Positions 1 to 39,814 of a DNA stretch of 39,814 nucleotides are shown here, piece by piece (positions within the stretch are counted from its first letter, which is position 1; each line of letters starts with the position of its first letter). The notes beneath the pieces were generated by a model. It was not told the DNA's origin. It saw only the letters and a program-made list of their open reading frames with translations, and made no database searches. A program made the position numbers and the translations under genes. The stretch is from IMG/VR virus record IMGVR_UViG_3300022752_000165, positions 1 to 39,814 of that record; one strand, 5' to 3'. This DNA comes from a virus.

Positions 1-265
1 ATCCTGTTTCTCGGTTGTACTTGGCTCTGCCTTTGGCCGTGAGACCCGCGCCTTGAGACGCTGGAAGCTTCTCGCCACGACCAACCGACAAGCTCGGACC
101 GCCGTCCTTAAGCCGTTCAGGAAGCTTTTCATAAGACTTCTTGCCTACATTTGATTTCGTATACTCAGCGCCAACGCTTGGCTTGATGCCAACCTTTTTG
201 GCAAACGAAGGATTGTGCGCAACTGCCTGCATCAAGCGAAATTGCTCTTTGCTTTTAGCTGGCAT
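1..265 (-). CDS. Partial hypothetical protein, left-edge truncated (DUF6321-like C-terminal motif)
   Basis: The reading frame opens with ATG at 263-265, two bases after the TGA of the upstream gene, and runs off the left edge without a stop, so about 88 residues are visible. The N-terminus begins MPAKSKEQFRLMQAVAHNP, a Lys/Gln-rich start typical of small phage proteins that accompany head genes. Near the edge is LTAKGRAKYNRETG, which resembles the start of the DUF6321 family as I remember it. The function of that family is not established. Tight coupling to the virion block suggests a virion-associated or assembly-associated protein. The family match is from memory; the reading frame is directly seen. 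Confidence 0.7.
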   Translation of the reverse strand, partial: MPAKSKEQFRLMQAVAHNPSFAKKVGIKPSVGAEYTKSNVGKKSYEKLPERLKDGGPSLSVGRGEKLPASQGAGLTAKGRAKYNRETG

Positions 266-267
266 GA

Positions 268-549
268 TCAACCACAAAAAATGGTGACAGCCGCACCGGC
301 CGGTAATGTAACGTGAATATCTGTAGTAAATCGAATGCCGTTACCTGGAATTAGCGTAGAAATTACTGCGGTATTCGCTGTGATATTTACGCGCAAACGC
401 ACGGTGCCGCCTGAGCCACCATCACGGAATACAATCTCGCCAGCAACTCCTCCAGATGCAAGTTGATACCCAGCTAAATTTGTTGCACCAGCGTAGATTA
501 TTCCGGTGGCATCGGCATGCGCTGCGAACACATTTGTCAAGGTGCTCAT
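268..549 (-). CDS. Small hypothetical virion-block protein (93 aa)
   Basis: A 93-residue protein with an ATG at 549. Upstream of it are a GGAGA Shine-Dalgarno and a copy of the ATAACT leader motif (560-565). The sequence is rich in Ala, Gly, Thr and Ile with alternating hydrophobic residues (for example VRLRVNITANTAVIS), which suggests a beta-sandwich. It has no obvious signal peptide and no membrane segment. Its position downstream of the KKGG-repeat and beta-helix-like genes suggests a small capsid or tail accessory protein, but no family was recognised. The GC content is lower than that of the capsid genes to the right. Confidence 0.65.
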   Translation of the reverse strand: MSTLTNVFAAHADATGIIYAGATNLAGYQLASGGVAGEIVFRDGGSGGTVRLRVNITANTAVISTLIPGNGIRFTTDIHVTLPAGAAVTIFCG

Positions 550-571
550 CTCTATCTCCAGTTATGAAGCA

Positions 572-585
572 GGGGCCGAAGCCCC
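572..585 (-). other. Intergenic hairpin with TTCG loop
   Basis: GGGGC-TTCG-GCCCC on the minus strand, between the KKGG-repeat gene and the next gene. An unusually stable tetraloop stem without a downstream T-tract. Probably an RNA stability or processing element rather than a terminator. Confidence 0.55.
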
Positions 586-591
586 CGCTAT

Positions 592-1626
592 TTAACACGC
601 GCCGCCGTAGGCCTTTTTCTCAACCCCGCCACCTTTTTTGAAGGTACCGGACTGCAGGTTGTTTTTGACCGGGTTCGACACGAAATGCTTGGGCATGGCT
701 ACGGGTTTGCCTGAATCAACAAGCCCCCCCGTAGCGAAGTGCTTTTTTATTGCACCACCTTTCTTACCGCCACCTGGAGGACCATCGCGTCCAACGGTGT
801 TGAAGTAACCAAGATCAACATCGCTGTCTTTCTTAGCTTCACCGCCTTTCTTGTAGCCGCCGGCGTTGCCCTTCTTCACTTCGCCGGTTTTGGTTCCCGT
901 AGGTCCGGGATGTGATGTTGAAACATTATTCATCACACCGCCGCCCTTGGCATAGGCCATGCCACCACCCATCATGCCGCCCTTTTTCATGGGAGCACAT
1001 TTGCCCATCATGCCACCATATTTCATGGCCATGCCACCCTTCTTGTAGCCGCCAGGCTTGCCCATCACAACTTCACCCGTTTTTTTAGGCGTGTGATTTT
1101 CATTTTGGGCAGTTGTCATTTTGGTTTTGACGTAACCCTTAGCGCCGCGCTCTGATTGTGCTACTGGAAGAATGCCGCTTTTAGGTACTGAACCGCCTTC
1201 TTTGAAGCCGCCCTGACCCATGACGACACCACCCGTCTTCAGGCCTTTGTGAGCCTTGGATGCTGCCTTCATCTCATGCTTTTGAAGCTTGGCCTTCACG
1301 CGTCCGATTTCCTCAGACTCGTTACGGATCTCCTTCTCAAGCTTGCCACCCTCCTTCATCATCGGGCGATTCATCATCGGACGAGCCATCATGGCTTTGC
1401 GGCGCATGGCCATCGAGGGACGTGCAGGTGCGCGGCCAGGCAAAACACCTTCGCCCATCTGCATACGGGTTGGAGCAGGTGCTGCTGACAATCCTGTCAT
1501 CACACCACCATCCATCATTTTGTGTCCATGCTTTTTGCTATGCGACACATGACCACCTTTCTTCAGTTTTAACTCCACTGAAGGCTCTGTGGTATACATC
1601 TTCACCATCGGCTTAAACTGACCCAT
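592..1626 (-). CDS. Lys/Gly/Met-rich KKGG-repeat virion protein
   Basis: A 344-residue, very basic, low-complexity protein. It contains at least three imperfect repeats of the form TG-x-V-x-x-G-x-x-GGYKKGG (near residues 130, 185 and 250), plus runs of Met, Gly and Lys (residues about 70-90 and 200-230). It ends in KKAYGGAC. The start at 1626 is set by GAAAGGAACAG just upstream. Repetitive Lys-Gly-Gly proteins of this kind occur in head/tail blocks of many uncultured podovirus-like genomes; their role is not known. The strong positive charge would allow DNA binding inside the capsid, which is inference. Predicted to be largely disordered. Confidence 0.75.
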   Translation of the reverse strand: MGQFKPMVKMYTTEPSVELKLKKGGHVSHSKKHGHKMMDGGVMTGLSAAPAPTRMQMGEGVLPGRAPARPSMAMRRKAMMARPMMNRPMMKEGGKLEKEIRNESEEIGRVKAKLQKHEMKAASKAHKGLKTGGVVMGQGGFKEGGSVPKSGILPVAQSERGAKGYVKTKMTTAQNENHTPKKTGEVVMGKPGGYKKGGMAMKYGGMMGKCAPMKKGGMMGGGMAYAKGGGVMNNVSTSHPGPTGTKTGEVKKGNAGGYKKGGEAKKDSDVDLGYFNTVGRDGPPGGGKKGGAIKKHFATGGLVDSGKPVAMPKHFVSNPVKNNLQSGTFKKGGGVEKKAYGGAC

Positions 1627-1641
1627 TTCTGTTCCTTTCAG

Positions 1642-1663
1642 ATCCGACCCCGAAGGGCCGGAT
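1642..1663 (-). other. Intergenic hairpin with TTCG loop
   Basis: ATCCG and CGGAT arms around CCC-TTCG-GGG, between the beta-helix-like gene and the KKGG gene. Same tetraloop as the 572-585 hairpin. Confidence 0.5.
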
Positions 1664-1668
1664 GCTCA

Positions 1669-2700
1669 TTAGGTTGGGTTAACAGCGATGCCAGTCGATG
1701 CAGCAGTCGGTGCGCCACCATCAACATAGATCTGACCACGGGTGGTCGCGTCTGTGCCGAACTCAGTGATGCCTACCAAGGTTGCATTTTTCATCAGCAT
1801 CAAACCGCCAGCAGAAGCCGGTAGTGTTGACAGTCCATTGAGGGTCGTTGAACCCGACTGGACGTTATTGATGAAGGAGCAATCCTGGAACAACTGCCAA
1901 CGATCAATGCCCGAAGCCGCAGATACCAAAATACCCAAGGGCGTAGCCGCTGAGGTTTGGAACGGGAACACGCATCCAACAAACGAATTGCGTGTTGTGC
2001 CGCCTGCCAACTCAAGGGTTGCATTCGCAACCGTGCGTGTCACGGTGTCGCCACCTAAAACGCACTGATAGAACGAACGCTCGCCGCCACCGTTAAGTTT
2101 CAGTGAACGTGAGTTTGCGCCTTGAGCCGAAGCATCATCAGCCATGCCAAAGATATTGACGTTGCTGTATGCATTGCGTGAGCCGGAATCGGTCCACGCA
2201 ATCATGCCGTTTGCGCCTGTTGAGAATCCGCAAAACACTGACAAGTTTGCAAAATAACAGCCCGAAGCAGTTACGTTAATAAATGCTGTGCTGTTAAATG
2301 TTGCTTGCGTGTAAGTGCCTGTGGGTGGTGCAATACGAGCACGTTGGGCTACTGCTGTTGGAGCGCAAACACCGATGAGGTGTGTTGCATCTTTGTTCCA
2401 AGCCAACGTTCCTGTGGTTGCCGTTGAATCAATAGTCTGAGCAAGCGCCGTTGACAAACGCGCTGAACCACTGGCTGCACCGTTGCCAACAAGAATAACG
2501 ACATCGTTGTTGCCAGCGGTACATTTAGCCAAAGCACCGTAGAGAGTTTTCAAAGGCAGTTCCACACTACCCTCGTTACCATCTGCGCCATTTACCGGAT
2601 CTACAAAAAAGTAGTTTCCGGTGAATGGTAGGCCGCCGATAGTACCGAGAACTGGAACTCCAAAGCTCGTAATCCCATTAGGGAAGTTTGTTAGAGCCAT
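1669..2700 (-). CDS. Putative beta-helix virion protein
   Basis: A 343-residue protein starting at ATG 2700 after an AAGGGAG ribosome site. Near residue 30 it has YFFVDPVNGADGNEG followed by PLKTL, the opening signature seen in many right-handed parallel beta-helix (pectin-lyase-like) proteins, where the repeat coils begin after a Gly-Asp-Gly segment. The rest is rich in Gly, Ala, Ser, Thr and Asn with short hydrophobic beta strands and no membrane segment. It lies directly after the major capsid gene, so a capsid-surface or tail-associated fibre-like role is likely. No enzymatic residues were identified. Confidence 0.72.
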   Translation of the reverse strand: MALTNFPNGITSFGVPVLGTIGGLPFTGNYFFVDPVNGADGNEGSVELPLKTLYGALAKCTAGNNDVVILVGNGAASGSARLSTALAQTIDSTATTGTLAWNKDATHLIGVCAPTAVAQRARIAPPTGTYTQATFNSTAFINVTASGCYFANLSVFCGFSTGANGMIAWTDSGSRNAYSNVNIFGMADDASAQGANSRSLKLNGGGERSFYQCVLGGDTVTRTVANATLELAGGTTRNSFVGCVFPFQTSAATPLGILVSAASGIDRWQLFQDCSFINNVQSGSTTLNGLSTLPASAGGLMLMKNATLVGITEFGTDATTRGQIYVDGGAPTAASTGIAVNPT

Positions 2701-2711
2701 GATTTTCTCCC

Positions 2712-3629
2712 TTATACGCCAGGCGTACCGTACATTGCACGGGGATCAGTGAAGCCAACGTCATAACGCTCGGTGGCTTTGTACCGCATCGTGTCGGTCT
2801 CAAAGTCACCTTCCATCGTCTTCTCGAGACGACGGCGCATCATCAGTTTCATGCCCTCGGGCGCGTCGGTCTGCACCCACCATGCGGTCGAGCTGGTCAA
2901 ACGCGACAACACCGCAGCGCCCTCGTCAAGCAGACCGATGGATTTTACGGGGTTGATGTCGTTGTTGGCCTGGCCGGCACGGAGCACAGACTTCAACAGC
3001 ACTTCGGCTTGGAAGATGTTGCCTGGGGCGACGACGAGCTGTCGTGGCACGAGGCGGATCTTCTTACCGTTGTTGTCAACGGCTTGGCGGATCTGGATAA
3101 GCATCTGCTCAAGCGAAGTTTGGCTGAGAACCGCAGCGTTGGTCAGCAAATTGCTGAACGTGCCGTTCACGATGGGGTGCGAGGCGCTGTTCAACGCCAC
3201 GCCGTCACCGCCCGCGTACTGACCGCCCGTGAAGGCGTTGTTCAGCACGTTGGCGCAGAGGGTCTCTTTAGTCTCGACCAAAGACTGCGCCAGGTGACGA
3301 GCGTACACCGAACCGATGCGGATGTGGTCGCCGTCTTCGACAAGGACTTTCGTCAAAGCGAAGGCCAAACCGTACACCGAGTAGACGTAACGCTTCAGGA
3401 ACAGTACGCCGCCCTGCTGATACGTTACGGGGCTGCCGTCCGGAAGGAGCGGAGCCAAGCCGAAACCGTACAGAACGGGTTCTTCATGGTAGTTACGGGG
3501 AATGCCTTCTTGCTCGCGGAAAACCCGCGACCATTCATCAGCACGTTGATCATAGACTCCGTCGAAACACTCGTTGAGAATAGGCTCAACAATCGACCGA
3601 AAGTCGGTACTGCGCATTGGGGCTGCCAT
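2712..3629 (-). CDS. Major capsid protein (Mu gpT-like / HK97-fold type)
   Basis: A 305-residue protein, a normal size for an HK97-fold major head subunit. It has an N-terminal arm and a central region with VYARHLAQSLVETKETLCANV followed by an alpha-rich segment SLEQMLIQIRQAVDNNGKKI and the P-domain-like LVVAPGNIFQAEVLLKSV. The C-terminus (TMRYKATERYDVGFTDPR) has the typical Arg-Tyr-Asp signature of gpT-like capsid proteins, in which a late strand describes a matrix residue facing the lumen. The start at 3629 follows a strong AAGGAGG site 9 bp upstream, in keeping with high expression. It follows the decoration-type and scaffold-type genes in a standard head-gene order. Confidence 0.9.
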   Translation of the reverse strand: MAAPMRSTDFRSIVEPILNECFDGVYDQRADEWSRVFREQEGIPRNYHEEPVLYGFGLAPLLPDGSPVTYQQGGVLFLKRYVYSVYGLAFALTKVLVEDGDHIRIGSVYARHLAQSLVETKETLCANVLNNAFTGGQYAGGDGVALNSASHPIVNGTFSNLLTNAAVLSQTSLEQMLIQIRQAVDNNGKKIRLVPRQLVVAPGNIFQAEVLLKSVLRAGQANNDINPVKSIGLLDEGAAVLSRLTSSTAWWVQTDAPEGMKLMMRRRLEKTMEGDFETDTMRYKATERYDVGFTDPRAMYGTPGV

Positions 3630-3642
3630 GATTTACCCCTCC

Positions 3643-4257
3643 TTATGCTACGGTTGTTGGGTATACAACAGCAGACGTGTTGTAAATGCCAGCGTACTGG
3701 AACTCGGCGATCTGCACACGAACGATCGTGTACGTGTCGCCCCATGCGTTGCCTGGGTAAGGCGCCAAATCAATAACGCGGAGCGTCTTGGTGCTATTGG
3801 CGGAGGCTGCCGTTGTACCCATCGTGGCCTGAGACAGCCCCACCAACGTCGGATCACCCGTGGTTGGGTTGTACGGGTTGGTGATGTCGTACTCTTGGCC
3901 GATGGCGGCTTGCGCAATCGAGCCTTCGGCTTGGATTTCGTAAACCACTTGAGGGTCTGTCCAGACGTAGGCAATCAGCGAGCCGGTTTGATAGGCTGTG
4001 CTGGCGGGCCAGCTATTTGAGACGCGGCGACGACCCGTGGTGTCGGTCCACTCGACGCCATCAAACACGCCGTAGATGGGGTCCCCACTCGCGGCACGAA
4101 CGATATACCCAGTCGTTGGGTCGAGCTTGACGGCCTGACCCTTCAAAATGTTCTGAGCATACCCCGATTGAATTACATTGGCTAGCCCCTGCGCACGATC
4201 AAGCCCCGAAGGGTGGTACGCAGGCCGCAAACCAAAGGGTGCTAAGGTTGCAGACAT
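3643..4257 (-). CDS. Capsid decoration-type structural protein
   Basis: A 204-residue protein just upstream of the major capsid gene. It begins MSATLAPFGLRPAYHPSG, a common start of phage head accessory proteins. It then has many short beta strands, for example TTGYIVRAASGDPIYGVFDGVEWTD. It lacks enzymatic motifs, a signal peptide and membrane segments. The start at 4257 has a TTGGAG site 12 bp upstream. Position and composition support a capsid decoration or stabilising protein, though it could instead be another minor head protein. The exact family was not recognised. Confidence 0.72.
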   Translation of the reverse strand: MSATLAPFGLRPAYHPSGLDRAQGLANVIQSGYAQNILKGQAVKLDPTTGYIVRAASGDPIYGVFDGVEWTDTTGRRRVSNSWPASTAYQTGSLIAYVWTDPQVVYEIQAEGSIAQAAIGQEYDITNPYNPTTGDPTLVGLSQATMGTTAASANSTKTLRVIDLAPYPGNAWGDTYTIVRVQIAEFQYAGIYNTSAVVYPTTVA

Positions 4258-4275
4258 GATTGTGTAAACTCCAAT

Positions 4276-4836
4276 TTAACCCTCGAATACCGGGGGTCGG
4301 TTGACGGATTGTTTCGCCACATTACCGAAGCCTTCGCCTTCCGTTTTCAGGAGTTTGTGTCCTGAGCTGTCAGCGCCCTGCTGGAGTTCGGCCATACGTT
4401 CCATGATCGCATTGGTTGCTTCCATTGGTTTTTGATAATGGAAATGCGTCATGACCCGCTGGTAGAGTTCAGCCGGTAACTTGAACAGCAACATCTCGTT
4501 ACACGAAATGTGACCCACATGCTCGCCCGCTTTTACGCGATAGTTCTCAAACCCAGGTAACTCATCGGCAGTAACCGGAACGTACCCTAGTCGGATTCGC
4601 TTGTCAATCGTGTCGTAGCTGTTAGTGGTGGAAAGCCAGCAGAGGTGCCAACCGGGAATGTCGGGCACTTTCGGCAGGGCGGTTTGCGTCCACTCGTCAC
4701 TCCACATCTTGTCGATGTCCTGTGAGGCGGCGAACATAGCCTCCGGCGGCAGTCGATCGAGGTCCTCGCTTGCGCGACTTTCGCGACCACCGGCGGTGAT
4801 AGATTTCTTTAGTCTTTGGTCCATAGTAGTGCTCAC
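4276..4836 (-). CDS. Conserved phage head-block protein of unknown function
   Basis: A 186-residue soluble, mostly alpha-helical protein. It has an N-terminal basic segment, then WSDEWTQTALPKVPDIPGWHLCWLSTTN and a region (residues 100-135) rich in His and aromatic residues, ending in a Gln/Arg-rich helix. The frame starts at GTG 4836, directly behind the stop of the scaffold-like gene. An internal ATG (4824) is an alternative, and no clear Shine-Dalgarno separates the two. A perfect-looking promoter (5047-5076) lies 211 bp upstream inside the preceding gene and could drive this gene, the decoration protein and the major capsid protein. A role in head assembly is inferred from position only. 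Confidence 0.7.
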   Translation of the reverse strand: MSTTMDQRLKKSITAGGRESRASEDLDRLPPEAMFAASQDIDKMWSDEWTQTALPKVPDIPGWHLCWLSTTNSYDTIDKRIRLGYVPVTADELPGFENYRVKAGEHVGHISCNEMLLFKLPAELYQRVMTHFHYQKPMEATNAIMERMAELQQGADSSGHKLLKTEGEGFGNVAKQSVNRPPVFEG

Positions 4837-5808
4837 TTAGTTACGGGTTGAGTTGCGGCGGGCTTCGGCCGCGTAGCGCTTGATCATGTTGGAGCGCTTG
4901 GCGGGGTCGTCCCAAAAGCCGGCGTCTTTCATAGCGCGAACCTGCTCGGGGCTCAGTGTGAATGAACCACGAGCGTTGCCGCTGTTTGAAGACTCTCGAC
5001 CAGTACCAGTTTGCATGTTACGGGGCTTTTGACGTTGATTCCCCGCATTATAGCCTGAATCATACCGATGAGGCAAGTACTTTTTTGCCCGGTCGTCGAG
5101 TTCTTCCCAATACTCCTCGGAAGCCGGGTTCCAACCCCCTTCGGCGGTTAGCTCCTCGTCGATTTGTTTAATGATTCGGGAGTCGGTGTCGCGGTGCTGC
5201 GGGTCGTACCAATCATTGCGATTGATCCACGCGGCGGCCATTTTCTGCACCCTCGGATCGGGCAGATTGGCGGCCTGACGGGGGTTGGTGCTCGCTTTTT
5301 TGAGATTTTTCAACGCCTCGAGCTGCTGCCTCGACTCGTACCAGAGCTCCTGCGCCTGTGCCAGGGCGTCGCCGTCCTGGGCGCGGGTGGCCTCGGCGAT
5401 TTTGCGCTTGGCGTACTCGAGCCGCAGCTCTTGATCTTCAACGGCGCGGTCAAGTTTGGCGAGTTCGCCGGCGTGCGTCTTGCGCTCAACCACCGACAAC
5501 CGCTCCATCAGCTCTTGATTCTGCCGCTGGAGCAGCTGCAGGCGCTGATCTTTCTCGGCGCTGGTTTTGCGGGCTAGTTCGCGCTTGGCGCGGCGGCGCT
5601 CGCGTTTGGCGTTGCGGAGGGCTTCGGTGTCGTCGTCGGAGTCGGCGTCCGCCGGATCGTCAGCTGAGCTGGCGTCGGCTTTTGACTCGGGTGCGTCGTC
5701 GCCGTCATCATCGTCGGCCACCGGGGCCAGGTCTTGAGGCAGGTCCACGGTGGCTGAGCCGTCGGCCTGCTCTTTGATTTGGATTTTCTCTTCAGTTTCC
5801 GTACTCAT
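4837..5808 (-). CDS. Putative scaffolding protein
   Basis: A 323-residue charged protein. Residues 1-65 are very acidic (Asp/Glu/Ser runs such as ADDDDGDDAPESKAD), and residues about 65-190 form a long Arg/Lys/Glu/Gln/Leu helix that reads as a coiled coil. The C-terminal part is basic and polar and ends in a Lys/Arg-rich segment (MIKRYAAEARRN). Acidic start, central coiled coil and basic tail are the usual make-up of phage scaffolding proteins, and the gene sits two genes ahead of the decoration and capsid genes. It overlaps the GroES-like gene by an ATGA. The assignment rests on composition and order, not on a sequence motif. Confidence 0.72.
   Translation of the reverse strand: MSTETEEKIQIKEQADGSATVDLPQDLAPVADDDDGDDAPESKADASSADDPADADSDDDTEALRNAKRERRRAKRELARKTSAEKDQRLQLLQRQNQELMERLSVVERKTHAGELAKLDRAVEDQELRLEYAKRKIAEATRAQDGDALAQAQELWYESRQQLEALKNLKKASTNPRQAANLPDPRVQKMAAAWINRNDWYDPQHRDTDSRIIKQIDEELTAEGGWNPASEEYWEELDDRAKKYLPHRYDSGYNAGNQRQKPRNMQTGTGRESSNSGNARGSFTLSPEQVRAMKDAGFWDDPAKRSNMIKRYAAEARRNSTRN
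5047..5076 (-). promoter_or_regulatory. Sigma70-type promoter inside the scaffold-like gene
   Basis: On the minus strand TTGCCT (5071-5076), an 18-bp spacer and TATAAT (5047-5052), followed by GCGGGG. It points to the decoration and capsid genes. The same layout occurs at 14344-14373. Confidence 0.55.
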
Positions 5809-6242
5809 AGGAATGCCTTAGTCTCGAGCGGGTTGGCGGTGATTCGGGCAATGACCTCGTGGTCATTGACGATCATGAAAAGGGTGGGGTCTTCCATGTG
5901 ATCTTCGCCGGGCACTCGGACCTCCCAACGGTCGCCGCCCCACTTGGGCACACGAATAAAATCACCCACGGCGCACCACGACCCCTCAGGCCAGGGGTTC
6001 ATCGAGTCGCGATGACGGAAAGCGAGCGGCCCAATCGAGATGACTTTGGCGACTTGCGTATTCCACTTTTCGGCCTCTTTGGTTTCCTCAACAAGTACGA
6101 TTCCTGCTTTGGTAGTCTTTTTGCGGCTGCGGCGCAACTGCACCAACACCCGACCACCTAACGGCTGCGCACCAGGATCTACGCTCGGAAAGGCCCAAGC
6201 CATCTCAGCGTCTTGCGACGCTACTGGTTCAGTCATGTTCAT
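5805..6242 (-). CDS. Phage-encoded GroES-like co-chaperonin
   Basis: About 145 residues. The region LGGRVLVQLRRSRKKTTKAGIVLVEETKEAEKWN matches the start of the Cpn10 fold: the 'PLgdRVlV' strand, then the mobile-loop region 'GIvLp...KP'. Next comes AKVISIGPLAFR, equivalent to 'g.VvAVGpG', and later VGDFIRVPKWGG and DEHEVIARI-like ends. It is longer than bacterial GroES (about 95 residues) because of insertions. Phage co-chaperonins such as T4 gp31 replace host GroES when GroEL folds the capsid protein, so placement just ahead of the scaffold and capsid genes fits. The start is set at 6242 because GAGG lies 6 bp upstream; ATG 6248 abuts it. Confidence 0.85.
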   Translation of the reverse strand: MNMTEPVASQDAEMAWAFPSVDPGAQPLGGRVLVQLRRSRKKTTKAGIVLVEETKEAEKWNTQVAKVISIGPLAFRHRDSMNPWPEGSWCAVGDFIRVPKWGGDRWEVRVPGEDHMEDPTLFMIVNDHEVIARITANPLETKAFL

Positions 6243-6417
6243 TTTCATCCTCTAAAAAGTTATCAATAATTTCAAGGGCTTTCTGCAGCCCGTTGTGTTC
6301 GCCGACCATGCGCTGGTACGCCTCCCATGTCGCGGCGTTTCCGACCGCTAAGGAATAGCTTATTTCAGCTTGACGTGCCTTGAACGCGCCAATCAGCTGC
6401 GTTACGGTTAGGGTCAT
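6229..6417 (-). CDS. Small alpha-helical hypothetical protein
   Basis: A 62-residue helical protein (MTLTVTQLIGAFKARQAEISYS, then a helix ending in EIIDNFLEDENEHD). It overlaps the start of the GroES-like gene by about 14 bp and follows the 60-residue gene at 6424. It is similar in look to small phage proteins often found between portal and scaffold genes. No family or function was recognised. The coding call rests on overlap, reading frame and charge pattern. Confidence 0.6.
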   Translation of the reverse strand: MTLTVTQLIGAFKARQAEISYSLAVGNAATWEAYQRMVGEHNGLQKALEIIDNFLEDENEHD

Positions 6418-6423
6418 AAAAGT

Positions 6424-6606
6424 TTACTTTTTGGGCTTAACGGCGGCCCCGGCCAGGGCACCTCCTTTGCTGCTGGGGGCGGAGGGGGCTTTTCCGCCTT
6501 TGGACTGCAGGCTCGTGCCGTCGAGCGCCGCACCCATGGCGATGCGCTTGTGGTAGGGGACGGCTTCGAGGTCTTTGATGCTGTTGTTACTGGATGGTTG
6601 GGCCAC
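6424..6606 (-). CDS. Small Ser/Ala/Lys-rich hypothetical protein
   Basis: A roughly 60-residue basic protein ending in SSKGGALAGAAVKPKK, with two Lys-Gly-Gly motifs. The frame opens with TTG at 6612, but GTG at 6606 is preferred because the AGGAG at 6615-6619 sits 6 bp upstream of it. The start overlaps the end of the portal gene (stop 6587-6589). The basic low-complexity C-terminus resembles the KKGG motifs of other virion proteins in this window. Function unknown. Confidence 0.6.
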   Translation of the reverse strand: MAQPSSNNSIKDLEAVPYHKRIAMGAALDGTSLQSKGGKAPSAPSSKGGALAGAAVKPKK

Positions 6607-9148
6607 GATCAACTCCTAAGTTACGTTGGGCTTCGTTTTGAAGCCGAATGGCAGTCTCGAACTGCTCGGTGCGCAGCTTGTCGTCCTGTTGAGTCAAGCG
6701 TGCGGTTTCTATGCGCTCGCGGGTCAGGTTGTCCGCAGCGTTCAACGCCACGTCCAACTGGTCGCGAGTGGCGGCGCGTTCCTGCTCGGCGGTCAGGCGG
6801 GCCACGTCGAGCTGCCCCCGCTGTTGCATGTCCGCCCCTTTGAGCTGCATCTCCGCCTGATCGCGCTGGGCGCGGCGCTGGGTTTCGGCCAACGACGTTT
6901 CCCGCAGCACTTGCGCTTCGGGCGGCAACTGGGGTTGCGGGGTGAGCTTTTTCATCGCCTCGAGCAGCTGTTGAACCAGCGGCAGCACCTGCCCGAAGGC
7001 TTTTTCGGAGTCTAACTTGACGTGCTGCGACACGAGGGCGTAGGTCTTGTCGATTTCGGCGGTGAGCGCTTTGTCCTCGTACTCGTGCTCGGTCACGGGC
7101 TCGCCGCGCAGCTTAGTCACGTAACCTTGAGAACGGTTCAAGTACCAGAGGATCATGTGCTGCTTGATATGCTCTAGCGCTCTTGGCAGGTAAATGCTTG
7201 CCATGATTGGATTGCCCCCAAAAGCGGGGTTCAACGCAAAATCCAAGTGCGCCTGAATATGCGCCAAGTGATCTTGATGCATATAGGCGTAGCCGTTCTG
7301 CCCCAGCGCCATGGCGACGTTCTCATCCACGGCGGAAAGCTCGTTGGGCGAGGGCGTATTCTTGAGCAGCTCGTTGTAGGCGGGGATTTTCAGCTGTTTC
7401 AGCAGGCGCTCTTCAACGGCGCGGGCGTCATACAGGTCGGGGCGCTGGTCGGCACGCGCCATGACCGCCTGAATCTGCGCCATGCGCTGGGTTTCGCTGA
7501 AAATGTGCGGATCAGACACCGGCACCACGTCCGTATTGCGTTGAAAGTCCGCCTCCTCAATCTCGAGGTCCGCCACCACCTCGCCTTTACGCATGTCGCT
7601 CAGGTACCAACGGTTCAACCGCCCCAGAACCTTCAAAAGTCGGCCCTGCGCGTCGTGCAGCCGGGCGTGAATGGCGCTGAAAACCGCTGCCCCCTGCTCA
7701 ATGAGTGCCTGCGTGGTGCCGACGGGGGTTTGAGCGCTGACGTCGGCGATTTTCTCCTCCGCCGTCGTCACGACGCCCTTGGTGGCCTTGTCAAGCCAGC
7801 CTAGCAGCTCAAAAAGCACCTGCGACGGCGGGTTGAAAGGCATCGGCATGGCGATCTTTTTAATGTCATCAACGCCGGGCGCGGCCTCAATCTCAACGAC
7901 TTGCGTAATGTCGACCTGTTGGCTCTGGCCGCTGACCTTTGCACCCTTCAACTTGAGCATGGCGGGGGCGTTATTAATGTGCGCCGAGTCGAGCAGGGCT
8001 CTCAACGTACCCGTGAGGGCCGCGCTCAGGCCTCCAATGAGGTGCGGCAGGCCGATTGCGTAGGCGCCCCTCCAGGGAATGAACTTGTACTCAATGACCC
8101 AGTCCAATTTAGTCATCGTGTCGTCGCCGCTCTCCCAGTTGCGGTACAACCCCACCACTTCGGACTCGAGTTCGTCAATCATCATCACGTACGGGGCCAT
8201 CTCGCCCCCGCTGTCGCGGTCATCTTCAAGCTCAAGCCACGTGTAAACGTGATACACACGGCGCTCGCCGTCGGTGTTCTCGTCCCATTTGCGCCCCTCG
8301 ATCTTATTGTTGGCTTTTTCGGCCTTGGTTTCCTCGGGTTCCATTGACGCCCGCACCAGGTCAATGTCCCGGTACAGGCCGGAGGTGATGCGCCGTTTGA
8401 ATTCCCACTCCGTAATGTCGTGAATCTCGGTGGCTCGGGGCGCGGTGTAAAAGTTCGTGGCCGAAAAGGGGATGATCACCTTGTCGATCGGCAAAAACTC
8501 GGCGCAAGGGCGCTTTTTCTGCTCATCGTACCAGAGCTTCAAGTACTGCGACCCGCCCAGGGGCAGCTGCGTGAGGAGTTGCTCCTGCTCGTCGCGGAAC
8601 TCTTCAATCTGCTCGGTGAGTTGCCAGTTCATCCAGTCGCGCTTGCGCTCGGCGCGTTGGGTTTTTTCCTCATCATTAGTGCCGAGGATCTTGGTTTTGA
8701 CGGGGCCGTCAGGCGGGAACAACTCTTTTATGGCCCGGCTCGCAAAATCGACACAGGCCTCCGCCATCGCGGGGTGCACAACCTTACTCGCCCCCATGAA
8801 GTTAGCGCCGCCCGGCGCGTCCTTACCCATCCCGGTGCGCTTCAGGCCCTCTTCGTACTGCTTGTCGCGGTCCTCGCGGGCTTGCTTGTCCTTTTTGATG
8901 AGGTCAATGTACCGCATCGCCAACGTGCTCAGGTCGAGGGGGTCGATCACCTCCGCCAGGTTTTGATAAAAATCCTCGTCCTCGAGCGGGCCGTTATCCG
9001 GCTGCAGGTTCACGCGCACCGACCCATCGGGCAGCTCCTCCAACTCGGCGTCATCGCCCACGGTGAGCTCCTCTTCAAGCTCCACGGTGACGTCCCCGGT
9101 GGGTAGCTCGTCGTCCTCGAGCTGAGGTTGCGGAAATTCAATAGCCAT
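6587..9148 (-). CDS. Portal protein
   Basis: An 853-residue protein, large even for portal families of short-tailed phages. It has an acidic N-terminal stretch (DDELPTGDVTVELEEEL), a central body with typical portal segments (LWYDEQKKRPCAEFLPIDKVIIP; VIEYKFIPWRGAYAIGLPHLIGGLSAALTGTLRALLDSA; TTAEEKIADVSAQTPVG) and a long Gln/Arg/Glu-rich C-terminal coiled coil (about residues 700-845). The portal forms a dodecameric ring at one capsid vertex, with the terminase docking on it. The position next to terminase and head genes supports the call. The start at 9148 has no strong ribosome site seen, but the N-terminal charge is consistent. Confidence 0.85.
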   Translation of the reverse strand: MAIEFPQPQLEDDELPTGDVTVELEEELTVGDDAELEELPDGSVRVNLQPDNGPLEDEDFYQNLAEVIDPLDLSTLAMRYIDLIKKDKQAREDRDKQYEEGLKRTGMGKDAPGGANFMGASKVVHPAMAEACVDFASRAIKELFPPDGPVKTKILGTNDEEKTQRAERKRDWMNWQLTEQIEEFRDEQEQLLTQLPLGGSQYLKLWYDEQKKRPCAEFLPIDKVIIPFSATNFYTAPRATEIHDITEWEFKRRITSGLYRDIDLVRASMEPEETKAEKANNKIEGRKWDENTDGERRVYHVYTWLELEDDRDSGGEMAPYVMMIDELESEVVGLYRNWESGDDTMTKLDWVIEYKFIPWRGAYAIGLPHLIGGLSAALTGTLRALLDSAHINNAPAMLKLKGAKVSGQSQQVDITQVVEIEAAPGVDDIKKIAMPMPFNPPSQVLFELLGWLDKATKGVVTTAEEKIADVSAQTPVGTTQALIEQGAAVFSAIHARLHDAQGRLLKVLGRLNRWYLSDMRKGEVVADLEIEEADFQRNTDVVPVSDPHIFSETQRMAQIQAVMARADQRPDLYDARAVEERLLKQLKIPAYNELLKNTPSPNELSAVDENVAMALGQNGYAYMHQDHLAHIQAHLDFALNPAFGGNPIMASIYLPRALEHIKQHMILWYLNRSQGYVTKLRGEPVTEHEYEDKALTAEIDKTYALVSQHVKLDSEKAFGQVLPLVQQLLEAMKKLTPQPQLPPEAQVLRETSLAETQRRAQRDQAEMQLKGADMQQRGQLDVARLTAEQERAATRDQLDVALNAADNLTRERIETARLTQQDDKLRTEQFETAIRLQNEAQRNLGVDRGPTIQ

Positions 9149-9162
9149 GATGTTCTCGATTC

Positions 9163-12100
9163 CTATTTGCGATGACCCTTGAACAACAACTCATCAGCTA
9201 TCAAGGTGGGGTGCTTTTCGATTTTAACCTTCCCGCCCCGACGGTACGGTTGTGCCTCGTCAGGGGTGAGCCGAGCACGACCCGACTCGATGGCTTGACG
9301 GGCGTTGCGCTGTAGCTCGGCCTGAGTCGTGAAAGGCATCTCAGACCCTAGGGCGTTGTTGACGGTGTCCATCTCATAGCCCGCCGGAACTGGCCCCATC
9401 CCCAACGCCGACTTAATGTGCGCCATGGGGGCGTTGACCAGCTCGTACCCTTGCCCCAACCCCCGAGCCAACGACGGGTTGAGCTTCTGAGCGAGTATGC
9501 TCGAGGCAATGATATGCCGAGCGGCGTCGCGTTTGACTGCGTCCTTCGGGAACATCTCCCGTGAAACGGTCTGAGCGTAGATCTGAAGGTTGTCAAGCCG
9601 AGGGTCGGGCAGGCCACGCACTTCGGGTTCGTTGGGGTCGGCGGAGGCTTTGACTTTGCCGCCGCCTTTGTAACGGCGTTGGCGCACGGCGGTGTCTCGG
9701 ATGAGGTCCTTCATGACGTCGGGGTCTGAGGCGTAGATGCGGTCAACCTGATTCAACATTACCGGACGCCCGGTCGCAAAGCTACCCTCTTCAAAGGAGC
9801 GCTGCCACGGCACGTTGAGCCCCACGTCCTCATCGGGCAGGAGGCGGTTGCCCCGCCGCAGCTGCGCACGCAGGATGGGCAGTTGCGCGGCTAGCTCGGG
9901 GTCGTGCCCCAACATCTCGAGCAGGTCTTCGCGCTTGGCGAGGGCCAGCTGCGGGTCGGAGTAGAAATACGCCCCACCCACGTGCGCCGGTGCGTAGCCC
10001 TGAATGTTGCCCGCGCCAACGTCACGATTGGTCAGTGCGCCGGTTTTCAAAATGCCCGGTGTGTCCTGCGTAATGTGCCAGCCCGTCACCTCCGGCCCGG
10101 CGGGTCGGCCAATGTTTACGTTGAGGTTGGCTTTGCCGAGCTCCTCGAGCCGGCGCACCTTGCGTATTTCGCGGTCGATCACCTCGCCGAGGGACTTTGC
10201 GGACTTCGCGCCCTTCACCACCCCCGCCACCGGGGGAAACGCCCCGAGCGCCTGCGCCAGTCGGAACAGCTCGCTGGGGTTGGTGGGTTCGGCGGGTTTC
10301 TCACCCATGAACCCCCGCACCACGTCTCCTAGCACTCCGGTTGAACCTTGCCCGTAGCCGGGCAGGTCCGACGCCTTGCGCCGGGACTCGATGGGCGGTC
10401 GGCCGCCGTCTTTCAGCTCGACTGCGCCGCCAGCTTTCATGCCCTCTTCAAACTTAGGTCGGAGAAGTTCTTCAAGATTCGAGGAGGATAGATATTCTCC
10501 GTAACGCTCGCGGGCTTGCTTTACAAGTTCTGGGTGTAATTGAAGATCTTGCAACCGCTGTAACCCCGTGTTCTTCAAGTCACCTACCCTACTCCAATTG
10601 CCGCTGCGCACAAAATCCTGAACAAAGGGCAAGTATTCTTCCTTTGGAGCCTTATTGCCTTTGCCTTTAATCTGAACAATTTCATCTTCAAACTGCCCTA
10701 ACTCTGGCAAAAATGTTTTTGGATCAAATCGCATGAGAGGGTCAAGAACATTACGTCTTTCATAATCAGCACGAATCTCAGGCGGCAATTGATTAGCCGT
10801 TAACAACTGGTCAGTATCTTCTCTACGCGGGGTTACCTCAATCGTCACATGCGGCTCACCCTTCTTGTCGCGCAGGCTGTAAATGCGGCTGTTTCCCTCT
10901 ATAACATCTGGGCAGTAGCCACCGACGCAATGCCCCATGACTTCGCCTTCATATTTGAGGGCGTCTTCAAGTGAGACGTAATGCTTGTGCTCGGTGTAAG
11001 CCTTGGCGGCTTTCTCGGGTGTGTCAAACAGCACGCGCCCGGTCTTAGGGTCTTTCCAGGATAGTTTCTGCCCCGGCTCAAGAATTGAGTACTTGCCGGC
11101 GTTTTGAATCAGCATGCTGCTCACGTCGACGGGCTCTGTGGGGGCTTTCAACTCCACCCAACGCAGGCCTTTTTGATTAGGCTCTGCGGTTCCCGGAACA
11201 GTTTCGTATGTTTTGTGCTCAAACGTGCCGGGGTTACGCGCTCTCAGGGCATCGGCCTCGGCTTTCTGCGCCGCCCGCCACTCGTTGATCTTTGCGACCC
11301 GCTCGACGGCCTGCGGCACCGTGACCTTTTCAAGCTGCTGCGGGGTCAGCCGCAACGACGCCGGCAGCCCCGAGTTGGGGTTCATGGCGTTGGTCAACTC
11401 GTCGATGATGTGCGGGAAGCCAAGCCCGGACATATCTGCGTTCAGATTCATGCCGTACACGGGCGTATCAGGCGACACTTTCTCAAGCCAAGGATTTCTT
11501 TCTAACTCACTTTTGATCGGCAAAAACACTTCGGCTTTATCAGGCTGTATGCTTACGTCAGCAAGAGACTCCCAGTCCCTGGCGAGATTTGACTTGCCTA
11601 AGCCTTCTGTTGGATAACCGCTAGCCTCTCGGCTTTCACGCAGTGTTCGACTCTCTTTTTCAAACCCATATGGATTTGGGGTATAAAAAGGCGGCTCAAA
11701 GTGCAGCGTGCCACGCTCAGCAAGCGCCCGGACGGGGTCCTCAGGCGTTGCCATTTCGTTCTTGACATACTTGGTGAGCTTGGTGTCAATCCACTTGTTA
11801 AGTGCAGTTGATCGCTCCGCAAGCGGCAAGCGTTGCATTAACTGCGTGTAAACCTCGCCCTTCTGTGGCTTCTCAAGTTCGGATCGGATAAATGCAAGTT
11901 CTTGCTCAGGGTTTTGATGGCGTTTCAACGACCCAAGAGTTTTCTCAGCCGAAAACGAGCCAGCGAGCCAGTTGCCGCCCTTGGGCTTGATGACACCCGC
12001 TCCCAGTGCGCCGAGACCCGTAACCACATCAGGCAAAGCAGAAGCTACCTTGCCTGGCACTGCTGCCAGCCCCACGGCGGGCATGTTGGCGAGGGCCTGC

Positions 12101-12291
12101 CCGGTGCGGTAGCCTTCGCCACCAGGAATGATGGCTTCTGCTCCAAGCAATCCACGACCCACATCGCCCATCTCCTGAAAGGCTCGCATGCCCGGCCCCT
12201 CGCCGTAGCCCTTGAGCTGGGAGGCCCGGCGGCGTCGAGCGCGGAGCTCCTCGAGTTCCTCGGGGCTGGGGGGTAGTAGGCTAGGCGGCAT
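9163..12291 (-). CDS. Large multidomain virion-associated protein with PcfJ-like and ADP-ribosyltransferase-like segments
   Basis: A 1042-residue protein between terL and the portal. Four parts are visible. (1) Residues 1-615 contain MGHCVGGYCPDVIEGNSRIY (residues 452-471) followed by SLRDKKGEPHVTIEV, the core signature of PcfJ-like proteins. (2) A linker at about 618-645 has AGGAVELKDGG and then RRKASDLPGYG, which repeats the N-terminal RRRRASQLKGYG. (3) About 735-880 begins TGWHITQDTPGILKTGAL with GGAYFYSDPQLALAKR, which looks like an ADP-ribosyltransferase-type fold, a tentative match. (4) The C-terminus (895-1042) has a DAARHIIASSILAQK region resembling a family found in exported phage proteins. 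GG(K/A)V motifs sit at the module borders. A packaged and injected protein is the likeliest role. Its 3' end follows terL by an 11-bp overlap. Confidence 0.7.
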   Translation of the reverse strand: MPPSLLPPSPEELEELRARRRRASQLKGYGEGPGMRAFQEMGDVGRGLLGAEAIIPGGEGYRTGQALANMPAVGLAAVPGKVASALPDVVTGLGALGAGVIKPKGGNWLAGSFSAEKTLGSLKRHQNPEQELAFIRSELEKPQKGEVYTQLMQRLPLAERSTALNKWIDTKLTKYVKNEMATPEDPVRALAERGTLHFEPPFYTPNPYGFEKESRTLRESREASGYPTEGLGKSNLARDWESLADVSIQPDKAEVFLPIKSELERNPWLEKVSPDTPVYGMNLNADMSGLGFPHIIDELTNAMNPNSGLPASLRLTPQQLEKVTVPQAVERVAKINEWRAAQKAEADALRARNPGTFEHKTYETVPGTAEPNQKGLRWVELKAPTEPVDVSSMLIQNAGKYSILEPGQKLSWKDPKTGRVLFDTPEKAAKAYTEHKHYVSLEDALKYEGEVMGHCVGGYCPDVIEGNSRIYSLRDKKGEPHVTIEVTPRREDTDQLLTANQLPPEIRADYERRNVLDPLMRFDPKTFLPELGQFEDEIVQIKGKGNKAPKEEYLPFVQDFVRSGNWSRVGDLKNTGLQRLQDLQLHPELVKQARERYGEYLSSSNLEELLRPKFEEGMKAGGAVELKDGGRPPIESRRKASDLPGYGQGSTGVLGDVVRGFMGEKPAEPTNPSELFRLAQALGAFPPVAGVVKGAKSAKSLGEVIDREIRKVRRLEELGKANLNVNIGRPAGPEVTGWHITQDTPGILKTGALTNRDVGAGNIQGYAPAHVGGAYFYSDPQLALAKREDLLEMLGHDPELAAQLPILRAQLRRGNRLLPDEDVGLNVPWQRSFEEGSFATGRPVMLNQVDRIYASDPDVMKDLIRDTAVRQRRYKGGGKVKASADPNEPEVRGLPDPRLDNLQIYAQTVSREMFPKDAVKRDAARHIIASSILAQKLNPSLARGLGQGYELVNAPMAHIKSALGMGPVPAGYEMDTVNNALGSEMPFTTQAELQRNARQAIESGRARLTPDEAQPYRRGGKVKIEKHPTLIADELLFKGHRK

Positions 12292-13741
12292 AGGGGTTCA
12301 CCTTGGGTCCGGTGTAGTCGTCCGAGTCATTGAGGGCGTCAATGTAGTCCTCGGGGTCGTAGTCGTCGCGGGGAGCGGGGTCAATGTTCAGCCACCCGGC
12401 ATCGCGCAGGTAACGGAGCGCCTGCGAGAAGGCGTCACAGAAGTCATCGTGCGTGGCGTTGGGGAAGCTGCATATCTGCGTGACCATAGCCTCCGCCCAG
12501 TCGCGCACGTAGCCGGCCCGCACCGAGGACTCCGGGACGTAAACTCGGCCGGCCTTGACAATGTTGGCGACGATGCTCAGGCGCTGCACCTTGTCGGCCC
12601 GACCGGGGTTGTAACCGCGCACCGGAACCCGCGCCCGCTGCAGGTCCTGAATCAGCGGGATGCCGGCAGCCTTGTCTTCAACCAGCACCAAGTCCACCCG
12701 GCGGGCCTCGCGCCCCTCGCCGAAGATGATATCGTACTCGTCCGTGACTTTGCTCTTCAGGTCAGGGTACTGCAGGTGATCCTGCCAAGCGTCAATCACC
12801 AACACGCACATACTGCCGTCCTGGGGCTTGAACACTCCGAACGTAATCGACGCGGTGGGGTCGTTCTGCGTCTTCTCCGTATGCGCGCAGTCGTACGACT
12901 GGATGATGAACTCAAGCCGAGGCAACGGACGGTCCGCCGCCCACAGTTTGAACCAGTCGCGCTTGACGATGCCGCCCTCCTCGACATCAATAATTTCTGC
13001 GTGGATTTCCTGCCGCCCCAGGTTGGTACCCTCGTAGCTGAGGATCTGCGCCTTGAAGTTGTCGCTCAGGTTATCAAGGTTGGTGTACGTGCTGGCGGTA
13101 GTGAGCGCGACGTCCGCGCCCTCGCGGCCTATCAGGTCAACGATGAGGTCGCGGGGTTTGGGGGTGGTCGTGATGAGCAGGCGGCTCTTCATGTTCGGGA
13201 GCTTCAGGCGCACCCCGAACTGAATCTGATCCCATGCCTCTTGCAAGTACTCCCACGCGGCCAACTCGTCGCACCAGCCGCCGTGGAACTGCGGCCCCCT
13301 AAATCTCTCGGGCTCCGAGGCCGGGATGCCCTTGATCAGGCTGCCATTGATCAAGCGCAGTTCATGCAGGGCCTTGTTGTAGTCCTCCACCAGCGGGGAA
13401 GGGATCACGGTGAGCAGGCCCGAGTCTCCCTCAAAGCACGTACCCCTCACATCGGCCGAGGTCGGCGCAGCGACCAGCCATCGAGTGCTCGGGTAGCTCC
13501 ACGCCCACCAGCCGACCTGCTCGGCGGCGGTGCGGGTCTTGCCCGCTCCGCGTCCGGCCAACATCAACCACACCGACCACCAATCCCCCGGCGGGGGCTT
13601 CTGATGATCGTGCGCCACACTCAACCACAACGCCCGCCATGCCCACGCGACCTGCTGATCGGGGGTGAGCTGCGTGAACTGCTCGCGCAACGCCGGGTCG
13701 CGCAGCAACCCCGCTAAAACGCCGGCTTCACTCGCCCCCAT
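12281..13741 (-). CDS. terL: Terminase large subunit (ATPase/nuclease)
   Basis: A 486-residue protein that pumps DNA into the prohead and cuts the concatemer. Walker A is GRGAGKT at residues 63-69. Walker B is HGGWCDELA with D158 and E159, and the coupling segment is LLITTTPKP near residue 190. The C-terminal RNase H-like nuclease is marked by acidic residues in IQSYDCAHTEK, VLVEDKAAG and THDDFCDAF. Length is normal for the family. The start at 13741 overlaps the end of terS by 14 bp, a normal terS-terL arrangement. The protein acts at the portal vertex. Confidence 0.93.
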   Translation of the reverse strand: MGASEAGVLAGLLRDPALREQFTQLTPDQQVAWAWRALWLSVAHDHQKPPPGDWWSVWLMLAGRGAGKTRTAAEQVGWWAWSYPSTRWLVAAPTSADVRGTCFEGDSGLLTVIPSPLVEDYNKALHELRLINGSLIKGIPASEPERFRGPQFHGGWCDELAAWEYLQEAWDQIQFGVRLKLPNMKSRLLITTTPKPRDLIVDLIGREGADVALTTASTYTNLDNLSDNFKAQILSYEGTNLGRQEIHAEIIDVEEGGIVKRDWFKLWAADRPLPRLEFIIQSYDCAHTEKTQNDPTASITFGVFKPQDGSMCVLVIDAWQDHLQYPDLKSKVTDEYDIIFGEGREARRVDLVLVEDKAAGIPLIQDLQRARVPVRGYNPGRADKVQRLSIVANIVKAGRVYVPESSVRAGYVRDWAEAMVTQICSFPNATHDDFCDAFSQALRYLRDAGWLNIDPAPRDDYDPEDYIDALNDSDDYTGPKVNPYAA

Positions 13742-14336
13742 CGCCCCGGCGCTTCAGCTCAAGGTTGTTCAGGATCTGGTCAAACACCGCGCTCACCTCA
13801 ACCTTGACTGCGCCATCCTCGGGGCCGACGTGCTGCTGCGTCAGACGCTCGCCGTACACTTTGGGCAGCATCTTGCTCAGCTTCCACTTGAGCGTATCAA
13901 CCTGAAGGCGCTTGCTCGCGATGACGTCGCTGCTCAACGGTACCAGCACCCGCCGCACGCGCTGCTCCCCGTGCTCATCGAGCAGCGGGTGGCCGTCGGC
14001 GTCTACCTCGGGCACGAGCGTGTACGTGTGTGTTTCAGCCGCCAGCTGGTCGATCTTATCACCGAGCAGCAGGTAGCCGGTTTCCCGCGCCTGTGCGTAT
14101 TGCAGACCCACCCCGGAGGGATCTTTCTTCGCCCAGCTCAAGACGGCATCCGCCGTCGGGGCTCCCGCCCCCAGCGCCGCGCACGCCTCATACAGGCTAT
14201 CCCCCAGCGCCAGCCGCTCACACACCCTCGGCATCCACACCGCCGGGTCGTGCCGGTGACGTCGTGTCAAACCCGGTCCCACCGGCTCTTTGAGCGGGGT
14301 GCGATGCGGGCGGTAGGTTTTCTTTTCATCAGCCAT
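13728..14336 (-). CDS. terS: Terminase small subunit
   Basis: About 202 residues when started at ATG 14336. The frame could open further upstream (14345 or 14366) within the preceding gene. The N-terminal third contains a helix-turn-helix-like stretch (MPRVCERLALGDSLYEACAALG then APTADAVLSWAKKDP), typical for terS DNA recognition. The remainder includes an oligomerisation-type helix and VDTLKWKLSKMLPKVYGERLTQ, which I associate with small terminase proteins. It lies directly before terL. A promoter (14344-14373) has its -10 ending 8 bp before ATG 14336, so this start would give a nearly leaderless message. Confidence 0.82.
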   Translation of the reverse strand: MADEKKTYRPHRTPLKEPVGPGLTRRHRHDPAVWMPRVCERLALGDSLYEACAALGAGAPTADAVLSWAKKDPSGVGLQYAQARETGYLLLGDKIDQLAAETHTYTLVPEVDADGHPLLDEHGEQRVRRVLVPLSSDVIASKRLQVDTLKWKLSKMLPKVYGERLTQQHVGPEDGAVKVEVSAVFDQILNNLELKRRGDGGE

Positions 14337-14343
14337 GCGCGGC

Positions 14344-14373
14344 ATTATAACCCCACTCCGCCGCAAAAGGCAA
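14344..14373 (-). promoter_or_regulatory. Sigma70-type promoter at terS
   Basis: On the minus strand TTGCCT (14368-14373), an 18-bp spacer and TATAAT (14344-14349). The -10 ends 8 bp before the terS ATG at 14336, so the transcript would be leaderless or nearly so. Confidence 0.55.
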
Positions 14374-14896
14374 GCCCCTCCGCCGGAAACACCCCCGTCG
14401 CACGCCGACCCCGTGGTTGAGGGAGTTTCTCAAGCCTGAGGCGACCTTCGGCAATCAACCGTTTGAGCAGCGCCTCCTTGCGTGCCTGAGACCCACCAGG
14501 CGAACCCTCCGCCCGAGTGACACGAGGGTAATGACTCGGCCCCCGCCCCGGATCCCGCTCAACCTCCCCCATCAACCACCCCATCAGCCTCTCATCGCTG
14601 AGTTCTGGCTCTTCGCCCTCCGTCGCTACTGCGGGCGCACCCCCCGCTGTCAAGTACACCCCGCGCACGTTCCAACGTCCCCGACTGTCCGGACCGAATG
14701 CGATCAATCCCTGAGCAATCAACCCCTCAAACGCCGCATACTTATCATCGGTCAGACCCCTCAACCCGCCTTTATCCAAGGGCCGGTGCAGGTACTCGGT
14801 CTTGGGTCGTCCGGGCTCGCGCCCGATCATTTCAAGCAGCTCCCCGGGCAGCATCCCCCTCCGCTCATCGCACCATTCCTGCGTCACCTTAGCCAT
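14345..14896 (-). CDS. Hypothetical protein upstream of terS
   Basis: A 183-residue basic, Gly/Pro/Arg-rich protein. It has GLTDDKYAAFEGLIAQGLIAFG and later KEALLKRLIAEGRLRLEKL, two helix-turn-strand segments that look like winged-helix DNA-binding units. No enzymatic motif was recognised. It begins after the repeat-rich non-coding region (14897-15274), with GGGAGG six bases upstream of ATG 14896. A TATAAT (14933-14938) lies about 37 bp upstream. The winged-helix look and the place next to the repeats make it a candidate for a protein that binds them, but this is inference. Confidence 0.65.
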   Translation of the reverse strand: MAKVTQEWCDERRGMLPGELLEMIGREPGRPKTEYLHRPLDKGGLRGLTDDKYAAFEGLIAQGLIAFGPDSRGRWNVRGVYLTAGGAPAVATEGEEPELSDERLMGWLMGEVERDPGRGPSHYPRVTRAEGSPGGSQARKEALLKRLIAEGRLRLEKLPQPRGRRATGVFPAEGLAFCGGVGL

Positions 14897-14932
14897 CGCT
14901 CACCTCCCTGCTCACACGGTTACAAAACCCGC

Positions 14933-14938
14933 ATTATA
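14933..14938 (-). promoter_or_regulatory. Perfect TATAAT in GCTATAATGCGGG, upstream of the terS-preceding gene
   Basis: The 13-mer (14928-14940) is identical to the one around the scaffold-gene promoter (5042-5054). No good -35 is seen at 17-18 bp, so activation by a phage protein bound to the adjacent repeats is possible. Confidence 0.4.
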
Positions 14939-15004
14939 GCTCACAATCGTTTGCCACGCTTCCTGAGCAGCCGCAACCGCACTTTTAACCAGCCTCAAAA
15001 CCCC

Positions 15005-15057
15005 CCAGCTAACGTTCGTTCGCCTCCACTTCGTGGAGGTAGCTGGCCGAACGAACG
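15005..15057. repeat. Interleaved inverted repeats (pseudoknot-capable)
   Basis: Three arms in order: CCAGCTA (15005-15011), CGTTCGTTCG (15013-15022) and CCTCCAC (15023-15029), then GTGGAGG (15033-15039), TAGCTGG (15040-15046) and CGAACGAACG (15048-15057). The first and second pairs cross, so both cannot nest in one simple hairpin. Confidence 0.75.
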
Positions 15058-15114
15058 ATCACTTTCCCAATCGTTTACACCCACTCCGTTCGCCCCTCGC
15101 TCTGATCGGCTCCG

Positions 15115-15140
15115 TGTGGGGCAACGTAGTTGGCCCCCAC
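15115..15140. repeat. Bulged inverted repeat
   Basis: GTGGGGCAAC, a 3-base loop and GTTGGCCCCCAC form a stem with a two-base bulge inside the repeat region. Possible structured element next to the iterons. Confidence 0.45.
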
Positions 15141-15174
15141 TCCGGCGATCGAGCAACACAGTTTGCGCTCCGAA

Positions 15175-15223
15175 CCAATCGTTCGGTTGGCGTAATCGTT
15201 CGAACGATCAACCGAACGATTAC
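15175..15223. repeat. Cluster of ATCGTTCG repeats with a 14-bp perfect palindrome
   Basis: ATCGTTCG occurs forward at 15178 and 15195 and reversed at 15201 and 15213. ATCGTTCGAACGAT (15195-15208) is a perfect palindrome. GTAATCGTTCG (15192-15202) pairs with CGAACGATTAC (15213-15223), and ATCGTTCGGTTG (15178-15189) with CAACCGAACGAT (15209-15220). Confidence 0.8.
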
Positions 15224-15274
15224 CCTCATCAACGCGACACCGAGCGGTCAGGCTTTCTCGCTCAACGGCCACAG

Positions 15275-15514
15275 CTAGTGCACCCGACGGTCACTGGGGT
15301 TATACGGATTACGTTGCCTCAGGGCGGCCGCAATCGCCAGCGTGCCGTAGCCCTCGGCCCCCATCTGCTCAACCAAGAGGGCGCAGCTTTCGTTTTCCGC
15401 TGCACGAGCGGCGGCCATCATCAGCGGGGTTTTGAATTTCAACTCCGCGACCACTTCCGCTAGGTCTTTTATGGCCTGCTGGGCGAGACGCAGAGACGCG
15501 TCCTCGGCGCTCAT
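15275..15514 (-). CDS. Small helical hypothetical protein (79 aa)
   Basis: A 79-residue protein started at ATG 15514, which overlaps the upstream TGA as ATGA. A longer in-frame start (15541) exists but ignores that coupling. Composition is Ala-rich and alpha-helical (MMAAARAAENESCALLVEQM), ending in NPSDRRVH. It is the last gene before the 378-bp repeat region. Unknown function. Confidence 0.6.
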   Translation of the reverse strand: MSAEDASLRLAQQAIKDLAEVVAELKFKTPLMMAAARAAENESCALLVEQMGAEGYGTLAIAAALRQRNPYNPSDRRVH

Positions 15515-15765
15515 GCGGCGTCCCCGGCGTGGAGTTGCCACTCGTTAAAGGTGTTCGTGCTGCGACGGGGCTCTGAACCCTGCAGCAGCCGCCGTTTGAC
15601 GTGTTCGGGCATCCGGGGCAACGGAGCCCACGCCATCGCCCACGGCCCCCAGGTCCCGATGACGCAGACCCCATCGGGGTTCAGCAGCAACATCTTCACC
15701 CCCAGCGGCGGGGGCTCGTCCTGCGCGGTGCGCCATGCGGCTTCTCCCGCTAAGTAGCCTTTCAT
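15511..15765 (-). CDS. Small hypothetical protein (84 aa)
   Basis: An 84-residue protein that reads MKGYLAGEAAWRTAQDEPPP and then GVKMLLLNPDGVCVIGTWGPW, a pattern of short strands common in phage DUF551-like proteins (the W-x-x-x-DEPPP-x-x-x-K-x-LLL layout is suggestive). Its ends overlap both neighbours by ATGA, which ties it into the small-gene operon. The family hint is from memory and unproven. Confidence 0.62.
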   Translation of the reverse strand: MKGYLAGEAAWRTAQDEPPPLGVKMLLLNPDGVCVIGTWGPWAMAWAPLPRMPEHVKRRLLQGSEPRRSTNTFNEWQLHAGDAA

Positions 15766-15986
15766 TTCTCACCCCTTGCTCTGATTGCTTGTACATCTCC
15801 TATTCCAACATCGGTCTGTGTGAGGGTAAAGCGGCAAAAGCCAGTGCTGCATACGAACGTCACTGGACCTTGCTTCTCCGAAATCTGCCAATCCAGCTCT
15901 TGCAGCAGGTCTTCCATGCTGTCGGCGTGGCCTGTTGCGTAGCCGCTTCGAATCATCCACTGCGCCAGTTTTTCTTTGTCACTCAT
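15762..15986 (-). CDS. Small hypothetical protein (74 aa)
   Basis: A 74-residue protein (MSDKEKLAQWMIRSGYATG at the N-terminus, then a C-terminal beta-like half FVCSTGFCRFTLTQTDVG). It is joined to both neighbours by ATGA overlaps (15986/15983 and 15765/15762). No family recognised. Operon context suggests an early or middle phage gene. Confidence 0.62.
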   Translation of the reverse strand: MSDKEKLAQWMIRSGYATGHADSMEDLLQELDWQISEKQGPVTFVCSTGFCRFTLTQTDVGIGDVQAIRARGEK

Positions 15987-16300
15987 GTGTTTCTCTCTTT
16001 CAAAAGCTCGCTCACTAGCCGACCAAACTCAGCAGCCATTTCGGGAGCGGTAGTGAATGGTTGACCCCTTTTCGGTTTGTTGGCTTTCACTAGCAAAGAA
16101 ACACTCTCCTCATCAGTCAGCCCGACCCATTTTTTCACCGGCACAACCATGTAACCAACGGGTTGCTGCGCGGGTGCAGAAAAACCCTTCTGTATGTGTA
16201 GCGCGTGAACCTCTGCATCGCCGACATCGTGAGCGAGTGTTATAGCTTCTTCTCGCGTGGCTTGAATAAAAGTAACGGCTTCTTGAATACGTGTGCTCAT
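15983..16300 (-). CDS. Hypothetical protein with WVGLT motif (105 aa)
   Basis: A 105-residue protein. ATG 16300 is chosen over upstream codons because it overlaps the preceding TGA as ATGA and follows a GAGGAG site. The N-terminus is RIQEAVTFIQATREEAITLAH, and the middle has KKWVGLTDEESVSLLVKAN. The next gene upstream also contains WVGLT, so the two may share a short motif or be distant paralogues. Ends in LLKERNT. Function unknown. Confidence 0.65.
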   Translation of the reverse strand: MSTRIQEAVTFIQATREEAITLAHDVGDAEVHALHIQKGFSAPAQQPVGYMVVPVKKWVGLTDEESVSLLVKANKPKRGQPFTTAPEMAAEFGRLVSELLKERNT

Positions 16301-16545
16301 GTGTTCTTCTCCTCCAGAAACTCGTCTATCTTGTATATAAGGTCCTCTCGGCTTAGGTCGCTCTCGTAAAACTCTCGTGCTTCGTTTACCGTAAGCCCAA
16401 CCCATTCACGCTTAGGCGGTTCCCAACTCTCACACTCACAAACATATCTACCTGCACTATGTGATGCGTCACGCATGAAGCCGTGCGGTGCGTCGGGGTG
16501 CGGGTTGCATTTAATGCGGTCAGTCATGGCGCGTTTCTTTTTCAT
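16297..16545 (-). CDS. Small hypothetical protein with WVGLT motif (82 aa)
   Basis: An 82-residue protein with two Cys and two His in the N-terminal half (RIKCNPHPDAPHGFMRDASH, then RYVCECESW), which could bind a metal. This is followed by REWVGLTVNEAREFYESD and a helical end EFLEEKNT. The start ATG 16545 overlaps the upstream TGA. The WVGLT segment is also in the next gene downstream. No family recognised. Confidence 0.63.
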   Translation of the reverse strand: MKKKRAMTDRIKCNPHPDAPHGFMRDASHSAGRYVCECESWEPPKREWVGLTVNEAREFYESDLSREDLIYKIDEFLEEKNT

Positions 16546-16892
16546 GCCCGAGCCCCCGCCCCCAAGTTGAACGGGTTGTTGAAGTTGATGGGCGAGTCGT
16601 CGTTCTTGACCTTCTTACGCGTTCGGATGAGGGGCTTAGTGTCGAACGCCCTGCCCGCCACCTGATACGCGTAGAACCAACTGGCCTTTGAGACGAGCGT
16701 GCGCTGCTTGAGGACTTTCTGCCGGCTCAGCAGGCCCGCCTCAAACAGCGGCTTCAGCTCGAGCCAAACGGCGCTGCTCGTTACTTTGAAGCTCACCCCC
16801 AGCTCATGCAACGTCACGGGCTCGGACTGCGCCCTCAACCAGCGCATGTATTTCGCCTGCCGGGGGTTGAGCTCTTGCGCGGGGTTAATCAT
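16542..16892 (-). CDS. Putative winged-helix DNA-binding protein (116 aa)
   Basis: A 116-residue protein. Residues 10-60 (LNPRQAKYMRWLRAQSEPVT, HELGVSFKVTSSAVWLELKP, LFEAGLLSRQK) look like a winged helix-turn-helix: 'ser-ser-ala' turn, recognition helix and a GLL-x-R-x wing. The C-terminal tail is basic (RTRKKVKND). It is probably a small transcription regulator or DNA-binding accessory factor. Coupled by ATGA to both neighbours. The fold is inferred by eye. Confidence 0.62.
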   Translation of the reverse strand: MINPAQELNPRQAKYMRWLRAQSEPVTLHELGVSFKVTSSAVWLELKPLFEAGLLSRQKVLKQRTLVSKASWFYAYQVAGRAFDTKPLIRTRKKVKNDDSPINFNNPFNLGAGARA

Positions 16893-17092
16893 GGCTTGCC
16901 TCGCGCGTCGAGCGTGGCGTCCGCGAGCCTGACGGCAAACGCCCCAATTCTTGAAGCCGAGTCAAGCTCAAACGGGCCGTCGGCGTACTCCTTAATGCCT
17001 TTTGAGAGTATGCCGTTCAGGGCGGCGGCAATCATCAGATCGCGGGCGGTGATGTTGTTGAGCGATGGGGTTTCGGGCAGCTTAGTAGCCAT
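16889..17092 (-). CDS. Small helical hypothetical protein (67 aa)
   Basis: A 67-residue alpha-helical protein with AIAALNGI-like hydrophobic helices (RDLMIAAALNGILSKGIKEY) but no clear membrane segment. The start ATG 17092 has a GGAGAAG site 8 bp upstream. It overlaps the next gene by ATGA. No family recognised. Confidence 0.6.
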   Translation of the reverse strand: MATKLPETPSLNNITARDLMIAAALNGILSKGIKEYADGPFELDSASRIGAFAVRLADATLDARGKP

Positions 17093-17095
17093 GAT

Positions 17096-17308
17096 TTACT
17101 TCTCCTCGATTGATTGTTGGGGGACGGTGAGCGGCGCGGTCCAGGTGCGATAGGCATGCTGCCGGGCCATGGTGACGGGGCACTCCCGCGACGGCGGCAC
17201 CCAGCCATACTTGCGCCATACGTCCTCAACGGGGATGCACCAGTTGGTGGGTTTGATCTGCCTGTTAAACTCGACCAGCCAGCCGGGGGGTTGGTCATCG
17301 TGATTCAT
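17096..17308 (-). CDS. Small hypothetical protein (70 aa)
   Basis: A 70-residue protein rich in Trp and Pro (QPPGWLVEFNRQIKPTNWCI), ending LTVPQQSIEEK. The start ATG 17308 overlaps the upstream stop, using the junction AACACATGA also seen at two other gene borders. No family recognised. Confidence 0.6.
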   Translation of the reverse strand: MNHDDQPPGWLVEFNRQIKPTNWCIPVEDVWRKYGWVPPSRECPVTMARQHAYRTWTAPLTVPQQSIEEK

Positions 17309-17571
17309 GTGTTGCTCCTCTTCAAGTAGGCGCGGACAAACTCGTGCAGCCGCTCCTCGTTGTGGTTTTCATTTTGCGCAACCGTATACTCAGGTTCATC
17401 GTCCCAAACGAGAATACCAATGTGGTGATAGTCGCTGGGGTCGTGCTGCTCAACGCGGCCTGCGTAAATGTACACGTCGTTATCAAGCGTCCATGCTACC
17501 CACACACCATCAACGCACGTCCCAAGCGCGTCATCGCCTTCATCAAGTTGCCAGGGTTCTAAACGACTCAT
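17305..17571 (-). CDS. Small acidic hypothetical protein (88 aa)
   Basis: An 88-residue acidic protein, with a run of Asp/Glu in LDEGDDALGTCVDGVWVAWT and several Tyr and Trp. It ends FVRAYLKRSNT. The start ATG 17571 follows the ATAACT and GGAGAACT leader. Acidic mini-proteins are common among phage proteins that mimic DNA or inhibit host enzymes, but nothing specific was recognised. Confidence 0.62.
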   Translation of the reverse strand: MSRLEPWQLDEGDDALGTCVDGVWVAWTLDNDVYIYAGRVEQHDPSDYHHIGILVWDDEPEYTVAQNENHNEERLHEFVRAYLKRSNT

Positions 17572-17599
17572 TTTAAGTTCTCCTCAAAAAGTTATGAAT

Positions 17600-17615
17600 G
17601 GGGCCGAGTGGCCCC
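17600..17615 (-). other. Intergenic GGGGCC hairpin
   Basis: GGGGCC-ACTC-GGCCCC on the minus strand follows the leader of the 88-residue gene on its upstream side; the stem sits after the stop of the previous gene. No T-tract. Confidence 0.5.
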
Positions 17616-17621
17616 CGTTGA

Positions 17622-17876
17622 TTACATGTATGCGTCCGCCTTTTTCATGCCTTTGCCCGCATTGAACATGGCCTGCGCTTCAGCAACGTAGTAGCCGTAT
17701 CTCTTGCAAAAGGCCAACAATTGCTTGCGCACAGCGACTGGGTGCCAATACTCTTGTTCTGCATGAAGGTCGAGTTCGTGAAGGCAAATCCAGCAAAGAT
17801 CTTCGACTGTTTTGTGAGCAAAATGATCGAAGCCGCACACATCTGGTAACTCTTTAAGAGCTTTATCGAACGTCAT
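17622..17876 (-). CDS. Small Cys/His-containing hypothetical protein (84 aa)
   Basis: An 84-residue protein from ATG 17876, with GGAG 8 bp upstream. It contains DVCGFDHFAHKTVEDLCWICLHELDLH, a set of Cys and His residues that could coordinate a metal, and a helical C-terminus (AEAQAMFNAGKGMKKADAYM). A hairpin (17600-17615) follows its stop. Unknown function. Confidence 0.6.
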   Translation of the reverse strand: MTFDKALKELPDVCGFDHFAHKTVEDLCWICLHELDLHAEQEYWHPVAVRKQLLAFCKRYGYYVAEAQAMFNAGKGMKKADAYM

Positions 17877-17895
17877 GTCATTATCTCCGTGTGAT

Positions 17896-17911
17896 GGGGC
17901 CGCTTGGCCCC
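17896..17911 (-). other. Intergenic GGGGCC hairpin
   Basis: GGGGCC, a 4-base loop and GGCCCC between the 124-residue and 84-residue genes. Same arms as the 17600-17615 hairpin. Confidence 0.5.
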
Positions 17912-17920
17912 CGTTGTGAT

Positions 17921-18295
17921 TTAGAAGCTCGGGTCCCAATACTTTTGACGCTCACCGAGCAATAACCCGAGCGTGCCCAGCTGAACAAAACGCTTAGTCT
18001 CGGGATTACGTGCGACGTTTACCCAGCGACCGTTTTTAGCTTTCCGAAAGTAGTTGAGGTGCCCGTTCGGGTTGCGCTCATAGCGATACTCGGGAGCGCC
18101 GAGCGAAGGACCCGAGGTAACGATCGCCTTGTCTTCCTGCACGACGATGTAACGGCCCTTCATGTTTACCTCGACCACCGTACCGGGGTTACGGTCGCTC
18201 CACAGCAACATCGTCGCTGCCATGCCGACTTCCGGGGCGGGAGCGTTGATGGTCATGCTTGAGTAGAGGCGGTTGATCAGGCTTCCTGTGTTCAT
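17921..18295 (-). CDS. Hypothetical protein (124 aa)
   Basis: A 124-residue basic, beta-rich protein. It includes SDRNPGTVVEVNMKGRYIVV and ATNLY-type aromatic segments (YRYERNPNGHLNYFRKAKNG). It has no membrane segment and no signal peptide. The start ATG 18295 follows the ATAACT...GGAGAACTCAAG leader. A stem-loop (17896-17911) lies between its stop and the next gene. No family recognised. Confidence 0.62.
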   Translation of the reverse strand: MNTGSLINRLYSSMTINAPAPEVGMAATMLLWSDRNPGTVVEVNMKGRYIVVQEDKAIVTSGPSLGAPEYRYERNPNGHLNYFRKAKNGRWVNVARNPETKRFVQLGTLGLLLGERQKYWDPSF

Positions 18296-18401
18296 CTTGA
18301 GTTCTCCAGTTATTGAGTTAAAAAGTACTGCTGGAGTGAATTAAAACTTATTTCAAACATTGAATGAAACAATACCCATTCACTTTGGTTGGTCTTTGTT
18401 T
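18296..18401. other. AT-rich intergenic region
   Basis: A 106-bp AT-rich stretch between the primase-helicase stop and the next leader. It has a TGAATG/CATTCA inverted pair on the minus strand and no convincing promoter or terminator. The leader ATAACT (18308-18313) lies at its downstream end. Confidence 0.5.
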
Positions 18402-20543
18402 TCATACCCGCAGCGACCCCGGATCGTTGGAGTAATGTTGGGCGATGAGTTCCTCATTGAGGCGTAGGTAGTGATTGGCGCGGCCTTGAGGTTTCTCAAG
18501 CTCAACCCGCTCCACCAACCCATCGGCGAGCAGCGAGCTGACTAGGCGCTCGCGCCGTTCCTGCGAACAGCGCAGGCCGCCCTCACTCACACTCAGTCGC
18601 TCAAAGTGGCTACGCGCTCGGTTGGGGTTGCTGCGTATGAGTTGAATGAGCTGCTGGGTGAGTTGGTTCCAATGTTCACGTTCGCGGTCCTCCTTGACTT
18701 GCTCCTTCAGGCCGGAGCGCTCGCCGGGTTTCAACGGTCGCGCCACGGCATGCGCAAACCAGACGTCCCGCTCATAGCCGAGCACGTCCGGATGACGCTC
18801 GCGATTGCTAACCAGCTCAAAAGCCAGCTCCGGGTACAGCGCCGGAAAGCGCACCTTTATCGCCTTGAGCACACGCGGTGCGGTGGAGTCTTCGCCATCT
18901 TTGAACACGGCGTAAACCCCCTGCGCATCCCCGGTCCAGGCGCTCGCCCCTCGGGGACTGAGGTGATCGGACTCGTGCGAGCCGAGAATCTTAGCCGTGT
19001 GGCTGACGATGATGATCGGGAAAGCGGCAAAGGTCTGCTTCACCTCGGCCATCGCCCGGCCCACCTCGGCGTTGTCGTTCTCGTTTTCAAGATCAAACAC
19101 CGAGTTGGCCGTGTCAAACACCACAAGCGGCAACGCAGCGTGCAGGCCGCCGTCCGCTCGGGCGTTGTCCACTGTCCAACGGCGATACTCCTCCGCTACA
19201 CCGCCCACGTTCTTCGGGCTCAGTCGCCGGGCCGCAATCACCCGCACTCGGGACTCAAACTCGGCGGTGCTCGCCCCGGTGCAACCCCACGAGTACAATG
19301 AGTAAACGGTGCGTTGGACCTGCTCAACCGATTCGGTAATGATGATGACGTTGCGCCGCACCGTGGGACGCAGCGCGTAGTCCGCCGGGCAGAGGTGCGC
19401 CGCAGCCAGCGCCAGTGGTATTACCAGGGTGGTCTTTCCCACTCCGGGAGCACCCGCCACTACGTTCACTCCGGTGCTCATAAAGTCATCAAAGATGAAC
19501 TCAAACATGGGCGGCTTGAGCGCTCCGGAGTCCCGCGCCTGCGCCAACGCAAACGGATGCCGCTCGGGCGATGGTGTGTCGGCTGCAGACTGGTTACCGG
19601 GCCAGCCGGAGTCGATGGCAAGGCGGAAGATAGAACGATACGTAATGGAGTGGGGCGAGTCGATATCGCGCTCCCACTTACGGCGCTGGGTGGCGGCGTT
19701 GAATTTATCCGACTGCGCCGACCATTCGGTCCAGATCTTATAACCGTTCTCGCCATACGGGCGGAGCGCCATACCAACGTTGACCCACGTCGTGTAGTCA
19801 TCGGCGTCTACGTACTTCAACGCCGAGCGCAGGTCATCAAAGGTTTGCGCCGTCGCCACGGGCACCCCACCCCGCTCCACTAGGCTGTAATTCACCGGGG
19901 TGTGCGCTCGCGACCGCACCAACTCCGGCAGGGGCGAAGGCTGCGCTGGGGCCGAGCGACTCAACGGCGAGCGACCCGCCGCCCAGCGGTACTCGCCCGA
20001 TGGGCCCAAGGTGGGCGCGACGCAGATGTAACCGTGATGCTTCAAGTCAAGCCCCCGACCCAGCGAACCGGGGTAGCTCAACTCAGGATCAGCGCGGAAG
20101 ACCCGATGCTCCCCGCCGCCCTGAGTGACAGCGGTCAGGTCGCTATGCAGCACGCCGTGTTCGGCCTCCAGCGCTGCCAGGCTCTCAAGGCCGCCGTTTT
20201 GCGGATCAATGTCCAGCGCCAGTAACCCCGAGTCCGCTAGGCTCACCCCCACACCCGCCGCCGGATCAGTTGACCACCACTGGCGTATACGTTCCTCATC
20301 GGTGGTGGCGTCATTGTGCCCGTGCGGCACCAGTTGTGATTGAGGGTGCTTGCCTGCTTTGTGGCCTGTCTCAGAGTTGGGCCGCCCGCAGCGACATTGC
20401 CCGTGCTGATCCACCGACCACACCGGCAGCACTGCCCATCCCAGCCGTGCATACGCCAACGCGTAGTCAAGTGTGGTGGGGGCGCGATCAACGGCCCAGA
20501 GTTGTTTGTTCTTATTACGCAACGAATCTCTCCTCCAAAACAT
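18402..20543 (-). CDS. Bifunctional primase-polymerase / RecA-like helicase
   Basis: A 713-residue protein with two enzymatic halves. The N-terminal half is a prim-pol domain: Cys-rich segment CRCGRPNSETGHKAGKHP (residues 50-67), then the metal-binding D-x-D in LALDIDPQNGG (D111, D113). A linker (YTTWVNVGMALRPYG) resembles the PriCT_2 domain. The C-terminal half is a RecA-like ATPase with Walker A AGAPGVGKTT near residues 362-371, plus a Walker B-type segment LVVFDTANSV. Such proteins prime and unwind DNA in phages without DnaB. The start overlaps the upstream helicase by about 29 bp. AT-rich DNA follows its stop. Confidence 0.87.
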   Translation of the reverse strand: MFWRRDSLRNKNKQLWAVDRAPTTLDYALAYARLGWAVLPVWSVDQHGQCRCGRPNSETGHKAGKHPQSQLVPHGHNDATTDEERIRQWWSTDPAAGVGVSLADSGLLALDIDPQNGGLESLAALEAEHGVLHSDLTAVTQGGGEHRVFRADPELSYPGSLGRGLDLKHHGYICVAPTLGPSGEYRWAAGRSPLSRSAPAQPSPLPELVRSRAHTPVNYSLVERGGVPVATAQTFDDLRSALKYVDADDYTTWVNVGMALRPYGENGYKIWTEWSAQSDKFNAATQRRKWERDIDSPHSITYRSIFRLAIDSGWPGNQSAADTPSPERHPFALAQARDSGALKPPMFEFIFDDFMSTGVNVVAGAPGVGKTTLVIPLALAAAHLCPADYALRPTVRRNVIIITESVEQVQRTVYSLYSWGCTGASTAEFESRVRVIAARRLSPKNVGGVAEEYRRWTVDNARADGGLHAALPLVVFDTANSVFDLENENDNAEVGRAMAEVKQTFAAFPIIIVSHTAKILGSHESDHLSPRGASAWTGDAQGVYAVFKDGEDSTAPRVLKAIKVRFPALYPELAFELVSNRERHPDVLGYERDVWFAHAVARPLKPGERSGLKEQVKEDREREHWNQLTQQLIQLIRSNPNRARSHFERLSVSEGGLRCSQERRERLVSSLLADGLVERVELEKPQGRANHYLRLNEELIAQHYSNDPGSLRV

Positions 20544-22050
20544 TCCAGTATTTTCCGCGCTTTATGACGCGTATCTCGGCCGGCTGCCGGGGTGCGTTGC
20601 GCAGCTGCCACAGCACCGAGCGAGCCGGCGCAGGCAGCCGCACCGCCAACGCCCGTTCATTGAAAAACCTTACCGCCCGCTGGTCGGGGTGCGCCGGGTT
20701 GATGAACTGCGTGGCCTGAAGCCGCGCCCCCTCGGGGGTAGTGCAGTTGTAATTGACCATCAACACCGGGGTACTAGGGTCGCGCCGAGTGGTGATGGCG
20801 ATGCTGTTGACCGTTTGAACCTGCGCCGTCAGCACGGAACCGTCGCGGGCCTCCTGCCCGGTCATGGGGTCAATCGGAATGAGCTTAGTCAGGCCAGGTT
20901 TGAACTTACGAGGACTGCGCTCAGTCGGGTCGGCCCGCACCTGCTCAAGCGGCTCGCCCACGGGGCTCTGACGGTAATACGTCTCCATCATATCAACCCC
21001 ACCCAGCCGGATGAGGTTGCCCACGTAGTCAAGGATCAAACAGTTGCGCTTTGATTCGTGCAGCCGCGTCCCTCGACCCTGCATCTGCACCCACAACGAC
21101 GAGGACATCGTGGGCCGCAGGCACACTATGCAGTCCAGCGCCGGGTGGTCAAATCCGGTGGTGAGCATATCCACAGAGCACAACACATGGGTTCGCCCGC
21201 TGGTGAAATCGCTCAACACCCGCTGCCGCTCGTCTTCGTCAAGCGCACTCGTCAGCACCGCCACCGACCAACCCGTCATGGCCCCGATGACCAGCGCTGC
21301 TCGTTTTGCGGCGGCCACCGTTGGGCAATACACCGCCACATGACGCCGCCGCACCGCCAACTCCCCCATCGACCGCGCCACCTCAATCAACCATTCCTGC
21401 GTTTCTCGGTCGGCCACTTCTGACTGAACATAATCGCCGTCAATCTTAATACCTTCAACGTCAAGCTGTACAGCCGTTTCAACCCCCACGAGGGGGCAGA
21501 GGTAGCCCTCCTCTACGGCGCGGGGCACGTTGTAGGTATACGCTAGCGAGTCAAACCAAAATTGCTCTCCGCTCCCGTATATTACCCCGTTGTCCATTCT
21601 CCACGGGGTGGCGGTCATCGCAACGCGCTGTGCGTCGGGATACGCCCCCAACACCCGTTCATACTGCGTGGGTTGACCGTGATTGTGCGGCACGCGGTGT
21701 GCCTCATCGATGATGATAAGGTCGGGGGCGGGCATATGCTTTGCCGCGCTGATGACGGTCTGAATCGTACCGTAAATAATCGGCGCGTCATAGTCGCGGC
21801 GCTTCAACCCGGTGCACACCACGCCGGGCCGCACGCCCGTATGACGTTCATGAGTGGCGGCGTTCTGCTTGACGAGTTGCTGCACGTGCGTGAGCACCCA
21901 AGTCCGCCGGGGAAGGTGTTGCTGCGCCAACTCAGCTATAATCAAAGACTTGCCGGTGCCGGTGGCGAGCTGTAGCGCGGGGTTGCTCCCTGCTGAAAGA
22001 GCTGCGCGGGCGGCATCAACTGCCTCCCGCTGATAGGGTCTCAATTCCAT
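20515..22050 (-). CDS. SF2 DEAH-box helicase (RadD/UvsW-like)
   Basis: A 511-residue superfamily-2 helicase. Motif Q/I is RPYQREA...ATGTGKS (residues 4-10 and 29-35). Motif II is IIIDEAHRV (D115 to H118), motif III is MTATPWR (near 145-151) and motif VI is QMQGRGTRLHE. The domain order fits UvsW and RadD-type proteins, which remodel branched DNA and help recombination-dependent replication. Transcription from the divergent region is directed leftward by a promoter at 22100-22128, with a leader of about 45 nucleotides. Confidence 0.88.
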   Translation of the reverse strand: MELRPYQREAVDAARAALSAGSNPALQLATGTGKSLIIAELAQQHLPRRTWVLTHVQQLVKQNAATHERHTGVRPGVVCTGLKRRDYDAPIIYGTIQTVISAAKHMPAPDLIIIDEAHRVPHNHGQPTQYERVLGAYPDAQRVAMTATPWRMDNGVIYGSGEQFWFDSLAYTYNVPRAVEEGYLCPLVGVETAVQLDVEGIKIDGDYVQSEVADRETQEWLIEVARSMGELAVRRRHVAVYCPTVAAAKRAALVIGAMTGWSVAVLTSALDEDERQRVLSDFTSGRTHVLCSVDMLTTGFDHPALDCIVCLRPTMSSSLWVQMQGRGTRLHESKRNCLILDYVGNLIRLGGVDMMETYYRQSPVGEPLEQVRADPTERSPRKFKPGLTKLIPIDPMTGQEARDGSVLTAQVQTVNSIAITTRRDPSTPVLMVNYNCTTPEGARLQATQFINPAHPDQRAVRFFNERALAVRLPAPARSVLWQLRNAPRQPAEIRVIKRGKYWNVLEERFVA

Positions 22051-22236
22051 AGGCTAAAGTTATAGGTTCTGTGGGTGAAAAAAGGTAACGCTAATCTCAA
22101 TTATGCGCACTGCGCAAGTGGGGGGCAACCTATACCCAACTGAAGTGAAGGGTTTTTGCTTTCACTGGTCGCTGAATTGAGGTTTAATTCAACCCGTTGT
22201 ACCCAACTTGATAACTTGCTAACTTGGAGAACTCAA
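22051..22236. promoter_or_regulatory. Divergent control region
   Basis: The only point where the leftward and rightward blocks diverge. It contains the leftward promoter, a stem-loop AGTGAA...TTCACT (22143-22167 region), an inverted TGAATT/AATTCA pair (about 22172-22191), and the ATAACT leader (22211-22216) of the first plus-strand gene. A convincing rightward -35/-10 pair was not found. Confidence 0.6.
22100..22128 (-). promoter_or_regulatory. Leftward promoter for the helicase-primase operon
   Basis: On the minus strand TTGCCC (22123-22128), 17-bp spacer and CATAAT (22100-22105). The spacer holds TGCGCACTGCGCA, an adjacent pair of the palindrome TGCGCA that could be an operator. Confidence 0.5.
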
Positions 22237-22527
22237 ATGCTTAATGATACCACTCAAATCATCGACACCCTTGGCGGCATCCTTGCGCAGATCGCGCAGC
22301 TTGAAAAAGAAGCCGAGGCCATCAAGTCTCAGCTCCGCGACGCAGCAACGTTGCCCGGCGGTTCAAGTGCTTTTGAAGGCACGTTGTTCAAAGCTACGGT
22401 GGTTGCTCAAGACCGTGGCACGGTCAATTACAAAAAGCTCTTGGCGGAGCTTAACGCTACCGAAGAGCAAGTCGCTCGGCACACAACCCGTTCGACTAGC
22501 TTTGCCGTACGTGTTACCTCACGCTAA
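22237..22527 (+). CDS. Small hypothetical protein (96 aa), first gene of plus-strand block
   Basis: A 96-residue protein. ATG 22237 is chosen over an upstream in-frame codon because the leader ATAACT then GGAGAACTCAA lies directly before it. A helical first half (LAQIAQLEKEAEAIKSQLRDA) is followed by a short strand-rich half that ends in SFAVRVTSR. No family recognised. It leads the early plus-strand operon. Confidence 0.68.
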   Translation: MLNDTTQIIDTLGGILAQIAQLEKEAEAIKSQLRDAATLPGGSSAFEGTLFKATVVAQDRGTVNYKKLLAELNATEEQVARHTTRSTSFAVRVTSR

Positions 22528-22576
22528 TCACCCCAGGGGGCTACGGTCCCCGCCTTATAACTCAGGAGAACTCAAA

Positions 22577-22759
22577 ATGCTCAACGCTAAAAACATTTCA
22601 GAAATCATCGCCTTTCTCAAACTGCTTGAGTCATCAAGCGTTGAAGAATGGCGCGACCCTCGGTTCATCGGCACACGGCAGGCCGAAGCATTCATACTGT
22701 CGCTTGAGCTGAAAATGGCTCTCGCCAACATCAATTTAAAAATCTCAACCGAGGAGTAA
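22577..22759 (+). CDS. Small helical hypothetical protein (60 aa)
   Basis: A 60-residue helical protein beginning at ATG 22577 with AGGAGAACTCAAA directly upstream. A longer reading frame begins at 22244 but would overlap the previous gene and ignore the strong leader. Composition is hydrophobic-charged (NISEIIAFLKLLESSSVEE). Unknown function. Confidence 0.65.
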   Translation: MLNAKNISEIIAFLKLLESSSVEEWRDPRFIGTRQAEAFILSLELKMALANINLKISTEE

Positions 22760-22762
22760 GTC

Positions 22763-23038
22763 ATGGAGCATCTGTACCGTTTTGAGTCTAAAGTAGCCGG
22801 CATCCCTTGCCTCATCGGGGTGAGCTGGGTTGATGGCAAGCTAGGCTCGTTTGACCGCAATGCCCCTAGTGATCTTGATTACTTGGGCTGGTTTGAGTCC
22901 GAGTGGGAGGTGCTCGATCGCCGGGGGCGGTCAGCCCCGTGGCTGGCTAAGAAACTGACCCGTGCCGATGAAGATCGCATCAATTTTGAAGTTGAAACCC
23001 ACGTCAAAGAGGCCGCATATGAGACGCGAAACAGATAA
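22763..23038 (+). CDS. Hypothetical protein (91 aa)
   Basis: A 91-residue acidic protein starting at ATG 22763 with GAGGAG 8 bp upstream. It has IPCLIGVSWVDGKLG and DYLGWFESEWEVLDRRGR, with no obvious family. Its end overlaps the next gene by about 20 bp. Probably an early host-takeover or DNA-interacting gene, based on position only. Confidence 0.62.
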   Translation: MEHLYRFESKVAGIPCLIGVSWVDGKLGSFDRNAPSDLDYLGWFESEWEVLDRRGRSAPWLAKKLTRADEDRINFEVETHVKEAAYETRNR

Positions 23039-23237
23039 CGACATCATCGAGATCCGCGTCATTAACGACGCGCCTCCTGTGCCGACCAACCGCTATGACT
23101 GGGCGGCGTTCAGCGTTAACTACGAGCCGGGCTACTGCGTCGGCTACGGCAGCACCCGGCAGGAGGCTATCGACAGCTACCTTGACGCGATTGAGGCTCC
23201 GCTTGATATACTTTACGTAGTCGTGGAGGACGTATGA
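23019..23237 (+). CDS. Hypothetical protein (72 aa)
   Basis: A 72-residue protein started at ATG 23019, inside the last 20 bp of the previous gene. Residues RYDWAAFSVNYEPGYCVGYG and QEAIDSYLDAIEAPL suggest a compact alpha/beta fold, similar in feel to HicB-like small domains (the G-x-G-x-T-x-x-E-A-I helix motif). The HicB hint is tentative. Confidence 0.6.
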   Translation: MRRETDNDIIEIRVINDAPPVPTNRYDWAAFSVNYEPGYCVGYGSTRQEAIDSYLDAIEAPLDILYVVVEDV

Positions 23238-23452
23238 GATATCATCAAAAAGGCGACCGCGTCATGACACCCTCGGGCCTGGGGGTGCTTGAGTCTGTTC
23301 AAGAAGACAACACCTGCGCGGTGCGGCTCATCAATCAAGAAACCAACTGGCCGTTCCCGCAATGGGTTTACGTTCACGTGTCGAAAATAAAGTTCGCCCG
23401 CACCCCTAAGAATCAAATCAACCCTGACGACTTTGAACCAGCTCCGTTTTGA
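23234..23452 (+). CDS. Hypothetical protein (72 aa)
   Basis: A 72-residue protein coupled to the previous gene by ATGA. It looks like a small beta barrel: KGDRVMTPSGLGVLESVQED and TCAVRLINQETNWPF, the type of layout used by SH3/Tudor-like or KOW-like small domains. No family assigned. The stop is followed by GAAAGGAAA, the ribosome site of the next gene. Confidence 0.6.
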   Translation: MRYHQKGDRVMTPSGLGVLESVQEDNTCAVRLINQETNWPFPQWVYVHVSKIKFARTPKNQINPDDFEPAPF

Positions 23453-23461
23453 AAGGAAAAC

Positions 23462-23899
23462 ATGATGAACTTTAGTAGCGTACCTAACAACTCCCTAGTT
23501 AAATTTTACAATCAACACGCCGAGCGCCCGGTGCGTCGGTTTAGTGACCGAGCCACCGCTATCAAGCGCTGCACGGAGCTCTGGCAGCGGTTGCAGTCGT
23601 CCTCACCGGCTAAGGTCATCAATCAGCACCCGACTCCGGTTGAAAAACCCGCTCAACCTAAGGTGCTCAAGCGCCCCAGCATGAGCGAGTCGTTGCGGTT
23701 GCCGCGCACGATTCGCTGCCTGAACACGGGGGAAACCTGGCCCAATGCTTACCGCATGTGGGTGGCGCGGCCTGATTGGATGAGTTCCGCGCAGCAAGAT
23801 CGCCTCACCCGCGAGCTGTATCGGGCAGCCAAGGTCGGCGAACTCAAAGTGGTTGAAGTCAACAGTCGGCAGTTTCAACTTGTCAATGAGGGGGTTTAA
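23462..23899 (+). CDS. Hypothetical protein (145 aa)
   Basis: A 145-residue basic protein starting at ATG 23462, just after GAAAGGAAAAC. The first half is NNSLVKFYNQHAERPVRRFS and a helix (ATAIKRCTELWQRLQ) that resembles small DNA-binding motifs seen in phage early proteins. The middle is proline-rich and basic (VEKPAQPKVLKRPSMSES). The second half has RTIRCLNTGETWPNAYRMW. Function unknown. Confidence 0.62.
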   Translation: MMNFSSVPNNSLVKFYNQHAERPVRRFSDRATAIKRCTELWQRLQSSSPAKVINQHPTPVEKPAQPKVLKRPSMSESLRLPRTIRCLNTGETWPNAYRMWVARPDWMSSAQQDRLTRELYRAAKVGELKVVEVNSRQFQLVNEGV

Positions 23900-23900
23900 C

Positions 23901-24035
23901 ATGTCCCGCGAAAATGTTTTCTTTGTGGTTTGGATTTTGAGCTGGGTGGGGCTGTTGGCGTTTAGCGCAGTGGCGTTGGGTTTAGCAATGCGAGTGCTGA
24001 GCTACTTGTTTCGGTTCGGTTGGAATTTAATCTAA
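23901..24035 (+). CDS. Small single-pass membrane protein (44 aa)
   Basis: A 44-residue protein from ATG 23901, two bases after the previous stop. Residues about 7-32 (FFVVWILSWVGLLAFSAVAL, then GLAMRVLSYLF) form one strongly hydrophobic membrane segment, with a short N-terminal acidic head and an arginine-containing C-terminus. It could be a superinfection-exclusion or host-membrane protein. A holin role cannot be excluded but the position in an early block argues against it. Confidence 0.58.
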   Translation: MSRENVFFVVWILSWVGLLAFSAVALGLAMRVLSYLFRFGWNLI

Positions 24036-24046
24036 AAGGAACTAGA

Positions 24047-24208
24047 ATGACAGTTCGCCAAGTCGCGCTCAAGATGATACGTATGCACGGTGAGCACGCG
24101 CCGCTCATGTGTCGTTATCATCTTGAGCGGTTTACTCAGGATCGGTTGGGTCGCGAGCACTGGTTGAGGGTTCTGAGCGAAGTGCTATATTTGAAGGAGC
24201 TGGTATGA
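24047..24208 (+). CDS. Small helical hypothetical protein (53 aa)
   Basis: A 53-residue basic helical protein (MTVRQVALKMIRMHGEHAPL then MCRYHLERFTQDRLGREHW). The start ATG 24047 has AAAAGGAACTAG directly upstream. Its end overlaps the PLP-enzyme gene by ATGA, so it may be co-translated with the modification operon. No family recognised. Confidence 0.62.
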   Translation: MTVRQVALKMIRMHGEHAPLMCRYHLERFTQDRLGREHWLRVLSEVLYLKELV

Positions 24209-25170
24209 GCGATACGGTGTTTCCGGTTTTGTCAATGGACCGCAGCCGCATCAAGTGGGATGAACACTTGGGCCTGCTCACCCCGTGGCAGAACCGCTCG
24301 GGCATCTGGTTCAAACGCGATGATCACTTTGCGCCGCTCGGCTACGGCGGTCCCAACGGTTCAAAGATGCGCCAGCTGATATGGTATGTGAACCGTTACC
24401 GCCCCGGCCGCACGCATATCGTCACCGGAGCGAGCATTCAATCTCCTCAGCTGAGCATGAGCGCGATTGTGGGGGCGCATTACGGTTTGAAGAGCCGCCA
24501 AATTGTTTACAGTCGGCCTCAGACCGTGTTGACGCACGAAAACCCGCGCATAGCCTACGGCTTCGGAGCGGAGTTTGAATTTGCCAATGGTCCGTATAAT
24601 CCGATCATACAGCGCCGGGTGGCCGACCTGGCGCAGGAAACTTCGCTGGTCGTCGAGTACGGCATCACGCTGCCCCACGCTCGCTACTCGGCTGAAGAAG
24701 TGCGTAAGTTTCATGAGGTCGGCGCCAACCAGACCCGAAACCTGCCCCCGGAGGTGAAGACCTTAGTCATGCCCGCCGGCTCGTGCAATAGTCTCTGCAG
24801 CGTGCTGCTGGGGTTGAGCCGTGAACCTCACAATCTTGAAAAGCTCATCACGGTGGGTATAGGTCCGGAAAAGCACGCCTGGGTACGCGAGCGTATGGAG
24901 CACATCGGTGTAGACATTACGCACCTACCGTTCGCGTGGAAACATCATAGCCTGCACACCACAGGCTACAGTCGTTATAGTGATAAGTTTAAGGGCGAGC
25001 GGTTTGACGGTATTGACTTCCACCCGACTTACGAAGCTAAGATCTGGCGTTGGCAGCGCGAGCAGCGCCTCATACCGCAGGATGACTCCTGGGGTTTTTG
25101 GATTGTAGGTTCAGCTCCCAACCCCAAAGTCATAGAACCCTTTTACACTAGGAGAACTGAAAATGGATGA
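24205..25170 (+). CDS. PLP-dependent enzyme, fold type II (ACC deaminase / D-cysteine desulfhydrase-like)
   Basis: A 321-residue protein. WFKRDDHFAPLGYGGPNGSK (residues 35-54) is the signature of fold-type II PLP enzymes, and K54 is the expected cofactor lysine. Then TGASIQSPQLSMSA (74-87) matches the loop that holds the substrate carboxylate. The phosphate-binding loop GSGGT is altered to AGSCNSLCS (191-199). The family acts on amino-acid substrates by deamination, lyase or replacement chemistry. Here it opens an operon with a P-loop kinase, a hypermodification protein and a thymidylate-synthase homologue, so it likely makes or edits the side chain placed on thymine. The exact reaction is not predictable from the sequence. 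Confidence 0.8.
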   Translation: MSDTVFPVLSMDRSRIKWDEHLGLLTPWQNRSGIWFKRDDHFAPLGYGGPNGSKMRQLIWYVNRYRPGRTHIVTGASIQSPQLSMSAIVGAHYGLKSRQIVYSRPQTVLTHENPRIAYGFGAEFEFANGPYNPIIQRRVADLAQETSLVVEYGITLPHARYSAEEVRKFHEVGANQTRNLPPEVKTLVMPAGSCNSLCSVLLGLSREPHNLEKLITVGIGPEKHAWVRERMEHIGVDITHLPFAWKHHSLHTTGYSRYSDKFKGERFDGIDFHPTYEAKIWRWQREQRLIPQDDSWGFWIVGSAPNPKVIEPFYTRRTENG

Positions 25171-25333
25171 TAATGATGTTGGCGGAAAACCCGCTCGCGA
25201 AATGACACTGCGCGAGGTGGTGGCGATGTTTTTCATGCTGCAGTTTGCCGCGAATGACGAAACGTCTTGGCAGGAGGACGCCATGAACGCATTTGTAGCA
25301 GCTGACGTTTTTATTGAGGAGTCTCAGCGATGA
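25163..25333 (+). CDS. Small acidic hypothetical protein in the modification operon (56 aa)
   Basis: A 56-residue protein too short for many gene finders. ATG 25163 is 8 bp inside the end of the PLP-enzyme gene, with AGGAGAACTGAAA as the ribosome site. It ends at TGA 25331-25333, which overlaps the next ATG at 25330. Sequence is acidic with a helix TLREVVAMFFMLQFAANDE. It may be a small helper or a translational coupler. No family recognised. Confidence 0.68.
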   Translation: MDDNDVGGKPAREMTLREVVAMFFMLQFAANDETSWQEDAMNAFVAADVFIEESQR

Positions 25334-26349
25334 TTGATTACCGCCTGCTTGAAAATCGCCGAGGGTACTTTGATAAGCTTTACGGCCTTAATTTAACCCA
25401 CGGCATCATGCCCGGTCTTGTCTACCTGTACATGCCCGAGTTGGCCCAGCGTTACGGTTGGGACGCCGAGCAGCGGTTGTGGTTTGCGTTTTTGAACGGC
25501 ATGACGCAGAACCCTATCACTTCGCTGCGGCTGTTTACGCGACTGCCTTCGGTGCCCCCCGCTAGGGCGGCGTTAACCGGGTTTGAAAAATGGTTCAACG
25601 ACGAGTGGGACACGCTGCAGTTTGACACCGACCGGCGGTATCAAAAGAAGGAAACCGTTCAGGCCATAAAGACGTATGCCGAGTTGGTTGCCGAACACGG
25701 GTCACAAGTTAACATGCTCACCGGCCCGTATGACCAGTTATGGGACCTTGTGCGCAACCGTTACTTTTCTTTTGGGAGACTATCATCATTTAGTTACCTT
25801 GAGTATGTCTTTTTGAACGGCTACGGTGCGGATTGTGACGACCTGCTGTTCAGTGACAAATCGGGCAGCCGTTCTCACCGTAACGGTATGTTGTTCCTGC
25901 TCGGGCGCGATGAGCTGGTATGGGACAAACGGGCGAATAACGAGTTTGACGGCAATTATGATAACTTCGGTAAAATGTGCTCTTGGCTGAATGGGCAGGC
26001 TGAAAACATTCTTTTTGAGTTTTCAGAACAGAATCAAGACATTCAATATGTATCTTACTTTACGCTGGAGTCAAACCTCTGCACATTCAAAAACCATTTC
26101 TTCGGTCGACGTTACCCCGGCGTTTACGCCGACATGGCGCAGGAACGCATTGAGTGGGCCGACGCGAGGGGACAGCAGACCTTTACGGAGGTGTTCAAAG
26201 ATATCCGCGCTGAAGGGCTGCCTGACTGGCTGAGAGCTGAGTGTGAAACGGAGCGCTTGTCTTTGCGCGAAAAAGCAGGTATATTTCCCCGTACGGGGCA
26301 ACCCTACCGAGCGGAATATTTCATAACGGAGAACTTAGAACATGCGTAA
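25330..26349 (+). CDS. Candidate amino-acid:DNA transferase (AADT-like) of a thymine hypermodification system
   Basis: A 339-residue soluble protein. The N-terminal part (LTHGIMPGLVYLYMPELAQR and DAEQRLWFAFLNGMTQNPIT) with a conserved Trp-Phe-Phe-Asn-Gly core resembles, as I recall it, the amino-acid:DNA transferase family predicted in phage thymine-modification clusters. Those enzymes join an amino acid to activated 5-hydroxymethyl-dU in DNA. Strong context supports this: a kinase, a helical hypermodification protein and a TS homologue follow with overlaps. Without a database search the family remains a hypothesis. It contains several Cys and His but no clear zinc motif. Confidence 0.6.
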   Translation: MIDYRLLENRRGYFDKLYGLNLTHGIMPGLVYLYMPELAQRYGWDAEQRLWFAFLNGMTQNPITSLRLFTRLPSVPPARAALTGFEKWFNDEWDTLQFDTDRRYQKKETVQAIKTYAELVAEHGSQVNMLTGPYDQLWDLVRNRYFSFGRLSSFSYLEYVFLNGYGADCDDLLFSDKSGSRSHRNGMLFLLGRDELVWDKRANNEFDGNYDNFGKMCSWLNGQAENILFEFSEQNQDIQYVSYFTLESNLCTFKNHFFGRRYPGVYADMAQERIEWADARGQQTFTEVFKDIRAEGLPDWLRAECETERLSLREKAGIFPRTGQPYRAEYFITENLEHA

Positions 26350-26908
26350 CGTCATCCTGCGAGTCGCGGGCACCTTTGGTTCAGGCAAAACCACCGCCAT
26401 TAGGCACTTTTTCACCTATCCCAATCAGACGTTGATGAGCGGCCCGCGCATCGCCGGCTATCGTGTTGAGCCGCCCACCGTTCAACAGCCGTTGTTCATC
26501 ATCGGTAAATATGATAACGTCTGCGGCGGCACGGACGCCATCAAGACGCAGGCCGAAATAGCCGATAAGATACTGCGTGCTCATCCACATGGGCATGTGC
26601 TCTACGAGGGGGCGTTGGTTTCAGCCAGTGGGTTGGGCGGGGCTGTGACTCAGGCCGTTCATCCTACCGGCTGTGATGTGTATGCATTCTTGAACACGCC
26701 GCTGGATCTTTGCATTGACCGCGTCAAACAGCGCCGGCTCGACGCCGGTAACGACAAACCGTTTAACCCTAAGAACCTCATTGACAAATTTGAGTCAGTG
26801 GTGAATTGTTATAAGAATCTACGTAGTGCGGGGTATGACGTACGTCTGATTGATCACACTGACCCGCACCCTGAGCTGTTGAACATCATTGAGGAGTTTG
26901 AACGATGA
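26342..26908 (+). CDS. P-loop nucleotide kinase, candidate 5-hydroxymethyl-dU DNA kinase
   Basis: A 188-residue P-loop protein. Walker A is GTFGSGKTTA (residues 10-19), and the Walker B-like strand HVLYEGALVS follows. CIDRVKQRRLDAGNDKPFNP and LIDHTDPHPELL look like the lid and C-terminal strand of small kinases. In known phage systems, a similarly sized P-loop kinase phosphorylates 5-hmdU already built into DNA. The tight operon with the helical hypermodification protein (4-bp overlap at 26905) is the arrangement expected for that enzyme. A kinase for a free nucleotide remains an alternative. Confidence 0.75.
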   Translation: MRNVILRVAGTFGSGKTTAIRHFFTYPNQTLMSGPRIAGYRVEPPTVQQPLFIIGKYDNVCGGTDAIKTQAEIADKILRAHPHGHVLYEGALVSASGLGGAVTQAVHPTGCDVYAFLNTPLDLCIDRVKQRRLDAGNDKPFNPKNLIDKFESVVNCYKNLRSAGYDVRLIDHTDPHPELLNIIEEFER

Positions 26909-27825
26909 TACAGGAATGCCCGTTTGCGAGACCCCAGACTCGTAAAGAAATCGCCAGCCTTGACGGGGTGCTTTACTTCACGTGGGAGCGCGAAGTCATT
27001 CGGATTGTCAAAGAGCGGGGAGGCGAAACCCCTTACACTAATGACCCAGTGTTGCGTGATTACAAGTTCACCAATATTCGTCGCCGTGATGACCGCGTGA
27101 CGCGCTGGATCTTGACCAACATGATTGAGCCAGATGAAGAGCGCCGAGACCTATGGTTTCAGCTGCTCATAGCGCGGCTGATTAACTGGCCCCCGACCCT
27201 GCGGCATTTGATTTACGAACGGGTTTTACCCGTGGCTCCGGCCGAGTTCATACCTGAGCGTTTTAGCGCAGCGATTGAAAATTTCAGAGCCAAAGCTGGC
27301 AAGGTCTACAGCGGCGCGTACATGGTCTACCCGACCAAGAAAGACCCCGACGGTCAGAAGAGCCTCGCCGTAGCGCGGCATATCATTGCTCCGGCAGCTC
27401 AGCTCAATCAGGCTATCATCGAAGAAATCGACTACGAGCGGCCTAAAATTGAAAACATAGTCAACCTGATGACCACGTCGTTCGGTATCAGCACCTTCAT
27501 GGCTGGGCAGGTGACTGCTGATCTGACTTACTCGTCCGCGCACTTAGGTCCGGCGGAAGACCTCTACACCTATGCACCGATCGGGCCGGGTAGCTCGCGA
27601 GGGTTAAATTACCTGCTCAATCGCACCGCCGGCGCAGGTTGGAAACCTGAGGACTTCAATCAACAACTCATCAAGATTCAAGAGGCTATAGCCAGCTACC
27701 TCGATATTGACGATTTAACGCTGCATGATGTTCAGAACATTATGTGCGAATACAGCAAATACGCTCGTACCGTGTTGGGCGAAGGCGTGCCCAAGACTCG
27801 TTACAAACCTGAAACGGAGTTCTAA
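26905..27825 (+). CDS. DNA base hypermodification protein (5-hmdU kinase-associated helical / pyrophosphorylase-type)
   Basis: A 306-residue protein. The segment YKFTNIRRRDDRVTRWI (residues 53-69) and the later FMAGQVTADLTYS and GPGSSRGLNYLL (about residues 226-237) match, from memory, the family found beside 5-hmdU DNA kinases (HMUDK_hel or alpha-glutamyl/putrescinyl thymine pyrophosphorylase clade). These proteins are helical and DNA-glycosylase-like. They prime or act on the phosphorylated base. It is coupled to the kinase by ATGA and is directly followed by TAAATG and the TS homologue. Good confidence in the family, less in the biochemical step. Confidence 0.75.
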   Translation: MIQECPFARPQTRKEIASLDGVLYFTWEREVIRIVKERGGETPYTNDPVLRDYKFTNIRRRDDRVTRWILTNMIEPDEERRDLWFQLLIARLINWPPTLRHLIYERVLPVAPAEFIPERFSAAIENFRAKAGKVYSGAYMVYPTKKDPDGQKSLAVARHIIAPAAQLNQAIIEEIDYERPKIENIVNLMTTSFGISTFMAGQVTADLTYSSAHLGPAEDLYTYAPIGPGSSRGLNYLLNRTAGAGWKPEDFNQQLIKIQEAIASYLDIDDLTLHDVQNIMCEYSKYARTVLGEGVPKTRYKPETEF

Positions 27826-28818
27826 ATGACTTTTAACATCACCTGCTCGAACGTCAATGAGGCTTTCTCAGAGATGTTCTGGAAACTACGCACTCGCAAG
27901 GTCGACACTCGGCAGACGCGCAACGGCCCGGCCCTGACCTTTGAAGGCACGTTCATCATCAATTACTTGAGGCCTAATGAGCGCGTATTGTTTCATCCGG
28001 GCCGAGACGCTAACCCGATATTTCACCTGCTGGAGTCGGTGTGGATGCTCGCGGGGCGCAACGACGTGGCGTTCCTTGAGCAGTTTAACAGCCGCATCGG
28101 CCAATACAGCGATGATGGTGTTACGTTTAACGCGGCTTACGGTTACCGCTGGCGGCGGCACTTCGGTTTTGATCAGCTGAAGGCGGTCATCGAGCTGCTG
28201 AAGAAAGATCCCAACACGCGGCAGGCCGTTATTCAGATGTGGGATGCAGCGGATCTCATCAAAACTACAAAAGACAAAGCCTGCAACACGCAGATAGTCT
28301 TTGAAGTGCGGCACGGTCGGCTGAACATGACCGTGTTCAACCGCAGCAACGATATCTGGTGGGGCGCGTGTGGTGCTAACGCGGTGCACTTCAGCGTGCT
28401 GCAGGAGTTCGTTGCAACTTCGGCCGGACTGACCGTGGGTCTGTATCGGCAGGTCAGTAGCAACATGCATCTTTACACCGAGCTTTACGACGCGCAGCGT
28501 TACGTTGAGCAGCCGCCCTCGGCTCGTGATTTTGATTACTACTGGTTGGGGCAGGTCACTCCCCGAGCGTTGATGAGCTACCCGGACCCAGAACTGTTCC
28601 TGTACGAATGTGAATGGTTCTGCATTAACCCGTTCGCAAACAACCCGTACAAAAACGCTTTCCTTTCGCACACGGCGCGGCAGTTGGCGCTCGTTAGTGC
28701 TGAGCGCCGGGCGGGCCGCAGCGGTCTTCAAGAAGCCCGTGCTGTAGGTGCGGCTGACTGGCGTCGTGCAGCGATTGAGTGGGTTGAGCGCCGTGAAGAA
28801 AAGAAGCGCTCAACGTGA
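27826..28818 (+). CDS. Thymidylate synthase homologue, candidate dUMP hydroxymethylase
   Basis: A 330-residue protein with the TS fold landmarks: AAYGYRWR (residues 103-110), RQAVIQMWDAADL (132-144), catalytic Cys in KACNTQIVFEV (C153), the phosphate-binding motif FNRSND (171-176) and ribose-side residues in NMHLYTELYD. Asn185 sits at the position that selects uracil over cytosine, so dUMP is the likely substrate. In 5-hmdU phages a TS relative adds hydroxymethyl instead of methyl. Sequence alone does not separate the two, but the operon context favours 5-hmdUMP. A promoter follows the gene (28823-28852). Confidence 0.82.
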   Translation: MTFNITCSNVNEAFSEMFWKLRTRKVDTRQTRNGPALTFEGTFIINYLRPNERVLFHPGRDANPIFHLLESVWMLAGRNDVAFLEQFNSRIGQYSDDGVTFNAAYGYRWRRHFGFDQLKAVIELLKKDPNTRQAVIQMWDAADLIKTTKDKACNTQIVFEVRHGRLNMTVFNRSNDIWWGACGANAVHFSVLQEFVATSAGLTVGLYRQVSSNMHLYTELYDAQRYVEQPPSARDFDYYWLGQVTPRALMSYPDPELFLYECEWFCINPFANNPYKNAFLSHTARQLALVSAERRAGRSGLQEARAVGAADWRRAAIEWVERREEKKRST

Positions 28819-28822
28819 GCAT

Positions 28823-28852
28823 TTGGCGTTCTTGTAAAAACCGAGTTATACT
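28823..28852 (+). promoter_or_regulatory. Rightward promoter upstream of the HD hydrolase
   Basis: TTGGCG (28823-28828), 18-bp spacer and TATACT (28847-28852), in an AT-rich gap between the TS homologue and the hydrolase gene. The leader before ATG 28894 contains ATAACT and GAGAACT. Confidence 0.5.
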
Positions 28853-28893
28853 TTTGTTTCTAGCTTCATAACTTTTAACTTGAGAACTAAGTG

Positions 28894-29388
28894 ATGAGAA
28901 AAACCCTTGAATTCATACTCAACGGAAGCGAAGTTAAGCGCTTCCACACTCTCACAACACACCAGCTTGAAACCGTAGGTCACCACTCACACGGAGTGGC
29001 CTGCTTGGTGTTGCTGCTTGACCCGGACGCTAGCCGTGAGGTTCTAATAGCCGCGCTGTTTCATGACCTCGCCGAGCAGCATACAGGTGATATTCCCTCA
29101 CCGGCTAAGCGCGAATACGGTATCGGTGATCAGGTCGATCGACTTGAGCGCAGGCTCATGAATGACGCGGGCCTGAGTTACCCCAACCTCAACGCTCGCG
29201 AGGCGCGTACGCTCAAGCTGGCCGATATCGCTCACGGGGCGTTGTTTTGCCTCCGGGAGGTGCGGCTCGGCAACCGCCGCATGCTCGAGGTGTATGACCG
29301 TTATGTGGCTTATGCGAGCGAGTTCATCCTGAGCGGATCTGAACTCAAGTTGTTCAACACCATTCGGGGTATGCGTCATGAAAGCTAA
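28894..29388 (+). CDS. HD-domain phosphohydrolase (YfbR-like 5'-deoxynucleotidase type)
   Basis: A 164-residue HD-fold protein. His33 in HHSHGVACLV, His57-Asp58 in LFHDLAEQHTGDIPSP, and the distal LKLADIAHG Asp give the H...HD...D metal site. The layout is close to YfbR-like deoxynucleotidases, which act on dNMPs. This could limit dTMP or unmodified precursors, consistent with a 5-hmdU phage, though this is inference. ATG 28894 follows the ATAACT...GAGAACT leader; GTG 28891 is an alternative. Its own promoter (28823-28852) sits about 40 bp upstream. Confidence 0.8.
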   Translation: MRKTLEFILNGSEVKRFHTLTTHQLETVGHHSHGVACLVLLLDPDASREVLIAALFHDLAEQHTGDIPSPAKREYGIGDQVDRLERRLMNDAGLSYPNLNAREARTLKLADIAHGALFCLREVRLGNRRMLEVYDRYVAYASEFILSGSELKLFNTIRGMRHES

Positions 29389-29638
29389 TCTGAAACAAAT
29401 CGGCGGTGATCACTACAAGAAGGGCGGCGAAGAGCACTGGGATCGTCAGTGGCGGCTCTACGGTCGCGGTTACTTTGTGGGCTGCGTGACGAAGTATGTT
29501 GAGCGTTATCACGAAAAGAACGGCGTTCAGGATCTTCAAAAAGCTGTTCACTTTCTCGAGAAGCTCATTGAGCTTGAGAGCGCCTCAGCTGATGATGACG
29601 CTGAGCCCACTTCCGGTTACGTCAATCAAGACCGATGA
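29378..29638 (+). CDS. DUF3310 family protein
   Basis: An 86-residue protein with the DUF3310 signature: IGGDHYKKGG, EHWDRQWRLYG, YFVGCVTKYVERYHEKNGV and LQKAVHFLEKLIE. This short family is widespread among phages, often near DNA polymerases. Its function is not known. It overlaps the HD-hydrolase gene by 11 bp and the polymerase gene by ATGA, so it is co-translated with both. Confidence 0.85.
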   Translation: MKANLKQIGGDHYKKGGEEHWDRQWRLYGRGYFVGCVTKYVERYHEKNGVQDLQKAVHFLEKLIELESASADDDAEPTSGYVNQDR

Positions 29639-31476
29639 GCACCTGGGTGTTTGATACTGAAACGTACCGCAACCGCACGTTGTTCTGCGCACTTGACGTA
29701 GACACCGGCGAATGGTTTGACCTTTGGCGTCATGAGCCAAACGCGCCCGCTCGGCTCAGGCAGTTCATGCGCCAAGAAGACCGCACTCTCGTCGGGTTCA
29801 ACAATCGCGAGTTTGACAACGTGATCGTTGCGGCGTTTGTTGACGGTCGCAGCGAATCTGATATCAAGCGTATAGCGGATGATATCATCAAGAACCGGCT
29901 TGCCCCCTGGGTAGCTATGCGTTCATACATGCTGCCTGAGGTGCGCTTTGACTGGATTGACCTGATTGAGGTTGCGCCGTCGTTTGTAGGTTTGAAAGCC
30001 TATGGGGCGCGAATGCATATGCCCCGGCTGCAGGATCTGCCCATTCACCATGATGAGCTGATACGTCCCGAGCAGGAGACGGTGCTGCTTGAGTACTGCC
30101 ACAACGACGTTGAAACCACAGCGGAGTTGCTGAAACATTTAGAAAAAGAGATATTGTTGCGTGTTGAAATGAGCCGCCGTTACGGCGTCGATATGCGCAG
30201 CAAGTCTGATTCTCAAATGGCTGAGCAGGCCTACATCACCAGTATGTCGCTGCAACGTAAAGAGAACCCTATACCGAAAACCGTGCGGTACACTCCGCCC
30301 GCGTTCTTGAGGTTTCGCAACGCTGAGCTGCAGGGTCTGCTTGACCGCGTGGCTACGCATACCTTTAATATGAACCCGAACACCGGGCACGTGCAGCTGC
30401 CAGACTTCCTAGGGCTACAGACCGTCAAGTTCGGCACCGGGGGGTATCAGCTCGGCGTAGGAGGCATTCATAGTGTTCACGATAAACAGATCTGTCACGT
30501 TGCAGGGGACAGCGTCATCTGTGATATTGACGCTGCTAGCTTCTACCCCAGTATCATTCTCGAGTGCGGTTTTGTACCTGCCGGACTGGGTGAGGACTTC
30601 GTCGCTGAATATCGAAAGATCTACGAGCGCCGGTTGGATGCCAAGCGTTCTGGTGATAAGACCACGGACGCAACGCTCAAAATTTCTTTAAATGGCACGT
30701 TCGGAAAGTTAGCCAGTCGGTACTCGGTCCTGTACGCGCCGGACCTGATGCTGGCCGTAACGCTCACCGGGCAGTTCACGCTGCTGATGTTGATCGAGTG
30801 GCTTGAGCTGGCGGGCGCGACAACGCTCTCGGCCAACACCGACGGTATAGCCATTCAGTATTCGAATGACCTTGAGGAGACCGTTCAAAAGGTGGTGCAG
30901 CGGTTCGGTGAGATTTCAAAGTTCTCTTTCGAGTTCACTCCGTACCGCGTGCTGGCGATGAAAGACGTCAACAACTACATCGCGGTCAAACCCGACCGAA
31001 GCCTGAAAGTTAAAGGTATTTACGCGCCGTTGTCGCTCAAGAAGAACCCCACTGCGCAGGTGTGCGCCGACGCGGTGGGTGAGTGGCTCGCGAACGGCAC
31101 CCAGCTGCTCGATACGATCATGGCTGCGCCGTTCAAAGACTTCATCTCGGCGCGTAACGTCACTGGCGGCGGTCAGCAGGCCGGCTCCTATCTGGGGCGG
31201 GTGGTGCGTTGGTATCAGTCAAATGACCCCGCGCTTGAGCCTATCCGCTACGTCAAGAACGGCAACAAAGTCCCCAAGACCGACGGCGCTCGGGCCTGCA
31301 TGACCGTTCAGGATTTCACAACCCACCCGGCGGACCTCGACCACACGTGGTACTTGAAGGAAGCACTCAAGATCGCGATGGCCGTGGGTTGCGTCGGGTA
31401 TCTTTCAACCGAGGAGTTAGCGCTCATCGCACCGCCCCCTAAACAACCTAGGAAACGTAAAAATGCAACCCGGTAA
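29635..31476 (+). CDS. Family B DNA polymerase with 3'-5' exonuclease
   Basis: A 613-residue, compact family B polymerase. The proofreading site is D7-x-E9 (FDTET), FNNREFD with D61, and YCHND (Y154, D158). The polymerase motifs are A: DIDAASFYPSI (D299), B: K349-ISLNGTFG, and C: SANTDGIAI with D403. Motif C reads NTDG rather than the usual DTDS; the second Asp, the catalytic one, is kept. It replicates phage DNA with the primase-helicase and Sak4-like proteins. The gene overlaps DUF3310 by ATGA and the next gene by 14 bp. Confidence 0.88.
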   Translation: MSTWVFDTETYRNRTLFCALDVDTGEWFDLWRHEPNAPARLRQFMRQEDRTLVGFNNREFDNVIVAAFVDGRSESDIKRIADDIIKNRLAPWVAMRSYMLPEVRFDWIDLIEVAPSFVGLKAYGARMHMPRLQDLPIHHDELIRPEQETVLLEYCHNDVETTAELLKHLEKEILLRVEMSRRYGVDMRSKSDSQMAEQAYITSMSLQRKENPIPKTVRYTPPAFLRFRNAELQGLLDRVATHTFNMNPNTGHVQLPDFLGLQTVKFGTGGYQLGVGGIHSVHDKQICHVAGDSVICDIDAASFYPSIILECGFVPAGLGEDFVAEYRKIYERRLDAKRSGDKTTDATLKISLNGTFGKLASRYSVLYAPDLMLAVTLTGQFTLLMLIEWLELAGATTLSANTDGIAIQYSNDLEETVQKVVQRFGEISKFSFEFTPYRVLAMKDVNNYIAVKPDRSLKVKGIYAPLSLKKNPTAQVCADAVGEWLANGTQLLDTIMAAPFKDFISARNVTGGGQQAGSYLGRVVRWYQSNDPALEPIRYVKNGNKVPKTDGARACMTVQDFTTHPADLDHTWYLKEALKIAMAVGCVGYLSTEELALIAPPPKQPRKRKNATR

Positions 31477-31825
31477 CACACGCACCGTCTTTGTGGTTCA
31501 AGTTGATCATTCAAAAGATCTTTCAGATGCTCGGCGCTTTGGGGCGCTGCGGGCTGTGTTTAGCCGCCCGCGTAAACCGTATAACACCCACGCCATGATC
31601 AGCAAAGCTCGTCGTGTGTTGGCCGACTGGCAGCCGGGCGACTACCTGCTGATGGTGGGGGACCCGGCGTTGTGCGCGGTGTGTTCAGCAATCATCACCG
31701 AGAACGAAGAAAAGATTAACCTTTTGAGCTGGGACCGCGAACTGTTCCAATACATCACCACGCAGTGGGATTTGGGCTACGAGGGCGCAGCCGAGGACGA
31801 CGATTTCACAACGGCGGACGACTAA
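31463..31825 (+). CDS. Hypothetical protein (120 aa) between polymerase and Sak4-like ATPase
   Basis: A 120-residue acidic protein that begins inside the end of the polymerase gene (AGGAAAC upstream of ATG 31463). It contains RTVFVVQVDHSKDLSDARRF and GDYLLMVGDPALCAVCSAIITE, an alpha/beta layout with two Cys, and a very acidic end. No enzymatic motif recognised. Placement suggests a replication accessory protein. Confidence 0.65.
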   Translation: MQPGNTRTVFVVQVDHSKDLSDARRFGALRAVFSRPRKPYNTHAMISKARRVLADWQPGDYLLMVGDPALCAVCSAIITENEEKINLLSWDRELFQYITTQWDLGYEGAAEDDDFTTADD

Positions 31826-31853
31826 CCGCCTCTACTCAGAAAGGAGAAACAAA

Positions 31854-32609
31854 ATGTCAAAAGAGAAAAGCAGTTCCTGGCAGGACTCGCTGCGCCGGGG
31901 CAAGCAGGCCGTTCCGCCGCGTCTTGTGTTGTACGGCGGCCACGGCATCGGCAAGTCCACACTCGCTAGCCAGTTCCCGAGCCCGATCTTCATTAGCACC
32001 GAGGACGGTCTTGATTCGCTCGACGTGACGAGTTTCCCTCGTGCGGCGCATATCAACGACGTGGTTGAAAGCATCAAGACGCTGATCAAAGAGGATCATC
32101 AGTTTAAGACCGTCGTTGTTGACTCGGTTGACTGGCTGATTGAGCCGCTCATTGTGAGCAATGTTGAGGCCTCGCACGACGCCAAAGACCTCGCCTACGG
32201 CAAGGGTCAAATGCTAGTGGCGGAGGAGTTTCGCGAGATCCTGCAGGGGTTGGACGTGCTACGCCTCAAACGCGGTATGAACGTAGTGCTGATTGCGCAC
32301 GCGGCGGTGGTGAAGTTTGAAGACCCCCGCACCGAGCCGTATGATCGCTATCAGCCCAAGCTGCCCAACCGATGCAACGCGCTGCTTCAGGAGTGGGCGG
32401 ACGTGATCGCGTTCGCGGCGTTCAAAGTCATTATCCGCAAATCAGACACCGGGTTCAACAATCAAAAGACCCGAGGCGTAACCACAGGCGAGCGACTGCT
32501 GCACTTTATTGAGAACCCCGCCTACGCCGCAAAGAATCGTTATAACTGTCCCGATGAAATCGAGATGACCATAGCGAACGTAGAAAAACTCATCCCCATA
32601 GCCAAATAA
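31854..32609 (+). CDS. Sak4-like RecA-fold ATPase (AAA_24)
   Basis: A 251-residue RecA-fold ATPase. Walker A is GGHGIGKST (residues 28-36), and Walker B is VVVDSVDWL. The reading ISTEDGLDSL and the later EFREILQGLDVLRLKRGMN fit the AAA_24 family that holds Sak4, a phage single-strand annealing/strand-exchange ATPase. It is next to a DUF669-like protein, the usual partner. The start ATG 31854 follows AGAAAGGAGAAAC. Confidence 0.85.
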   Translation: MSKEKSSSWQDSLRRGKQAVPPRLVLYGGHGIGKSTLASQFPSPIFISTEDGLDSLDVTSFPRAAHINDVVESIKTLIKEDHQFKTVVVDSVDWLIEPLIVSNVEASHDAKDLAYGKGQMLVAEEFREILQGLDVLRLKRGMNVVLIAHAAVVKFEDPRTEPYDRYQPKLPNRCNALLQEWADVIAFAAFKVIIRKSDTGFNNQKTRGVTTGERLLHFIENPAYAAKNRYNCPDEIEMTIANVEKLIPIAK

Positions 32610-32629
32610 CTTTCAAAGGAGAAATAATC

Positions 32630-33133
32630 ATGGCTAAATTTGGATTTAACGCTGCTGAAGTTGACGTTACGGCCCCCGCCGAGTATGACCCCATCCCCGA
32701 GGGCGAGTATGTTTTGAAGGCTCTCGAGGCCGAGGAGAAAGAAACCAGCCGGGGCGACGGCTCCTACATCAAGGCGAAATTTGAAGTCGTCAAGGGCGAG
32801 CACGCTGGTCGGTTGCTTTGGCAAAACTTCAACATCAACAACCCTAGCGAAAAGGCACAGCGTATCGGCCGTCAGCAGCTCGTGGCTTGGGCCACCGCAT
32901 GCGGCAGGCCCGAAGCCGACGACACCGACAAGCTGCTCGAAAAACCTTTCCGCGCAGCGGTCGCGATTGAGCCAGCGAGCAACGGCTACAAGGCGAGCAA
33001 CAAGATCAAAGCGTTCTTGTTCGAGCAGGGCGGCTCGGCGGCCCCCGCAGCCCCAGCGGCAAAGTCCGCTCCGCCGGCCCGTGCTGTTCAAAAGCCCGCC
33101 GCTGCTAGCGGTTCTTCAAACCCCTGGGATTGA
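32630..33133 (+). CDS. DUF669-like ssDNA-binding protein
   Basis: A 167-residue protein matching DUF669: FNAAEVDVTAPAEYDPIPEG, then GEYVLKALEAEEKETSRGDG and FEVVKGEHAGRLLWQNFNIN. A low-complexity Ala/Pro/Lys tail ends in SSNPWD, an acidic tip that looks like the SSB C-terminus. DUF669 proteins are SSB-like and found beside Sak4 in phages. The ATG 32630 follows CAAAGGAGAAATAATC. A terminator-like hairpin (33176-33204) follows. Confidence 0.82.
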   Translation: MAKFGFNAAEVDVTAPAEYDPIPEGEYVLKALEAEEKETSRGDGSYIKAKFEVVKGEHAGRLLWQNFNINNPSEKAQRIGRQQLVAWATACGRPEADDTDKLLEKPFRAAVAIEPASNGYKASNKIKAFLFEQGGSAAPAAPAAKSAPPARAVQKPAAASGSSNPWD

Positions 33134-33175
33134 GCCAACTTAGGGGCGGTTAAGCCAGCGACTGAGGATGTTGAC

Positions 33176-33204
33176 GCGGAAGGTTTTCTGGCTTTCCCTT
33201 CCGC
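33176..33204 (+). terminator. Hairpin with short T-rich tail after the DUF669-like gene
   Basis: GCGGAAGG (33176-33183) and CCTTCCGC (33197-33204) form a perfect 8-bp stem with a 13-base loop, followed by TTTGTT. It may act as a weak terminator or attenuator before the nuclease gene. Confidence 0.5.
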
Positions 33205-33257
33205 TTTGTTGAAGACCAAATCAGCGCCCCGCCTCATGTTTTAAATTGGAGGACCCT

Positions 33258-34094
33258 ATGGTCGCTATTCCGCCAAAACCCGAGCAGCAAATTATTGATC
33301 GGGTATACGCAGCGATTCAAAAAGAGAAAGCAGACCCCGATCTATATCTCGGGCGACTTGGCTCGTCTTCTATAGGCGAGGAGTGCGTGCGTCAGGTATG
33401 GCTGAGCTGGCGAGGTTTCGCCCGCGAGGCTTTTGACGGACGCATGTTGCGCCTGTTTGAGACCGGGCACCAGCAGGAGGCGCGTATAGTCGCTGACCTG
33501 CGTCGTGCGGGGTTCGCCGTCTGGGATAAACAACCGGACGGTCGTCAGTACGAGTTCACGGACCCCACCGGCCACTTTATCACAAAAGTTGACGGGGTGA
33601 TAAAGAACGTGCCCGAGAGCGACAAGCCGCACCTGCTCGAAATCAAAACGCATAACAAGAACAGCTTCAGTTCGCTGTTGAAAAAGGGCGTTCAGGGTGC
33701 TAAGCCTTCGCACTACGCTCAGATGCAGATCAGCATGGCGCTGGGCGGGTTTACTCGAGGGTTGTATGTCGCGGTGTGCAAAGACGATGAGACGCTGTAC
33801 GTTGAGCGCATCCGCGAAGACCCCGCCGAGCAGGCCAAACTTCAACAGAAGATCATCAAATTCACCGAGGCCCGGCTACGTCCGGCGGGTATCAGCGATG
33901 ACGGGAGCAGTTTCGGCTGTAAGTTTTGTAGCATGAAAGCGGTGTGCGTCAAGGAGACCCCACCCCTTCAACACTGCCGCACGTGCCGTATGTGTGCGCC
34001 GGGGCTGGAAGGGAAGTGGGTTTGCGAACTGAACAATCACACTTTGACGCTTGACGAGCAGCGCAAAGGGTGCGAACACTACGAGGCGCTATGA
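33258..34094 (+). CDS. PD-(D/E)XK nuclease with Cys cluster (Cas4/RecB-like)
   Basis: A 278-residue protein started at ATG 33258, with TTGGAGGACC upstream. Active-site residues are D112 in KVDGVIKN, E128-x-K130 in LLEIKTH, and Q155-type residues in HYAQMQISM, the PD-(D/E)XK pattern. The C-terminal third is rich in Cys (FGCKFCSMKAVC, then CRTCRMC), as in Cas4-like or RecB-like nucleases that hold an iron-sulfur cluster or zinc. It may process DNA ends in recombination. Confidence 0.82.
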   Translation: MVAIPPKPEQQIIDRVYAAIQKEKADPDLYLGRLGSSSIGEECVRQVWLSWRGFAREAFDGRMLRLFETGHQQEARIVADLRRAGFAVWDKQPDGRQYEFTDPTGHFITKVDGVIKNVPESDKPHLLEIKTHNKNSFSSLLKKGVQGAKPSHYAQMQISMALGGFTRGLYVAVCKDDETLYVERIREDPAEQAKLQQKIIKFTEARLRPAGISDDGSSFGCKFCSMKAVCVKETPPLQHCRTCRMCAPGLEGKWVCELNNHTLTLDEQRKGCEHYEAL

Positions 34095-34567
34095 TCACAA
34101 TCGGTATCGACCCCGGCTTGAGCGGTGCGGTGGGGGTGCTCAGCAACGGCTTTTATCAGGCCGTAGAGGACATGCCCACCGTTGCTAAGGGTTCGGGTAG
34201 CGTCAAGAGCGAGGCGGACGCTGCGGGGCTTTTCGGCATGCTCAGGTGGTACTCCAAACCTGATACGCCTGTGGCGGTGGCTCTCGAGCGTGTCAACGCG
34301 ATGCCTGGGCAGGGGGTGAGCTCGGTTTTCAGCCTCGGGGACTCATTCGGGGTGGCTCGGGCCGTGGTGGCGGCTAGTCGGTTTGAGTTGACTTACGTTA
34401 CCCCGGCGACTTGGAAAAGGCACTTCGGCCTGGGCTCTGACAAGGAGCAGTGCCGAGCGCTGGCGATTAGGCTTTTTCCGGACGCGCCGCTACATTTGAA
34501 AAAATACGCCGACCGGGCCGAAGCACTCCTCATGGCGCGGTGGCTTTACGAAAAGCAGTACAAGTAG
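34091..34567 (+). CDS. RuvC-like Holliday junction resolvase
   Basis: A 158-residue protein starting at ATG 34091 (ATGA with the previous stop). It begins MITIGIDPGLSGAVG, the conserved RuvC first strand with D7. ALERVNAMPGQG carries the second acid, and the C-terminal helix YADRAEALLMARWLY carries the last ones. It cuts branched recombination and replication intermediates before packaging. A hairpin terminator for the opposing minus block follows (34573-34601). Confidence 0.85.
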   Translation: MITIGIDPGLSGAVGVLSNGFYQAVEDMPTVAKGSGSVKSEADAAGLFGMLRWYSKPDTPVAVALERVNAMPGQGVSSVFSLGDSFGVARAVVAASRFELTYVTPATWKRHFGLGSDKEQCRALAIRLFPDAPLHLKKYADRAEALLMARWLYEKQYK

Positions 34568-34572
34568 AAAAA

Positions 34573-34601
34573 AGACCCTCAGCCTTTAGGGCCGAGGGTC
34601 T
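34573..34601 (-). terminator. Rho-independent terminator for the minus block
   Basis: AGACCCTC (34573-34580) and GAGGGTCT (34594-34601) form a perfect 8-bp stem with inner GCC/GGC pairing. On the minus strand it is followed by TTTTTT (34568-34573). It lies where the plus and minus blocks converge. A second stem GCTACCT/AGGTAGC (34604-34628) stands beside it. Confidence 0.75.
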
Positions 34602-34663
34602 AAGCTACCTCTCGTCGTCAAAGGTAGCAACAGGGGAGACACACGGCATGAACAACGGTAACC

Positions 34664-36085
34664 TCAAGGCCCAAAATAGCCTTGATAGATTGACGGGGCG
34701 GGTAGTTGCCTACCGGCGGCTAGAGCGCCGTAACCTTGAGCCTGACTGACGGCGCGTTCTTTAGCTTTATCATACAGGTAGAGTGTCAGCGGAGAAGCTG
34801 CAGCTAGCGCAGGACCTCCGACGCGGGTCTGCGGAAAAGGCAGGGCGGAAGCCAACGACCCCGCCGCACCTACACCAGCTATCAACGCACCAGGAATATC
34901 ACCTTCTTGAGCTCGGCCGTAGGCTTCCTGGCCCAGCTCGGCAGCGCCCAAACCACCTAGTAGCCCAAAAGCCCCAGGCATAACTCGTGCGCCAACGTTC
35001 ATAGCCCTAGAAGCACGTGCTGAGAGCGGGGCTCTCGGCGGCGGGGGTGCGGGAGGTGGAGGTGGGGGTGCGGTGGTGCCTCGGGTGGGCGGTATATCGG
35101 CGTAAACTTGCCCGCTGGGTAGCATGACCCCCGACGGCGTTGACGTCATACCGGGCAGTCGTGAAACGAGCGAACGCGAATCACCTGAGACTACGCCTCG
35201 CCTTTTTAACTCTTCAATAATCCGAGCTTGTTCATCAGCTGCGGCGGCCTGCCGAGCGGTGGCCTCGTTGTAAGTGGTTTGGCGAGCCCGGCCAGTTGCG
35301 CCCTGGTCAGTGGTGCCTTGCATCTGCCGAGTGTGCATAGGGTCGGTAGGAATCGGTGGCGGGGGCTGCCCAGCGGGGGCTGCGGAAGGTGCGGCGGCCC
35401 TGGGTTGAGCGGGCGGGGTTCTTGCGGATTGCGCCTCGTACTCACGACGCAACCCCTCACCCAGGACGCTGAGTTTGCGCCCGGCTAATGCGCCGCCGAC
35501 GTCAATGCCAGCACGAACGGCCTCCGGGTATTCTTCAACCGCCTGCGCGGCTACGCCTTTTGCGTCAGCAAACAGCTTTCCGGCTTTTTCTCTGAGTGAA
35601 GGTTCTTTAGTTTCGTCACTTTCCTGCTCGGTGCCGATTTGGGTGTAGCCTTCAAAACCTTTTAAACTATTGATGTCTCTCAAATAAGCTTGAGTTGACT
35701 CGGGTAATTGGTTCTTTTCTGGATTTGTAAAAAACGGATGATCAGGGCCGGCGTTATATGCCGCTGCGGCCATCACGGCTGTGTTCGGATAGCCTTGAAA
35801 TCGATCAAGATGCTTTTTAAGAATTTGCAATCCGATGTCGATGTTTTTCGTTTCATCAGTGAGATCTTTGGGATTAAAACCGTACTGCTTCGCAGTGCCG
35901 GGCCGAACCTGCATAATGCCAATTTCGTCAAGGCTGCCCGGATTATTAGTGAATTTATTTTCTCTATAAGCTAGCGCTAACGCAAGGCGCGGGTCAACAC
36001 CTAACTCAACGGCCCGATTACGAATAAGCTCCGCAACACGCTGCTGAGCGGGCGTGAGTGTTTCATTAGATTTTTCTTCAGCCAT
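34664..36085 (-). CDS. Virion protein with N-terminal lytic transglycosylase (SLT) domain
   Basis: About 473 residues. Residues 10-140 form an SLT lysozyme-like domain: LALAYRENKFTNNPGS (catalytic Glu at residue 42), IGIMQVRPGTAKQYG and AAAAYNAGP. This is followed by a long, Pro/Ala-rich, disordered region (PPPPPPAPPPP and RTPPAQP) and a Gly/Ala/Leu-rich C-terminus. It most likely acts as an injected, cell-wall-opening virion protein. The ATG at 36085 overlaps the previous stop as TGATG. The gene is the last of the minus block and ends just before the terminator. Confidence 0.83.
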   Translation of the reverse strand: MAEEKSNETLTPAQQRVAELIRNRAVELGVDPRLALALAYRENKFTNNPGSLDEIGIMQVRPGTAKQYGFNPKDLTDETKNIDIGLQILKKHLDRFQGYPNTAVMAAAAYNAGPDHPFFTNPEKNQLPESTQAYLRDINSLKGFEGYTQIGTEQESDETKEPSLREKAGKLFADAKGVAAQAVEEYPEAVRAGIDVGGALAGRKLSVLGEGLRREYEAQSARTPPAQPRAAAPSAAPAGQPPPPIPTDPMHTRQMQGTTDQGATGRARQTTYNEATARQAAAADEQARIIEELKRRGVVSGDSRSLVSRLPGMTSTPSGVMLPSGQVYADIPPTRGTTAPPPPPPAPPPPRAPLSARASRAMNVGARVMPGAFGLLGGLGAAELGQEAYGRAQEGDIPGALIAGVGAAGSLASALPFPQTRVGGPALAAASPLTLYLYDKAKERAVSQAQGYGALAAGRQLPAPSIYQGYFGP

Positions 36086-37710
36086 CACGGTTTTCCTTGC
36101 AAGATGTTGCCTATCGCCCGGTTAGCGGCATCATAATTGGGAGCACCCGCCGGTCTCTGCGCCGGGGTTCGACCCGCCGCGCTGCCGCCCGGTTTGCGGG
36201 CAGCCTGCGCAATCAGGTCATCACGGATGACTTTAGCCTTGTCATCAAGCTCTTTGAGCGCGTTCTTGTAGGTGTCAGATTCTTTAAATTCGTACACTGA
36301 CTCGCCAAGTTTACGAGCGTTGATCCACTCCGACCGAACGGTCTTGTCGAACTCAGCTCGGGCGATGATGAGTCGGGCTTTTGCTGCGGCAGCCTCCGGG
36401 GTGTCGCTAATTGAAGGTCCGAGCAGGCGGGCAACTTCGCCCTCCATGTTTGAAACCGCGCCCTGCCCGGTCAGATACGCCCTGCGGTAGTTCAGCTCAA
36501 GCATGGCCTGCTCGCGGGCGGCGAGCCTTCGGGCGGCGATCTGCTCCGGAGTGCCTTTGAGTTTCGCTACGGCGTCATCAATACCGCCGAACCCTATCGA
36601 ACCGCTCGGGGTTGTGAGCCCGGTTTGAACCGCGCTAGCAATAGCGTTCAAGACACCCGGATCAGCAGTGACGCCGAACCCGCCTTTAGTCTTCGGGTTG
36701 GTTGACAAGTCAAGCAACGTCTCAGCTGAAGCCCGCAGTTGATTTGACAAGTTTCCCGCCGCCATGATGGCGTTTTCTTCAGTGATAGCATCTTTGGCGC
36801 GGCCTTTGAGCAGCTCACCGCGTGCTTCGATTTCTTCCCTGCTCTGTAGGCCTCTCAAAAGCTCACGCAACCGAGCGTCTCGCGCCGGCCCAGCGGGCAT
36901 ACCTCCGATTTCGGTTCGAATTTTCTCAGCCTGCAGAGGTGTCATCGGAAATGAGCCTTCAATACCCGGAAATGTAAACTGCTCTTCTTTCTCGGGCGCT
37001 CTAAACAAAACGCGATTGTTACGCGTATCAACTAGGTTTCCGCCTACGACCGTGATATTTTTACGCTGGTCTTCACGTATGCTCAAGATAGCCTTACCTA
37101 ACGCTTGAACACGCGGGTTGTTGCTGATAGCCATCGCGCTCAGCTGATCAGGCGTGAAACGATCAATCGTCGCGCCTTCTGTCGCGGCGGGGGTCGTTTG
37201 AGCTGGCGCTACGGCTGCTTCAGCAGGACGAGGCGCCAACGGTGCGCCTACTTGAAGCGCTGGTGCGCCCTCGGCAGCTGCGGGAGCTTGAGCGGGCTCT
37301 GAAGCAGCCGGCGGGGCGGTGGGCGCTTGGCCGGCAGCTGGGGCGGCTCCTGGGGGCTTAAGCAACCCGCGCATCATCTCCTCATCGCGGGCGGACTGCT
37401 GAGCGCCGAGCTTTGCAGCGGCCAGGTCGCGGCGCATAGCGATATTTTCAAGACGGCGCTTTTCCTCGGCCTCCTGAACGGGGCCAACCGCCGCCGCTAC
37501 GTTGCCGATCGATTCGCCGAACTTTCCGGTCTTTGTAGGGGCTAAAAACCCCTGCGCCATCGCGAGCAGCACCGGGTCAAAAAGCCGCTGCCGGTTCGTT
37601 AGGGCGGCTTCAAGCTCCTCTTGAATTTTGAGGTACTCTTGAAGGCTTTTCTGCTCAGCCGGGGTTTCGGCGTAAAGCGATGGGGTCAATGCCCCTCTAG
37701 ATGTACTCAT
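36085..37710 (-). CDS. Ala/Pro-rich internal virion protein
   Basis: A 541-residue protein. The N-terminal half is helical and charged (SLQEYLKIQEELEAALTNRQ), followed by a Pro/Ala-rich spacer (APAAGQAPTAPPAASEPAQA, residues about 110-170), and then a long helical region (RLLRGLQSR-type repeats, LAAREQAMLELNYRRAYLTG). No enzymatic motif. Its location before the lysozyme protein and after other virion genes suggests an ejected internal or tail-associated protein. Confidence 0.7.
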   Translation of the reverse strand: MSTSRGALTPSLYAETPAEQKSLQEYLKIQEELEAALTNRQRLFDPVLLAMAQGFLAPTKTGKFGESIGNVAAAVGPVQEAEEKRRLENIAMRRDLAAAKLGAQQSARDEEMMRGLLKPPGAAPAAGQAPTAPPAASEPAQAPAAAEGAPALQVGAPLAPRPAEAAVAPAQTTPAATEGATIDRFTPDQLSAMAISNNPRVQALGKAILSIREDQRKNITVVGGNLVDTRNNRVLFRAPEKEEQFTFPGIEGSFPMTPLQAEKIRTEIGGMPAGPARDARLRELLRGLQSREEIEARGELLKGRAKDAITEENAIMAAGNLSNQLRASAETLLDLSTNPKTKGGFGVTADPGVLNAIASAVQTGLTTPSGSIGFGGIDDAVAKLKGTPEQIAARRLAAREQAMLELNYRRAYLTGQGAVSNMEGEVARLLGPSISDTPEAAAAKARLIIARAEFDKTVRSEWINARKLGESVYEFKESDTYKNALKELDDKAKVIRDDLIAQAARKPGGSAAGRTPAQRPAGAPNYDAANRAIGNILQGKP

Positions 37711-37721
37711 AATTTATCTGC

Positions 37722-38744
37722 CTATATTGGTCCTAGACCAGCGCCCGACAGTGCAGCATCTTTGATGTACTGTTCCATTTCACTACTTGTTGGCGAAGAC
37801 TCACCAAATTGTTTACCGATGAAGCCGCCCAACTGATTGAGCCAGCCTGATGGCGTTTGTGTTCCTGAAGCCAGAAGGCTTCCGAGACCGGCAATTTGTG
37901 ATAAAGGCGATGATCCCATAATTGTTGGCAATGCTTGTTTTGTCTCGCTCGTAGTTGTTGGGTACTGATACTGACGCATGATCTGAGCGACATTCATAGC
38001 CCTTGTTAAAGGGGACTCAATCTTGCTCTGGTCATAGGCTAATTTAGCGGCACCAACATCTGATAGCCCCTTGATACCTTGGGTTGCGGCTTGTTGCTCA
38101 ATGCTTCCCAGTTGGCCAAGAGCGCTTGCAGCAGAAGCTTGTTGACCCTGTTCCCTCAATGCAGCTTCTACAGCCTGTTTGAACCCTGCAGAACGTGCGC
38201 TAGTCTGCTGACTTTGCAAGGTTGAAGCAATGTCAGCCAAAGCCTGACCACTGATATTGCCTACCCTGCTGCCACCAAACTGACCGCTTCCAATCCCTAA
38301 TGACTTTAATCCTGGCAGTACATTTCTCTGTACATTGATGTCTGACTGGCGCTGCATCTCATCGATGACCTGCTGCTGATACGGATCGTAAAACTTTGAG
38401 ATATCCGTTGCGTCGACATCCATGGCGGATTTGCCCGCTGTTAATGCCTCTGCGGTAGCGTCTTTATATCGTGTAAGGTCTGCAAGCGTCGGCAGCTTCG
38501 TCGTATCTGTCGGCGTCATCAGGTTTGAGTAAAAAGACGGCATGCCCGCGATAAGCTGCTCACCCGTAAATGGCGTTACAGTAGGAGGCCGCCCCTCAGC
38601 ACCTGGCGTTACTGTGCCAAGCGCACCCATACCCGCACCGGCAAGGCTTTGCAAGTAGTTTGTTAAATATGCCGGCGCTTCCTGCTTGGTCGAAGCGGTA
38701 AGCGTTACCGGATCTGGGGCTGAACCTTCAAATAAACCAGGCAT
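37722..38744 (-). CDS. Putative virion structural protein (340 aa)
   Basis: A 340-residue protein with Gln/Ala/Ser-rich helices (DPYQQQVIDEMQRQSDINVQ; ADIASTLQSQQTSARSAGFK) and a Gly-rich segment LGIGSGQFGGSRVG. It has no signal peptide or membrane segment. The layout is typical for internal or tail-tube-associated proteins in podovirus-like genomes. The start ATG 38744 has AAAGGTAG 9 bp upstream. Function not established. Confidence 0.68.
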   Translation of the reverse strand: MPGLFEGSAPDPVTLTASTKQEAPAYLTNYLQSLAGAGMGALGTVTPGAEGRPPTVTPFTGEQLIAGMPSFYSNLMTPTDTTKLPTLADLTRYKDATAEALTAGKSAMDVDATDISKFYDPYQQQVIDEMQRQSDINVQRNVLPGLKSLGIGSGQFGGSRVGNISGQALADIASTLQSQQTSARSAGFKQAVEAALREQGQQASAASALGQLGSIEQQAATQGIKGLSDVGAAKLAYDQSKIESPLTRAMNVAQIMRQYQYPTTTSETKQALPTIMGSSPLSQIAGLGSLLASGTQTPSGWLNQLGGFIGKQFGESSPTSSEMEQYIKDAALSGAGLGPI

Positions 38745-38750
38745 AATTAT

Positions 38751-39814
38751 CTACCTTTTTTTGAGGTAATCAAGTGGAGACTTTAATGCCGGTGGCGGCA
38801 AATCTTTGGGCCCTTTGGATCTTGCACGATCACGTATGGCATGCATCATTTCATAAAGCTTATCAGTTCCAGCTTTAGTGGAACCATTGCCAAGTGCGGA
38901 AACCACATCCGCCGGAAAAACAAACTCACCGTCCGCGAGCCATGCCGGAATATCGTCCGACTGCCCGTCGCCGGGTCCAGCCACATGCTTACCGTGTCGG
39001 AAATCTTCACGCGTGTGCCCACCTTTAGCGTACATCATTTGAAGGTTGAGCGGAGAAACCTTTCCGCCCGATTTGAATACGGGCTCGTATTCTGGCTTAT
39101 CATTATACCCTGAGGAGTATTCCGAGGGCAAGCCCAACGCTTCATCAATTGAAAGTTCCTGGCCGTAAGCATAGTAAGGCATGGCTCCGCGCTCCGTTAG
39201 TACATTAGCTAGTTCAGGTTGTAATTGTCTAATCATCTCTTCACGCTGTGCTTCTTCTTGCAAGGCTTGGAATTCCGCTAACGGATCTCGATAGCCTTCA
39301 GCTTTTCCTGCTTTGAGCATCTGCCCCTTCAGCCAATCATTATCTAAGCTTATGCCACGAATAGGTTGTGCAGCAGCTAAGGCTGCTGAGGTTCCCAATC
39401 CTGTTTTTAAACCTTTAATTTGTTTATTAAGATTTTGAGAAACTTGTGCAAGTTCATTTGACAACTCTGCTTTGAGTGATGTCTCCGTTGCGCCTATCTT
39501 GTCTAGCAATTCAGTCTTACTTATTCCTAAATCATCAGCAACCTTCTGAATTGAATCTTTAATAATTTTGTCTGCGTCAGCATTAGTTTTTGCTAATGTA
39601 TTAATTTGAGTTGTTAGATCAGTCTTAATTTGTGTTGCTGTTTGTTGAAGCGCCGTTATATCTTGTTGTGTTTGAGTGTCCGTAACCGTTGATATTGTCT
39701 GATTGGTTGACAAATCAGTCACAGAAGTAACTGTCACATTATTGGTGGTGTCAACTACTGTTTTGGTTACCGTGTTGCCATCAGTGGCCGTAACCATCGT
39801 ACGGCTTCCCTGCA
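38751..39814 (-). CDS. Virion protein with coiled coil, open at the right edge
   Basis: At least 348 residues. The frame stays open to the edge of the window, so the start may lie beyond it (an ATG at 39797 is the first internal candidate). The N-terminal part is Thr/Val-rich (DTTNNVTVTSVTDLSTNQTI), the middle a coiled coil (KTDLTTQINTLAKTNADADK), and the C-terminus has GPGDGQSDDIPAWLADGEFV, a motif common in uncultured-phage structural proteins. It contains FKSGGKV, similar to GGKV motifs in the 1042-residue protein. An internal promoter (39102-39131) lies in this gene. AT-rich compared with the head genes. Confidence 0.7.
   Translation of the reverse strand, partial: QGSRTMVTATDGNTVTKTVVDTTNNVTVTSVTDLSTNQTISTVTDTQTQQDITALQQTATQIKTDLTTQINTLAKTNADADKIIKDSIQKVADDLGISKTELLDKIGATETSLKAELSNELAQVSQNLNKQIKGLKTGLGTSAALAAAQPIRGISLDNDWLKGQMLKAGKAEGYRDPLAEFQALQEEAQREEMIRQLQPELANVLTERGAMPYYAYGQELSIDEALGLPSEYSSGYNDKPEYEPVFKSGGKVSPLNLQMMYAKGGHTREDFRHGKHVAGPGDGQSDDIPAWLADGEFVFPADVVSALGNGSTKAGTDKLYEMMHAIRDRARSKGPKDLPPPALKSPLDYLKKR
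39102..39131 (-). promoter_or_regulatory. Sigma70-type promoter inside the right-edge virion gene
   Basis: On the minus strand TTGCCC (39126-39131), 18-bp spacer and TATAAT (39102-39107). It could boost the three downstream virion genes. It shares the pattern of the other minus-strand promoters. Confidence 0.45.

What the first reader, a model, noticed from the sequence alone, without database searches (positions are those of the whole stretch)
9163..12291. Two-module virion protein with PcfJ-like and ART-like parts
The N-terminal module has MGHCVGGYCPDVIEGNSRIY; the second starts again with RRKASDLPGYG, mirroring the protein's own start RRRRASQLKGYG, and each has a GDV-x-RG motif. This looks like a fusion of two proteins that shared a leader, with GGKV-type linkers between parts. 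A packaged, injected multi-effector (possible ADP-ribosyltransferase) between terL and portal is unusual.
Basis: partly seen in the sequence, partly recalled or inferred. Interest (0 to 1): 0.75.

Follow-up and report, generated by a model that had tools for sequence, protein, structure and literature searches.

The report
Swappable multi-part phage effector protein
Between its DNA-packaging motor gene and its portal gene this phage carries a protein built from exchangeable parts, one of which is predicted to fold like enzymes that tag molecules with ADP-ribose; related phages carry different parts there but usually keep the same short end-tag, which may be the label that gets such proteins loaded into the virus particle.

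Summary
The ORF (minus strand, 9163-12291, 1042 aa) has a repeated leader, a PcfJ core, a second module and GGKV-type linkers. There are three units, not two: leader1 + PcfJ core; leader2 + ADP-ribosyltransferase-like (ART) module; and a C-terminal DUF6973-like module. The ART module matches no Pfam family, but its AlphaFold model (pLDDT 80.6) retrieves almost only ART-superfamily structures, DarT first.

In phages selected by portal similarity, the TerL-portal interval nearly always holds a large protein, often with unrelated modules: PcfJ, ART-PolyVal, an ADP-ribosyl exotoxin-type domain, RadC, GNAT, DUF7178. Synonymous divergence shows the modules are exchanged by recombination. In phage L006 the ART unit is deleted in frame.

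Unrelated slot proteins share a C-terminal tag (KKGGxVxI..N.D.M.LEL..K): 70 of 101, against 4 of 193 other large ORFs. Tag copies also separate modules. The same GG box recurs about 8-17 times in near full-length copies of one conserved protein encoded downstream of the capsid gene.

Best explanation: a virion-delivered "polyvalent" effector, a known concept (Iyer 2017), here a hypervariable cargo slot with a newly noticed candidate packaging or processing tag. ART fold: well supported. Delivery: inferred. Tag function: hypothesis.

The parts
9163..12291 (-). Slot protein P0001, 1042 aa, between terL and portal; overlaps the end of terL by 11 bases, stops 14 bases before portal
   Evidence: same overlap in relatives L003, L006, L008
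12007..12255 (-). Leader 1, residues 13-95
   Evidence: similar to leader 2, score 93 vs null maximum 68
10462..12006 (-). PcfJ core, residues 96-610; HCVGGY at 454-459
   Evidence: Pfam PF14284; AlphaFold pLDDT 84.0 with 35 sequences; BFVD top hits PcfJ-like phage proteins
10396..10437 (-). GG box / linker 1, residues 619-632 (KAGGAVELKDGGRP)
10147..10395 (-). Leader 2, residues 633-715
   Evidence: precedes other modules in L003, L005
9682..10146 (-). ART-fold module, residues 716-870; invariant H739, Y775, D820-E821-D822
   Evidence: alignment A2; AlphaFold pLDDT 80.6 pTM 0.78; Foldseek and VIA hits DarT, Tpt1, other ARTs; dN/dS 0.09-0.19
9646..9672 (-). GG box 2, residues 874-882 (YKGGGKVKA)
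9256..9639 (-). C-terminal module, residues 885-1012, DUF6973-like (below Pfam threshold)
   Evidence: PF22322 E 0.012, all 6 relatives
9166..9246 (-). C-terminal GG tag, residues 1016-1042 (YRRGGKVKIEKHPTLIADELLFKGHRK)
   Evidence: tail profiles find only slot ORFs among 2841; 70/101 vs 4/193
12281..13741 (-). Terminase large subunit
   Evidence: Pfam Terminase_6N/6C
6587..9148 (-). Portal protein
   Evidence: phrog_1216
592..1626 (-). MGQFKPM protein rich in the same GG box (16 by the call-67/107 counts), downstream of the capsid gene; candidate partner

Best explanation
It is a phage polyvalent effector made late, with the head genes. It is a string of three exchangeable cargo units, most likely packaged in the virion and delivered into the host with the DNA. 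The middle unit is an ADP-ribosyltransferase-fold enzyme that probably transfers ADP-ribose from NAD+ to a host or defence target (protein or nucleic acid). The PcfJ unit has an unknown activity, possibly acyl transfer, since its C-terminal half models like a GNAT. The gene lies in a fixed terL-portal slot whose contents are replaced by recombination between phages, as expected of an arms race. Shown here: module boundaries, module exchange, ART fold in prediction, purifying selection, the shared end-tag. Inferred: packaging, injection, NAD+ chemistry. Hypothesis: the GG-box tag recruits cargo to the head, or marks cleavage between units.
For: ART fold: AlphaFold model pLDDT 80.6; Foldseek top hit DarT (prob 1.00), followed by other ART-superfamily chains including Arr and Tpt1; nearly all 50 VIA rows are ARTs, best Z 8.1. 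H739, Y775 and D820-822 are invariant down to 37% identity. dN/dS 0.09-0.19. Setting: 11-base overlap with terL, 14 bases before portal, same in close relatives. Module exchange: window vs L006, portal dS 0.237 and C-terminal module 0.227 but PcfJ 1.08; window vs L002, terL dS 1.01 but ART 0.146; L006 carries an in-frame deletion of the ART unit with a leader2 relic. Slot contents in relatives: PcfJ in 11, ART-PolyVal in 8, plus ADPrib_exo_Tox, RadC, GNAT among 42 representatives. Caulobacter phage RW and Roseobacter CRP-902 have the operon without a slot protein, so it is accessory. ARTs near terminase/portal are predicted to be head-packaged (PMC9503650; PMC5512222).
Against: No virion proteomics and no activity data. 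No Pfam or PHROG hit for the window's ART module, and profile comparison with ART-PolyVal and Arr was negative. The best VIA Z is 8.1, at the edge of what common folds reach. The third catalytic residue is uncertain. A late operon position fits delivery but also fits a late intracellular role.
Confidence: 0.62

Rival explanations
1. The protein acts inside the producing cell late in infection, for example against superinfecting phages or host defences, and is not packaged.
For: Operon position only shows likely late co-expression; related effector-type domains may be used against incoming elements (PMC5512222).
Against: Overlap with terL and tight linkage to portal are conserved across relatives. 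The same short tag on unrelated cargo, and the same box repeated in a protein next to the capsid gene, suggest a common assembly-related function.
Confidence: 0.2
2. It is a structural head or connector protein (for example an inner-body protein), and the enzyme-like folds are domesticated without activity.
For: Fixed place between terL and portal; the slot is nearly always filled.
Against: It is absent from Caulobacter phage RW and Roseobacter CRP-902, which keep the rest of the operon. Its sequence turns over while terL and portal stay similar. Putative catalytic residues are invariant.
Confidence: 0.12
3. The ART-like module is not an ART; AlphaFold gives a common alpha/beta arrangement.
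For: No sequence-profile support; Foldseek E-values only about 1e-3; best VIA Z 8.1.
Against: The hit list is almost exclusively ARTs from several distinct families rather than a mixture of folds; conserved H and Y fall in predicted strands of the model.
Confidence: 0.12
4. The C-terminal GG tag is only the conserved flank of the portal gene, kept because recombination joins upstream of it, and is no signal. (This rival concerns the tag only, so its probability is not exclusive with the others.)
For: In close relatives the last 25 codons belong to the conserved block that includes portal.
Against: In two-gene slots the tag profile matches near the end of the second gene and also inside the upstream PcfJ gene, which ends about 2 kb before portal. 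Tag-like copies occur inside slot proteins between modules. 12 of 19 unrelated last modules carry a C-terminal box.
Confidence: 0.3

Closest known systems
Phage polyvalent proteins (Iyer et al. 2017, PMC5512222)
   Same: Large multidomain protein with disparate predicted activities, encoded among virion genes; ARTs are the commonest protein-modifying enzymatic domain in that class
   Different: The window's ART module does not match the ART-PolyVal family; the word PcfJ does not occur in that paper's text as held; the GG tag, leader repeats and slot turnover were not found described in the passages read
DarT (toxin of DarTG) and other ART-superfamily enzymes (Tpt1/KptA, Arr)
   Same: Predicted fold, best structural match (DarT Z 8.1 over 139-146 residues)
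   Different: No detectable sequence-profile similarity; part of a virion-operon multi-unit protein, not a toxin-antitoxin pair; substrate unknown
T4 Alt and T4 internal proteins with capsid targeting sequences (PMC9026906)
   Same: Variable cargo delivered from the head, with a short shared peptide proposed to sort diverse proteins into the capsid; Alt is an ART
   Different: The T4 signal is N-terminal and removed by the gp21 protease; here the shared tag is C-terminal and between units, with no protease identified; Alt belongs to the R-S-E clade
PcfJ-like proteins (PF14284)
   Same: HCVGGY...IYSLRD...HVTIEV block above the Pfam cut-off; BFVD structural matches to phage PcfJ-like proteins
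   Different: A much longer conserved core (about 515 residues, starting near KGGNW) than the 147-position Pfam model

Membership tests
Phage polyvalent proteins | two or more domains with disparate activities in one polypeptide | tested here: met
   PcfJ, ART fold in prediction, DUF6973-like (weak)
Phage polyvalent proteins | encoded with late/virion genes of a terminase-portal phage | tested here: met
   terL and portal flank it directly
Phage polyvalent proteins | packaged and injected with the DNA | not testable with these tools
   needs virion proteomics and an entry assay
ART superfamily | ART core fold | tested here: met
   in prediction only:
ART superfamily | NAD+-binding/catalytic triad | tested here: inconclusive
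   H739 and Y775 invariant and in predicted strands; an acidic D820-E821-D822 cluster is invariant, but its place as third residue was not verified on coordinates
ART-PolyVal (PF18760) | profile match | tested here: not met
   no Pfam match at E 5; hhalign probability 0.1; works like an ART but is not filed here
DarT | sequence-profile match | tested here: not met
   no Pfam match at E 5 in any of 10 members; structural similarity only
PcfJ (PF14284) | score above curated cut-off | tested here: met
   30.3 bits vs 25; positions 76-124 of 147 covered
GNAT acetyltransferases (PcfJ core, residues 353-578) | GNAT fold | tested here: inconclusive
   most of the 50 VIA rows are GNATs but best Z is 7.2 and Foldseek has no significant hit
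GNAT acetyltransferases (PcfJ core, residues 353-578) | sequence-profile match | tested here: not met
   no GNAT family among the 25 families listed for 35 members at E 5
DUF6973 (PF22322) | score above curated cut-off | tested here: not met
   15.7 bits vs 27; resemblance only
T4-type capsid targeting sequence | N-terminal peptide removed by prohead protease | not tested
   the tag here is mostly C-terminal; processing needs mass spectrometry

The most novel reading that the evidence does not exclude
The GG box with its tail (KKGGxVxIxxNxDxMxLEL) is a general cargo address: a C-terminal and inter-unit peptide that sorts, or marks for cutting, unrelated effectors into the heads of a large group of aquatic phages, with the box-rich MGQFKPM protein as its assembly partner. 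The terL-portal slot would then be a natural plug-in site for virion-delivered enzymes.
Probability: 0.3. Interest if true: 0.82.

Novelty: new variant of a known kind. Interest (0 to 1): 0.62.

Why it matters
If right, one place in the genome can be read across environmental phages to find injected effectors, including enzymes such as this ART that family searches miss. It also gives a concrete candidate for how such phages sort very different proteins into their particles; the T4 capsid targeting sequence is the worked example found here. Both ideas can be tested with ordinary phage work.

Tried and rejected
ART module: Pfam at E 5 and PHROGs at E 10 gave nothing for the window copy; the PDB sequence search gave only chance-level hits; hhalign against ART-PolyVal and Arr (below shuffled controls) was negative. 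So the motif resemblance to Arr (H-Y-D and a S-[FY]-x-[ST]-x-x-P stretch) is kept only as a lead. No ART-module relative was found in the sequenced bacterial and archaeal genomes or in annotated phage records. GNAT reading of PcfJ: no sequence support. A literature search for a GGKV virion motif found nothing relevant. tblastn of a tail peptide in phage records gave no match, though 26 residues is near the limit of detection. The HTVC027P transcriptome paper gave no timing for its slot genes by the terms searched. A chance or artefactual duplication of the leader was rejected: relatives show the same two-leader layout.

Full report
What was checked. The open reading frame at 9163-12291 lies on the minus strand and encodes 1042 residues (P0001). 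It overlaps the end of terL (12281-13741) by 11 bases and ends 14 bases before portal (6587-9148); terL and portal were identified by Pfam and PHROGs. The window is a whole IMG/VR record of 39,814 bases. The two leaders are genuinely similar (score 93; 2000 shuffles gave at most 68).

Anatomy. Comparison with IMG/VR relatives splits the protein into leader 1 (residues 13-95), PcfJ core (96 to about 610), a GG-box linker (619-632), leader 2 (633-715), an ART-like module (716-870), a second GG box (874-882), a C-terminal module (885-1012) and a C-terminal GG tail (1016-1042). There are thus three units, not two. The PcfJ assignment is above the Pfam cut-off. The C-terminal module resembles DUF6973 below threshold (E 0.012, all six relatives).

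The ART module. Ten sequences down to 37% identity keep H739 (GWHIT), Y775 (GGAYFYS) and D820-E821-D822. AlphaFold gives pLDDT 80.6 and pTM 0.78. Foldseek against the PDB ranks DarT first (probability 1.00, E 1.2e-3), then other ART-superfamily chains, including Arr, Tpt1/KptA, RES and bacterial toxin A-subunits. VIA-align puts DarT and Tpt1 at Z 8.0-8.1, and nearly every row shown is an ART. Sequence profiles do not see this: no Pfam match, negative comparison with ART-PolyVal domains of related slot proteins and with Arr. dN/dS is 0.09 to 0.19 in pairs with the window at 68-97% identity, so the module is maintained.

The PcfJ core. With 35 sequences the model reaches pLDDT 84.0. Against viral predicted structures the top matches are PcfJ-like phage proteins. 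Against the PDB nothing is significant, but most of the 50 VIA rows are GNAT acetyltransferases over residues 353-578, best Z 7.2. The conserved Q-I-K-G-K-x-N stretch after a strand recalls the GNAT CoA loop; this is inference, with no sequence support.

The slot. Loci were also collected by portal similarity alone, to avoid choosing them by the slot (80 loci). Where the contig covers it, the terL-portal interval is nearly always filled by one or two large proteins, about 380 to 2150 residues, often without any similarity to the window's. Among 42 representatives Pfam finds PcfJ (11), ART-PolyVal (8), DUF7178 (2), RadC, ADPrib_exo_Tox and GNAT (1 each). Caulobacter phage RW and Roseobacter phage CRP-902 share the operon but have no slot protein, and show no box-rich MGQFKPM protein in the stretch read. 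The slot content is accessory.

Exchange of modules. Between the window and L006, portal dS is 0.237, the C-terminal module 0.227 and terL 0.308, but the PcfJ core 1.08 and leader 1 0.705. Between the window and L002, terL dS is 1.01 but the ART module 0.146. Different parts of one gene have different histories, which is recombination, not fast evolution. DNA alignment shows conserved islands with unalignable tracts between them at recurring borders. L006 reads GGAVELKDGGRPPIESRRK-VKAPANPNEPEVRG: a leader-2 relic joined directly to the start of the C-terminal module, an in-frame loss of the ART unit.

The tag. The box [KRED]x0-1GGx[VIML] occurs 329 times in slot proteins against 79 expected from shuffles. 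In 70 of 101 slot proteins it starts within about 45 residues of the C-terminus, against 4 of 193 other ORFs of at least 350 aa; these counts are not independent, but 12 of 19 groups with unrelated last modules carry it. Profiles built from the tails match only slot ORFs among 2841 non-redundant ORFs, at C-termini and between modules, and also near the end of the second gene in two-gene slots. The same box is repeated about 8 to 17 times in near full-length copies of a conserved MGQFKPM protein encoded downstream of the capsid gene (16 in the window). A plain reading as a portal-gene flank explains the close relatives but not the internal copies or the two-gene slots.

Interpretation. The closest concept is the phage polyvalent protein (PMC5512222): multidomain, encoded with virion genes, predicted to be injected, ARTs common. 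A later survey states that phage ARTs are often encoded near terminase subunits and portal and are likely packaged (PMC9503650). The T4 capsid targeting sequence, a short shared N-terminal peptide that sorts variable internal proteins, is the nearest functional parallel for a common tag (PMC9026906). Delivery and enzymatic activity are inferred here; neither was shown.

Verdict. A real and well-resolved example of a known kind, with two points that appear new: an ART that family profiles miss, and a shared candidate cargo tag across unrelated slot proteins.

Noticed in passing
592-1626 (-): MGQFKPM protein with 16 copies of the GG box also found in the slot proteins; homologues with the same start in 43 of the loci fetched, window included.
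   Followed up: partly
L006:4912-7197: Sister phage (portal 98%) with an in-frame deletion of the leader2-ART unit, leaving a leader2 relic.
   Followed up: yes
L039:3712-7155: Slot protein with PcfJ, the window-type ART module and an additional ADPrib_exo_Tox domain (PF03496, E 7.5e-10): two different ART-type domains in one protein.
   Followed up: partly
L035:1000-2652: Slot protein combining the window-type ART module with a Pfam ART-PolyVal domain.
   Followed up: partly
L122 (Caulobacter phage RW) 5247-5627: The terL-portal interval holds a tRNA-Val instead of a slot protein.
   Followed up: no
L138, L139: Relatives of the long PcfJ core in two metagenome-assembled bacterial genomes (Armatimonadetes, Chromatiales); phage contigs binned with them or prophages not distinguished.
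   Followed up: no
36085-37710 (-): 541-residue protein with no PHROG match.
   Followed up: no
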